Shown in pieces: positions 1 through 56,463 of a DNA stretch of 56,463 bases. The stretch's first letter is position 1; each line of letters starts with the position of its first letter. The notes beneath the pieces are model-generated. The model made no database searches, was not told the origin of the DNA, and worked only from the letters and a program-made list of their open reading frames with translations. A program made the translations under genes and the position numbers. Source of the DNA: Bacteroidota bacterium (GTDB lineage: Bacteria; Bacteroidota; Bacteroidia; CAILMK01; JAAYUY01); assembly GCA_018698135.1 (NCBI GenBank), contig JABINZ010000139.1, positions 1 through 56,463 on the forward strand, written 5' to 3'.

Positions 1-465
1 ATAAATTTGCGAATATGAAATGGAGAAAGCCCACAAAATACTTAGTGGCAATATCCATTTCCATTTCGAATAAAACAAGGTGGTCAGGTAAACAGCAACC
101 GCAAAATGATTGGTGGCGTGTGAGGATGGAAAGCTAAAGCCGCCTCCACAACCAACTAACAACCTGACATATTCCTTAACAAAAGGATCGTTACAAGGCC
201 GCAACCTTCGAACATGAGGTTTTATTAATTCACTGGACAATTGATCGGCAAGGACAACAACCAAAACTAAAAAGAGAATCATCAACAAACCTTTTCCCTT
301 ATAGTTTATGATCAAAAAGGAAAATAGAAAAGCATATAAAGGAGCCCAAAAATATTTGTTTCTTAATAAAGGACAGAGGAAGTCGAGGAAAGTAGATGTT
401 AAATGACTATTAATTATAACAAATGACTGCAAATCCCAATTCAATAAACTTTCGCTCATATCCAT
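1..465 (-). CDS. PAP2-family membrane phosphatase, 3' end cut by window edge
   Basis: The first 155 codons of a PAP2 superfamily phosphatase are visible; the C terminus lies outside the window. The family removes phosphate from lipids such as undecaprenyl pyrophosphate or phosphatidate on the outer face of the inner membrane. Motif 1 (K-x6-R-P) is seen at K82 to P90 and motif 2 as PSSH at 113-116, the family's PSGH with Ser for Gly. Hydrophobic segments lie at about 41-53, 58-73 and 122-150. Motif 3, with the second catalytic His, would be outside the window. ATG at 465 is chosen; a second in-frame ATG lies at 459. The gene diverges from glmM. An undecaprenyl-PP phosphatase role would fit the cell-wall genes nearby, but that is inference. 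Confidence 0.85.
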   Translation of the reverse strand, partial: MDMSESLLNWDLQSFVIINSHLTSTFLDFLCPLLRNKYFWAPLYAFLFSFLIINYKGKGLLMILFLVLVVVLADQLSSELIKPHVRRLRPCNDPFVKEYVRLLVGCGGGFSFPSSHATNHFAVAVYLTTLFYSKWKWILPLSILWAFSISYSQIY

Positions 466-475
466 CAATTAAAAA

Positions 476-483
476 CAAACCTA
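476..483 (-). promoter_or_regulatory. Candidate -7 box for the PAP2 phosphatase gene
   Basis: On the minus strand this reads TAGGTTTG, an exact match to the Bacteroidota -7 consensus TAnnTTTG, 10 bp upstream of the ATG at 465. No convincing -33 TTG is seen at the expected distance, so this rests on one box only. The rest of 484-664 holds no gene that I can support. Confidence 0.35.
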
Positions 484-664
484 CATAATTTTTTTATAAT
501 TAATTTTATATGATTATCCATATTTCCAGAACTAACCTTATAAGAATAAAAAATTGTGTTTTTCATGACGAAAATAAAGCAATTATAATATTTAATTCAA
601 GGGCATTGAGAATAGATTAATATACTCATGCCAATATTTAATTCAGTAAAGAATTTAAATTCGG

Positions 665-672
665 TATATTTG
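665..672 (+). promoter_or_regulatory. Candidate -7 box for glmM
   Basis: TATATTTG matches TAnnTTTG and sits 21 bp upstream of the ATG at 694. It supports that start over an upstream in-frame ATG at 628, which would lie ahead of this promoter. No clear -33 box is seen. Confidence 0.45.
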
Positions 673-693
673 CCGTCCAAAAAAAGTATAGAA

Positions 694-2076
694 ATGACGT
701 TAATAACTTCGATATCAGGAATACGCGGAACGATTGGAGGTTTAGTGGGCCAAGGCTTAACACCTGATGATATTGTAAAATTCACAGCTGCTTATGGCAA
801 CTGGGTTTTGAGCAATAAGCAAAATCGAAAAATTATTATTGGACGTGACGCACGCATTTCTGGAGAAATAGTTTCTGGCATTGTTACAAATACCTTATTG
901 GCTATGGGTATTGATGTGGTAGATTTAGGTTTATCAACCACTCCTACTGTTGAAATAGCAGTTCCTGCGGAACATGCTGGCGGAGGAATAATTATTACAG
1001 CAAGCCACAACCCAAAACAATGGAATGCGCTTAAACTCCTTAATCATAAGGGAGAATTTATTTCTGATGAAGTAGGAAAAGAAATCCTATTGAATGCAGA
1101 TAATGCCGTTTATGAGTATGCACAAGTTGAAGAATTGGGAACCTATTCTCAAGACGACAGCTATATACAAAAGCATATTGATTTAATTTTAGCACTTCCA
1201 TTAGTAGATATAGATGCCATTAAAAAAGCTGATTTTTCGGTGGTCATTGATTGCGTTAATTCAACAGGAGGGATTTCAATACCTCAACTGCTAAAAGCTT
1301 TAGGCGTTGAAAAAGTTCATGAGTTATATTGTACACCTGATGGTAAATTTCCTCACAATCCAGAACCTTTACCTGAGAATTTATCTCTTTTGGCCAGTGA
1401 AGTAAAAATAAAGAATGCCGATTTAGGCATTGTTGTCGACCCTGATGTCGATCGATTGGCATTTGTAAAGGATGATGGTGAGTTTTTTGGGGAAGAATAC
1501 ACATTGGTTGCCATAGCAGATTATATTCTTCAAAACAATAAAGGAACAACAGTTTCCAATCTTTCTTCTACACGAGCATTAAAAGATGTAACAGAGAAAT
1601 ATGGTTGCAGCTATTTTCCAGCAGCAGTTGGAGAGGTAAATGTTGTTAAAAAGATGAAAGATGAGAAAGCCATTATTGGTGGTGAAGGAAATGGAGGAGT
1701 TATTTTTCCTGAATTACATTATGGACGAGATGCCTTGGTTGGAATTGCTTTGTTTTTAACCTATTTGGCAAAAACTGGAAAAAGTGCCAGCCAGTTAAGA
1801 GCACAATATCCAAATTATTATATTTCAAAAAATAAAATTGAACTAAAAGAAAATACAGATCTGGATTTCATATTATCAGAAATTCAAAAAAAATACAAGA
1901 ACTATCCTGTTACGACCATTGATGGAGTAAAAATTGAATTCGATAATGATTGGGTTCATTTACGCAGATCAAATACAGAACCTATTATCCGTATTTATTC
2001 TGAAAGCAAATCGCAAACAACATCTGAAAATCTTGCCAGGAAATTAATGTCTGATATTAAAGAATTACTGCAATAA
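694..2076 (+). CDS. glmM: Phosphoglucosamine mutase (alpha-D-phosphohexomutase family)
   Basis: Predicted to convert glucosamine-6-phosphate to glucosamine-1-phosphate, feeding UDP-GlcNAc for peptidoglycan and lipid A. The 460-residue protein has all four family signatures: the phosphoserine loop TASHNP with Ser104, the Mg-binding loop DPDVDR at 249-254, the sugar loop GGEGNGG from 329, and the phosphate-binding RRSNTEP at 424-430. ATG at 694 is chosen because the protein then begins MTLITSISGIRGT, as Bacteroidota homologues do, and because a promoter-like box lies just upstream; an ATG at 628 would add 22 unconserved residues. Some phosphomannomutase/phosphoglucomutase enzymes share these motifs, so substrate preference is inferred from the family. 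Confidence 0.85.
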   Translation: MTLITSISGIRGTIGGLVGQGLTPDDIVKFTAAYGNWVLSNKQNRKIIIGRDARISGEIVSGIVTNTLLAMGIDVVDLGLSTTPTVEIAVPAEHAGGGIIITASHNPKQWNALKLLNHKGEFISDEVGKEILLNADNAVYEYAQVEELGTYSQDDSYIQKHIDLILALPLVDIDAIKKADFSVVIDCVNSTGGISIPQLLKALGVEKVHELYCTPDGKFPHNPEPLPENLSLLASEVKIKNADLGIVVDPDVDRLAFVKDDGEFFGEEYTLVAIADYILQNNKGTTVSNLSSTRALKDVTEKYGCSYFPAAVGEVNVVKKMKDEKAIIGGEGNGGVIFPELHYGRDALVGIALFLTYLAKTGKSASQLRAQYPNYYISKNKIELKENTDLDFILSEIQKKYKNYPVTTIDGVKIEFDNDWVHLRRSNTEPIIRIYSESKSQTTSENLARKLMSDIKELLQ

Positions 2077-2172
2077 GTCTACATATATTTAAAAAAATTA
2101 ACACCCGTGCAAATTGCATTCTATAGACTCATATTCAACAACAAATTATCATTTTTTCTATAGAAATATTCC

Positions 2173-2180
2173 TAAATTTG
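2173..2180 (+). promoter_or_regulatory. Candidate -7 box for tRNA-Leu and probably tig
   Basis: TAAATTTG matches TAnnTTTG exactly and ends 10 bp before the mature tRNA, so transcription would start almost at the tRNA 5' end. The 2077-2190 gap shows no clear terminator hairpin for glmM. Confidence 0.5.
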
Positions 2181-2190
2181 CACCCATTTT

Positions 2191-2272
2191 GCGGATGTGG
2201 CGGAATTGGTAGACGCGCTAGATTTAGGATCTAGTGCCGCGAGGCGTGGGGGTTCGAGTCCCCCCTTCCGCA
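2191..2272 (+). tRNA. tRNA-Leu (anticodon UAG)
   Basis: A class II tRNA cloverleaf can be folded by eye: acceptor GCGGATG with CTTCCGC (one T-T mismatch at the sixth pair), anticodon stem CTAGA/TCTAG around loop TTTAGGA giving anticodon TAG, a long variable arm with a GCC/GGC stem, and T arm GGGGG-TTCGAGT-CCCCC. The 3' CCA is not encoded. tig starts 35 bp downstream with no terminator between, so the two may share a transcript. Confidence 0.95.
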
Positions 2273-2307
2273 CTTTTTCATGATTATAAAATCTAAAAAC
2301 GATCGTA

Positions 2308-3687
2308 GTGGAAATTAAATTGATTAAAGAGGAAAAAAGTTTTGATGCTGTTTTATCAGTCAATCTATCAATTCAAGACTTTGAAGAAGAGGCGAACACA
2401 AAATTAAAAGCTGAAAAACAAAAATTAAATCTTCCTGGTTTTCGTAAAGGGATGGTTCCTAATAGTGTAGCAAAAAAATATTTATGGGAACATGTGGTGA
2501 AAGATGCATTAGAAGCCAAGTTGGAAGACACCATTAATAGCTATTTTGATGATAATAAAATCGAAATTATAAAGCCCGCCTTACCTATCGCACCCGACAA
2601 TCCTATTGATCTAAAGAATGACACTGAGTTTGAGTTCAAATATGATATCGGATTAGTAGATGAAATAATTATTGAAGAAGAAAAATTATTCAAGAAGTTG
2701 AATTCTCTTGACATTAAAATTGAGGATAAAGATCTCGATAAAGAAATTGATAAAATTCAGTTTACGTATGGAGAAAACAAACAACCAGAACAAATTGATG
2801 ATGTAAATGATTACAGAGTTTTCTTGGAAATCACTGAATTAGGTGAAGATAATGAAGCTTTGGAAGATGGAATCAGTCAGAAAGTAGCCAAAAATATTGA
2901 AGAATTAAATCCCAAACTAAAAGAAGCAGTACTGGGTAAAAAGAAGGATGATCTGGTAAAAGTCAATTTACATGAAATCTTCACGGATAAAGATGAAATG
3001 GCTACCTTCCTTAATATTGAGAAGCTAACTGCTGAAGATGCAAATCCTGATTTTAATGTAAAAATCATGTCAATTAGTCATCATATTAAAGCTGAAATCA
3101 ATGAGGATTTATTTGATAAAGCAACAGCTGGCAAGGCTAAAACACTGGAAGAGTTTAGAGCTCATGTTGAAGAAATGTTAATGGCAAACTACGTTAAGAG
3201 TAGTGAAAACATGCTTTTTGATGACATTACCCAAGTAATGATTGACAAAGTTAAGCTGGATATGCCTGTTAAATTTCTGGACAGATTGTTTGACGAAGAA
3301 TTTAAAGACAAGAAAAAAGATCTTTCGGCAGAAGACTTGCAGAAAGAAAGAGCAGAATTTGGTAAGAAAATAAAATGGTCACTCATTACAAAAAACATTT
3401 CTGAGAAAAACAAAATCGAAATAAATGAACAGGAAATTGTTCAAGAGGCCTACTTATTTATCAATAGTTACTTTATGCAATACGGAATGACCGGTATTAC
3501 AGATGATCAGATGCAAAATTATTTGACAGATTATCTGAAAAACCAAAATAACGTAATGTATATGAAAGAAAGAGTAATGGTTAACAAAGTGCTTGAGAAA
3601 CTCAAAGCTGACAATGAGTTTAAAGCAAAACAAGTAACCATCGAGGAGTTTAAGAAAATTCACGAAGAAAAACATCAACATGACTGA
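2308..3687 (+). CDS. tig: Trigger factor (ribosome-associated chaperone)
   Basis: Binds nascent chains at the ribosome exit tunnel. The ribosome-docking signature GFRKG is at 44-48 in the N-terminal domain; the alpha-helical C-terminal chaperone domain covers roughly 260-440. The middle region (about 150-250) is where the FKBP-type prolyl isomerase domain sits in Escherichia coli trigger factor, but the usual FKBP core is hard to recognise here, so isomerase activity is doubtful. The start is GTG at 2308: an in-frame stop at 2287-2289 excludes any upstream ATG, and MEIKLIKEE is a typical beginning. The last 8 bp overlap clpP, which suggests translational coupling in tig-clpP-clpX. Confidence 0.93.
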   Translation: MEIKLIKEEKSFDAVLSVNLSIQDFEEEANTKLKAEKQKLNLPGFRKGMVPNSVAKKYLWEHVVKDALEAKLEDTINSYFDDNKIEIIKPALPIAPDNPIDLKNDTEFEFKYDIGLVDEIIIEEEKLFKKLNSLDIKIEDKDLDKEIDKIQFTYGENKQPEQIDDVNDYRVFLEITELGEDNEALEDGISQKVAKNIEELNPKLKEAVLGKKKDDLVKVNLHEIFTDKDEMATFLNIEKLTAEDANPDFNVKIMSISHHIKAEINEDLFDKATAGKAKTLEEFRAHVEEMLMANYVKSSENMLFDDITQVMIDKVKLDMPVKFLDRLFDEEFKDKKKDLSAEDLQKERAEFGKKIKWSLITKNISEKNKIEINEQEIVQEAYLFINSYFMQYGMTGITDDQMQNYLTDYLKNQNNVMYMKERVMVNKVLEKLKADNEFKAKQVTIEEFKKIHEEKHQHD

Positions 3688-4360
3688 TTATAAAAAAGAG
3701 TTTGATAATTACGCTATAAAACATGCTGGAATAAGTGGAAGTACACTTGATCAGTTTCACAAAGTAAATAGCTATATTACACCAAATATCATTGAAGAAC
3801 GTCCATTAAACATTGTTACTATGGATGTATTTTCACGATTAATGATGGATAGAATTATCTTTTTAGGTGTTCCTATTTATGATGATGTTGCAAACATTAT
3901 CCAGGCACAACTTCTTTTTCTGGAATCAATTGATCCAAAGCGCGATATTCAAATATACATCAATAGCCCTGGGGGTTCTGTGTATGCTGGCTTGGGTATT
4001 TATGATACCATGCAGTATATCAATCCAGAGATTGCTACTATATGCACGGGTATGGCCGCATCAATGGCAGCCATATTATTGAGTTCAGGTGCAAAAGACA
4101 AACGTTTTGCCTTAAAGCATTCCAGAGTTATGATTCATCAACCCATGGGAGGAGTTCAAGGACAGGCAACAGATATTGAAATAACAGCCCGAGAGATTCT
4201 TAAATTGAAAGACGAGCTATATCAAATTTTGTCTTTACACACCGGTCAGGATGTAAAGAAAGTTGAAGGTGATGCTGATAGAGATTTCTGGATGAAATCG
4301 GAAGAAGCAAAGACTTATGGTATGATCGATGAAATTCTCACAAAGAGTCAAGGAAAGTAA
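3680..4360 (+). CDS. clpP: ATP-dependent Clp protease proteolytic subunit
   Basis: Serine protease subunit that forms the double-heptamer chamber of ClpXP. The full catalytic triad can be read: Ser128 in GMAASMAA, His153 in MIHQP and Asp202 in RDFWM. The N-terminal stretch of about 30 residues before the conserved core is longer than in mature E. coli ClpP and may be removed as a propeptide. It overlaps tig by 8 bp and is followed after 5 bp by clpX, so chaperone, protease and unfoldase are probably made together. Confidence 0.97.
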
Positions 4361-4365
4361 TAAGA

Positions 4366-5580
4366 ATGGCTGATCAATGTTCCTTTTGTGGAAGAGTCCG
4401 AAATGATGTTAACATCCTTATTAAAGGAAAAGAAGGTCATATTTGCAATTTTTGTGCTGGCGAGGCAGATAAAATTGCTAAAACCGAAATTGGCAGAAAC
4501 CAACAAAGAGATTTTTCCAAAAACATCCCAAAACCAAAGGAAATTACAGAATTTTTGGATCAGTATGTCATTGGTCAGGATCATGCAAAGAAAGTTATTT
4601 CCGTAGCTGTTTACAATCATTTTAAAAGGTTGCAAAACAATTTCTCAGAAGATGAGATAGAAATTGATAAGTCAAATATAATTTTAGTAGGTAGTACGGG
4701 AACAGGTAAAACGTTATTGGCACAAACAATTGCCAAAATGCTAGATGTTCCTTTTTGTATTGCCGATGCTACTATAATTACCGAAGCTGGTTATGTTGGT
4801 GAAGATGTTGAAGCAATTCTAACACGTTTGCTGGAATCTGCTGATTACAATCCTAAAGCAGCCGAAACGGGCATCGTATACATAGACGAATTAGACAAAA
4901 TAGCTCGTAAGAGTGACAATCCTTCAATTACCCGCGATGTATCAGGAGAGGGTGTTCAGCAAGCTTTGTTGAAATTATTGGAAGGTCATGTTATCAATGT
5001 CCCTCCTAAAGGAGGACGTAAACATCCTGAGCAGGAGTTTGTTAAAATCAACACCAAGAACATACTTTTCATTTGTGGTGGTGCTTTCGATGGTCTTGAG
5101 CGCATTATTTTGGATCGTATTAACAAGCAAAGTATAGGATTCAAATCAGTTGTTAAAGAAAAGAACAACTTTGACAATCCATTTCGCTATACCACGCCTC
5201 ATGATTTAAGGCGTTTTGGCTTAATACCTGAACTCATTGGGCGACTTCCTGTTGTAACATATTTGAACCCATTGGATGAAGAGGCATTGTTTAAAATTCT
5301 TACCGAGCCAAAGAATGCTTTAACAAAGCAGTATCATAAGTTATTTGCACTGGAAGATGTTAAGTTTTCAATCAATCAGAATGCATTGGAATATATTGCA
5401 AAAACGGCTATTGACATGAAAACAGGTGCCAGAAGTCTACGATCATTATGTGAGCACATCATGCTTGATGCAATGTATGAACTTCCATCAGATTCCACTA
5501 AGAAAGAATTCAAAGTGAATTTGAATTACGTAAAAAAGAAATTGGATGAGTTAAAACTTGTTCAATCAAACGAAGCCTGA
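4366..5580 (+). CDS. clpX: ATP-dependent unfoldase ClpX
   Basis: AAA+ unfoldase that recognises substrates and feeds them to ClpP. Visible features in order: the N-terminal zinc-binding domain with Cys5, Cys8, Cys27 and Cys30; Walker A GSTGTGKT at 109-116; pore loop GYVGE at 142-146; Walker B VYIDELDK at 171-178; the IGF tripeptide in the ClpP-docking loop (KQSIGFKS); and the sensor-2 region GARSLR near the C terminus. Length (404 aa) is normal. Its last 19 bp overlap the 3' end of the convergent murI gene, and no terminator hairpin is seen there. Confidence 0.98.
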
Positions 5581-6392
5581 TCAAAATCCCAAATCGGAAA
5601 TTCTTTTAATGGAACTTGTTCCTTAAAGAAGATTTTTGTCGTTTCCTGAAAAGAGCTGGTATAATCTGAAACATAGAAATTATGCTCAACAGCGCTACCT
5701 GATTCATTCATGATATCGTATTTTGTCAAGATACTTTTAACTTCTTGAGCGACAATATCCGTACTATCTAACACTTCTACCTTACCTTTATAGTAAGCGT
5801 TAATTTCTTTTTTAATCAAAGGATAATGCGTGCAGCCTAAAATCAGACTATCAACATCACGAATAGTTTTTCGCGATAAATAGTCATTAATAACAGCCTT
5901 GCTTATATTATTATTAAAAAAGCCCTCTTCTATCATTTGTGCTAAAAGAGGAGTAGCCATACTCGATACTTCAATTGTAGAATCTAACTCCTTGATTTTT
6001 TTTGGATATGCCCTCGAAGAAATAGTTCGTTTTGTTCCGATTATCCCAATAGATTGTGATTGAATTTTGTGCACTGCATACTGAACAACCGGATCAATTA
6101 CATTCATGATAATACTACGATCACCGTATTTTTTATTAACTGCCGTATAAGCGACAGAAGATGCCGTATTGCACGCAATAACCACCACTTTACAAGAACG
6201 TTTAAGCAGTAACTCAACTATTTTGTCAGAATAATGTTTTACTGCTTTTGCAGATTTATTTCCATATGGTAGGTGAGCTGTATCGCCAAAAAAAATAATC
6301 TCTTCATTTGGCAAGAGCTTTGAGATGGAATGTGCTATGGTCAAGCCACCTATTCCAGAATCAAATATTCCAATTGGCTTATTCGAAGGCAC
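5562..6392 (-). CDS. murI: Glutamate racemase
   Basis: Makes D-glutamate for peptidoglycan. Both catalytic cysteines are present: Cys74 in VIACNTA and Cys187 in LGCTHYP, with the N-terminal FDSGIGG motif at 10-16. Length (276 aa) is normal. The start is a GTG at 6392; no in-frame ATG precedes the conserved N terminus. It is the last gene of the envelope operon, 5 bp after an ompH-like gene, and its 3' end overlaps clpX by 19 bp on the other strand. Confidence 0.95.
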
Positions 6393-6397
6393 AGATA

Positions 6398-6913
6398 CTA
6401 TTTATTTTCAAGACCGAGTTTCTTCTTAACAAAAGAAGTAACATTATCAGAATCTTTGGAAAACAATACGGATCCTCCAGATGTGTCAAGAATATAATCG
6501 TAATTTTTCTCTTTAGCTACTTCTTCTACTGCAGCTTTAACTTTATCCAAAATTGGTTGCAATAGCGCTTTTTCTTTTTCGGACAATTCATTTGTTGCTT
6601 CTTCCTGGAATACTTTAATTCGCTCTTCTAATTGCATAATCTCAGTTTCCTTATCTTTCTTAACAGCATTGGTCCAATTTGGTGCCTTTTGCTCGTAATC
6701 AGCAATTTTCAATCGATACTCATTAACCAAAACATCCACCTGCGCTTCCAGTTCTTTTTGATATACCATTAAACTTTGTTTTGCAGTTTCGACCTCAGGA
6801 AGTGTTGCAAGCAGCTGTGACGTATTAATATGTCCAATTTTAATATTTTGGGCACTAACACCTATACTAAATAAAATGAGCATTACTGCAATTACATTCT
6901 TAATGGCTTTCAT
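6398..6913 (-). CDS. OmpH/Skp-family periplasmic chaperone, copy 1
   Basis: Skp-like chaperones hold unfolded outer-membrane proteins in the periplasm before delivery to BamA. The 171-residue protein has a signal peptide (MKAIKNVIAVMLILF then VSAQ, cleavage near 22) and a long charged helical middle with an EKEKALLQP turn, typical of the tentacle helices of OmpH. The start at 6913 is chosen because an upstream in-frame ATG at 6943 falls inside a promoter-like box (6941-6948) and would mask the signal peptide. It lies between a second ompH-like gene and murI, as in many Bacteroidota. Confidence 0.88.
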   Translation of the reverse strand: MKAIKNVIAVMLILFSIGVSAQNIKIGHINTSQLLATLPEVETAKQSLMVYQKELEAQVDVLVNEYRLKIADYEQKAPNWTNAVKKDKETEIMQLEERIKVFQEEATNELSEKEKALLQPILDKVKAAVEEVAKEKNYDYILDTSGGSVLFSKDSDNVTSFVKKKLGLENK

Positions 6914-6940
6914 ATTTTGATTTTTATTTTTTTGAAAAGG

Positions 6941-6948
6941 CAAAAATA
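6941..6948 (-). promoter_or_regulatory. Candidate internal -7 box ahead of ompH copy 1
   Basis: Minus-strand TATTTTTG matches TAnnTTTG, 27 bp upstream of the ATG at 6913. It could give ompH copy 1 and murI extra transcription inside the bamA operon. No -33 TTG is seen at the right distance. Confidence 0.35.
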
Positions 6949-6975
6949 GGACTTATTATGAGAAATTTATATAGT

Positions 6976-7509
6976 TTATTTCTCGATATTTTCAATCCCA
7001 AGAATTTCCAGAACCTCATCACTTCGATCATACTTCGCATTAACAAAAAGCATTGTTACTGCACCAGATTTGTCGAAAACGAAATCAATTCCTTCGTTTT
7101 GAGCAAGTTTTTGAATAGCATCAAATACCTTATCTTGGATAGGTTTAATTAATTCTTTTCTCTTTTTAAATAAATCACCCTCTTTACCAAATTTGGCTTC
7201 CTTTAATTTATTTAATTCATCCTCTTTCTTTAAGATTTCGTTCTCACGCTTTTTTCTTATTTCGTCTGGGAGCAAAACTTGTTCAGCTTGATAGGCATTA
7301 TAAAGATTGTCCACTTCCTGAACTTTAACACGAATTTCAGCTTTCCAATTTTCAGCTAATTCATCTAACTGCTTTTGGGCTGATTTATATTCTGGTATTT
7401 TATCCAGTATATATTCTGTATCCACATAGGAAAAACTTTGTGCAAAAGAAATGTTTGATGTAAAGAGAGCTAATAATAAAATGGAGGTTGTAATTTTGAG
7501 TGACTTCAT
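6976..7509 (-). CDS. OmpH/Skp-family periplasmic chaperone, copy 2
   Basis: Second Skp-like chaperone, 177 residues, with signal peptide MKSLKITTSILLLALF ending ISFAQ, followed by a Lys/Glu-rich coiled-coil (about 60-130). It shares the pattern of copy 1 (start GYVDT/GHINT-like strand, helical tentacles, final strand ending near a C-terminal Ile/Leu) but the two are clearly diverged. Extending the frame upstream to 7689 runs into bamA and lacks support; the ATG at 7509 begins the signal peptide. It lies 52 bp after bamA. Confidence 0.88.
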   Translation of the reverse strand: MKSLKITTSILLLALFTSNISFAQSFSYVDTEYILDKIPEYKSAQKQLDELAENWKAEIRVKVQEVDNLYNAYQAEQVLLPDEIRKKRENEILKKEDELNKLKEAKFGKEGDLFKKRKELIKPIQDKVFDAIQKLAQNEGIDFVFDKSGAVTMLFVNAKYDRSDEVLEILGIENIEK

Positions 7510-7561
7510 GATTGTGTTATTTTTATTTACTAAAAGTACATAAAAAGTGCCAAAGCAAAAT

Positions 7562-10042
7562 TTAGAATTGCTGGCCGATAGAAATATGGAACTGACCTTT
7601 GTTGGCAGCAGGACTCCCAGGAACGTCATCAAAGCCATATCCCCAGTCAAAGCCAAGTAATCCAAACATAGGCATAAAGATCCTGACACCTGCTCCTAAA
7701 GACCTGTAGACGCTAAATGGATTGTACTCCTTGAAATTTATCCAGCTATTACCAGCTTCAGCAAATACGAGAGCATATATTGTTGCACTTGGATTTAATG
7801 AAAATGGATATCGGACTTCCAATGTGTATTTATTAAAAATAGTTCCACCTATTTCATCATTTTTTTCAGCAGTAAGTGAATTGTTCTCATAGCCTCTTAA
7901 AGCGATTAGCTCACGTCCATCCAAATTATATCCTGACAAACCATCACCTCCAACGTAAAAACGCTCAAAGGGTGTAATACCAATCGATCTATTGTACATT
8001 CCCAAAAATCCCATATCGATACCAACATGTGCGACTAATTTGTCAAAAACAGTTAAATACCAAGCAGCATCAAAACGCCATTTATGATATTCCATCCATC
8101 TAAATTTCTCTTGTTGAGAGGCATTTGTATAATCCTTATTTGAAAATAAAGAATATGGCGGAGAAGCTTGAGCTGATAAAGAAAATGAAGAACCTTTTCT
8201 AGGGTATATTGGTGGATCAACGGAATTTCTGGCTAAAACAATTTTTGCATTCAAATTATTTGAATAACCATCAGTAAACGTAAATTCATATTGATAATTA
8301 TTCAGATCATAGCGTTGATAGGTAATTGCCGAATATAAAGTAAAGAAGTCATCTGGAAATTTTAGTCTTTTACCTAATCCTACTGTAGCACCTGTAATTT
8401 TAATCTGTTGAAAATCAGGATTATCTTTACTTATACCGTTTGATTGAAAAGATTGATACAAACTCAAAGTAAATGAATTTGGCTTCTTACCACCAAACCA
8501 TGGCTCTGTAAATGAAAAGTTGAATGAACTATAATATTTTGCATTGGATTGAAAACGAATACTTAAACGTTGTCCATCACCTGCAGGCAAAGGTCTCCAG
8601 GCTTTTGGTTTAAACATCTTTTTTGTAGAAAAGTTGGAAAACACGAATCCTAAACTACCAACAAACTGACCGGCACCCCATCCTCCTTGTAACTGGAATT
8701 GATCAGAAGGTTTTTCTACCACTTTATACTCCAAAGCAACCGTACCGTTTTCAGGATCAGGAGTTGGAATAACATTCATTTGTTCAGGATCAAAATAACC
8801 CAGTTGATTTAATTCTCTTTGAGAACGAATAATATCCGCACGACTGAACTTTTCACCCGGTCTCGTTCTTAATTCTCTGAGAATAACATGATCGCTTGTA
8901 CGTAAATTACCAGAAATAGTTACTGAGCTTATTGTGGCCTGAGGGCCTTCAAATAATCGTATTTCCAAATCAATACTATCTTTTTCAACACCTATTTCTA
9001 CAGGTACTACTGAGAAAAACAAGTATCCATTATCCATATATAGGGAAGATATATCAATACCGGTTGGACTCATGTGAAGTTTTTGTTCTAATAAATCAGG
9101 ATTATAAACATCACCCTTCATAATCCCTAAAACTGCGTCCAAATCCTTTACTGTATATTTTGTATTTCCTGTCCATACAATATTCCTGAAATAATATTGC
9201 CCACCCTCTTCAATTTGTATTTTGATTCGAATAAACTCATTATTTACAAACGAAACAGAATCATAGACAATTCTTGCATCCCGATAGCCTAAAGTATTAT
9301 AATGTCCAATAATACGCTCTTTGTCTTCTTCATACAGAGTCTCTATATATTTTGACGTACGAAATATATTCCATTTATTGTATTGTTTTGTTTTCTTGAG
9401 TAAGCTATTAATCTTTCGATCTTTAACAATGGAATTGCCTTCCACAATTAATTCCCCAATCCGAATCTTACTATTTTTGGCTATTTTTATATTTAATTGA
9501 ACACTATTTTTAGCAAAGAGGGTATCCCCTGTTTGACTTATTTCTATAGATGGATTGTAATATCCTTTGTCAATAAAATATTCTTTAACCTGATTCGTGA
9601 CATTTTGCAACAGCTGTTGTGTAACGATTTCTCCCTGAACCAAAGAAATTTTCTCCTTGATTTTTTCAGCTTCGGATTTTGAAACACCATCTAGAGAGTA
9701 TCGGCTAAGTCGAGGTCGTGTTTTAACATCAATGGTTAAATATACATTTTCGCCACTTAGGCTATCGACATATAAAATAACATTTGAAAACAATTTCTGT
9801 TTCCATAAATTCCGAATGGCCTGGCTTATTTCATCACCTGGAATATAAACTTCTTTTCCGACTGAAAGACCAGAATATGCTACAATAATAACCCGATCAA
9901 TATTAGCGTCTCCACTAACATTAATAGATTGAATTTTATACTTTTTAGGAAATGTGTAATCGAAATCTTCGACACTAACCTGAGTAAAACTTTTTACACA
10001 AATAAAGGTAAAAACTAAAAGGGCTAATTTAACTTTCATCAT
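7562..10042 (-). CDS. bamA: Outer membrane protein assembly factor BamA
   Basis: Central Omp85 protein that folds beta-barrel proteins into the outer membrane. After a signal peptide (ends SFTQ) come periplasmic POTRA repeats over about 40-440, for instance IQSINVSGDANID and ISSVTISGNLRTSD, and then a C-terminal barrel. The conserved loop-6 motif is LRGY at 715-718, the local form of VRGF/Y, and the protein ends in Phe as expected for a BAM signal. With start ATGATG at 10042/10039 the protein is 826 aa and overlaps uppS by 14 bp, which suggests translational coupling. Confidence 0.95.
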   Translation of the reverse strand: MMKVKLALLVFTFICVKSFTQVSVEDFDYTFPKKYKIQSINVSGDANIDRVIIVAYSGLSVGKEVYIPGDEISQAIRNLWKQKLFSNVILYVDSLSGENVYLTIDVKTRPRLSRYSLDGVSKSEAEKIKEKISLVQGEIVTQQLLQNVTNQVKEYFIDKGYYNPSIEISQTGDTLFAKNSVQLNIKIAKNSKIRIGELIVEGNSIVKDRKINSLLKKTKQYNKWNIFRTSKYIETLYEEDKERIIGHYNTLGYRDARIVYDSVSFVNNEFIRIKIQIEEGGQYYFRNIVWTGNTKYTVKDLDAVLGIMKGDVYNPDLLEQKLHMSPTGIDISSLYMDNGYLFFSVVPVEIGVEKDSIDLEIRLFEGPQATISSVTISGNLRTSDHVILRELRTRPGEKFSRADIIRSQRELNQLGYFDPEQMNVIPTPDPENGTVALEYKVVEKPSDQFQLQGGWGAGQFVGSLGFVFSNFSTKKMFKPKAWRPLPAGDGQRLSIRFQSNAKYYSSFNFSFTEPWFGGKKPNSFTLSLYQSFQSNGISKDNPDFQQIKITGATVGLGKRLKFPDDFFTLYSAITYQRYDLNNYQYEFTFTDGYSNNLNAKIVLARNSVDPPIYPRKGSSFSLSAQASPPYSLFSNKDYTNASQQEKFRWMEYHKWRFDAAWYLTVFDKLVAHVGIDMGFLGMYNRSIGITPFERFYVGGDGLSGYNLDGRELIALRGYENNSLTAEKNDEIGGTIFNKYTLEVRYPFSLNPSATIYALVFAEAGNSWINFKEYNPFSVYRSLGAGVRIFMPMFGLLGFDWGYGFDDVPGSPAANKGQFHISIGQQF

Positions 10043-10784
10043 GAGATAATAATTGTTCACTTACTTTACCAAACCTTCTTTCTCGATTTTGGTAGTCAAC
10101 AATAGCTTGGTAATAGTCTTCCTTTGAAAACTCAGGCCACTTTTTTGAGGTGAAATAAAACTCTGAGTAAGCTAATTCCCAGAGTAAAAAATTGCTGATT
10201 CTATATTCTCCACTAGTCCGTATTAAAAGCTCTGGATCAGGAAAATCAGCAGTAGAAAGGTAACTTTTAAATAAATCCTCAGTAATAGGTTGATTCTCAT
10301 TCACAGAAGAGTCATTTTTTATTTTTGTTACCGCATTCATTATATCCCATCTGGAGCTATAGCTTAATGCTATTACAACTTTCAAGCCAGTATTATTCTT
10401 GGTTAATTCAATCGCATTTTGAACTTCTTCCAATGTTTTTTTGGGAATTTTGTCCAGATCGCCAATAACATGAATTGATGCATTGTTTTTGTTCAATTCT
10501 TCTAATTCTTTTCGAATGGTAACCACCAACAAATTCATTAAAGCACTCACTTCTCTCTGAGGTCTTTTCCAGTTCTCTTTGGAGAAGGTATAAAGAGTTA
10601 AATATTTCAGTTTCAGTTCTACACTTGCTTCAATAATTTGACGAACAGTTTTTACGCCTGCTTGATGACCAAAAATCCGATTTTTATTATTTTCTTTAGC
10701 CCATCTTCCATTGCCATCCATAATGATAGCAATATGATTTGGAAGCTTTTCTAAATTGATTTTATTTAAATAATTTGGGATCAT
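10029..10784 (-). CDS. uppS: Isoprenyl transferase (undecaprenyl diphosphate synthase)
   Basis: Adds isoprene units in cis to farnesyl-PP to make the C55 lipid carrier for cell-wall and O-antigen synthesis. The signature MDGNGRWA at 22-29 contains catalytic Asp23, and the substrate-binding block RTSGEYRISNFLLWE lies at 189-203. The protein is 251 aa, normal length. The gene lies between the DUF6089 array and bamA and overlaps bamA by 14 bp, linking carrier-lipid and outer-membrane protein assembly. Confidence 0.96.
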   Translation of the reverse strand: MIPNYLNKINLEKLPNHIAIIMDGNGRWAKENNKNRIFGHQAGVKTVRQIIEASVELKLKYLTLYTFSKENWKRPQREVSALMNLLVVTIRKELEELNKNNASIHVIGDLDKIPKKTLEEVQNAIELTKNNTGLKVVIALSYSSRWDIMNAVTKIKNDSSVNENQPITEDLFKSYLSTADFPDPELLIRTSGEYRISNFLLWELAYSEFYFTSKKWPEFSKEDYYQAIVDYQNRERRFGKVSEQLLSHDES

Positions 10785-10814
10785 TTGGACCTGTAACTTT
10801 GAAGCGCAAATGTA

Positions 10815-11609
10815 CTAAAATTCGAAACAAACCTTGTTTCTGATTTGAAAAGATAAACCGACTCCGGTAAACATATACCAATCAATTAAATCAGGCCTCC
10901 CGCGCTGTTTTCCGTCATAACCAATGGAGGTCGAAGATCTGTCAGACAACTCAGATGCTATTGGACCATACGCATTTTGAAGTATATCTATATTATAATA
11001 GGTGGTGCTTACGTCATCCAAATAATCAGTAAACGTATATCTAAAGCCATAACTAATGGTTAGATTTATGGACTTATTCACTTTGAATTTAATACCTCCT
11101 CCTAGAGGAATAGCAAATTGATATAAGGAATATGCACTTTTGTTTGATTCTAAATGCACTCCTTCAGTGTCAAGGCCAGCTAACTTAATAATGTTTTGAT
11201 TGTACTGTGTGCGTGGTTCATACAAAAAACCAGCTCCTCCAATAAAGGCATATGGAGTAAACTTATTGGGATGAATTCCCAGTCCAAAAGGGAAAAAATT
11301 AAACTCAAATAGATAGGAAAACTCTGTAATAGTTGTAAAAAAACTTAGATTTCGAATCTCAAGATGTTTGAAATTATTATCATTTCCTGAAATTTGCCCT
11401 TGAACAAAAGCGAATGTATGCGAAATAAATGGATTAACATTTTTCTTTATGAATAGGCCACTGGCCATCTTCGTTTCAGAAAAAACGATTTCAGGTGCTA
11501 AGTCACCAATATAATTAGCGCCTCCAAGCTGAAAACCAACTTCCCAGTTTTGTGCATTCACAAAAACTGGAAGCATCAGAATTAGTAATGTTATTTTTAT
11601 CTTGAACAT
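10815..11609 (-). CDS. DUF6089-family outer membrane beta-barrel protein, copy A
   Basis: Family of unknown function that usually precedes uppS-bamA in Bacteroidota. The 264-residue protein has a signal peptide (ends VNAQ at 20), the N-terminal strand WEVGFQLGGANYIGD, and FTDYLDDVS at 193-201. It ends C-F-E-F, that is Cys at position -4 and a terminal aromatic suited to BAM recognition. It is the most diverged of four tandem paralogues: the block FNP...LQPLGTEGQ shared by B, C and D is here only EP...LAGLDTEGV. I see no promoter in the 60 bp before it, so it is probably read with copy B. Role unknown; it lies 30 bp before uppS. Confidence 0.8.
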   Translation of the reverse strand: MFKIKITLLILMLPVFVNAQNWEVGFQLGGANYIGDLAPEIVFSETKMASGLFIKKNVNPFISHTFAFVQGQISGNDNNFKHLEIRNLSFFTTITEFSYLFEFNFFPFGLGIHPNKFTPYAFIGGAGFLYEPRTQYNQNIIKLAGLDTEGVHLESNKSAYSLYQFAIPLGGGIKFKVNKSINLTISYGFRYTFTDYLDDVSTTYYNIDILQNAYGPIASELSDRSSTSIGYDGKQRGRPDLIDWYMFTGVGLSFQIRNKVCFEF

Positions 11610-11669
11610 ACTATTTCCAATAACATCAGATAATGAAAAATATTACTATTTATGTTAATTATTTTTGTC

Positions 11670-12500
11670 CTAATATCCTAAACAGCCTCTGGGTAGCAAA
11701 GAATAAGTAAATGTAAATCCAGCAAAATAATACCAATCTTTTGCGTCTGGGCTTCCTCGAGGATCATCTTCTGACTTTTCAATCAACTCATCTCCTATTT
11801 CTCCAGTTCGATTAGAAAGCTTTACGGCTATAAGCCCATTTCTATACAGTAAGTCTTTTAAGTCTACATAGTTAGTACTAACATCATCTAAGTAATCTGT
11901 AAACGTTTTACGAGCGCTTAATTCACAGCCAATATTAATGTTTTTTCCAATTGAGTATTTCCAACCAAAGCCAAACGGAATCACTATTTGCGTTAGTTTA
12001 TACCTTCTGTCGAAATATTCAGGAACATTCAAATATTGACCTTCTGTGCCTAATGGCTGCAAATTAGTCCATTTCTCATTATACAATGCTTGAGGGTTGA
12101 ATCTCAACAGCGAAACACCAGCAAAAATATAGGGCGATGACTTATAGGTAAAATGATTAGTTCTATATCCCAAAATATTAAACTCGGGTTGAATGCCAAT
12201 ATCTAAAACTGTTGATCTAAAACTTAAATTACGCGACCACTGCCGATGATAATACTTCTTTGCATTTTCATCTGAACCAGAAATCATTCCCTTGATAATA
12301 TTTCCTTTTAGAGTGAGATAGCGGTTAATGTTATATCGAATAATTCCACCATATGCAAAATGAGTTTCATTCATTTTAATGGCACTTTCTGAAAAGTCAC
12401 CATTATAATTGGATGCACCTGTAAATACACCAATTTCCCAAAATTGAGCATATAAAAAAACTGGAAAAAAAAGGAAAGCTGACAGAACGATTTTTTTCAT
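11670..12500 (-). CDS. DUF6089-family outer membrane beta-barrel protein, copy B
   Basis: Second paralogue, 276 aa. Signal peptide ends LYAQ at 19; then WEIGVFTGASNYNGD, the block GVSLLRFNP at 128-136 with LQPLGTEGQ at 147-155, and FTDYLDDVST at 200-209. The C terminus is C-L-G-Y, again Cys at -4 and a terminal aromatic. Alternating hydrophobic strands fit an eight- or ten-strand barrel, but strand count is an inference. It is close to copy C by shared motifs. A TATCTTTG box lies 26 bp upstream, and 101 bp separate it from copy C, so it may begin its own transcript. Confidence 0.8.
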   Translation of the reverse strand: MKKIVLSAFLFFPVFLYAQFWEIGVFTGASNYNGDFSESAIKMNETHFAYGGIIRYNINRYLTLKGNIIKGMISGSDENAKKYYHRQWSRNLSFRSTVLDIGIQPEFNILGYRTNHFTYKSSPYIFAGVSLLRFNPQALYNEKWTNLQPLGTEGQYLNVPEYFDRRYKLTQIVIPFGFGWKYSIGKNINIGCELSARKTFTDYLDDVSTNYVDLKDLLYRNGLIAVKLSNRTGEIGDELIEKSEDDPRGSPDAKDWYYFAGFTFTYSLLPRGCLGY

Positions 12501-12525
12501 GAATCAGTATTTAATTTACCAAAAA

Positions 12526-12533
12526 CAAAGATA
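12526..12533 (-). promoter_or_regulatory. Candidate -7 box for DUF6089 copy B
   Basis: Minus-strand TATCTTTG matches TAnnTTTG, about 26 bp upstream of the ATG at 12500. A TTG lies only 13 nt upstream of the box, too close for a standard -33 element, so support is partial. Confidence 0.4.
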
Positions 12534-12601
12534 AATTAATTTTAAGCAATAATTCCAGAAACAATAATAAAATGATTTGAATGGGGAGGCAATTAGATTA
12601 A

Positions 12602-13450
12602 TTAAAATCTATAGCAAGCGTTCGGTAGTATAGAATAAGAAATAGTAAATCCAGTAAAAATGTAAAAATCATTATTAGTTGGATCACCTCTGTCTTCAGC
12701 CGAACTGAAATCCAATCTTGTACCAAGAAATTCTTCAGTACGATTAGCGAGAACATCAGCAATTGCTATATTCTCGCCATTAATTTCAACCAATCCATGA
12801 GTAGCACTTAATATTTCTGGTTCTACATAGGTTTTACTTACATCGTCCAGATAATCTGTAAATGTAACTCTGACCCCAAGTTCATAACCAATATTCCAAT
12901 AACGATTAATAGCATATTTCCATCCGAATCCCATTGGGATACACAATTGGGTCAATGCATATTTTTCTCTATCGTTATATTTGGTTGTTCCTTGTCCTTC
13001 AGTACCCAATGGTTGAAGGTTAAACCACTCACCCCGATATTCTGCTTTTGGATTAAATCGAAAAACAGATACTCCAAAAAGCAAATAGGGTGAACTATTA
13101 TACCTGGGATGCGGAGAGCTATAGCCTAATAAATTGATTTCAGTCTGAACTCCTACATCTAGCAAAGATGATTTAAAACTTAGGTTCCTCGTTTTTTGCT
13201 GAAGGCTAGAAGAATTTGCATCATCTCCAGAAATAGTTCCATAGAACCCATTTACCTTTACAGAAAACCATTGATTTACATTATACCTAACAATGGCTCC
13301 TGTTGCAGGATGGAGCTCCTTGATGTCAATTCCAGATTGTACAAGATCACCAGAATAACTACTGACGCCACCAAATACGCCTACCTCCCAATATTGGGCA
13401 TTGGAAATAAAAGGAATACTTAGTAGGATTAACAGTAGGAGTTTTCGCAC
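12602..13450 (-). CDS. DUF6089-family outer membrane beta-barrel protein, copy C
   Basis: Third paralogue, 282 aa. Signal peptide ends SNAQ at 19; motifs are WEVGVFGGVSSYSGD, GVSVFRFNP at 126-134, LQPLGTEGQ at 145-153 and FTDYLDDVS at 197-205. The C terminus is C-Y-R-F. The start codon is GTG at 13450; I see no in-frame ATG that would keep the signal peptide. It begins 19 bp after the stop of copy D, so C and D are probably one transcript. Confidence 0.8.
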   Translation of the reverse strand: MRKLLLLILLSIPFISNAQYWEVGVFGGVSSYSGDLVQSGIDIKELHPATGAIVRYNVNQWFSVKVNGFYGTISGDDANSSSLQQKTRNLSFKSSLLDVGVQTEINLLGYSSPHPRYNSSPYLLFGVSVFRFNPKAEYRGEWFNLQPLGTEGQGTTKYNDREKYALTQLCIPMGFGWKYAINRYWNIGYELGVRVTFTDYLDDVSKTYVEPEILSATHGLVEINGENIAIADVLANRTEEFLGTRLDFSSAEDRGDPTNNDFYIFTGFTISYSILPNACYRF

Positions 13451-13469
13451 GAAAATGGTCTATGAATTA

Positions 13470-14363
13470 TTAGAAACAGAAACAAGTATTTTTTCTGAAT
13501 GTTTTTGAAATGGAGAATCCAAACCACATATAAGCATCGTTAGCTTCCGGGTTACCTCTTGGAAAAGCTTCATTAGCAGCATTTGGACGTGATGAAGTAA
13601 ATACACCACCAGCTATTGTCCCAAGTCTATCAGACAATTGAACAGCTGCTGCATCATTTGGATCTGCCATATTAAAATCAGTATAATCTGGCCATTCACC
13701 TCCAAAATCATCTAAATGATCTGTAAATGTTTTGTTCTGACTTACATACAATGCAATATTCCATAAATAGAGATTCAATTGTTTACTGCTTCTTGGCCTT
13801 TTGAAACTATATTTAACTCCAAAACCATAAGGTATAGAAATCTGGGTTAGAGCATATTTAGCTTCGTAGCCAGGCTTGCCTTGACCTTCCGTGCCTAAAG
13901 GCTGTAATTCATAAACGGTACCGTTTAATACGCCTTTTGGATTAAAATTAAACACACTAACTCCAGTAAAAATATAGGGAGACCAGTTTCTTAATTTATT
14001 ACCACTTATAAAGGGCAAAATGTTATATTCAATCTGACCATGAAAATCCAGTAAGTGAGAATAAAACTGACCTTCTCTACTCCAGGCAGCTCCTACTTGT
14101 GCAGGATCTTTATCTCCATCATAGCCTTCGATTTTACCATAATACAATCCACCTTTGAAATTAAATCTAGGAGTAAAATAATATCTAAAAAAGGCTCCTC
14201 CGCCTAATTTACTCTGATTCCAGGAAACATGCTTCCATGTCAGGTCTCCTAAATACTCAGTTACACCCAGGTAAACACCGACTTCTTTATCTTGAGAATG
14301 AACATTATGGCTCATTCCTATTACAAATATAATCGCAACAAATACTTTCAATAATTGTTTCAT
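13470..14363 (-). CDS. DUF6089-family outer membrane beta-barrel protein, copy D
   Basis: Fourth paralogue, 297 aa. Signal peptide ends VHSQ at 24; then KEVGVYLGVTEYLGD, GVSVFNFNP at 134-142, LQPLGTEGQG at 153-162 and FTDHLDDF at 213-220, a variant of the FTDYLDDVS seen in the other three. It ends C-F-C-F. An insertion with a basic RPRSSK stretch near 189-194 is special to this copy. ATG at 14363 is chosen; the codon just upstream, at 14366, is GTG. A good two-box promoter lies 30-62 bp upstream, making this the first gene of the array after nadK. Confidence 0.8.
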   Translation of the reverse strand: MKQLLKVFVAIIFVIGMSHNVHSQDKEVGVYLGVTEYLGDLTWKHVSWNQSKLGGGAFFRYYFTPRFNFKGGLYYGKIEGYDGDKDPAQVGAAWSREGQFYSHLLDFHGQIEYNILPFISGNKLRNWSPYIFTGVSVFNFNPKGVLNGTVYELQPLGTEGQGKPGYEAKYALTQISIPYGFGVKYSFKRPRSSKQLNLYLWNIALYVSQNKTFTDHLDDFGGEWPDYTDFNMADPNDAAAVQLSDRLGTIAGGVFTSSRPNAANEAFPRGNPEANDAYMWFGFSISKTFRKNTCFCF

Positions 14364-14392
14364 CACTTTATTTTTACGACTGTTAGATTTAA

Positions 14393-14425
14393 CAAAAATA
14401 ATACAGAATAGAATTATAACAAAAA
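14393..14425 (-). promoter_or_regulatory. Promoter of the DUF6089 array (copy D)
   Basis: On the minus strand a TTTTTG (-33 region) is followed after 19 nt by TATTTTTG, an exact TAnnTTTG -7 box, giving a 5' leader of roughly 20-25 nt before the ATG at 14363. This is one of the better matches to the two-part Bacteroidota promoter in the window. Confidence 0.6.
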
Positions 14426-14446
14426 TAAAAACAAATTATTAATAAT

Positions 14447-15331
14447 TCAAACATTTCTACTATCAATTCCCCAATTAAGTTTTTCTCTTATTATATCACT
14501 GAATTTCATATCATTAAGCCTTACTAATTGAATATTAAAGGGGGCTTTCTTCAATTTTAATTTATATGTTTCATCGACTATTTTATATCTTGAATCCAAT
14601 GAAATTAAAAAACCGCCTTCTCTGCTATTTATTTCAAATGAAAGCTCAACATTGTCTGGAACGATGACAGGCCTAACGTTTAAGTTATGTGGAGCCACAG
14701 GTGTAATGACAAAATTACTTGCTTCTGGGTATACAATAGGGCCACCACAACTCATTGAATAAGCAGTTGATCCGGTTGGAGTTGCCACGATCAGACCATC
14801 GCCCCAATATTTATTAAAAAACTCTCCGTTTAAATACGTAGTAATAGCTGTTAAAGATGAATTGTCCCTTTTATGAATTGTAAAATCATTTAAGGCATAG
14901 CGATCTTCCTTAAATAAAGGAGCTGACGTTTCTAATTCAATAACAGATCTGCTTTCAATAATAAATTTATTATTAATTAAAGCTTGGATAACACTGTCTA
15001 TTTCATCAATAGAATTATTCGCAAGGAATCCTAATCGCCCAATATTGAATCCAAGAACTGGAATATTAGAATCTTTAACAAAAAGTAATGTATTCAGAAA
15101 AGTACCATCTCCTCCAATACTGATCATAAAATCTACTTTATGTCGAATTAGTTCTGAATAGTTTTTATAAACAATACGATCATCCTTAGCCTTAAAATTA
15201 TTAGTTAATGCTACTTGTAAATCTTCATGCAAAACCAACTCTATATTGTTTGTTGTCAGGCAGTTAATAATATCCATATAAACTTGAATATTATTTTCTA
15301 AAATCCCTTTTGAATAAAGTGCTACTTTCAT
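14447..15331 (-). CDS. nadK: NAD kinase
   Basis: Phosphorylates NAD to NADP. The 294-residue protein has the diagnostic GGDGT at 73-77 (catalytic Asp75), the NIGRLGFLA block, and the substrate-binding PTGSTAYSMSCGGP. The ATG at 15331 is taken as start; the preceding codon at 15334 is GTG. It has its own promoter and is the first gene of a co-oriented block leading to the DUF6089 genes, uppS and bamA; an 80-bp gap with another promoter follows, so coupling is only partial. Confidence 0.95.
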   Translation of the reverse strand: MKVALYSKGILENNIQVYMDIINCLTTNNIELVLHEDLQVALTNNFKAKDDRIVYKNYSELIRHKVDFMISIGGDGTFLNTLLFVKDSNIPVLGFNIGRLGFLANNSIDEIDSVIQALINNKFIIESRSVIELETSAPLFKEDRYALNDFTIHKRDNSSLTAITTYLNGEFFNKYWGDGLIVATPTGSTAYSMSCGGPIVYPEASNFVITPVAPHNLNVRPVIVPDNVELSFEINSREGGFLISLDSRYKIVDETYKLKLKKAPFNIQLVRLNDMKFSDIIREKLNWGIDSRNV

Positions 15332-15370
15332 CACAATTCTGATCTAATTATTCCTCACTTCTGATAACTC

Positions 15371-15399
15371 CAAATTTAAGTAAAAGAAAGTTCATTCAA
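15371..15399 (-). promoter_or_regulatory. Promoter of nadK
   Basis: Minus-strand TTG, then 18 nt, then TAAATTTG: both Bacteroidota promoter boxes with consensus spacing. It lies 40 bp upstream of the nadK ATG and back to back with the glsA-like gene promoter. Confidence 0.6.
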
Positions 15400-15435
15400 C
15401 CATCTGCTTTTAATTAAAATAGTCCTTTTATTTTT

Positions 15436-15443
15436 TAACTTTG
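15436..15443 (+). promoter_or_regulatory. Candidate -7 box for the glsA-glsB-like pair
   Basis: TAACTTTG matches TAnnTTTG and lies 31 bp upstream of the ATG at 15475. No TTG is seen at the -33 position. Confidence 0.45.
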
Positions 15444-15474
15444 TATTAAATGAGAATACAAGAGAACTCAGTTT

Positions 15475-16326
15475 ATGAGTAGAATTAGCAGGTATAAGAA
15501 ATTTATAGATATTGAAGACGTTATTAAGTCGAAAAGCGAATTTTTACTGAAAATTACGCCTAAAATTATTATTCGTTGGATTAGAAGAGTTTTGCATGAA
15601 GAAGATTTAAATTCTGCTATTAAAAATAATATTGACAAACATGGGCACGACTTTGCACAAGCCATATGTGATGAATTTGGAGCAAAACTATTTATTAAAG
15701 GAGAATTACCAAAAGCCTTAAATGAAAGATTCATTATGGTTTCCAATCATCCCCTTGGAGGATTGGACGGCTTGGCGCTAATTGCCACTATTGGAAAAAT
15801 CCGAAAAGATTTAAAATTTATAGTGAATGACCTTTTATTATTTGTTGAGAATCTTAAAAACGTATTTCTACCTGTTAATAAAATTGGATCAAGTCCCAAA
15901 GAAGCATTAAGGATCATTAATAATGCTTATCAATCAAATGAATTGTTGTTAACTTTCCCATTTGGATTGGTATCCAGACGAAAAAAAGGCATTATTCAAG
16001 ATCTCGAATGGAAAAAAAGTTTTATTACCAAAGCAAAGCAAACCAGCAGACATATTATACCTATCCATATAAACGGACGGAATTCTAATTTTTTCTATAA
16101 TTTATCAAACCTTAGAAGATTTCTAAAAATTAAAATAAATATAGAAATGTTTTTTTTGGTCAATGAAATGTATAAACAAAAAGATCAGAATATTACCATC
16201 ACCTTTGGTAAACCTATTCCTATATCAACATTTGATAATACATATAGTGAGACTGAATGGGCTGAGAAATTACGTAAGTTTGTGTATGATTTAGCAATCG
16301 ATCCTGGCAAATCCTTTCAAGCTTAA
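15475..16326 (+). CDS. PlsC-like O-acyltransferase, probably glycine-lipid O-acyltransferase
   Basis: Predicted membrane-associated acyltransferase, 283 aa. The catalytic block reads NHPLGGLDG, with His92 and Asp98 separated by five residues rather than the four of the usual PlsC HX4D motif; the second block is FPFGLVSRRKKG at 161-172. The partner 22 bp downstream is an OlsB-like N-acyltransferase. In Bacteroides thetaiotaomicron an adjacent pair, glsA (O-acyl) and glsB (N-acyl), makes N-acyl glycine lipids, and this pair matches that pattern. The alternative is ornithine-lipid or another aminolipid product. Substrate is inferred from family and context, not seen in the sequence. Confidence 0.75.
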   Translation: MSRISRYKKFIDIEDVIKSKSEFLLKITPKIIIRWIRRVLHEEDLNSAIKNNIDKHGHDFAQAICDEFGAKLFIKGELPKALNERFIMVSNHPLGGLDGLALIATIGKIRKDLKFIVNDLLLFVENLKNVFLPVNKIGSSPKEALRIINNAYQSNELLLTFPFGLVSRRKKGIIQDLEWKKSFITKAKQTSRHIIPIHINGRNSNFFYNLSNLRRFLKIKINIEMFFLVNEMYKQKDQNITITFGKPIPISTFDNTYSETEWAEKLRKFVYDLAIDPGKSFQA

Positions 16327-16348
16327 TCGGTGAAATTTTAACGAACTT

Positions 16349-17299
16349 ATGAAAGAAATTATTCAACCTATAGAAAAGAGTCTTCTAAAAAAAGAATTGA
16401 ACGAAGACAGGTTTCTCAGAAATACAAATAATGGGAACAATGAGATTTATATTATCACACATCATGACTCCCCAAATACATTACAGGAAATTGGACGACT
16501 AAGGGAAATAAGTTTTCGAGATGCGGGCGGGGGAACAGGTAAAAGCATCGATTTAGATGATTATGATACTGCTCAAACACCTTACAAGCAGCTTATTGTC
16601 TGGGATCCTGAGGATGAAGAAATTGTAGGTGGTTATCGATTTATTCATTGTAAAGATGTAGCACTTGATTCAAATGGGCAACCCCTGTTAGCTACTTCAG
16701 GATTATTTAATTTCAGTGAAACATTTATTAAAGACTATATCCCTTACACTGTTGAGCTCGGGCGTTCTTTCGTGCAGCCTTTGTATCAACTCACTTACAA
16801 TTTTAGAAAAGGGATGTATTCTCTTGATAATTTGTGGGATGGCTTAGGTGCTATTGTTGTTAATGATCCACAAATTAAATACTACTTTGGTAAAATTACC
16901 ATGTATCCTCGTTTTAATATTTGTGCACGAGATATGATTCTTTTTTTCTTGTCAAAATATTTTGAAGATAAAAGCAAACTAGTAATACCGATTAATCCAA
17001 TAACCTTTCAAACTGAGATTAAAAAATTAGAACATACATTTTATGGGGAGACTTTTCAGGATGATTATAAAATATTGGTTCAGGAAGTAAGACGATTGAA
17101 GGAAAACATTCCTCCACTCGTTAATGCATACATGAATCTTTCTGCGACCATGCATTATTTTGGAACTGCCATCAATAACTCATTTGGTGATGTTGAAGAA
17201 TCGGGAATTATAATTGCAATTGACGATATTTATGATATTAAAAAAGATCGTCACCTTTCAACATATAAAAAAGAAGATAAACCTGCTAGCAAAGTTTAA
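16349..17299 (+). CDS. GNAT/hemolysin-family N-acyltransferase, probably glycine-lipid N-acyltransferase
   Basis: OlsB-like acyl-ACP-dependent N-acyltransferase, 316 aa. The core starts near 32 (IYIITHHDS), includes IGRLREISFR at 48-57, VGGYRFI at 93-99 and the hallmark ELGRSFV at 136-142. It would attach a 3-hydroxy fatty acid to an amino group, probably glycine, with the upstream gene adding the second, ester-linked chain. Its stop codon is directly adjacent to the stop of convergent cvpA (shared TAATTA), leaving no room for a terminator between the two genes. Confidence 0.78.
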   Translation: MKEIIQPIEKSLLKKELNEDRFLRNTNNGNNEIYIITHHDSPNTLQEIGRLREISFRDAGGGTGKSIDLDDYDTAQTPYKQLIVWDPEDEEIVGGYRFIHCKDVALDSNGQPLLATSGLFNFSETFIKDYIPYTVELGRSFVQPLYQLTYNFRKGMYSLDNLWDGLGAIVVNDPQIKYYFGKITMYPRFNICARDMILFFLSKYFEDKSKLVIPINPITFQTEIKKLEHTFYGETFQDDYKILVQEVRRLKENIPPLVNAYMNLSATMHYFGTAINNSFGDVEESGIIIAIDDIYDIKKDRHLSTYKKEDKPASKV

Positions 17300-17830
17300 T
17301 TAAAGCGAATTAGCTATATTTTCAAAGAAATCTTCAACCTGTTCTATGCTTCCTTTTGCATCCTCTTTATATCCAGTAAAGAAAGAGATTATTTGAGGTG
17401 AGACCGGCTCCAAATAGCGATAACTAATGGATTCATTTTTCATTTTCGCTGGAATCACATCCACCTGATCCGTAATCCATAATAACAAACTAAATAATAA
17501 AACAACTTTAACGAACCCAAATAAAGCACCAGCAAGTCGATTAAAGATATTCAACTGTGCAGTTTTTATTATTCGCTGGAGAAGCTTAGCTAGTGTAATT
17601 ATGGCGAGAAAAATGCCCAGAAAAACTACGATATAAGCAATATAAGGGAGCCATTTTGAATTTAATTCCATACCAGAATTGATTAGCAACTTATTCGAAA
17701 GTTGCATAGCTCCAATTATTGCAATAATAAAAGCCAAAACCGATAAAACTTCAATAATAAGACCTTTTCGAAATCCTGTTATCAAGAAATAAAGCAAAGG
17801 AATCAAGAAAATTATATCTAGTGTGTTCAT
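17300..17830 (-). CDS. cvpA: CvpA-family inner membrane protein
   Basis: A 176-residue membrane protein with four predicted transmembrane segments at about 5-20, 25-43, 61-83 and 100-121, and the early turn GFRKGLIIEVLS found in CvpA. CvpA is linked to colicin V production and envelope stress in Escherichia coli, but its molecular function is not settled. The start overlaps the stop of yqeY in the ATGA arrangement, so the pair is translationally coupled. Confidence 0.85.
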   Translation of the reverse strand: MNTLDIIFLIPLLYFLITGFRKGLIIEVLSVLAFIIAIIGAMQLSNKLLINSGMELNSKWLPYIAYIVVFLGIFLAIITLAKLLQRIIKTAQLNIFNRLAGALFGFVKVVLLFSLLLWITDQVDVIPAKMKNESISYRYLEPVSPQIISFFTGYKEDAKGSIEQVEDFFENIANSL

Positions 17831-18276
17831 GCTGAGAGCAACTTTTTTACGACTTCTGAAATTGTTTTACCATCGGCCCTACCAGCAAGTTTTCCCATTG
17901 CCAAGGGCATAACTTTCTTTAGGTCAGCCATGCTTGAAGCTCCCGTTTCAGAAATTATTACTTTAACAATATCTTCGATTTCTTTTAGCGAAATTTGTTT
18001 CGGTAAATATTTTGTTATCACTTCCAGCTCGTCCGATTCTTCCTGCACTAAATCTTCTCTATTTTGTTTTTTATATACCTCAATTGATTCCTTCCTTTGT
18101 TTTACCAAACGCTGCAACAATTGAATTTCATCTTTTTCTGATATCTCATCTCCAGTTCCCTGAGTTTTTAACAACAATATAGCAGATTTAATTGCTCTAA
18201 TAGCACGCAATCCTGCTTGATCTTTAGCTTTCATTGCCTCTTTAAGATCAGTATTAATAGTATCACTTAATGTCAT
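17827..18276 (-). CDS. GatB/YqeY domain protein
   Basis: A 149-residue YqeY-type protein, related to the C-terminal tRNA-binding tail of GatB, the amidotransferase subunit that makes Gln-tRNA or Asn-tRNA. Visible family traits are the opening helix DLKEAMKAKD, the RAIKSAI stretch, the YLPKQ motif and the C-terminal KLAGRADGKTISEVVK. Free-standing YqeY proteins have no firmly known function. A two-box promoter lies just upstream, and cvpA follows with a 4-bp overlap. Confidence 0.9.
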   Translation of the reverse strand: MTLSDTINTDLKEAMKAKDQAGLRAIRAIKSAILLLKTQGTGDEISEKDEIQLLQRLVKQRKESIEVYKKQNREDLVQEESDELEVITKYLPKQISLKEIEDIVKVIISETGASSMADLKKVMPLAMGKLAGRADGKTISEVVKKLLSA

Positions 18277-18292
18277 AATCTTTCTTTTAATA

Positions 18293-18324
18293 CAAAATTA
18301 ATTCATTCAATCTGAAAATAACAA
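18293..18324 (-). promoter_or_regulatory. Promoter of yqeY-cvpA
   Basis: Minus-strand TTG, 21 nt, then TAATTTTG, fitting TTG-N17-23-TAnnTTTG. It starts immediately after the gdhA terminator and 17 bp before the yqeY ATG. Confidence 0.5.
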
Positions 18325-18337
18325 TCCTATTATTAAT

Positions 18338-18367
18338 AAAAAAAGGGTTGCCTGTTAAGACAACCCT
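18338..18367 (-). terminator. Rho-independent terminator of gdhA
   Basis: On the minus strand AGGGTTG, a 10-nt loop and CAACCCT form a 7-bp stem, followed by a run of seven T. It lies 22 bp past the gdhA stop and separates gdhA from the yqeY promoter. Confidence 0.8.
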
Positions 18368-18389
18368 GTATAGATATTATTACAAATGA

Positions 18390-19793
<1,404 letters not shown>

Positions 19794-20017
19794 CAAGAAT
19801 AATATAGAATTATTATTGTTAATTCGATAACAGTATGCAAACAACTGATATTCTGAATATTTAAACATTGTAAATTGCATATGATTCATCTCTGATAATT
19901 AATCAGAAATAATTTAAAAATATTGAAAAATATGTGGAAAACAAGCGATTAAGATTAACTGATTATTTGTTAATTTGTGGACTACAAAAAAATTGGTATT
20001 ACATCAGATAATCAACT

Positions 20018-21433
20018 ATGGATTTAATTGACCAGAACGGTTCATCCCTTAAAAAACTAATTAGATTTTTTGAACAGCAATCTAAAGCTGACGATTATTC
20101 TTTTTTTGAAATATCGGATTTTCAATCCATTATTAAATATTACCTCAATTTAAACAATAAAGATAAAGCATTGGCAACTGCTATTGTTGCCCTAAAAAAC
20201 TATCCCTATAGTATTCCATTGTTACTTTCCAAAGCAGAGTTGCTCATTTCGAAAACAGAACATGAAGAGGCTTTAGATTTATTGGAACGTGCTGAATTAA
20301 TTTCTTCCAATAATCCAAAAATTCAGTTTTTATTAGGTAAGGTCTATTTTGAACTTGGCGAAAAAGAAGATGCCATACAACACCTTGACCATGCATTAAG
20401 ATTAGATAATACGAATAGACTTGAACTAACATACATGAAAGCCCTCGTTTATCTGCAACATGAAAACTTTGGAGAAGCGATGCACTTATTGCAAAAAACA
20501 GTTCAAGAAGATATCAAAAACGAAGAAGCAATTATTGAATTTGCGCAATGCTATGAGGTGATTGACGAAGCTGAAAATGCTGTGAAAGCATATCAAAAAA
20601 TTGTTGACAAAAATCCGTATTCAGACCAATTATGGAACAACTTAGGCTTGATTTACAATTTTCAAAGCCACTATGAAAAAGCTTTTGAAGCATTCGATTT
20701 GGCCTTGGCACTGAATTCAAATAATCCGAATACCTATTTTAATTTAGCAAACAACTTCCTCGATCAAACAAAATACGAAAAAGCTGTCGAGTTTTACAAA
20801 GAATCCATTCGATTTGGTCGAGAGGATTTTTTAGTATATCTACAACTTGGATATTCCTACCTCTTCCTTGAGGAGAATGAGAAGGCTAATTTATTTTTTA
20901 CAAAGTCCTTAAAATTAAATGCTGAATTTCCTGACACATGGTTTGGCTTGGGTTTATCATTATCCAATAATGAAAAATACGAGGAAGCCGTTTCGCATCT
21001 TGAAAAGGCGATCAAATTATTTCCTTTCAATGACAAATATTGGTTTGAACTGGCAACTTGTTATTCCTACCTTGATAATTTTGCCAAAACACATGATGCC
21101 TTTGTTCAGGTTCTTGAATTAAACCCTTACCATACTGAAGCAGTTATTGATTTCAGTTTATACTTAAATGATCATAAAAAAACTGCTTCTGCTATAGAAC
21201 GCTTAATAGATGCTATTACTTTCAACGATAAAAATGCAGAACTCTACTATATTCTTTCGGGAATAATGTATGATAATAAGCATGAGGATGCGGATTTTTA
21301 TCTCGAAAAAGCATTGAAACTTGACTCCAATAAAGCGGGCCTTCTTTTTGAATATTTTCCTTTTCTTTTTTCAGAAGAAAAAATTGTAAATATAATCGAT
21401 TCTCATGGAGGCTCGATAACCCTTTATTCTTAG
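20018..21433 (+). CDS. Tetratricopeptide-repeat protein
   Basis: A 471-residue protein made almost wholly of TPR helices, with about ten or more 34-residue units from near residue 30 onward; clear units include AIVALKNYPYS, NPKIQFLLGKVYFELGEKED, DQLWNNLGLIYNFQSHYEKA and NPNTYFNLANNFLDQTKYEK. No signal peptide or membrane segment is seen, so a cytoplasmic scaffold is likely. Its partner is unknown. The GH3/beta-lactamase gene starts 6 bp downstream, suggesting one transcript, although the products would be in different compartments. Confidence 0.85.
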   Translation: MDLIDQNGSSLKKLIRFFEQQSKADDYSFFEISDFQSIIKYYLNLNNKDKALATAIVALKNYPYSIPLLLSKAELLISKTEHEEALDLLERAELISSNNPKIQFLLGKVYFELGEKEDAIQHLDHALRLDNTNRLELTYMKALVYLQHENFGEAMHLLQKTVQEDIKNEEAIIEFAQCYEVIDEAENAVKAYQKIVDKNPYSDQLWNNLGLIYNFQSHYEKAFEAFDLALALNSNNPNTYFNLANNFLDQTKYEKAVEFYKESIRFGREDFLVYLQLGYSYLFLEENEKANLFFTKSLKLNAEFPDTWFGLGLSLSNNEKYEEAVSHLEKAIKLFPFNDKYWFELATCYSYLDNFAKTHDAFVQVLELNPYHTEAVIDFSLYLNDHKKTASAIERLIDAITFNDKNAELYYILSGIMYDNKHEDADFYLEKALKLDSNKAGLLFEYFPFLFSEEKIVNIIDSHGGSITLYS

Positions 21434-21439
21434 CAATTA

Positions 21440-24370
21440 ATGAAGCAATATTTTCTGGCAATTATTTTTACTGTTTGTGCCATTTCAGTGATTTCAAACT
21501 CAGGAAATCAGTTTAATTACGAAGAATTTATCGAAAAAAATCAAACAGCCGATAAAGCTCAACTGCTTCTTGATTCATTGTCTTTAGAAGAGAAAATCGG
21601 ACAATTGATCATGATTAATGCATATACTGATGAGAAAGAAAATGATGAAGAATTAGTCAAATTCATTAAGAACTACCATGTTGGGGGCGTTCTATTCTTC
21701 CAGGGATCACCTTATAAACAAGCAAAACTCACAAATAAACTCCAATCAATTTCCAACATCCCTCTTTTTATTGCCATGGATGCAGAATGGGGGATTAGTA
21801 TGCGAATGGACAGCGTATTGAATTTCCCCAGGCAAATGACTCTTGGCGCTATTCAAAATAATGAATTAATATACCAGATGGGGAAAGAGGTGGCTTATCA
21901 ATGCCAGCGAATAGGAGTTCATATTAATTTTGCACCAGTAATCGATATTAATATCAATCCTAAAAATCCAATCATACATCTTCGCTCGTTTGGAGAAAAC
22001 AGAGAATTAGTTACGCAAAAAGGCTTAGCCTATATGAGGGGAATGCAAGACAATAATGTAATGGCTGTAGCCAAGCATTTCCCTGGTCATGGAGATACTG
22101 ATGTTGATTCTCACAAGGATCTACCAGTTATTAGTAAATCTATTGAAGATTTAGAGCGAAACGAATTATACCCTTTTTATAAATTGGTAAAAGGTGGAGT
22201 AGAAGGTATCATGGTAGCCCATCTGTATGTTCCTGCTATCGATAAAAACAATAAATTACCAACTTCAATATCGGAAAATGCTATTAACAAACTTTTGGTT
22301 AATGACATCGGTTTTTCAGGTTTGATTTTTACTGATGCATTGAATATGAAGGGAGTTTCCCGTGATTTTAAATCAGGGATTAAGGAAGTTAAAGCCTTGC
22401 AGGCAGGAAACGATATTTTGCTTTTTCCTGAAGATATCGAAAAAGCAGTATCTGCAATCAAAAAATCAATTGCAAAAGGCCTTATATCTGAGGAATTAAT
22501 AAATTACAAGGTTAAAAAAGTATTGATTTCAAAAATCAATCATGGTTTGTTTGCTGAGAAGAAAATTATCCTTGAAAACCTAACCTCAGATTTAAATAAT
22601 TCCAGAACACGTTTATTGAAAAGACAACTAGCCGAAAAGGCAGTTACATTGGTGAAGAATGATAGCCTGACAATTCCATTCATTAATCTGGAAAATAGAC
22701 ATATAGCAGCTATAAACTTCGGAGGTGATTCGAACAATGATTTTCATGAGCACTTGCAGCTTTATACGCAAATTAACACATTTTCCTATCCCGCAAGTTG
22801 CAATTATGAATTACTCAATAAACTAGAACATATTGTAAATAAATACAATACACTTATAATAAGCATTCAAGATGTTGCAAAATACAATATCCGAAATTTC
22901 AACATTGATCCACGAGTGATTCATTTTATTAACTCTGTTGCTAAAGAAAAGAATGTTATCCTGGTTAATTTCGGGAGTCCTTATGCATTAAAATATTTTG
23001 ATAAAGTTCAAACTATATTGCAAATAGGTGAGCAAGATATAGAATTTCAGCAAGTAGCTGCACAAGCTCTATTTGGAGGAATACCCATTACTGGCAAATT
23101 GCCGGTTACTGTAAACACAAGTATTCCATATGGAAGCGGAATATCAATTAAGAAAGCGATACGCCTAAAATATTCAACTCCTGATGAGCTTAATTTCTCG
23201 ACTAAGTCAATTGCATTTATTGAAAAAATAATTGAAAATGCTATTAAAAATGAAGAAACTCCCGGATGTCAGCTACTCATCGCAAAAGGAGGAAAAGTAT
23301 TTTATAGCAAGTCTTTTGGATTTCACACATATAAAAAGGAAGTAAAAGTTGAAAATTCTCACATATACGATGTAGCAAGTATAACCAAGATAGCTGCTAC
23401 ATTACTTCCAATAATGAAGCTGTATGAAAATAAGCAGATTGGCCTTAACGACACACTTGGAAAATATGTTAGCCGAAGTTCAAAACACAAATACGGACAA
23501 GCTACAATTCGTGAAATGCTATTACATGAAGCCGGATTTAAACCCTGGATAGCATTTTACAAAACAACAATAGATGAGAATAAAATGCAAATGCCCTATT
23601 ATTATTCAAACGTATCGAATGATAGTTTTAGCATTCATGCAAATAAAAATCTCTTTGCAAATAAAGCAATTATTGATACTATTTGGGATATGATCTATAA
23701 TACTGAAGTCAAGAAAAAGGGAGATTATGCCTATAGCGATCTTGATTTCATGTTCTTAAAACAGATCGTAGAAAGGGCTAGTGGTGAAGTTTTCCAAAGC
23801 CTATTAGCGAGAGATTATTATTTGCAATTGGGTATGTCTAGTACTGGTTTTAATCCCTCTACTTGGTTCAATATTCTGGATATTCCACCTACCGAAGTTG
23901 AGAATTATTTTAGGTTTGATACTGTTCAGGGGTTTGTACATGATCCTGCCGCAGCACTTTTAGGAGGAGTTGAAGGTCATGCCGGACTATTTATGAACGC
24001 CAACGACTTAGCTAAATTACTTCAAATGCTCATTAATGGTGGAGAGTACGGAGGACAAAAGTATTTCCATGCTTCCACAATAAACAAGTTTACAAATCGA
24101 AGTTCAAAAGTAAGCAGAAGAGCTCTTGGCTTTGACAAACCAGAAATGGACACATTCAAAAACTACAGCCCTACCAGTCGTAATGTGCCAGCCTCTGTTT
24201 TTGGACATACTGGTTTTACTGGCACTTGTGCATGGGCTGATCCAGAAAATGATATTATATATATTTTCTTATCCAATCGCACCTTTCCAACATCTGAAAA
24301 TAAAAAACTCTGGCACAACAAAACCAGGGCAAAAATTCAAGAAGTAATTTATAATGAACTTTTAAAGTAG
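21440..24370 (+). CDS. Fusion of GH3 beta-N-acetylhexosaminidase-like and beta-lactamase-fold domains
   Basis: A 976-residue exported protein. A signal peptide (1-20) is followed by a glycoside hydrolase family 3 domain with the NagZ-type loop KHFPGHGDTDVDSH at 212-225 and the nucleophile region FTDALNMKG with Asp299. A middle GH3 C-terminal-like domain covers about 400-570. The C-terminal serine-hydrolase domain (about 590-976) has S-x-x-K at Ser647-Lys650 (SITK), a Y-x-N equivalent YSD at 765-767, and HTG at 923-925 in place of KTG. The family suggests cleavage of GlcNAc-containing muropeptides plus a DD-peptidase or esterase activity on the same polymer, in the periplasm; the pairing of activities is inference. 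Confidence 0.88.
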   Translation: MKQYFLAIIFTVCAISVISNSGNQFNYEEFIEKNQTADKAQLLLDSLSLEEKIGQLIMINAYTDEKENDEELVKFIKNYHVGGVLFFQGSPYKQAKLTNKLQSISNIPLFIAMDAEWGISMRMDSVLNFPRQMTLGAIQNNELIYQMGKEVAYQCQRIGVHINFAPVIDININPKNPIIHLRSFGENRELVTQKGLAYMRGMQDNNVMAVAKHFPGHGDTDVDSHKDLPVISKSIEDLERNELYPFYKLVKGGVEGIMVAHLYVPAIDKNNKLPTSISENAINKLLVNDIGFSGLIFTDALNMKGVSRDFKSGIKEVKALQAGNDILLFPEDIEKAVSAIKKSIAKGLISEELINYKVKKVLISKINHGLFAEKKIILENLTSDLNNSRTRLLKRQLAEKAVTLVKNDSLTIPFINLENRHIAAINFGGDSNNDFHEHLQLYTQINTFSYPASCNYELLNKLEHIVNKYNTLIISIQDVAKYNIRNFNIDPRVIHFINSVAKEKNVILVNFGSPYALKYFDKVQTILQIGEQDIEFQQVAAQALFGGIPITGKLPVTVNTSIPYGSGISIKKAIRLKYSTPDELNFSTKSIAFIEKIIENAIKNEETPGCQLLIAKGGKVFYSKSFGFHTYKKEVKVENSHIYDVASITKIAATLLPIMKLYENKQIGLNDTLGKYVSRSSKHKYGQATIREMLLHEAGFKPWIAFYKTTIDENKMQMPYYYSNVSNDSFSIHANKNLFANKAIIDTIWDMIYNTEVKKKGDYAYSDLDFMFLKQIVERASGEVFQSLLARDYYLQLGMSSTGFNPSTWFNILDIPPTEVENYFRFDTVQGFVHDPAAALLGGVEGHAGLFMNANDLAKLLQMLINGGEYGGQKYFHASTINKFTNRSSKVSRRALGFDKPEMDTFKNYSPTSRNVPASVFGHTGFTGTCAWADPENDIIYIFLSNRTFPTSENKKLWHNKTRAKIQEVIYNELLK

Positions 24371-24405
24371 TTTTATATAGTCAATACTCCTAAGTTCATT
24401 TGAAT

Positions 24406-25254
24406 TTAATATTTTAGCAAAAAACTACCATCAGTTATGGAATGCGTTGCTGAACCTGTAACTGATTCAGCAGTTCCATTAAAAGTACCTTTAATCACCT
24501 TGCCTGTTTTATTATGCTCGGTAATTACCAAGCTTCCATTTTCAATCATAAATGTTTCAGAGTTTGATACATATTGGATTCTTTTATCTCCGAATGAACT
24601 TGGGGTATATGAGCCGACATTTATTGAAGAAACAATTGATAAACCAAGAATACTATTGCTTGATTTAGTTGCGGATACCACAATTTGTCCCAATGATTCC
24701 ATAGCATAAACTGATATAGGCTTCCATGATTGCCCATCAATTTTACATGTTATTGAATTATCTGTATTTGAAGGATTATAAACTTCCCCTTCAAAAGGGA
24801 TGTCAGTAAAAACGCCATTGGTTACTTCAACCATATCAAATAGATTAATGCCTGTAAATGTGAACGTTCCGCTTACAAGTTTATTAGTTGCGTCAAGCTT
24901 TGTTACCTTAAGTGTTCCACCAGGAGATAGAGCATCGCTGGTTGTATATTGTCCTTGAGATCCATCTTCAACAGGCATATAAAATCCATCTCCTGAATAC
25001 GCCCAATTTAAATTATACGAACCTATTTTATCGACTTTAGCTTCGACAATTATAGTTTGACCATTTTCAGCAACTCCTTTTATTGTAAGAAACTCACCTA
25101 CATAATTTGCAGTTTTAGTTTTTGCTTCCCAAGCAACATCATCAATTTGAGCTGTCATTAAACCCTTTGATTCAGGCTCATTTGGTTCTTTATCACAGTT
25201 AACAATAAATAGTGGAAGAATGAAAAGAATAGGAAGAAGTTTAAAATAGTTCAT
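24406..25254 (-). CDS. Two-repeat lipoprotein, DUF6252-like
   Basis: A 282-residue predicted lipoprotein: hydrophobic signal with lipobox FIVNC, lipidated Cys20, and an acidic stretch DKEPNEPE after it that resembles the surface-export signal of Bacteroidota lipoproteins. Two similar units follow, about 33-153 and 167-282. Each opens with a K-I-D/Q-I-D-D-x-x-W strand (QIDDVAWEA, KIDGQSWKP) and closes with a GTF...G...F strand set. The pattern resembles DUF6252, a family of unknown function. It is convergent with the GH3 fusion gene, 35 bp apart. Confidence 0.65.
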   Translation of the reverse strand: MNYFKLLPILFILPLFIVNCDKEPNEPESKGLMTAQIDDVAWEAKTKTANYVGEFLTIKGVAENGQTIIVEAKVDKIGSYNLNWAYSGDGFYMPVEDGSQGQYTTSDALSPGGTLKVTKLDATNKLVSGTFTFTGINLFDMVEVTNGVFTDIPFEGEVYNPSNTDNSITCKIDGQSWKPISVYAMESLGQIVVSATKSSNSILGLSIVSSINVGSYTPSSFGDKRIQYVSNSETFMIENGSLVITEHNKTGKVIKGTFNGTAESVTGSATHSITDGSFLLKY

Positions 25255-25567
25255 AATTTGTATTTTGAGTTGGATACGAATATATTAAAAAGAATCAAAT
25301 AAGAATGATGTATCTTGTTAAAAAAACTCTTTATTTGTTTTTACCGTATCGAATATTTTCACGACATTATTTCGAATTTTGCTGATCGAAATTATCAATA
25401 GACAACGTTTGACCAACAGGCCTATTTTTGCCCTCCAATGGTTTCAGCAAATCTCTAATCATTCATTTTAAGAAAGAAAAGACTTTCCGATTTATAGATG
25501 CAAAACACTTCAGCAAAAGCATTTCGTTATCAAAATTATGACAATCAAAAAAAACTATGACAAAAAC
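25255..25567. other. 313-bp intergenic region
   Basis: AT-rich spacer between the lipoprotein gene and the upstream TerB-like gene, both on the minus strand. I see no tRNA, strong hairpin or full two-box promoter in it. One short minus-strand frame (25367-25462) reads like protein and is listed separately at low confidence. Confidence 0.5.
25367..25462 (-). CDS. Possible 31-residue small protein or gene remnant
   Basis: An open frame from ATG at 25462 encodes 31 residues beginning MIRDLLKPLEG and ending DNFDQQNSK. Its composition is balanced and protein-like, with less Lys/Asn/Ile bias than random AT-rich sequence gives. It has an in-frame stop immediately upstream, no recognised family and no obvious promoter. 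It may be a remnant of a lost gene or chance. Confidence 0.15.
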   Translation of the reverse strand: MIRDLLKPLEGKNRPVGQTLSIDNFDQQNSK

Positions 25568-25984
25568 TTAATCCTCTTCGTCAAAACTCAGATTAACTTT
25601 AACTCCCCATGCATTCGTTATCATCCTTATCCAATCAACCTCATTTTTGTTTAAGTCACCATCCGCCAACGCTAACTGAACTAGTTGAAGTAAAAATTTC
25701 TCTTTTTGTTCAAGAGTCAACCAATTATTTTTGTTTACAAGGTCAACATGCTTTCTGAACTCCACTTCTTTGGCAGTTAAATCCTTAATTTCTTCGTACC
25801 ATAGCATAATTTCAGCCATTAAAATGGCAAAGTCACCATTGGTATATCGTTCTTTTCCAGCCCAATCGTTTACAAATTCAATCACCTTTCGGTGCTCGTC
25901 TTGCGTAAATTTGTTATCCGTCAGGTGGGCAAAACCGACAAAAATGTAACCAAAATAATGGAGGGGCTTTTTTTCTATAACCAT
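25568..25984 (-). CDS. Small TerB-like helical protein
   Basis: A 138-residue, all-helical, acidic protein ending in SFDEED. The C-terminal half has LVQLALADGDLNKNE, like the A-x-A-D-G-x-hydrophobic-x-x-x-E motif of TerB/DjlA-type domains, which may bind metal. The N-terminal half has a second, similar helical unit (FAHLTDNKFTQDEHRKVIEF), so the fold could be two EF-hand-like turns. Function unknown. A TAACTTTG box lies 37 bp upstream; there is no co-oriented partner close by. Confidence 0.6.
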   Translation of the reverse strand: MVIEKKPLHYFGYIFVGFAHLTDNKFTQDEHRKVIEFVNDWAGKERYTNGDFAILMAEIMLWYEEIKDLTAKEVEFRKHVDLVNKNNWLTLEQKEKFLLQLVQLALADGDLNKNEVDWIRMITNAWGVKVNLSFDEED

Positions 25985-26020
25985 ACAATTAGATTTTTTT
26001 TAAATTGTAATTGATTAGAT

Positions 26021-26028
26021 CAAAGTTA
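26021..26028 (-). promoter_or_regulatory. Candidate -7 box for the TerB-like gene
   Basis: Minus-strand TAACTTTG matches TAnnTTTG, 37 bp before the ATG at 25984 and just beyond the terminator of the ribosomal cluster. No -33 TTG is seen. Confidence 0.4.
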
Positions 26029-26076
26029 TAAAAATTGTGAAAAGATGTTCATTTTTTGGTTATTAACTTACTCACA

Positions 26077-26121
26077 AAATAAAAAGCCTCTCCATTCCCA
26101 TTATATAGGAAGGAGAGGCTT
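26077..26121 (-). terminator. Terminator of the ribosomal protein supercluster
   Basis: A 10-bp perfect stem, AAGCCTCTCC at 26084-26093 with GGAGAGGCTT at 26112-26121, followed on the minus strand by TTTTTATTTT. It lies 23 bp after the rplQ stop and closes the long co-directional run. Confidence 0.85.
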
Positions 26122-26143
26122 ATATCTAAGAATGATTAATCGT

Positions 26144-26863
26144 CTACTTTTCCTCTTTCTCGTTTTTATCGTCTCCCTTCTTTTCTTTCTTTTCCTCGGT
26201 AATCTCTTTCTTCTCCTCAACTTTCTCTTCCTTCACCTCTTCTTCTTTCTTCTCTTCTTTCACCTCTTCGACTACTTCACTCTTAACTTCTTCAACATCA
26301 GATTTCTCTGGCGTATTTTCAACTTTTGCTTCTTCTTTTGGAGCTTCGTTTTCAGTTGAATCAGCTTTTTCTACTATTACTTCTTCAACATCATTTTCTG
26401 CAGCTACAGCAGTATCTGTTGCAGCAACTGTTGTTGCGGCAGCTTTAGAACCAGATCTTGAACGTCTTCTGGTTGATTTTTTCGTAACCTCTTTTACATA
26501 TAGCTCATTAAAATCAACTAACTCAATAATACATGTTTCAGCATTATCACCCAACCGTGTACCCGTTTTTATTATTCGAGTATATCCACCTGGTCTTTCA
26601 GCGACTTTATCAGCTACTGTTGAAAACAATTCTGTAATTGCCTCCTTCTGCTTCAAATAACTGAATACTATACGCCTTGAATGCGTTGAATCAGTCTTTG
26701 ACTTGGTAATAAGTGGTTCAATATACTTCCTCAACTCTTTAGCTTTTGTAACTGTAGTTGAGATTCGTTTATGCATAATAAGCGATGTTGCCATATTAGA
26801 CAACATAGCCTTTCTGTGAGCTGATTTTCTACTTAAGTGTTTAAACTTCTTTCCGTGTCTCAT
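26144..26863 (-). CDS. rplQ: Ribosomal protein bL17 with long Lys/Glu tail
   Basis: Large-subunit protein near the exit tunnel. The core (1-122) is a standard L17, from [12 protein letters not shown] to [10 protein letters not shown]. It is followed by an extension of about 117 residues: an Arg/Ser linker [10 protein letters not shown] at 131-140, an Ala/Thr-rich stretch, and a Glu/Lys-rich low-complexity tail at 157-239. Many Bacteroidota L17 proteins have shorter extensions; this one is nearly as long as the core. It is the last gene of the alpha operon, 4 bp after rpoA, and just ahead of a strong terminator. Confidence 0.95.
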
Positions 26864-26867
26864 TTCC

Positions 26868-27857
26868 TTACTCCTGATCTAATTTATAGCTTACTACATC
26901 CATTCCAAAGGTCAAACCTTTTTCTCTTACTAATTCTTCTATTTCAATGAGTGATTTCTTACCGAAATTTCTGAATTTCAACAAATCTCCAACATCATAC
27001 TGAACCAATTCGCCTAATGTTTTGATTCCTGCAGCAGCTAAACAATTGTAAGCTCTAACAGAAAGATCCAAATCTGTCAAAGGTGTTTTCAGAAGTTTTC
27101 TCATTTGTAAGAACTTCTCATCTACTTTACGCTCTTCTTTTTTCAATTCTTCATCAAGCGTAATTTTCTCATCAGAAAATAGAACAAAATGCTGCATTAA
27201 TACTTTTGCAGCTTCTTTCAGAGCATCTTCAGGATGAATAGAACCATCTGTTTTGATGTCGAAAGACAATTTCTCAAAATCTGTATTTTGTCCAACTCTA
27301 TAATTTTCCACACTATATTGCACATGCTTAATAGGTGAGAAAATAGAATCGATAGTAATCATCCCAATAGGTGCATCAATTGGTTTGTTTTCTTCAATAG
27401 AAACATAACCTCTACCCCTTTTAACAGTGATTTCCATTTCAAGCTTCACACTTGGCTCCATGTTACAAATCACCATTTCGGGATTTAAAACTTTAAAGCT
27501 ATTGGAAGCTTTACCGATATCTTCTGCAGTAAATTGCTTTTTGCCACTCAAAGAAACAAAAACACGCTCTTCTTGCTCATCAGTAATCGGCTTAAATCTA
27601 ATTTGCTTCAGATTGAGAATAATATTTACGACATCTTCAACAACACCAGTAATGGTCGAAAACTCTTGCTCAACACCATTGATTTTTACATTGGTAATAG
27701 CAAAACCTTCCAGTGAAGAAAGAAGAACTCTTCTCAATCCGTTTCCAATAGTTACTCCATAACCTTTTTCCAAAGGATAAAATTCGAATAATCCGTGAAA
27801 ATCGGATGCTTTTTGCATGACAACCTTGTCAGGTTTTTGAAATGGAATTAATCCCAT
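26868..27857 (-). CDS. rpoA: RNA polymerase alpha subunit
   Basis: Assembles core polymerase and contacts activators and upstream DNA. The 329-residue protein has an N-terminal assembly domain (about 1-230) with [11 protein letters not shown], and a C-terminal DNA-binding domain with SVRAYNCL, where Arg268 matches the E. coli Arg265 determinant, and [11 protein letters not shown]. It lies between rpsD and rplQ in the usual alpha-operon position. Confidence 0.98.
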
Positions 27858-27874
27858 AATTTTTTTTTATTAAA

Positions 27875-28468
27875 TTATTGCTTAGAATAAAACTCGACAA
27901 TTAAGTTTTCCCTGATGTTTTCAGGAATATCTCCTCTTTCAGGATAGCTAACAAATTTACCTGATTTGCTATCCAGATCCCACTCAAACCAGCTAACAGC
28001 ATTTTTTCTTGCTGCTAAGGAGTCCTGAATACATTCCAGTGACTTTGACTTTTCGCGCACACCAACCACATCTCCAGGACGTAAACTAAAAGAAGCAATA
28101 TTTACAACTTTATCATTTACAACTATATGCTTATGCAACACGAGTTGACGAGCACCAGCTCTGGTTGGAGAAATACCTAATCTAAATACTGCATTATCCA
28201 ATCTTGCTTCAAGAAATTTCAACAGATTATCACCTGTTTTACCTTGTTTTCTTGCAGCTTTATCGAATAAGTTACGGAATTGTCTTTCGAGCAATCCATA
28301 TGTATATTTTGCTTTTTGCTTTTCAGTAAGCTGAATACCGTATTCAGTAGTTTTTCCTCTACGTCTTCCAGTTGAAGCAGCTTTCTTTCCTAAAGACTTA
28401 TCAGGTCCAAAAATTGGATCTTTAAATCTCCTTGCAATTTTTGACTTTGGGCCAATGTATCTTGCCAT
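27875..28468 (-). CDS. rpsD: Ribosomal protein uS4
   Basis: Primary 16S rRNA-binding protein of the small subunit. The 197-residue protein has the S4 RNA-binding domain around [13 protein letters not shown] and the C-terminal [12 protein letters not shown]. The N terminus [14 protein letters not shown] lacks the four zinc cysteines found in some S4 proteins, so it is the metal-free type. In other bacteria S4 represses the alpha operon; no such site is evident here. Confidence 0.97.
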
Positions 28469-28503
28469 TTGTACTAATATTATTATTCGTTATTCGCTTA
28501 AAA

Positions 28504-28896
28504 TTAGACTCTTCTTCGTTTTGGAGGACGACAACCATTGTGTGGAAGTGGTGTAACATCATGAATTTTGGTTACTTCAATTCCAGTATTGTTAATGGAT
28601 CGTATGGCTGCATCTCTACCTGAACCTGGTCCTTTTACATAAACAGTTGCTTTACGAACTCCTAAATCAAAAGCTACTTTTGCACAGTCTTCAGCTGCTT
28701 TTTGAGCGGCATAAGGAGTGTTCTTTTTAGAACCCTTAAATCCCATTTTTCCAGCAGATGACCATGAAATTACCTGACCACTTGAATTCGTAATCGAAAT
28801 AATCACATTATTGAATGTTGCTTTAACAAATGCAATCCCAATAGGCTCAATAACTACTTTACGCTTTTTAGTCGCTCTTACTCGTTTCTTTCCCAT
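28504..28896 (-). CDS. rpsK: Ribosomal protein uS11
   Basis: Small-subunit platform protein near the mRNA exit, where the anti-Shine-Dalgarno lies. At 130 aa it is of normal length, with the conserved [11 protein letters not shown] and C-terminal [15 protein letters not shown]. It sits 7 bp after rpsM and 35 bp before rpsD. Confidence 0.98.
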
Positions 28897-28903
28897 TTAT
28901 CTA

Positions 28904-29284
28904 TTATTTACCTACTTGTTTCTTATTGGCAACAGCACCTTTTTTACGTCCCTTACGTGTTCTTGCATTGGTATGAGTACGCTGCCCACGTGTTGGTAAA
29001 CCTTTTCTATGACGAACGCCTCTGTAACATCCAATATCAATTAAACGCTTGATATTCATTTGAACTTCGGCTCTTAGTTCACCTTCGGTTTTATAATTTT
29101 CACTAATGATGTTACGAATAGCAACTTGTTGCTCGTCTGTCCATTCATCGACTCTGACTGAATGTTCAACATTTGCCTTATCCAGTATTTCGCGAGCAGT
29201 AGATAATCCAATACCATAAATATAAGTTAAACTTATATCTCCTCTTTTTTTTCCTGGAAGGTCAATACCTCTAATACGTGCCAT
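28904..29284 (-). CDS. rpsM: Ribosomal protein uS13
   Basis: Head protein of the small subunit that contacts the P-site tRNA through its basic tail. The 126-residue protein starts [13 protein letters not shown], has the helix-hairpin region [14 protein letters not shown], and the C-terminal [14 protein letters not shown]. It starts 3 bp after rpmJ. Confidence 0.98.
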
Positions 29285-29287
29285 ATT

Positions 29288-29404
29288 CTATCCTTGTCTT
29301 TGTTTAAATCTTGGATTCTTTTTATTAATAACATACAGTCGGCCTTTGCGCCTCACAATCTTGCAATCCGCACTTCTCTTTTTGATTGATGCTCTGACTT
29401 TCAT
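29288..29404 (-). CDS. rpmJ: Ribosomal protein bL36, cysteine-poor form
   Basis: A 38-residue protein, [15 protein letters not shown] to PRFKQRQG, too short for many gene finders. It is the smallest large-subunit protein and binds 23S rRNA near the base of the L7/L12 stalk. The zinc-ribbon form of L36 has three Cys and one His; here only Cys14 remains, so it is the metal-free form. It fits between infA (4 bp upstream) and rpsM (3 bp downstream). Confidence 0.95.
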
Positions 29405-29408
29405 ATTC

Positions 29409-29627
29409 TTACTTATATCTAAAAGTTATTCTTCCTTTTGTCAAATCATAGGGTGACATTTCTACCTTTACTTTATCTCCTGGTAAAATTCGGATATAAT
29501 ACATTCTCATTTTACCTGAAATATGAGTTAAAATCTCATGTCCATTCTCTAACCTTACTCGAAACATTGCATTAGGTAATGCTTCTGTTACCACTCCATC
29601 CTGAACTATTGTTGCTTGTTTTGCCAT
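29409..29627 (-). CDS. infA: Translation initiation factor IF-1
   Basis: Binds the A site of the 30S subunit during initiation. The 72-residue OB-fold protein reads [26 protein letters not shown] and KGRITFRYK, all family hallmarks. Only 18 bp separate it from secY; the methionine aminopeptidase gene that often lies between is absent. Confidence 0.98.
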
Positions 29628-29645
29628 TTTATTCAGTCTAATTGG

Positions 29646-31010
29646 TTATAATCCACTGCTAGAACCCCCAGTTCTACCTTTAATTCGTCCAGACTTCATC
29701 AGTCCATCATAATGTCTCATAAGCAAATGACTTTCTATTTGCTGTAGTGTATCTAATATTACACCAACCATAATCAACAAAGATGTACCTCCAAAAAACT
29801 GGGCAAATTGCGAATTCACATTCATGATCATAGCAAAAGCAGGCATTATAGCTACCAATGCTAGGAAAATTGATCCTGGAAATGTAATTCGACTCATTAT
29901 TGAATCTATATAATTTGCAGTTTTCTTTCCTGGTTTTATCCCGGGAATGAAACCACCATTTCTTTTTAAATCATCAGCAATTTGAACAGGATTAATGGTT
30001 ACTGCCGTATAGAAATACGTAAACAATATAATCAAAATTGCAAATGTAAAATTATATCCAAAACTCGCATAGTTATTAAAGGAACCAGCTATTCCTGACC
30101 AAGAAGCTGAATTTGGGAAAAACTGAGCTACCGTTGGAGGAATGAACATTAATGCTTGTGCAAAAATAATTGGCATTACTCCAGCAGAGTTAACTTTAAG
30201 TGGTAAATACTGACGTACCCCTCCATATTGTCTGTTTCCAACAATTCGCTTGGCATATTGAACAGGAATTCTTCGTGTACCCTGAACTAACAATACAGTT
30301 CCTAAAATAACGAAAAGCAAAGCTACAATTTCAAGGAAGAAAATAATTAAACCTCCACCTGCTTCTCCTAAACGTGTATCAAATTCTGCGAATAAGGATT
30401 GTGGTAAACGAGCGATGATACCTATCATAATCAAAATAGAAATACCATTTCCAATTCCCTTATCCGTTATTTTTTCACCCAACCACATCACAAACATAGT
30501 TCCTGTGGTTAATAAGGTAATACTTGTAATAAAGAAAATCGTAGGGCTTAATGCATCCGGATTAGTTTGTGACACGATGGCCATGCCAGCCTGAACATTC
30601 AAATTTCTTAAAAACGCAACGGACTGAACAGCTGTTACCGCAATGGTAAGAACACGTGTAATCTGATTGATTTTCTTTCTTCCAGATTCCCCTTCTTTCT
30701 GCAGTTTTTGAAAATATGGAACTGCAATTCCTAAAAGTTGAATAACAATAGAGGCAGAAATATAAGGCATGATACCCAATGCGAATATGGATGCTCTTGA
30801 GAATGCGCCTCCTGCAAACATGTTAATCAGACCGAGAAGACCCTCGTTTGCCTGTTTTGAATATTCAGCTAATGCGTTAGGATCAATACCTGGTAGTACA
30901 ATGTATGAACCTAAACGATAGATCATTATGAAACCTGCGGTAAATAGAAGACGTACTCTTAGGTCTTCAATTTTCCAAATGTTCTTGATTGTCTGAATTA
31001 ACTTAAGCAT
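29646..31010 (-). CDS. secY: Preprotein translocase subunit SecY
   Basis: Channel-forming subunit of the Sec translocon in the inner membrane. The 454-residue protein has ten hydrophobic segments, the early plug region FAGGAFSRASIFALGIMPYI, and the conserved cytosolic loop RNGGFIPGIKPG. It pairs with SecE, encoded at 54425-54622 in the same co-directional run. It lies 3 bp after rplO. Confidence 0.98.
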   Translation of the reverse strand: MLKLIQTIKNIWKIEDLRVRLLFTAGFIMIYRLGSYIVLPGIDPNALAEYSKQANEGLLGLINMFAGGAFSRASIFALGIMPYISASIVIQLLGIAVPYFQKLQKEGESGRKKINQITRVLTIAVTAVQSVAFLRNLNVQAGMAIVSQTNPDALSPTIFFITSITLLTTGTMFVMWLGEKITDKGIGNGISILIMIGIIARLPQSLFAEFDTRLGEAGGGLIIFFLEIVALLFVILGTVLLVQGTRRIPVQYAKRIVGNRQYGGVRQYLPLKVNSAGVMPIIFAQALMFIPPTVAQFFPNSASWSGIAGSFNNYASFGYNFTFAILIILFTYFYTAVTINPVQIADDLKRNGGFIPGIKPGKKTANYIDSIMSRITFPGSIFLALVAIMPAFAMIMNVNSQFAQFFGGTSLLIMVGVILDTLQQIESHLLMRHYDGLMKSGRIKGRTGGSSSGL

Positions 31011-31013
31011 CTA

Positions 31014-31463
31014 TTATAGTTTTATGGTATTACCACCGTTTTTCTCGATAGCTTCAATGGCTGATTTGGAAAATGCATGCGCAGTTACTTCCAGTTTGGC
31101 TTTCAATTCCCCACGACCCAAAACTTTTACTAAATCTCTTTTTGAAATTAATCCATGCTCTATCAATACTTCAGGACTGAACTTTTCAATTTTATGAGTT
31201 TCACTCAATTTTTGAAGTACATCAAGATTAACCGGAGTATATTCTACCCTATTTGGATTTGTAAAACCAAATTTTGGTACTCTTCTCTGCAATGGCATTT
31301 GACCTCCCTCATGACCAACTTTTCTACTATATCCTGATCTTGACTGAGCTCCTTTATGACCACGTCCTGATGTTCCACCTTTTTTGGAACCTTCACCACG
31401 ACCCAGTCGCTTACCTTGCTTATGTATTGAACCTTCTGCAGGTTTAAGATTACTAAGATCCAT
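31014..31463 (-). CDS. rplO: Ribosomal protein uL15
   Basis: Large-subunit assembly protein, 149 aa. The Gly/Arg-rich N-terminal extension ([19 protein letters not shown], 18-36) threads into 23S rRNA, and the C-terminal globular half ends in [12 protein letters not shown]. Spacing to rpmD and secY is 2-3 bp. Confidence 0.97.
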
Positions 31464-31465
31464 TG

Positions 31466-31648
31466 CTATTTCTTATATTCTGATTTAACCAAATGTTTCA
31501 CCTTTTCAATCATTCCAAGAATCTGAGGAGTCTCTTTGTGAACAATTGAACTATTTATTTTACCCAATCCCAGTGCTTTAACTGTGTCCTTCTGTTTTTG
31601 AGGTCTTTTAATCAGGCTTCTAACTAATGTTATCTCTATTTCCTTCAT
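31466..31648 (-). CDS. rpmD: Ribosomal protein uL30
   Basis: A 60-residue large-subunit protein, [15 protein letters not shown] to VKSEYKK. The ATG at 31648 gives the normal length and clears the rpsE stop; an in-frame ATG at 31660 would overlap rpsE and add MVNP. L30 is missing in some bacteria but present here in its standard place between rpsE and rplO. Confidence 0.93.
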
Positions 31649-31652
31649 GGGA

Positions 31653-32168
31653 TTAACCATTATATACTTTATCAATGTCGATATTTCTCATTTTTGCTAC
31701 TGTATAAGCGTCACGCATTTCCATCAGAGCCTTTACAGTTGCTTTTACCACATTATGTGGATTTGATGATCCTTTTGATTTTGCCAGTACATCAGATATA
31801 CCTGCACTTTCAAGAACTGCACGCATAGCTCCTCCGGCAACTACTCCAGTACCAGGTGATGCAGGTTGCAAATAAACTCTAGCTCCACCGAACTTAGATT
31901 CTTGCTCATGAGGCACTGTTCCTTTAGAAACAGGCACTTGCAACAAGTTTTTCTTGGCATCATTTACACCCTTGGTAATAGCTTCTGTTACTTCTCTGGC
32001 TTTCCCTAAGCCATATCCAATAACACCTTCACCATTTCCAACAACAACAACTGCTGAAAAGCTAAAAGTTCTACCCCCTTTGGTTACTTTGGTTACCCTA
32101 TTAATGCTAACAACGCGTTCGGATAATTCAATATCGCTTGTTTTAATTCTTTTTATATTTCGATCCAT
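31653..32168 (-). CDS. rpsE: Ribosomal protein uS5
   Basis: Small-subunit protein at the mRNA entry side, important for decoding accuracy. The 171-residue protein has the double-stranded RNA-binding-like N-terminal domain with [17 protein letters not shown] and the C-terminal [19 protein letters not shown]. No change is evident in the conserved core. Confidence 0.97.
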
Positions 32169-32185
32169 CAGTATATCTTTATCTA

Positions 32186-32548
32186 TTAAAATTGCAGACC
32201 ACCCTCGCGAACTCCTTCAGCAAAAGCTTTAATACGGCCATGATACAAGTATCCATTCCGGTCGAAAACTATCGAATCTATTTTTGCTTCCTTGGCTTTT
32301 TCCGCAAATTTTATCCCCATTAATTTGGCAACTTCTGTTTTTGTTTTGCCTTTCCTTTCTACATCTTTAGCTATAGATGAAATCGCAACAACTGTGGAAC
32401 CATTAACATCGTCAATGAGTTGACCATAAATTTCATTATTGCTGCGAAAAACACTAAGCCTTGGTCTTTCCTGTGTACCCTTAATTTTTTTTCGGATACC
32501 CATTTTTATCTTTGACCTACGAAGACTTTTTTTATTCGTTGTACTCAT
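32186..32548 (-). CDS. rplR: Ribosomal protein uL18
   Basis: 5S rRNA-binding large-subunit protein, 120 aa, with [20 protein letters not shown] in the core and the invariant C-terminal [20 protein letters not shown]. It helps dock 5S rRNA with L5, encoded upstream in the same cluster. Confidence 0.97.
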
Positions 32549-32560
32549 TTTCTAAATATT

Positions 32561-33115
32561 TTAAGCAGCAGCTGTTTTACCTGCTTTTCTTCTAATTTCT
32601 TCACCTGTATACTTAATTCCCTTGCCTTTGTATGGCTCTGGTTTTCTAAGCGCTCTAATTTTTGCTGCAATCAATCCCAGTAATTCTTTATCACAACTTT
32701 CCAGTCTAATAACAGGACTTTTTCCTTTAACGGTTTCGGTCTCAACCTTAACTTCATCTGGAATAACAAAAATAACATCATGAGAAAACCCTAAGGATAA
32801 TTCTAAGCGTTGCCCTTGATTGGAAACTTTATATCCTACACCAATTAATTCTTGCTGAATTTTAAATCCGTTAGAAACACCTTCAACCATATTACCAACA
32901 AGAGTTCTTGATAAACCGTGCATGGCTTTATGCCTTTTTTGCTCAGTTGGACGATCTACAAAGATTGTATTGTCTTCAATCTTCAGAATCATCTCTGTAT
33001 CAATTTGTCTTTGCATTTCTCCTTTTGGTCCTTTTACAGAAACCAGATTCCCTTTTGTGATATCCACTTGCACCTTATCAGGAATTGCAATGGGCATTTT
33101 ACCTATCCTTGACAT
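32561..33115 (-). CDS. rplF: Ribosomal protein uL6
   Basis: Large-subunit protein near the factor-binding site, 184 aa with two related beta-alpha domains. MSRIGKMPIAIPDKV begins the protein and the C-terminal RKPEPYKGKGIKY signature is present. Confidence 0.98.
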   Translation of the reverse strand: MSRIGKMPIAIPDKVQVDITKGNLVSVKGPKGEMQRQIDTEMILKIEDNTIFVDRPTEQKRHKAMHGLSRTLVGNMVEGVSNGFKIQQELIGVGYKVSNQGQRLELSLGFSHDVIFVIPDEVKVETETVKGKSPVIRLESCDKELLGLIAAKIRALRKPEPYKGKGIKYTGEEIRRKAGKTAAA

Positions 33116-33127
33116 AAAACAAATTTT

Positions 33128-33523
33128 TTAATAAACGTAACAAAGTACTTCTCCACCAACATTTGCCTTGCGAGCTTCCTTATCTGTCAAAATCCCTGTT
33201 GAAGTTGATATGACGGATATTCCCAAACCATTAATAATTCTAGGATGATCTTTTGCACCTGAATATTTTCTTAATCCGGGTGTACTAATACGTCCTAATT
33301 TTTTTATTGCAGGCAATCCTGTTGAAGGATCATACTTCAATGCAATTTTTATTGCACCCTGAACGCCTTTTTCTTCGTCAACTTTATAATTTAGTATGTA
33401 ACCTTGTTCGAATAATATTCTGGTTATCTCTACTTTGACATTTGAACGAGGAACCTCTACAATCTTTTTCTTTGCTTTGATTGCATTCCTGATAATTGTC
33501 AAATAATCTCCAATGGTATCCAT
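33128..33523 (-). CDS. rpsH: Ribosomal protein uS8
   Basis: Central-domain 16S rRNA-binding protein, 131 aa, starting MDTIGDYLTIIRNAI and ending with the conserved STSTGILTDKEAR. In Escherichia coli S8 also represses the spc operon by binding near rplE; I cannot recognise that site here. Confidence 0.98.
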   Translation of the reverse strand: MDTIGDYLTIIRNAIKAKKKIVEVPRSNVKVEITRILFEQGYILNYKVDEEKGVQGAIKIALKYDPSTGLPAIKKLGRISTPGLRKYSGAKDHPRIINGLGISVISTSTGILTDKEARKANVGGEVLCYVY

Positions 33524-33534
33524 AATTCTCTCTT

Positions 33535-33804
33535 TTACCAGCTTGATTTTTTCACGCCAGGAATTAGTCCCTGATGAGCCATTTCTCTAAATAAGTTTCT
33601 GCAAATTCCAAATTGCCTGCTATATGCTCTTGGTCTACCTGAAATTTGACAACGGTTTCTTACTCTTACCGGTGATGCATTTTTTGGCAACTTGTCGAGT
33701 GCAGCATAATCACCCGCAGCTTTTAATTCTGCACGCTTTTGTGCATACTTTGCTACCAGCTCTCTTCTCTTCTTGTTACGAACGTTAACTGAAAGTTTTG
33801 ACAT
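33535..33804 (-). CDS. rpsN: Ribosomal protein uS14, long zinc-free form
   Basis: Small-subunit head protein of 89 residues. The length and the loss of the CxxC pairs ([21 protein letters not shown] keeps only two Cys) mark it as the long, zinc-free type rather than the 61-residue zinc type. It ends KKSSW. Confidence 0.97.
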
Positions 33805-33805
33805 G

Positions 33806-34366
33806 TTATTCCTGATTTTTATTTTTAAATGGTAAACCCAATTCAGATAATAATAAATGTGCTTCCTTATCCGTTTTAGCAGATGTCACCAAAGTGATAT
33901 CCAAACCGTTAATTTTTGACACTTTATCGATATCGATTTCTGCGAAAATAATTTGCTCTAATATTCCAAATGAATAATTTCCACGTCCATCAAATCCTTT
34001 ATCATTAATTCCTCTAAAGTCTCTAACACGAGGAAGTGAGACAGAAACAAGTCTCTCTAAAAACTCCCACATTCTATCACCTCTAAGTGTTACTTTAACA
34101 CCAATTGGCATGCCTTCGCGGAGTTTAAAATTAGAAACTGATTTTCGTGCGTAGGTTGGAACCGCTTTTTGTCCAGCAATAAGCGTTAATTCATCAACAG
34201 CTTTGTCAACCAATCTTTTATCGGCAACTGCGCCATTTACACCCTGATTCAGTGAAATCTTTTGCAATTTTGGGATTTCCATTTTATTTGTATATCCCAA
34301 TTTCTCGAAAAGTACGGGACTTACTTCCTCGATGTACTTTCTTTTATATTCCGGTACGTATTTCAT
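33806..34366 (-). CDS. rplE: Ribosomal protein uL5
   Basis: Binds 5S rRNA and contacts the P-site tRNA. The 186-residue protein has [22 protein letters not shown] and the signature [15 protein letters not shown]. Its start overlaps the rplX stop by 4 bp (ATGA), indicating coupling. Confidence 0.98.
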
Positions 34367-34707
34367 TTGTCAATAACCTCCCCAGATTTTTTTGAATATC
34401 TGACTAATTTTTCCTTATCATTCAACTTACGTCCTATCCGAGTTGGTTCTGATGTCTTAGGATCAATCAGCATCAAATTAGACATATGAACGGATGCCTC
34501 TTTCTTAATAATACCACCATCGGGATTATCTTGTGTTGGCTTTGAATGTTTTGTAATAATATTAACACCTTCAACAATTGCCCGATCCTTTTCTTTTAAA
34601 AGACTAAGAATACGGCCAGATTTACCTTTACCATTTCCAGAGATAACCATAACTGTATCTCCTTTTTTGATTTTTAGTTTATAATTCGTATCAACTTTTT
34701 TCATCAT
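34363..34707 (-). CDS. rplX: Ribosomal protein uL24
   Basis: Early-assembly large-subunit protein, 114 aa, with a KOW motif in [19 protein letters not shown]. Two start codons, ATGATG at 34707 and 34704, overlap or follow the rplN stop by one base; either is possible. It overlaps rplE by 4 bp. Confidence 0.97.
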
Positions 34708-35075
34708 TATACAACTTCAGGGGCTAATGAAACAATTTTCATGAATTGTCTTTCGCGCAATTCTCTTGCAACCGGACCAAAAATCCTAGTAGCGACAGGT
34801 TCTTTTGTCTCGCTAATTAGAACACAAGCATTGTCATCGAATCGGATATAAGTACCGTCTTTTCTTCTGACTTCTTTTCTGGTTCTTACAATAACAGCTG
34901 TTGATACAGCACCTTTTTTTACACTACTAGTAGGTATGGCTGATTTTACAGTTACTGTAATTAAATCGCCAACAGATGCATATCTTTTACCGGTACCACC
35001 AAGTACACTAATACAGAGTACTTCTTTTGCACCGCTATTATCTGCTACCTTTAATCTGGATTCTTTCTGTATCAT
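34707..35075 (-). CDS. rplN: Ribosomal protein uL14
   Basis: Large-subunit interface protein, 122 aa, beginning [18 protein letters not shown], with the conserved [18 protein letters not shown]. It meets rpsQ with a 1-bp gap and rplX at its stop codon. Confidence 0.98.
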
Positions 35076-35076
35076 T

Positions 35077-35343
35077 TTATTTAGCCTTTTCTAAGATTTT
35101 AACTAAACGCCACCTTTTACTTTTACTCAAAGGTCTTGTCTCCATAATTTGAACAGTATCGCCTTCCCCACATTCATTCTTCTCATCATGAGCCATGAAC
35201 TTGGTAGATTTCTTAATGGTTTTACCATACATAGAGTGCTTGACTCTTCTTTCTACCAGGACAGATATGGATTTATCGGCTTTGCTACTTACAACGCGAC
35301 CAATTACTTCCTTACGGCTATTTCTTTGAACTTTGTTTTCCAT
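35077..35343 (-). CDS. rpsQ: Ribosomal protein uS17
   Basis: Small-subunit OB-fold protein, 88 aa, with [16 protein letters not shown] and the C-terminal [15 protein letters not shown] signature. It helps nucleate folding of the 16S 5' domain. Confidence 0.98.
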
Positions 35344-35352
35344 CTATCGAGA

Positions 35353-35547
35353 TTATTTACTTAGTTGTCTCTTTCTGAGTTCTGTTTTAAGTTGCGCAAT
35401 TAATTTTCTTGAAACCGTAATTCTCATTGGGTTATCAAGTGGAGAAACTGCATGAGAGATCTTCATTTTTGTATATCTCTCCTTCTCTTCAGAGACTAAT
35501 TCTTTCAACTCTTTTGTAGTTAACTCTTGTATATCTGTATATTTCAT
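35353..35547 (-). CDS. rpmC: Ribosomal protein uL29
   Basis: A 64-residue helical-hairpin protein near the tunnel exit, close to the trigger-factor docking site on L23. It has ELTTKELKELVSEEKER and a C-terminal IAQLKTELRKRQ helix. Confidence 0.97.
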   Translation of the reverse strand: MKYTDIQELTTKELKELVSEEKERYTKMKISHAVSPLDNPMRITVSRKLIAQLKTELRKRQLSK

Positions 35548-35561
35548 TTTTGAGTTATTTA

Positions 35562-35981
35562 TTAACCTACATAATCTTTTCTAACAACAAACTTGGTAAG
35601 CACCGGTAATTTTTGTGCACCCAGAGCCATCGCACTTTTTGCGAGATCAATATCGACACCATCAATTTCAAAAATTACTCTACCTGGCTTACAGATAGCT
35701 ACCCAATATTCAGGAGCTCCTTTACCTTTACCCATTCTAACTTCAGCAGGCTTTTTGGTAATAGGCTTGTCTGGAAAAATACGAATCCATAATTTCCCTT
35801 CTCTCTTCATATGTCTGGTAATAGCTACACGTGCTGCTTCAATTTGATTGGCAGTAATGCGTGTTGGTTCCAGAACTTTTAAGGCAAATGTTCCAAATGC
35901 AATTTGAGAACCTCTGATTGCCATACCCTTAATTCTACCTTTCTGGACTTTCCTATATTTTGTTTTCCTTGGCTGTAACAT
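35562..35981 (-). CDS. rplP: Ribosomal protein uL16
   Basis: Large-subunit protein next to the A site and central protuberance, 139 aa. It starts [15 protein letters not shown] and has the conserved [20 protein letters not shown]. The arginine commonly hydroxylated in E. coli L16 lies in this latter block in a similar context. Confidence 0.98.
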
Positions 35982-36004
35982 TTTATTTTATTTAATATCC
36001 AAGT

Positions 36005-36724
36005 TTACTTTCTTCTTCTTTGTTGTGAATGCGAGGAGCGCTTTGGTCCTTTTTTAGGTTTGTCTGTACCAGCTCCGAAATTCAGAGATAAATCTCTTTT
36101 TCCATAAACATCGCCTTTGCAAATCCAAACTTTAACACCGATTGTACCATATATGGTATGGGACTCTACCAAAGCATAATCAATATCAGATCTAAATGTA
36201 TGTAAAGGAATACGTCCTTCTTTGTATTGTTCGGTACGTGCCATTTCAGCACCACCTAAACGACCACTGCACTTAATTTTAACACCTTGTGCACCAATTC
36301 TCATGGTTGAAGCAATAGCCATTTTCATCGCTCTTCTGTAACTCATTCTGGCTTTAATTTGGCTGGCAATATTTTCTGCCACCAATTTTGCTTCCATCTC
36401 AGGTCTGCGAATCTCATAGATATTAATTTGAACATCTTTACCTGTAAGTTTCTTCAATTCCTCTTTAAGTTTATCCACTTCATTACCGCCTTTTCCAATA
36501 ACCAAACCTGGTCTTGATGTGTGAACGGTAACAGTAATTCGCTTCAGTGTTCTTTCAATTACTACTCTTGCAATTCCACCTTTTGATAATCTGGCGTAAA
36601 CATACTGCCTGATTTGATTATCTTCCATCAGTTTTACAGCATAGTCTTTTTCCGCATACCAGGTAGACTCCCATCCCCTGATATAACCTAAACGTAATGC
36701 TATCGGATTTACTTTTTGTCCCAT
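36005..36724 (-). CDS. rpsC: Ribosomal protein uS3
   Basis: Forms part of the mRNA entry tunnel. The 239-residue protein has the KH domain motif VIGKGG after TSRPGL, and the C-terminal domain with [21 protein letters not shown] basic tail ([18 protein letters not shown]) ends it, slightly longer than in Escherichia coli. Confidence 0.98.
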
Positions 36725-36729
36725 ATTAA

Positions 36730-37119
36730 TTATTCTGCAGTGTTATCTTCAATTTTTTCTGTTTCAATTTTAGCTTCATGTGAACCTATAATCAGGGTCA
36801 CATGATTTGATCTTTTCCTGATACGATGCGCTCTTCCTTGAGGTGCAGGTCTGATCCGTTTTAATTGACGAGCATTATCTACTGTAATTGACTTAACAAA
36901 AAGATTGCTCTCATCAATTTTAACTTCCTCGCTCTTCACCTGATAATTAGAAATTGCAGATAAAATTAATTTCTCCAATTTAAGACCATACGGTTTCTTC
37001 GGATGAAACTTCACAATATTTAATGCATCCTCTACACTTTTGCCTCTGATAATATCAGCAAGCAACCTCATCTTTCTTGGTGAGTAAGGGCAATTATTTA
37101 GTTTTGCTATTGCTTCCAT
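36730..37119 (-). CDS. rplV: Ribosomal protein uL22
   Basis: Large-subunit protein whose beta-hairpin lines the exit tunnel. The 129-residue protein includes [19 protein letters not shown] and the hairpin tip region [16 protein letters not shown]. An acidic C terminus (KIEDNTAE) follows. Confidence 0.98.
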
Positions 37120-37123
37120 TTAC

Positions 37124-37387
37124 TTACTTTTTAACTGGGTGTCCTCGGAAATTTCTTGTTGGTGAAAATTCTCCTAATTTATGTCCCACCATATTTTCTG
37201 TAACATAAACAGGGATAAACTTACTTCCATTATGCACCGCAAACGTATGTCCTACAAAATCAGGGATAATCATTGATCGTCTTGACCAAGTCTTAATCAC
37301 AGTTTTTTTACTGCCTTCGTTCATTTTCTGAACTTTCAGCTCTAATTTCCAAAACACGTATGGACCTTTCTTAATTGACCTAGCCAT
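37124..37387 (-). CDS. rpsS: Ribosomal protein uS19
   Basis: Small-subunit head protein, 87 aa, [11 protein letters not shown] to [10 protein letters not shown], with the conserved [20 protein letters not shown]. It has normal spacing between rplB and rplV. Confidence 0.98.
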
Positions 37388-37390
37388 ATC

Positions 37391-38212
37391 TTATTTTTTT
37401 CTTCTCTCTATGATAAGTTTATTCGATGGTTTAGTTCTGCTTCTGGTTTTTTTACCTTTAGCATACAAACCTTTTCTTGATCTTGGATGTCCACCGGAAG
37501 ATTTACCTTCACCACCACCCATTGGGTGATCGACTGGATTCATAGCAACACCTCTTGTTCTAGGCCTGCGTCCCTGCCAGCGTGTTCTACCTGCTTTTCC
37601 TAATTTAACCAGATTGTGATCAGAATTAGAAACTACGCCAATTGTTGCACAACAAGTAACCAGAATATTACGAACCTCACCAGATGGCAATTTGATAGTA
37701 GCATATTTTCCTTCTCTCGCCACTAACTGTGCAAAAGTTCCGGCACTTCTAACAATTTCGCCTCCTTTAGCTGGATGTAACTCGATGTTATGAATATAAG
37801 TACCTAAAGGAATATCGCTTAATTTCAAGCAGTTACCAATTTCAGGTGCTACTTTTCCACTTATTACCTCTTGACCAATTTTAATACCTTGCGGAGTAAG
37901 CATGTATCTTTTCTCCCCATCTTTATATTTCAAAAGAGAAATAAAAGCAGAGCGGTTCGGATCATATTCAATGGACTCAACAATAGCAGGGATATTCAAT
38001 TTATCTCTTTTAAAATCAATAATCCTGTAAAGTTTCTTATGACCACCACCTATGTATCTTACTGTCATTCGGCCCTGATTGTTTCTACCCCCTGATTTTT
38101 TCAGTGGTTTTGTCAGGCTTTTTTCTGGCTTATTGGTACTGATTTCAGCATATGCATTCAATACTGAAAATCGTTGACCTGGTGTAATCGGTTTTAATCT
38201 TTTTAATACCAT
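37391..38212 (-). CDS. rplB: Ribosomal protein uL2
   Basis: Needed for subunit joining and peptidyl transferase activity. The 273-residue protein has the SH3-like and OB domains and the conserved C-terminal block [16 protein letters not shown], with His229 at the same number as the functionally important His229 of Escherichia coli L2. Confidence 0.98.
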
Positions 38213-38216
38213 GACT

Positions 38217-38507
38217 TTAGATATTACTATAGAAATCTATAATTTGTCCTTCTTTTAACGAAACGACAGCTTTCTTAAAGCTGTTTGTTCTACCATTAAC
38301 GATATTACGTTTAGTGTATCTTGTTTTTGGCTTACCTAAATAAATCATTGTGTTTACTGATGTTACTTCAACACTATAAAGTTTTTCAACTTCATACTTG
38401 ATTTGATCTTTGGATGCTTTTTTATCAACAATAAAACCGTATTTATTCTGACTTTCTCCTAAAGCAGAATATTTCTCCGTAATCAATGGCTTTTTAATTA
38501 TATTCAT
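38217..38507 (-). CDS. rplW: Ribosomal protein uL23
   Basis: Tunnel-exit protein that docks trigger factor and SRP, 96 aa. It starts [14 protein letters not shown] and has [18 protein letters not shown]. The exit-side Glu that contacts trigger factor in Escherichia coli lies in this region, consistent with tig present in the window. Confidence 0.97.
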
Positions 38508-38514
38508 CAGTCCT

Positions 38515-39144
38515 TTAATTCAGTAAGATTTTATTAATAACTTCAACCGCACTTTCCGTCAATACGATAGAATCGTTATTCAGAATCTCATATGTGTTAA
38601 CATTTTCAGGAGGGCAGATGTAAGCATCGGGAACATTTCTGGCTGAAAGATATACATTGATATTCTCAATAGAAGTGATAACGAGACTCTTCTTATTATC
38701 AATTTTCAAATTATTCAAGAATAAAATGTACTCTTTTGTTTTAGGATCTTCGAAATTAAAATCCTCAACTACGATCACTTTCTTTTCTGCTAATTTGTAT
38801 GAAAGGGCTGATTTACGAGCTAATTCTTTCACTTTTTTGTTCAGCTTAATATCATAGTTCCTCGGGCGTGGACCAAAAACTCGTCCCCCTCCACGAAAAA
38901 TTGGATTCTTAATACTTCCAACTCGGGCAGCTCCAGTTCCTTTTTGCTTTCTCAATTTTTTGGTTGAACCTGTTATATCGGCTCTTTCTTTAGCTTTATG
39001 AGTTCCCTGACGCATGGAGGCCATTATCCGTTTTACATCCAGATATATAGCATGATCGTTTGGCTCAATACCAAAAACTTCTTTTGGAAGATCAATCTTC
39101 TTTGAAGTTTTTTCACCCTTTATATTATATACATCTACTTTCAT
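38515..39144 (-). CDS. rplD: Ribosomal protein uL4
   Basis: Large-subunit protein with a loop reaching into the exit tunnel, 209 aa. The ATG at 39144 (MKVDVYNIKGEKTSK) is chosen; a TTG at 39159 would overlap rplC and is not needed. The tunnel loop KLRKQKGTGAARVGSIKNP is intact. S10-operon regulation by L4, as in Escherichia coli, cannot be judged here, as rpsJ has almost no leader. Confidence 0.96.
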   Translation of the reverse strand: MKVDVYNIKGEKTSKKIDLPKEVFGIEPNDHAIYLDVKRIMASMRQGTHKAKERADITGSTKKLRKQKGTGAARVGSIKNPIFRGGGRVFGPRPRNYDIKLNKKVKELARKSALSYKLAEKKVIVVEDFNFEDPKTKEYILFLNNLKIDNKKSLVITSIENINVYLSARNVPDAYICPPENVNTYEILNNDSIVLTESAVEVINKILLN

Positions 39145-39148
39145 AATA

Positions 39149-39784
39149 CTATTTCTCAATAATTATGTATGAACCTTTTGATCCAGGAACAGCACCCTTT
39201 AAATAGATCAAATTATTATCGTGATCTAATTTGGCAATAATCAAGTTAAATACCTTGACTTTATCTCCACCCATTCGACCGGCCATTCTCATTCCTTTGA
39301 AAACTCGGGCGGGGTAAGATGCAGCACCAATTGAACCAGGTGCACGACCTCTGTTATGCTGACCGTGTGTTTGACCTCCAACTCCATGAAAACCATGACG
39401 TTTTACAACTCCCTGAAAACCTTTTCCTTTAGAAGTTCCTGTTACATCCACCCACTCGTCAACATTAAAAATTCCAATATCCAATGTATCACCTAATTTG
39501 AGGTTTTCAACACCTTCGTATCTTCTCAGGTTTTTAAATTCAGCAACAAAAACTTTTGGAGTTGTATTCGCATTTTTAAAATGCCCTGCCATTGGCTTGT
39601 TTGTGGACTTAAGTCTACGCTCACCATAACTTAACTGTACAGCATTATAGCCATCCTTGCCATCCTTGTTTTTCAATTGTGTTACAACACAAGGACCAGC
39701 TTGAATCACAGTGCAGGGAATATTATCCCCATTCTCATTAAAAATACTGGTCATTCCCAGTTTTTTCCCTATAATACCTACCAT
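39149..39784 (-). CDS. rplC: Ribosomal protein uL3
   Basis: Early-assembly protein near the peptidyl transferase centre, 211 aa. It begins [19 protein letters not shown] and has the loop [20 protein letters not shown], which includes the Gln methylated in some bacteria. Confidence 0.98.
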
Positions 39785-39786
39785 GA

Positions 39787-40095
39787 TTATACTTTTATTT
39801 CTACATCAACACCACCTGGCAATTCCAGTTTCATTAGAGCATCAACAGTTTTAGCACTTGTGCTATAAATGTCAATCATTCTTTTATGTGAACAAAGTTC
39901 AAATTGCTCTCTTGCCTTCTTATTTACGTGAGGAGATTTTAATACCGTAAAAATCTTCTTCCTCGATGGTAAAGGAATCGGACCATTAACAACTGCACCA
40001 GTTGTTTTCACCGTTTTGACAATCTTTTCTGCTGACTTGTCAACCAGGCTATGGTCGTAAGAACGCAACTTTATTCTAATTTTTTGAGTGCCCAT
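39787..40095 (-). CDS. rpsJ: Ribosomal protein uS10 (NusE)
   Basis: Head protein of the small subunit and partner of NusG in transcription-translation coupling; nusG is encoded in the same run. The 102-residue protein reads [18 protein letters not shown] and ends VDVEIKV. Only 8 bp separate it from fusA, so there is no S10 leader of the Escherichia coli type. Confidence 0.98.
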
Positions 40096-40103
40096 TCTAT
40101 TAG

Positions 40104-42227
40104 TTATACTTTTAATGTCTCACCTTTAATTTTCGCTAATAACTTAGTCTCAATTGCGTCAGGAACTCTGTCGTAATGAGAAAATGTTACTGTTGAAAGA
40201 CCTCGCCCTGAAGTTAATGTCCTCAGAGTGGTCACATATCCAAACATTTCTGACAATGGAACTTTGGCTTTAACAATTTGAGAATTTCCTCTCATGTCTG
40301 CACCTTCCATTTGTCCACGTCTTCTATTCAAATCACCAATTACATCCCCAAGATAATCCTCAGGTGTAACGACTTCCACATTCATAAATGGCTCCATCAA
40401 GACCGGGTTAGCCTTTTTTGCGGCTTCTCTGAATCCTAATTTTGCAGCTGTTTCGAAAGAAAGTGAATCAGAATCAACAGCATGATAACTACCATCAAAA
40501 ACCCGAACTTTAACACCTTCTAAAGGATAGCCAGCAATAACACCATTTGTCAACGCTATATTGAATCCTTTTTCAACTGCTGGAATAAATTCTCTAGGAA
40601 TAGATCCTCCAACAATTTCATTAACAAACTGAACTCCTTTCACTCCTTCTTCTGCTGGAATTAATTCAAACTCTATTTCAGCAAATTTTCCTCTACCACC
40701 AGTTTGTTTCTTATATACTTCTTTATATGTAACTGAAGTCGTAATAGCTTCTTTATATGAAACCTCCGGTGCTCCTTGGTTACAATCTACTTTAAATTCT
40801 CTTTTTAAACGATCTACAATTATTTCCAGATGTAATTCACCCATACCTGAAATAACTGTTTGACCTGTATCAATAGCCGTTCGTACTGTAAATGTTGGAT
40901 CTTCTTCTGCTAATTTGCTTAAAGCAATGCTGAGTTTATCCATATCTGCCTGTGTACGAGGCTCTACGGCAATACCAATAACTGGATCTGGAAAATCCAT
41001 GGATTCTAAAAGAATTGGACTTTTTAATGCGGTTAAGGTATCTCCGGTTTTAATATCCCTGAATCCAACACCAGCACCAATATCTCCTGCCTTAATCGAT
41101 TCAATAGGGTTTTGTTTATTCGCATGCATCTGATATATTCTGGACATGCGTTCTTTCTTGCTTGTTCGAATATTCAATACAGCTTCGCCTCCGTTCAATG
41201 TTCCACTATAGACTCTGAAATAAGCTAATTTACCTACAAAAGGATCCGTCACAATTTTAAAAACAAGCGCACTGAATGGCTCTTTAGGATCTGAATTTCT
41301 GAATTCCTCTTCGTCTGTATCAGGATTAATCCCACAGATGGGTGGTAAATCTACCGGGGAGGGTAAATATTTAATAATTGAATCCAATAAAGGCTGAATT
41401 CCTTTATTTTTAAATGCAGAACCACAAAAAACAGGAGTAATGTTCATGGTAACAGCAGCATTGCGAATACCATTTTCAATTTCTTCTTCTGTTATTGTAT
41501 CAGGATCTGTTAAATATTTTTCGAGTAAAAGGTCGTCATTATCAGAAATTGCTTCTAATAACTTATCTCGCCATTCACTTGTTATTTCGATCATATCTTC
41601 AGGAATGTCCTGAACTTCGAATGACATACCAAAATCTTCATCATTCCAAATTAATGCTTTTTGTTTGATCAGGTCAATACTTCCTACAAACTCGTTTTCA
41701 GCACCAATTGGTATGTGAATTGGAACAGGATTCGCTCCTAACTTATTCTTCAGCTGGTCAACAACTGAAAAGAAATCGGCACCTGCCCTATCCATTTTAT
41801 TTACAAATGCGATTCGGGGAACATTGTACTTATTTGCTTGTTTCCATACTGTTTCTGATTGGGGCTCTACACCACCTACAGCACAGAAAAGCGCAACTGC
41901 ACCATCCAAAACTCGTAGTGAACGTTCTACTTCAACAGTAAAATCAACGTGTCCTGGAGTATCTATTATATTTATAGCATAAGCATTATCCTTATACTTC
42001 CAAAAAATCTTTGTGGTAGCTGAAGTAATGGTGATTCCTCTTTCCTGCTCCTGAACCATCCAGTCCATGGTAGCAGCACCTTCGTGTACTTCACCTAGTT
42101 TGTAATTCACACCGGCATAATACAATATCCGCTCAGTAGTCGTAGTTTTACCAGCATCAATGTGTGCCATGATACCGATGTTACGATTAAAGACAAGACT
42201 TGTATTTTCTGCTTTTGCCATTGCCAT
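40104..42227 (-). CDS. fusA: Elongation factor G
   Basis: GTPase that drives translocation. The 707-residue protein has G1 AHIDAGKT, switch [13 protein letters not shown]3 DTPGHVDF and G4 NKMD, then domains II-V with [10 protein letters not shown] and the C-terminal ATMRG-like block. All GTPase motifs are intact, and the str-operon place marks it as the canonical EF-G rather than the second EF-G2 that many Bacteroidota also have. ATG at 42227 abuts the rpsG stop; an ATG two codons later (42221) is an alternative. Confidence 0.98.
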
Positions 42228-42698
42228 TTAGAATCTAAAGTGTGAAAATGCTTTGTTTGCTTCTGCCATACGATGTGTATCTTCTTTCTTTTTAACGGCA
42301 GCTCCTTCATTGTTATATGCGGCCAGAATTTCAGCAGCTAATTTGTCAGCCATTGATTTCCCACCTCTTTTGCGTGCATAAGTATACATCCATTTCATAC
42401 CTAATGAAGCACGTCTTCCTTCTTTTACCTCTGTAGGAATTTGGAAAGTGGCACCTCCAATACGTCTACTTTTAACCTCTACAGCAGGCATAATATTGTT
42501 CAGGGCAATTTTCCAAATTTCGAGTTCTTCCTTCTCTTTATTCTTCACTTTCACGATATCCAACGCATCGTAAATAACTTTAAATGCGACTGCTTTTTTA
42601 CCGTCAAACATCATGTTATTTACAAACTTTGTCAGCAGAACATCACCATATCTTGGATCTGGCTTTATTTCGTGTTTCTTTGGACGCCCTTTTCTCAT
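42228..42698 (-). CDS. rpsG: Ribosomal protein uS7
   Basis: Primary binder of the 16S 3' domain, 156 aa, starting [19 protein letters not shown], with [14 protein letters not shown] and a C-terminal [14 protein letters not shown]. It abuts fusA without a gap. Confidence 0.98.
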
Positions 42699-42717
42699 TT
42701 GCTATTCGATTTATAAA

Positions 42718-43092
42718 TTATTTTTTAGGTTTCTTAGTCCCATATTTTGAACGGGATTGTGTTCTGCCATCTACTCCTAATGTATCTAGCGCACCACGAA
42801 TAATGTGATACCTAACACCAGGAAGGTCTTTTACTCTACCACCTCTGATCAATACAATGGAGTGTTCTTGCAAATTGTGACCTTCTCCGGGAATGTAAAC
42901 ATTCACCTCTTTACCATTCGTTAATCTTACTCTGGCAACCTTTCTCATTGCAGAATTCGGCTTTTTAGGTGTAGAGGTGTACACTCTTGTACATACACCA
43001 CGCTTTTGAGGGCATGAATCCAGTGCAGGAGACTTGCTTTTCTTAACAATTTGCTTCCTTCCTTTTCTTACTAATTGTTGTATAGTTGGCAT
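42718..43092 (-). CDS. rpsL: Ribosomal protein uS12
   Basis: Decoding-centre protein, 124 aa. The two loops where streptomycin-resistance changes occur have the sensitive-type residues: Lys43/Lys44 in TPKKPNSA and Lys88-Asp89 in GRVKDLPG (counting Met1). First gene of the str cluster; a promoter-like box and palindrome lie upstream, so the cluster from here on may have its own start as well as read-through from rpoBC. Confidence 0.98.
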
Positions 43093-43125
43093 AGACCTAT
43101 AATTATTTCAATTTTTAAAGGACTG

Positions 43126-43160
43126 CAAAGGTATAACTCTTTTCTCTATTAATAGAAAAG
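43126..43160 (-). promoter_or_regulatory. Candidate rpsL promoter with upstream palindrome
   Basis: Minus-strand TACCTTTG (43126-43133) matches TAnnTTTG, 33 bp before the rpsL ATG. Directly upstream, at 43139-43160, is a near-perfect palindrome with the 12-bp core TCTATTAATAGA flanked by CTTTT and AAAG. It could be an operator or a weak hairpin; no U-run follows it. Confidence 0.4.
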
Positions 43161-43185
43161 TACCTTCAATAAATTTTAAAATTTT

Positions 43186-43503
43186 TTACGCTTTTGGAGC
43201 AGGTCCTCCGAAATTAAGAGGAATACCTTCAAAACCATCTTCATTCTTGATTTTTCCGTGAAGGGACTCAAACTTATTTACGTTTTCCTGCAAAGCGCCA
43301 AGTAATCTTTTAGCATGTTGTGGCGATAACACGATCCGAGACTTTACTTTAGCTTTAGGGATACCTGGCATAATTCGGATAAAATCGATAACAAACTCTT
43401 GATTAGAGTGCGTTATGATCGCCAAATTCGAGTATATCCCTTCCGCTATTTCTTCCGGCAATTCAATGTTCAGTTGATTTTGCTGTGGTTTATTTTCATC
43501 CAT
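43186..43503 (-). CDS. DUF3467 family protein
   Basis: A 105-residue cytoplasmic protein of a small family that commonly lies after rpoC in Bacteroidota. Visible traits are EIAEGIYSNLAIITHSNQEFVIDFIRIMPGIP in two short strands, RIVLSPQHAKRLLGAL, and a Gly/Pro-rich end. The function is not known; the constant place between rpoC and rpsL suggests a link with transcription or ribosome synthesis, which is inference only. It starts 16 bp after rpoC. Confidence 0.88.
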   Translation of the reverse strand: MDENKPQQNQLNIELPEEIAEGIYSNLAIITHSNQEFVIDFIRIMPGIPKAKVKSRIVLSPQHAKRLLGALQENVNKFESLHGKIKNEDGFEGIPLNFGGPAPKA

Positions 43504-43519
43504 GATAAAACTTTAAGGA

Positions 43520-46500
43520 TTATTCTGTTATTTCTTCTTTTTCAGATTCGCCTACCAGAAGTTCATATTCTTCCTTTGAGCCAACCAAAACATTATTGAA
43601 CTCATCTAATCCGGTTCCGGCCGGAATTCTATGTCCAACAATAACATTTTCCTTAATACCAAGCATATGATCAACCTTACCTGCAATTGCCGCTTCGTTA
43701 AGCACTTTTGTTGTTTCCTGGAACGAGGCCGCGGACAGAAAACTACTAGTACCTAAACTAGCTCGGGTGATTCCTTGTAGTAACGGACTTACCGTAGCTG
43801 GAACAGCATCTCTGGCTTCTACCAATTTTTTATCTTTACGCTTCAGGTTAGAGTTTTCTTCCCTTAACCTTCTGGCACTGATAATCATTCCTTTCTTAAG
43901 ATTTGGTGAATCGTTTTCTTCGATGACTACTTTCTTATCGTAGATCCAGTTATTTTCTTCAATAACTTTGAACTTATCAACTGCATCATTCTCAAGGAAT
44001 CTGGTATCTCCAGGCTTCACTATGGTCACCTTCTGCATCATTTGTCGAGTGATAACTTCAATGTGTTTGTCATTGATTTTCACACCTTGCAAACGATAAA
44101 CTTCTTGGATTCCATTCAATATATATTGCTGTACTGCAAACGGTCCTTTTATTTTCAATATATCAGCTGGTGTAATTGCACCATCTGACAATGCATTTCC
44201 TGCTTTGATAAAGTCATTTTCCTGAACCAGGATATGTTTTGACAAAGGAACAAGATATTTCTTTACATCGCCTTGTTTTGAGGCAATAATGATCTCTCTA
44301 TTTCCTCTTTTAACTCCACCAAAAGATACAACACCATCAATCTCAGAAATAACAGCAGGATTTGAAGGATTACGTGCTTCAAAAAGCTCGGTTACCCTTG
44401 GCAAACCACCTGTAATATCTCGAGTTCGACTAGTCGATCTTGGAATTTTTATCAAGGTTGTTCCCTTTGTGACTTTAATGTCATCCTGAATCATAATGTG
44501 ACCTCCAACAGGTGCATTATAATCTTTTAATACATTTCCATCTTTATCTTCGATAATAATGGAAGGAATTTTTGTTTTATCTTTTGTTTCAATAAGCACC
44601 TTCTCTTTGTGACCGGTTTGCTCATCTGCTTCTTCTCTAAATGTAATATTCTCAATAATGTGCTTGAACTTAATTGTACCATCAAATTCTGAAATAATCA
44701 GCGCATTATACGGATCCCAACTACATATTTTGAGTCCTTTTTCAACTTTATCACCATCTTTCACTTCCAAAATAGCTCCATAAGGAACATTATGAGTAAA
44801 TACAATGACATTTAATTTTGTGTCTAATATTCTGATTTCACCAGAACGACTCACAACTATATTACGTTCTTGTCCGTCAACTTCATACTGAACACTACGT
44901 ATTCCAGAGAACTCCAGTTTTCCATCAACTTTTGCATTAATCTGACTTTCAGATGCAATTTTAGATGCTGTTCCTCCAACGTGGAAAGTACGAAGTGTAA
45001 GCTGTGTTCCAGGTTCACCAATTGATTGAGCAGCAATAACTCCAACAGCTTCTCCGCGCTGAATCATGCGACCAGTTGCCAGGTTACGTCCATAACACTT
45101 CTCACAAACTCCACTTCGAGCTTCACATGTAAGTACTGAACGAATTTCAACACTTTCAATTGGGCTCTCTGTTATTATAATTGAAATCTCTTCTGTTATT
45201 TCATTCCCTGCAGTAATAATTTTATCTCCTGTAATAGGATGGTAAATATCATGTAAGGCAACACGTCCAAGTATTCTTTCCAATAAAGTTTCAACAATTT
45301 CTTCATTGTCTTTAAGGGCAGAAATATTCAATCCTCTTAAAGTACCACAATCATCTTCACGTATAACTACATCTTGAGATACATCATGAAGTCGTCTAGT
45401 TAAATAACCAGCATCCGCAGTTTTCAGGGCAGTATCAGCAAGACCTTTACGAGCACCGTGAGTAGAGATGAAATACTCAAGAACTGACAATCCTTCTTTA
45501 AAGTTAGAAAGAATTGGGTTTTCAATAATTTCACCTGCACCACCACCAGAAACGTGTTTACGTGGTTTAGCCATCAATCCCCTCATTCCACCAAGCTGTC
45601 TAATCTGTTCTTTAGAACCTCTGGCACCAGAATCAAGCATCATGAAAATCGGATTAAACCCATCTCTATCTGTTGCTAAGTGTCTTAAAAGATGTTTGGT
45701 GACACTATTTGTAATTCTAGTCCAGATATCGATAACCTGATTGTATCTTTCATTGTTGGTGATAAAACCATTCAAATAGTTATCGGTAATTTCATCAACT
45801 TCGGCCTGAGCACTTAAAATAAGTTCGTCCTTTTCAACAGGAACAGGTATGTCCTTCAGGTTAAAGGAAAGTCCGCCAATAAATGAGTAATGGAAACCCA
45901 TATCTTTAATATCATCAAGGAATTTGGCTGTTTTTTCATAACCAGTTCTCCTGATAATATCTCCAATAATATCTCGTAAAGCTTTCTTCGTTAAAAGCTC
46001 ATTCAAGAATCCCATTTCCTTTGGAACGTGTTGATTCAGAATAATCCGACCAATAGTGGTTTCAATTATTTCTTTCTTAAGGCTTCCATCATCCTGCATA
46101 TTCTCGACTGAAATCTTTACATATGCATGCAGATCGGCCTTATTATGATTATGGGCAATTAAAGCATCTTCGAATGAATAGAAAACACTTCCTTCACCAA
46201 TAATAGGCTCTTCTTTAGTCGATCTTTTACCTTTTGTCAGATAATAAAGACCTAAAACCATATCCTGAGATGGAACTACAATTGGAGATCCATTAGCAGG
46301 AGTAAGAATGTTGTGCGAGGCAAGCATTAATAGTTGTGCCTCTAATATAGCAGCGTGGCCCAATGGAACGTGAATCGCCATTTGGTCACCATCAAAGTCA
46401 GCATTAAATCCAGTACAAACAAGAGGATGTAATTGGATGGCTTTTCCTTCAATTAATTTTGGCTGGAATGATTGAATACCTAACCTGTGCAAAGTTGGAG

Positions 46501-47821
46501 CACGGTTTAACATAACAGGATGGCCTTTCAATACATTTTCGAGGATATCCCATATCATATTGTCCTTACGCTCAACTATTTTCTTAGCCGATTTAACTGT
46601 TTTAACAATACCTCTTTCAATCAGTTTTCTGATAATGAAAGGCTTAAACAATTCAGCAGCCATTGCTTTAGGCACACCACACTCATGCATTTTAAGTGTT
46701 GGACCTACAACAATAACAGAACGACCGGAAAAGTCAACTCTTTTACCTAATAAGTTCTGACGGAAACGTCCTTGCTTTCCCTTTAGCATATCACTAAGAG
46801 ATTTCAAAGGACGGTTACCTTCCGTTTTTACAGCACTTGCTTTACGTGAATTATCAAATAATGAATCGACAGCTTCTTGAAGCATTCTCTTTTCGTTTCT
46901 AAGAATAACTTCAGGAGCTTTTATTTCAATCAGTCTCTTCAGTCGATTATTTCTAATGATAACTCTTCTGTATAAATCATTTAAGTCAGAAGATGCAAAA
47001 CGACCACCATCCAAAGGCACCAAAGGCCTTAATTCAGGAGGCATTACTGGTAAAATTTTAATCATCATCCATTCAGGACGATTTTCAGCTTTTGTATTTG
47101 CTTCGCGGAAACTTTCAATTACTTTCAGCCTCTTTAAAGCTTCATTTTTACGTTGTTGAGAAGTTTCTGTATTTGCTTTATGTCTTAAATCATAAGAAAG
47201 ATCATCCAAATTGATGCGCATCAATAAACTAAACAATGCATCGCCACCCATTTTAGCAATAAACTTATTTGGATCACTATCATCTAAGTAATGATTTTCT
47301 TCAGGTAATGAATCAACAATCTCTAGATATTCTTCTTCTGTTAAGAAATCAAGACGATTTACTCCATCTTCTTCTTTAAGACCTGGCTGGATAACAACAT
47401 ACCTTTCATAGTATACGATCATCTCCAACTTCTTGGAAGAAATTCCAAGTAAGTATCCAATTTTGTTTGGTAGTGATTTGAAATACCAGATATGTGCTAC
47501 AGGAACAACCAGATTAATATGTCCAATTCGTTCACGCCTTACACGCTTTTCAGTTACTTCAACACCGCAACGATCACAAACAATACCTTTATATCTGATT
47601 CGCTTGTATTTACCACAATGGCATTCATAGTCTTTTACCGGGCCAAAAATTCGCTCACAGAATAAACCGCCCATTTCAGGCTTGAATGTTCTGTAATTAA
47701 TTGTTTCCGGTTTTGTTACTTCTCCATAAGACCAATCTAAAATGGTTTCTGGAGATGCAAGACCAATTTTAACCTTGGTAAAATTGCTATCAATTTTCTT
47801 TTTATTCTTTCTAAGAGACAT
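43520..47821 (-). CDS. rpoC: RNA polymerase beta' subunit
   Basis: Carries the catalytic Mg site of RNA polymerase. The 1433-residue protein has the first zinc site with Cys67, Cys69, Cys82 and Cys85, the clamp region, the invariant NADFDGDQ at 473-480 with the three catalytic Asp, and a second zinc region with [17 protein letters not shown]. The trigger-loop/bridge-helix stretch [18 protein letters not shown] is intact. It follows rpoB by 22 bp. Confidence 0.98.
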
Positions 47822-47843
47822 ATTTTCTCTTTAAATATTAAGG

Positions 47844-50800
47844 TTAATCAAATTGAATATCGAGAGCCAGTCCTTTAAGCTCATTAATCAAAACATTAAT
47901 TGATTCTGGAATTCCAGGTTCAGGAATAGGCTCACCTTTTACAATAGCCTCATACGTTTTAGCACGACCCACAATATCATCAGATTTTATGGTCAGTATC
48001 TCACGTAAAATATTAGACGCTCCAAATGCTTCAAGTGCCCAAACTTCCATTTCACCAAAACGCTGGCCTCCAAACTGTGACTTACCACCCAAAGGTTGTT
48101 GCGTTATTAATGAATATGGCCCGATTGAACGTGCATGCATTTTATCATCAACCATGTGAACCAATTTCAACATGTAAATTACTCCTACAGTTGTTGGCTG
48201 GTGGAAACGATCTCCTGTTAATCCATTGTATAAATAGGTCTTACCATACAAAGGAATCTTAGCATCGACCATGTATTTTTCAATCTGCTCTTCAGATGCA
48301 CCATCAAAAATTGGCGTGGCAAACTTGACACCCAATTCTTTTCCTGCCCATCCAAGGATAGATTCGTAAATTTGACCCAAGTTCATCCTTGAAGGCACAC
48401 CAAGTGGATTCAGTACGATATCTACCGGAGTTCCATCTTCTAGGAAAGGCATATCCTCTTCAGGAACAATCTTAGCAACAACACCTTTGTTTCCATGACG
48501 TCCGGCCATTTTATCCCCTACCTTCAGTTTACGTTTTTCAGCTACATAAACTTTAGCAAGCTTAACAACACCAGTTGGAAGTTCATCTCCAATAGTTAAA
48601 GCATATTGCTCACGTCTGAAAATTCCAATTTCTTCGTTGTGCTTCGCTTTGTAATTCTGAAGAATTCTCTTAACAAGATTATTCTTTTCTTCATTATTAC
48701 ACCATTTCTCAGGTCTTAATAAATTGAAATCTTCAATTTTAAGAAGCGATTTTTGTGTAAATCTATTTCCTCTTGGAATAATTACATCACTATACTCATT
48801 GACAACACCTCGTGAAGTTTCGCCAGCAAGAAGTTTTAATAATTTATCAATCAACAATTGTCTGAATGTTTCCAGATTTTTGCTATTCGATTTTTCAAGT
48901 TTGGTTAGTTCTTCTTTATTCTTGACTTTAAGCTCTTTATCTCGCTTAGCTCTTTCGAATAATTTTTTCTCAATAACTATACCTTTGGCTGAAGGAGGAA
49001 CACGTAATGAAACATCTTTTACATCACCTGCTTTATCTCCAAAAATAGCTTTCAAAAGTTTTTCCTCAGGAGAAGGCTCTGATTCACCCTTTGGTGTAAT
49101 CTTACCAATCAATATATCTCCTTCAATAACCTCTGCACCAATTCGGATTAAACCATTTTCATCCAGATTTCTGGTTGCTTCTTCACTAACGTTTGGAATA
49201 TCGGAAGTGTATTCTTCCATTCCACGTTTTGTGTCGCGAACATCCAGTTCATATTCTGTAACATGTATTGATGTATAATAATCTTCCTTTACTGTTTTTT
49301 CTGAAATAACAACAGCATCCTCAAAATTATAACCCTGCCAAGGCATAAAAGCAACCATCAAGTTTCGACCTAGTGCAATTTCTCCTTTTTCAGTGGAGAA
49401 ACCATCACACAATATCTGTCCTTTTTTAACCTTTTCGCCTTTTGCAACAATAGGTGTAATATTAATACAGGTATTTTGATTGGTACGTTTGAACTTAATT
49501 AATTTGTACTTTTTAACATCGCCATCAAAGTCAACAATTTTATCTTCTTCGCTTCTGTTATACTTTACAACAATTTCATTGGCATCAACATACTCAATAA
49601 CACCATCGTATTCGGCAATATAGAACATGCGTGAATCGTGTGCAAGCCTTTCTTCGATTCCTGTACCTACAATAGGCGATTCTGGACGAATTAAAGGAAC
49701 TGCCTGACGTTGCATGTTTGATCCCATCAAAGCTCTGTTTGCATCATCATGCTCAAGGAAAGGAATCAGTGAAGCAGCAATAGATACAATCTGATTCGGA
49801 GAAACATCCATGAAATGAATATTATCCGTATCAGTTATAACAAATTCACCACCTTCACGAGCTTTAACTTTATCATTCTGGAATTTTCCAGTTTTCATAT
49901 CCAAAGGTGCATTTGCCTGAGCAATAATATGCAAGTCTTCTTCTTCAGCAGATAAATACTCTACATTTTCTTTTCCTGACTTAACGATACTCTTTTCAAC
50001 TCTTTTATATGGTGTTTCAATGAAACCCATGCTGTTGATTTTTGCATAAACCGATAAGGTAGAGATAAGTCCAATATTCGGACCTTCAGGTGTTTCAATA
50101 GTACATAAACGGCCATAATGTGTATAGTGAACGTCACGTACCTCAAAACCAGCTCTTTCTCTTGACAAACCACCAGGGCCTAAAGCTGATAATCTCCTTT
50201 TATGAGTAACCTCTGCCAAAACATTGGTTTGATCCATAAATTGAGATAATTGGTTGGTTCCAAAGAAGGAATTTAAAACGGAAGTCAATGTTCTGGCGTT
50301 AACCAAATCAACTGGTTTAAACACCTCATTGTCTCGTACATTCATCTTTTCGCGAATAGTACGAGCCATTCTGGATAATCCAACTCCAAACTGAGAATAC
50401 AGTTGCTCTCCAACTGTTTTAACCCTTCTGTTACTCAAATGGTCAATATCATCGACATCTTGCTTAGAATTACTAAGTAAAATCAGATATTTGATAATCT
50501 GAATAATATCTTCTTGTGTCAGAACTTTCGTTTCCTCATCAGTGTTGAGGTTTAACTTTTTGTTCAGTCTATAACGCCCTACATCTCCGAGGTCATAACG
50601 CTTATCTGAAAAGAACAGCTTTTCAATAATTCCACGGGCAGTTTCTTCATCCGGTGGATCAGCATTACGCAATTGTCGGTAGATATATTCTAACGCTTCT
50701 TTTCCTGTGTTCGATGGATCTTTCTGCAGTGTATTGTAGATAATCTCATACTCATGCGTATTGGTATTTTCTTTATGCAGAATAACCACTTTTGCATTTG

Positions 50801-51656
50801 CATTTAAGATTAAGTCAATATGTTCATCCTGAATGATGGTATCACGTTCAAGAATAATCTCATTTCTTTCAATAGAAACAACTTCTCCAGTGTCTTCATC
50901 AACAAAATCCTCAACCCACTTACGCAATACACGTGCAGCGAGTCTGCGACCGATGATTTTTTTCAGTTCTGTTTTTTTAACCTTTACTTCTTCAGCTAGG
51001 TTAAACAGTTCCAAAATATCTTTGTCAGTTTCGTAACCAATGGCACGTAACAAAGTAGTTACTGGGAACTTCTTCTTGCGATCGATGTAAGCAAACATAA
51101 CGTTGTTTACATCTGTAGCAAATTCCATCCAACTACCTTTAAACGGTATTACCCTGGCTGAATAAAGCTTCACACCACTAGTATGATAACTCTGACTAAA
51201 GAATACTCCTGGCGATCTGTGTAATTGAGAAACAATTACTCTTTCCGCACCATTAATAACAAAAGATCCTCTTACGGTCATGTATGGAATGGTTCCTAAA
51301 TACACATCCTGAACAGTGGTTTCGAATTCCTCGTGTTCTTCATCGGTACAATATAGCTTCAGGCGAGCCTTTAATGCTACACTATAGGTCAAACCTCTTT
51401 CAATGCATTCTTCAATAGAATACTTCGGAGGATCGATAAAATAGTCGAGAAATTCCAATACAAAAATTCCCCTGGAATCAGTTATAGGGTAATTTTCCTG
51501 AAAAACTTTATATAAGTTCTCTTCTTTCTTCTCATCCGATAATGTTTCAATCTGGAAGAAGTCCTGAAAAGACTTTAACTGTATTTCAAGAAAATCTGGA
51601 TATGGAATGGGACTTTCTATAGTCCCGAAATTGATACGTTTATTATTCTCTTTCAA
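47844..51656 (-). CDS. rpoB: RNA polymerase beta subunit, TTG start
   Basis: Catalytic partner of beta'. The 1270-residue protein has fork-loop and rifampicin-region residues at 466-496, with Asp475, His485, Arg488 and Ser490 matching E. coli Asp516, His526, Arg529 and Ser531, and the later [12 protein letters not shown] motif. Differences from E. coli in this region are Val479 for Pro520 and Ala481 for Ser522. The start appears to be TTG at 51656: a stop codon lies three codons upstream and no ATG occurs before residue 126. A 15-bp hairpin lies 42-76 bp upstream. Confidence 0.97.
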
Positions 51657-51697
51657 GACAAATCAATTTAATGAATTTTGATGCTCAATAGATAAAG

Positions 51698-51732
51698 CAT
51701 ACCTTTTACTGTAAAAAACAGTAAAAGGTATG
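51698..51732 (-). promoter_or_regulatory. Perfect 15-bp hairpin between rplL and rpoB
   Basis: CATACCTTTTACTGT at 51698-51712 is the exact reverse complement of 51718-51732, with a 5-nt A/U loop. The transcript-strand sequence after the stem has no U-run, so it is not a standard terminator. An attenuator or an RNase processing site between the L10-L12 and rpoBC messages is likely, as in Escherichia coli, where both occur in this gap. Confidence 0.7.
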
Positions 51733-51774
51733 TAATGTAGGGCTAATATGTTTGCCAGAACAAAAGTCACTTAA

Positions 51775-52155
51775 TTACTTAAGTTCAACTTCTGCACCTA
51801 CTTCTTCTAATCTGGACTTGAAACTTTCAGCTTCTTCTTTAGAAACACCTTCTTTAACTGCTTTAGGTGCTGAATCTACTATTTCTTTTGCTTCTTTGAG
51901 GCCTAAACCTGTGATGTCTTTAACTACTTTAACTACCTGAAGTTTTTGTCCTCCAGCAGCTTTAAGCACTACATCAAATTCGGTTTGCTCTTCAACTTCA
52001 GCGCCATCACCTGCGCCAGCTCCCGGTGCGGCTATAGCTACAGCTGCTGCTGCAGGCTCTATTCCGTACTCGTCTTTTAGTAAACCTGTCAATTCATTTA
52101 CTTCCTTTACTGTAAGATTTACTAGCTCTTCGGCTATTGCCTTAATATCTGCCAT
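51775..52155 (-). CDS. rplL: Ribosomal protein bL12 (L7/L12)
   Basis: Stalk protein that recruits GTPase factors, 126 aa. An N-terminal dimerisation part (1-35) is followed by an Ala/Gly-rich hinge (about 36-52) and the factor-binding C-terminal domain with [24 protein letters not shown] sequence. It is 41 bp after rplJ; the hairpin at 51698-51732 follows. Confidence 0.98.
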
Positions 52156-52196
52156 TATACCAATTTTTAGTGGTGTTTATTAAATTACTTAATTAA

Positions 52197-52715
52197 TTAT
52201 TCTTTTTCTGATAACGTTTTTAGAACACCGGTTATATTATTTTTACCGCTATTCAAAGCACCAATCAGATTGTGCATTGGAGAACTCAGTAATGCCAATA
52301 CATCAGCAATTAATTCATCGCGTGACTTCAGATTAACTAAAGCATCGAGTTTATCATCACCAATATAAATGCAATCTTCCACATAAGCAGCCTTTAACAA
52401 TGGTTTTTTATGTGTTCTTCTGAATTCCTTAATCAGTTTAGCAGGAGCATTAATACTCTCAGCAAACATCAAAGAAGATGGTCCTTTTAATGAGTCTAAC
52501 AATTCTTCGTCAGTAAATCCTATTTTCTCCAAGGCTTTTCTGATAAATGTATTTTTAGAAACACTTAGTTCAATCCCTTTTTTCTGGCATAGCTTCCTCA
52601 GCTCAGTTGTTTGATTAACTGTTAAATCGGAAACATCGGCCAAATAGAAGTTGCCACTAGCTTTAACTCGCTCACTAATCCGTTCTACTAACTCTATTTT
52701 CTCTTCTCTTTTCAT
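52197..52715 (-). CDS. rplJ: Ribosomal protein uL10
   Basis: Stalk base that binds 23S rRNA and L12 dimers, 172 aa, with NFYLADVSDLTVNQTTELRK and SKNTFIRKAL in the RNA-binding half and a helical L12-binding C terminus. Only 8 bp separate it from rplA, so there is no long L10 autoregulatory leader of the Escherichia coli type. Confidence 0.97.
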   Translation of the reverse strand: MKREEKIELVERISERVKASGNFYLADVSDLTVNQTTELRKLCQKKGIELSVSKNTFIRKALEKIGFTDEELLDSLKGPSSLMFAESINAPAKLIKEFRRTHKKPLLKAAYVEDCIYIGDDKLDALVNLKSRDELIADVLALLSSPMHNLIGALNSGKNNITGVLKTLSEKE

Positions 52716-52723
52716 GTCGTTGT

Positions 52724-53419
52724 TTATAATCCGGGAACAGATTTAATGTCAATATCAATGCCCGGGCTCATCGTACTTGAAATCGTGACGCCCTTGAAAT
52801 AGGTACCTTTTGCTGAAGCTGGACGAAGTTTATTAATTACGCGTAATAACTCTGCGCAATTTTCACTTATTTGAATTGCTTCAAAAGAGGCTCTTGCGAT
52901 AGGCGTATGAATAATACCAAACTTATCTACCTTGAAGTCTATTTTTCCACTTTTCACTTCTTTCACAGCTTTAGGGATATCAGTTGTAACTGTACCTGCT
53001 TTTGGATTGGGCATCAAACCCCTCGGTCCCAAAACTTTTCCATATCGACCTAATTTCGGCATTACATCAGGACTAGTGATAATTGTATCAATATCGGTCC
53101 ATCCTCCTTTGATTTTTTCAAGATATTCATCTAAACCGGCATAGTCAGCGCCTGCTTCAATAGCGGCATCAACTATTTCGGGATTACAAAGGACCAGAAC
53201 TTTCAATTCTTTACCAGTACCATGAGGAAGCGTTGCAATACCTCTCACCATTTGATTGGCTTTCTTAGGATCGACTCCTAATCTGACATCCATATCTACG
53301 GATGCATCAAATTTCGTAAAAGTAACATCTTTTACTAATTGTGACGCTTCTTTAAGATCATATAACTTCTCTGCTTCTATTTTAGCAGCAGATGCTTTTG
53401 TGTTTTTTGTAAGTTTCAC
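52724..53419 (-). CDS. rplA: Ribosomal protein uL1, GTG start
   Basis: L1-stalk protein that moves E-site tRNA, 231 aa. The conserved block [20 protein letters not shown] is complete. The start is GTG at 53419 ([10 protein letters not shown] as translated); no in-frame ATG is seen between it and the rplK stop. In other bacteria L1 represses the L11 operon by binding near rplK; I cannot identify that site in the 5-bp gap before rplK. Confidence 0.95.
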
Positions 53420-53430
53420 AGCCTTATTTT

Positions 53431-53874
53431 TTAATTTTCCCAGGGAGCTTTCCCTTTTACAGTAACCCCTAAACTTCTAGCCGTACCGGCTACCATTCTC
53501 ATTGCTGATTCAACTTTTTCAGTATTCAAATCAGGTATCTTGCTTTCAGCAATTCCCTTAATTTGATCCCAGCTAATGCTACCAACTTTGGCTCTGTTTG
53601 ACTCAGGAGAACCTTTCTTTAATTTGGTAACTTCTAATATTTGTGCTGCAGCAGGAGGTGTTTTGATCTCAAAACTAAATGATTTGTCTCCATATACAGA
53701 AATCACCACAGGAACTAATTTCCCTGCCATAGCCTGAGTTCTGGCATTAAACTGCTTGCAAAACTCCATAATATTCACACCTTTAGAACCCAATGCTGGG
53801 CCAACCGGTGGAGATGGGTTAGCAGCTCCTCCTCTTATCTGAAGCTTAATAAAGCCTGTTACTTCTTTTGCCAT
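53431..53874 (-). CDS. rplK: Ribosomal protein uL11
   Basis: Forms the GTPase-associated centre with 23S rRNA, 147 aa. The proline-rich [20 protein letters not shown] is present and the C-terminal domain ends [15 protein letters not shown] at 53874 is chosen because it clears the nusG stop and gives the standard [13 protein letters not shown] opening. Confidence 0.97.
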
Positions 53875-53878
53875 AAAA

Positions 53879-54415
53879 TTAACCTTTTTCAACCTGCATG
53901 TAATTCAACTCTACAGGTGTTCTCCTTCCAAATATTTTAACTACTACCTTAAGTTTTTTCTTCTCTTCGTTGATTTCTTCAATAATTCCATTAAAGCCAG
54001 TGAATGGTCCATCAATAATTTTGACAGGTTCACCAACCAAAAATGGAACTTCAATTTGCTCGCCCATATCAGTAGCTTGCTCAATCTTACCCAATATGCG
54101 ATTAATTTCTGCCTGCCTTAGTGGCACAGCTCCATCTTTCGAACCCAAGAAATCAAATACTCCGGTTACATTTCTTATTGCATGCTGAACTTCGCTTTGA
54201 AGTCGGGCTTCAATAATGACATAACCAGGATAAAAATTCTTTTCTTTCGTAACTTTTTTCCCATTTTTCAATTGAACTACCTTTTCAACAGGCACCAATA
54301 TTTGCCTGACCATATGCTGAAGATTACTTTTTTCGATCTCGAACAAAATATGCTCTCTGATCTTAATTTCTCTTCCGCTGATCACTCTAACTACGTAATA
54401 CTTAAAGTCAGACAT
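53879..54415 (-). CDS. nusG: Transcription antitermination factor NusG
   Basis: Binds the polymerase clamp and couples it to the ribosome or Rho. The 178-residue protein has the NGN domain (about 1-115, with [12 protein letters not shown]) and a C-terminal KOW domain with [20 protein letters not shown]. It lies between secE and rplK as in most bacteria. Confidence 0.97.
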
Positions 54416-54424
54416 TTTTGATTT

Positions 54425-54622
54425 TTATTGAAAAAGCTCGTAAAAAATTTCGAAAAGGTTCTTAAAAACCGAATCCATGACAAAAACGATCAAGGCAAAA
54501 ATCAATGATGTAACCAATGTAATTACAGCACTTGATTGCAATTCTTCCCACGTAGGCCAAGTTACTTTGTGAACTAATTCATCCACTGTAACTACTAATG
54601 CATTTTTAATTCTTAAGAACAT
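54425..54622 (-). CDS. secE: Preprotein translocase subunit SecE, short form
   Basis: Clamps SecY in the translocon. At 65 residues it is the minimal one-helix form: an amphipathic stretch ELVHKVTWPTWEELQ followed by one transmembrane helix (about 27-47). The longer open frame upstream runs into tRNA-Trp and is not coding; the ATG at 54622 fits the family. nusG follows after 9 bp. Confidence 0.93.
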   Translation of the reverse strand: MFLRIKNALVVTVDELVHKVTWPTWEELQSSAVITLVTSLIFALIVFVMDSVFKNLFEIFYELFQ

Positions 54623-54639
54623 AATATTAACTCCTAAAG

Positions 54640-54712
54640 CACGGGTGGAGAGAGTCGAACTCCCAGCCTTTGGTTTTGGAGACCAATGCTCTGCCAATTG
54701 AGCTACACCCGT
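54640..54712 (-). tRNA. tRNA-Trp (anticodon CCA)
   Basis: Acceptor ACGGGTG pairs with CACCCGT, the D arm follows TA-GCTC, anticodon stem TTGGT/ACCAA encloses loop CTCCAAA (anticodon CCA), and T arm GGGAG-TTCGACT-CTCTC is present. Discriminator G. It lies between tuf and secE, the usual place for tRNA-Trp in this gene order, so it is excised from a mixed transcript. Confidence 0.95.
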
Positions 54713-54737
54713 GTCCTTTAATGATTACGGAAACTAA

Positions 54738-55925
54738 CTATTCAACTATTTCTGTTACCTGACCAGCACCAATAGTACGTCCACCTTCGCGAATAGCGAA
54801 ACGTAAACCTTTATCCATAGCAACTGGCATAATAAGTTCAACAGAAATTGTGATGTTATCACCTGGCATTACCATTTCAACACCCTCTGGTAAATGAACA
54901 ACACCTGTTACGTCAGTTGTTCTCAGATAGAATTGTGGACGGTAATTGGTGAAGAATGGAGTATGACGTCCACCTTCTTCTTTCTTCAGGATATAAACTT
55001 CACCCTTGAATTTGGTATGTGGTGTTATAGAACCTGGAGCTGCGATAACCATACCTCTTTTGATTTCATCTTTATCGATTCCTCTAAGAAGTAAACCGGC
55101 ATTATCACCAGCTTCACCGCGATCCAATAATTTTCTAAACATTTCAACACCTGTACAAGTTGTTTCAAGTGGTTTGTCCATAAAGCCAACGATTTGAATT
55201 TTTTCGCCAACATTTACAACACCTCTTTCAATTCTACCTGTAGCAACAGTACCTCTTCCTGTAATGGAGAACACATCTTCAATAGGCATTAAGAAAGGCT
55301 TGTCAATAGCACGTGGAGGAACAGGAATGTATGAATCCACTGCAGCCATCAGTTCAAGAACTTTCTCAACCCACTTTGGCTCATTATTTAATCCACCTAA
55401 TGCTGAACCCTGAATAATAGGTGTATTATCACCATCAAACTCATAAAATGTAAGGAGATCTCTGATTTCCATATCTACAAGTTCGAGTAATTCTTCATCA
55501 TCAACCATATCCACTTTATTCATGAATACAACTAATTCAGGAACACCAACCTGACGTGCTAAAAGGATATGCTCTCTAGTTTGAGGCATAGGTCCATCAG
55601 TAGCAGCAACAACAAGGATAGCACCGTCCATTTGGGCAGCACCAGTAACCATGTTTTTAACGTAGTCAGCGTGACCTGGACAGTCAACGTGAGCATAATG
55701 TCTGTTTGCAGTAGCATATTCAACGTGAGCTGTGTTGATAGTGATACCTCTCTCTTTTTCTTCCGGAGCATTGTCAATTGAATCGAATGACCTAAACTCA
55801 GCACCACCTGCTTCTGCTAAAATCATTGTAATAGCAGCAGTTAATGTAGTTTTTCCATGGTCAACGTGTCCGATGGTACCAATATTAACATGTGGTTTAC
55901 CCCGTTCAAACTTTTCTTTTGCCAT
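54738..55925 (-). CDS. tuf: Elongation factor Tu
   Basis: Delivers aminoacyl-tRNA to the ribosome. The 395-residue protein has G1 GHVDHGKT at 19-26, switch [15 protein letters not shown]3 DCPGHADY, G4 NKVD, and an intact [13 protein letters not shown] in domain II. It lies in a tRNA-tuf-tRNA-secE run. No second tuf copy follows fusA, unlike in Escherichia coli. Confidence 0.98.
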
Positions 55926-55968
55926 AATTTACTTCTTATATTATTTACGAATCATTAAATACAAAACG

Positions 55969-56041
55969 AGCCAATGACGGGACTTGAACCCGTGACCTCG
56001 TCCTTACCAAGGACGCGCTCTGCCATCTGAGCTACATCGGC
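55969..56041 (-). tRNA. tRNA-Thr (anticodon GGU)
   Basis: Acceptor GCCGATG pairs with CATTGGC (one G-U), anticodon stem CGTCC/GGACG encloses TTGGTAA (anticodon GGT), and a T arm with GTTCAAGTC is present. It is 43 bp upstream of tuf. Confidence 0.95.
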
Positions 56042-56081
56042 AAATGCTGTTTGTAGCCCAAACCGCCTCAAACAACGATTG

Positions 56082-56154
56082 AGCGGGAGACGAGGTTCGA
56101 ACCCGCGACCTGCAGCTTGGAAGGCTGCCGCTCTACCAGCTGAGCTACTCCCGC
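56082..56154 (-). tRNA. tRNA-Gly (anticodon UCC)
   Basis: Acceptor GCGGGAG pairs perfectly with CTCCCGC, anticodon stem GCAGC/GCTGC encloses CTTCCAA (anticodon TCC), and T-loop TTCGAAC is present. It is 40 bp from tRNA-Thr and 212 bp from tRNA-Tyr; the latter gap holds a repeat array. Confidence 0.95.
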
Positions 56155-56220
56155 ATAGTGCACCGAAGCCTTGGATAAGGTACAAAATGCACCAACCTTG
56201 TCAACGATACTAATTTCCTT

Positions 56221-56366
56221 GCCTAGGCTTGGAAAACTAACGACTTTCTTAGCAAAAGCTATGAAAGTAAATGACCATCTTGGCCTAAGCCTTGAAAGTC
56301 AATGACTCCCTCTGCCAAGGCTGGGGAAGTCAATGATCATCTATGCCAAGGCTTCGATGATCGATG
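56221..56366 (-). repeat. Degenerate 31-bp tandem repeat in the tRNA-Tyr/tRNA-Gly spacer
   Basis: Four contiguous 31-bp units start at 56221, 56252, 56283 and 56314, and a fifth, partial one at 56345 runs to the 3' end of tRNA-Tyr. Each begins with GC and a short dyad (GCCTAGGC, GCAAAAGC, GCCTAAGCC, GCCAAGGC) followed by a core near GAAAGTCAATGAC. Adjacent units agree at about 20 of 31 positions. A weak sixth unit may lie at 56189-56220. The units are adjacent with no unique spacers, so this is not CRISPR. Confidence 0.7.
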
Positions 56367-56449
56367 TGGGGAGAGGAGGATTCGAACCTCCGAAGGCGTA
56401 CGCCAACAGATTTACAGTCTGCCCCATTTGGCCACTCTGGAATCTCCCC
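56367..56449 (-). tRNA. tRNA-Tyr (anticodon GUA)
   Basis: Class II tRNA: acceptor GGGGAGA with TCTCCCC, anticodon loop CTGTAAA (anticodon GTA), a variable arm GGCGTACGCC and T arm GGAGG-TTCGAAT-CCTCC. First tRNA of the Tyr-Gly-Thr-tuf run inside the window; its promoter lies beyond the right edge. Confidence 0.95.
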
Positions 56450-56463
56450 AAACTATTATAAAT

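What the first reader, a model, noticed from the sequence alone, without database searches (positions are those of the whole stretch)
10815..14363. Four tandem DUF6089 outer-membrane proteins between nadK and uppS-bamA
One such gene normally precedes uppS-bamA in Bacteroidota; here there are four (264-297 aa), all with signal peptides, WE-hydrophobic-GV...GD N termini and an FTDYLDDVS or FTDHLDDF block. B and C are closest by shared motifs, D has a unique basic insertion, and A has lost the FNP...LQPLGTEGQ pattern. Tandem amplification next to bamA suggests a barrel family whose members have split roles, perhaps in envelope biogenesis or as a substrate or partner of BAM.
Basis: partly seen in the sequence, partly recalled or inferred. 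Interest (0 to 1): 0.6.

Follow-up and report, generated by a model that had tools for sequence, protein, structure and literature searches.

The report
Four tandem PorG secretion-system barrel genes
Four side-by-side genes encode related outer-membrane barrel proteins of the PorG family, a known part of the Bacteroidota type 9 protein-secretion machine; the best-studied species are described with one PorG, so four old, separately conserved copies suggest a machine with several different track-attached arms.

Summary
In detail: four intact same-strand genes lie between nadK and uppS-bamA, all over the DUF6089 cut-off. The interpretation needs correcting. DUF6089 here is PorG, the type 9 secretion (T9SS) barrel that is disulfide-bonded to the moving GldK/PorK track in F. 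johnsoniae and P. gingivalis; it is not a BAM part. Three copies pass the NCBIfam PorG cut-off. D scores below it (118 vs 130 bits), but its orthologues in three related genomes pass.

All four end in a Cys-bearing C-tail (D has Cys-x-Cys), as do 37 of 37 copies in the order. The same genome has gldKLMN, SprA, at least 150 cargo domains, and a GldK with the partner cysteine. A and D are predicted as confident 8-stranded barrels.

The copies are old: each is a 100%-supported orthologue group in all four genomes of the family, in fixed order; a recent four-fold amplification is rejected (p-AU 1e-66). Multi-copy porG at this locus is common in the class (11 of 17 families), so four is the upper end of a wider pattern. 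The division of labour is untested. Paralogues differ most on the periplasmic side and keep shared extracellular motifs.

The parts
10815..11609 (-). PorG copy A (uppS-proximal), 264 aa, signal peptide plus 8-stranded barrel
   Evidence: NCBIfam T9SS_PorG 161.9 bits (cut-off 130); AlphaFold2 pLDDT 93.6, 8 strands; orthologue clade 100%
10818..10841 (-). A: periplasmic C-tail RNKVCFEF with one Cys
   Evidence: sequence; follows strand 8 in the model
11670..12500 (-). PorG copy B, 276 aa
   Evidence: T9SS_PorG 163.6 bits; orthologue clade 100%
11673..11696 (-). B: C-tail LPRGCLGY with one Cys
   Evidence: sequence; aligned Cys invariant
12602..13450 (-). PorG copy C, 282 aa (GTG start)
   Evidence: T9SS_PorG 167.7 bits; orthologue clade 100%
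12605..12628 (-). C: C-tail LPNACYRF with one Cys
   Evidence: sequence; aligned Cys invariant
13470..14366 (-). PorG-lineage copy D (nadK-proximal), 298 aa
   Evidence: DUF6089 62.1 bits (cut-off 23.2); T9SS_PorG 117.8 bits, below cut-off 130, but orthologues L062, L066, L067 are above it; AlphaFold2 pLDDT 91.2, 8 strands
13473..13496 (-). D: C-tail RKNTCFCF with a Cys-x-Cys pair, as reported for F. johnsoniae PorG
   Evidence: sequence; PMC12635249
13764..13805 (-). D: basic insertion (KRPRSSKQLNLYL) in the strand 6-7 turn, on the periplasmic side of the model
   Evidence: model strands 174-187 and 202-213; only in this family's D copies
14393..14451 (-). two overlapping Bacteroidota-type promoter-like sites (TTTG-N-TAnnTTTG) in the nadK-D gap
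   Evidence: 11 in the window against 4.9 expected; two fall here. Pattern only.
10029..10784 (-). uppS (undecaprenyl diphosphate synthase), conserved neighbour
7562..10060 (-). bamA, conserved neighbour
   Evidence: TIGR03303 319.8 bits, cut-off 297
6398..7620 (-). two Skp-like genes, conserved neighbours (skpA at this locus is counted as a T9SS gene in F. johnsoniae)
   Evidence: the second matches Skp at E 5e-6, the first has no family hit; PMC12611786
14447..15334 (-). nadK, conserved neighbour upstream of the array

Best explanation
The four genes are paralogous PorG proteins of one type 9 secretion system. Each makes an 8-stranded outer-membrane barrel whose short periplasmic C-tail carries a cysteine. 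That tail most likely forms a disulfide with the exposed Cys of GldK (Cys308, motif KGCF) on the motor-driven GldK/GldN track, so each barrel is dragged along it and passes force to the translocon or its carrier proteins. Shown here: family, barrel fold (models of A and D), tails, the GldK cysteine, a T9SS core, and old, separately conserved orthologue groups. Inferred: the disulfide in this organism, transfer of the F. johnsoniae mechanism, and a functional split. Because the paralogues share extracellular motifs (TEG, FTDxLDD) but differ most in periplasmic turns and tail, I think they do the same surface-side job while attaching or docking differently: D through an exchangeable Cys-x-Cys clip plus a basic turn, A-C through a single Cys.
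For: NCBIfam T9SS_PorG hits and D's orthologues over cut-off. porG-uppS-bamA-skp synteny as at the F. johnsoniae bamA locus. F. johnsoniae and P. gingivalis PorG are disulfide-bonded to GldK/PorK through tail Cys (PMC12635249). Tail Cys in 37 of 37 order copies. GldK Cys in own genome and all 29 other genomes read. gldK-L-M-N cluster, one SprA at 2497 bits, 11 PorP/SprF matches, 10 over cut-off, at least 150 CTD cargo matches. Confident 8-strand models, pLDDT 91-94, nearest solved folds OmpA/OmpX/OmpW-type barrels. Each copy a 100% clade with fixed order in four genomes. Recent amplification rejected, p-AU 1.3e-66. Purifying selection at about the level of uppS. Between-paralogue identity 0.11-0.20 in turns against 0.35-0.41 in loops 3-4, while the turns are mostly 0.4-0.9 alike within orthologue groups.
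Against: No experiment exists for this organism. D is below the PorG equivalog cut-off. GldK keeps its Cys also in genomes whose PorG at this locus lacks a tail Cys (G040-G043), so the pairing is not strictly coupled. Copy number does not follow the number of PorP/SprF carriers (Spearman 0.03, n=37), so a simple one-PorG-per-carrier scheme is not supported. dS is saturated, so the dN/dS values are rough. Region identities rest on 16 sequences and short turns.
Confidence: 0.8

Rival explanations
1. The copies are redundant: an old tandem array kept for dosage of PorG, without separate roles.
For: Same fold, shared extracellular motifs, all with Cys tails, all in one apparent operon.
Against: Copies are 25-47% identical, show no homogenisation, and each is conserved on its own in position and sequence over four genomes, D's tail and turn included. 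Dosage alone does not explain that.
Confidence: 0.25
2. Only one or two copies (probably A, beside uppS, or B/C) are T9SS PorG; D and perhaps others have moved to another outer-membrane job.
For: D scores below the PorG cut-off and has a unique periplasmic insertion. Across the class a nadK-side copy often lacks the tail Cys, so this position can lose the track link.
Against: D keeps the tail, and with a Cys pair like F. johnsoniae PorG. Its orthologues pass the PorG cut-off. The Cys-less class copies form another clade.
Confidence: 0.3
3. One reading: the barrels are partners or special substrates of BAM in envelope biogenesis.
For: Constant linkage to bamA. Every barrel is a BAM substrate in the trivial sense.
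Against: The family is a T9SS component; the F. johnsoniae BAM study places porG at the bamA locus but as a T9SS gene (PMC12611786). P. gingivalis and F. johnsoniae porG mutants have T9SS defects (PMC12704123; PMC12635249).
Confidence: 0.05
4. An assembly or binning artefact of a fragmented genome.
For: The genome has 287 contigs.
Against: The copies are far too different from one another, and the same four-gene order occurs in three other genomes.
Confidence: 0.01

Closest known systems
PorG of Flavobacterium johnsoniae (Fjoh_1692), PMC12635249
   Same: 8-stranded barrel, C-tail cysteine(s), locus beside bamA and skp, T9SS/GldK genome context; D shares the Cys-x-Cys tail
   Different: the papers treat it as a single gene; here four paralogues, three with a single tail Cys
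PorG of Porphyromonas gingivalis (PG0189), PMC12635249, PMC12704123
   Same: single tail Cys, as in A-C; OM barrel that binds the PorKN ring
   Different: no paralogue described in the papers read; no multi-copy array
SprF/PorP barrels
   Same: SprF is also linked to GldK by tail cysteines in F. johnsoniae; at least three PorP/SprF proteins here have a tail Cys (L045 ..LICPGF, L047/L236 ..LTCPDF, L051/L237 ..IPCERF)
   Different: another, larger barrel family (TIGR03519) that carries type B cargo or adhesins
Two- and three-copy porG arrays in other Bacteroidia
   Same: same place between nadK and uppS
   Different: many nadK-side second copies have a basic, Cys-less tail; none of the order's copies do

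Membership tests
DUF6089 (PF19573) | score over curated cut-off 23.2 bits | tested here: met
   A 104.7, B 78.7, C 88.4, D 62.1
T9SS PorG (NF052316), copies A, B, C | equivalog score of at least 130 bits | tested here: met
   161.9, 163.6, 167.7 bits
T9SS PorG (NF052316), copy D | equivalog score of at least 130 bits | tested here: not met
   117.8 bits, though D orthologues in L062, L066, L067 reach 131.5, 166.2, 154.9. D is filed as a diverged paralogue of the PorG lineage, not as a certified equivalog.
T9SS PorG | 8-stranded outer-membrane barrel with signal peptide | tested here: met
   AlphaFold2 of A and D; B and C by homology only
T9SS PorG | cysteine in the periplasmic C-tail | tested here: met
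T9SS PorG | genome encodes a T9SS with GldK carrying the partner Cys | tested here: met
T9SS PorG | locus beside uppS-bamA-skp | tested here: met
T9SS PorG | disulfide bond to GldK and requirement for secretion | not testable with these tools
   needs experiment
BAM complex subunit | co-purification with BamA / similarity to a known Bam subunit | not tested
   literature assigns the locus's porG to T9SS (PMC12611786)

The most novel reading that the evidence does not exclude
The T9SS of this family runs with a set of four non-interchangeable PorG barrels on one GldK track (possibly a heteromeric collar, or arms for different carriers), one of them with an exchangeable Cys-x-Cys clip, together with several Cys-tailed SprF-like proteins that use the same GldK cysteine.
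Probability: 0.3. Interest if true: 0.65.

Novelty: new variant of a known kind. Interest (0 to 1): 0.42.

Why it matters
The link between PorG and the moving GldK track was reported only in 2025 for species studied with one PorG, and what PorG does there is still a speculation of its authors. Natural sets of three or four diverged PorGs show which parts are held fixed (tail Cys, extracellular TEG and FTDxLDD motifs) and which vary (periplasmic turns), and so point to residues to test. They also correct an easy misreading: DUF6089 genes beside bamA are T9SS genes, not BAM genes. I found no paper in the library on multi-copy porG; the library does not hold most subscription journals.

Tried and rejected
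Sequence search of the PDB with C and with a 59-row profile: no hit, so no solved PorG to compare. The idea that PorG copy number follows the number of PorP/SprF carriers: rejected, Spearman 0.03, p 0.84, n=37 (PorG counts taken by hand from the table). The idea that GldK loses its Cys where PorG has none: rejected, GldK Cys present in all 30 genomes read, including four whose PorG tail lacks Cys. Whether B and C split inside this family or earlier: unresolved (support 46/48; another arrangement). Sigma-70 type promoter scan: no more sites than in shuffles. Paper searches for DUF6089 and for paralogous PorG gave nothing.

Full report
OBSERVATION. All four score far above the Pfam DUF6089 cut-off, and the genome holds no other DUF6089 gene.

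WHAT THE FAMILY IS. NCBIfam names A, B and C 'type IX secretion system protein PorG' (161.9-167.7 bits, cut-off 130); D scores 117.8, below the cut-off. D's orthologues in L062, L066 and L067 score 131.5-166.2, so D is a PorG lineage that has drifted. In F. johnsoniae PorG is an 8-stranded barrel needed for T9SS secretion, and its C-tail cysteines form a disulfide with GldK Cys343 on the moving track; P. gingivalis PorG has one such Cys (PMC12635249). The F. johnsoniae BAM paper places porG and skpA at the bamA locus but as T9SS genes (PMC12611786). The neighbourhood here is the same.

THE T9SS IN THIS GENOME. One SprA (2497 bits); a porP-gldK-gldL-gldM-gldN cluster over all curated cut-offs, and a GldJ-like gene (below its own cut-off) beside a SprF-like gene; 11 PorP/SprF matches, 10 over cut-off; at least 150 CTD cargo domains, the scoring limit. 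Its GldK has NSKGCF, matching the reactive Cys motif (Arg-Gly-Cys-Phe in P. gingivalis PorK); this Cys is kept in the own genome and the 29 other genomes read.

TAILS AND FOLD. A ends KVCFEF, B RGCLGY, C NACYRF, D NTCFCF. A tail Cys is present in 37 of 37 full-length copies in the order. AlphaFold2 gives 8 strands for A (pLDDT 93.6) and D (91.2), most like OmpA/OmpX/OmpW-type barrels. With the N terminus in the periplasm, as for such barrels, the tail and the strand 2-3, 4-5 and 6-7 turns face the periplasm and the GldK track. D's basic insertion lies in the 6-7 turn.

HISTORY. In four genomes of the family (window, L061, L062, L063) the order D-C-B-A is kept, and each position forms its own 100% clade. 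A tree in which the 16 copies form one clade is rejected (p-AU 1.3e-66). A groups with the uppS-side copies, B and C with the middle copies, and D with the nadK-side copies of two other families of the order (f2, f4), so three types were there before the family arose. B/C is the later split, its date unresolved. Family f3 has three copies beside nadK and one beside uppS on other contigs. All nine genomes of the order that pass 85% completeness have three to five matches. Outside the order, of 17 families sampled once with porG beside uppS, 6 have one copy, 8 two, 2 three, 1 four. dN/dS between the window and its congener is at most about 0.07 for each copy where it can be computed, as for uppS; dS is saturated.

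HOW IT MOST LIKELY WORKS. Inference: each copy is a track-attached barrel. Among paralogues of the family the periplasmic turns are the least alike (0.11-0.20), the extracellular loops 3 and 4 more alike (0.41, 0.35) with fixed TEG and FTDxLDD motifs, while within orthologue groups the turns are mostly 0.4-0.9 alike and the tails 0.58-1.00. This fits a common surface-side job with different attachment or docking on the track side. It does not fit one PorG per carrier type, since copy number does not follow PorP/SprF number. At least three SprF-like proteins here also end in a Cys tail, so seven or more barrels could share the GldK cysteine.

LIMITS. The disulfide, expression and division of labour are untested here. 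Sample counts for copy number outside the order are small. The paper library lacks most subscription journals, so 'not described' means not found there.

Noticed in passing
L075, L083, L082, L084, L093, L118 and others (nadK-side porG copy): Across the class many loci carry a second PorG next to nadK whose tail has no Cys and often ends in a basic ..KF motif (e.g. TTRKGLPKF); most of these form a clade of their own. I found no description of a PorG that could not be clipped to GldK.
   Followed up: partly
L127, L141, L166, L176 (single porG loci): The only PorG at the locus lacks a tail Cys (..NYFKEY type in several), yet GldK keeps its cysteine in the same genomes.
   Followed up: partly
L233:1097-3421 and L234:1713-4040: In family f3 of the same order a ~775-aa protein has a C-terminal PorG-like barrel (about 137-145 bits with a local profile) after ~500 residues with no Pfam match; its tail has no Cys.
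   Followed up: partly
L235 (G014:C51:1-10000): A row of five 426-612 aa proteins with a weak PorG-like barrel at the N-terminal end; the two scanned ones have EF-hand-like motifs near the C terminus.
   Followed up: partly
L045, L236:2094-3074, L237:1270-2310 (own genome): Three PorP/SprF-family proteins end in a Cys tail (LICPGF, LTCPDF, IPCERF), one beside a GldJ-like gene: further candidates for track attachment.
   Followed up: partly
15475-17299: glsA and glsB, glycine lipid synthesis genes, stand divergently upstream of nadK.
   Followed up: no
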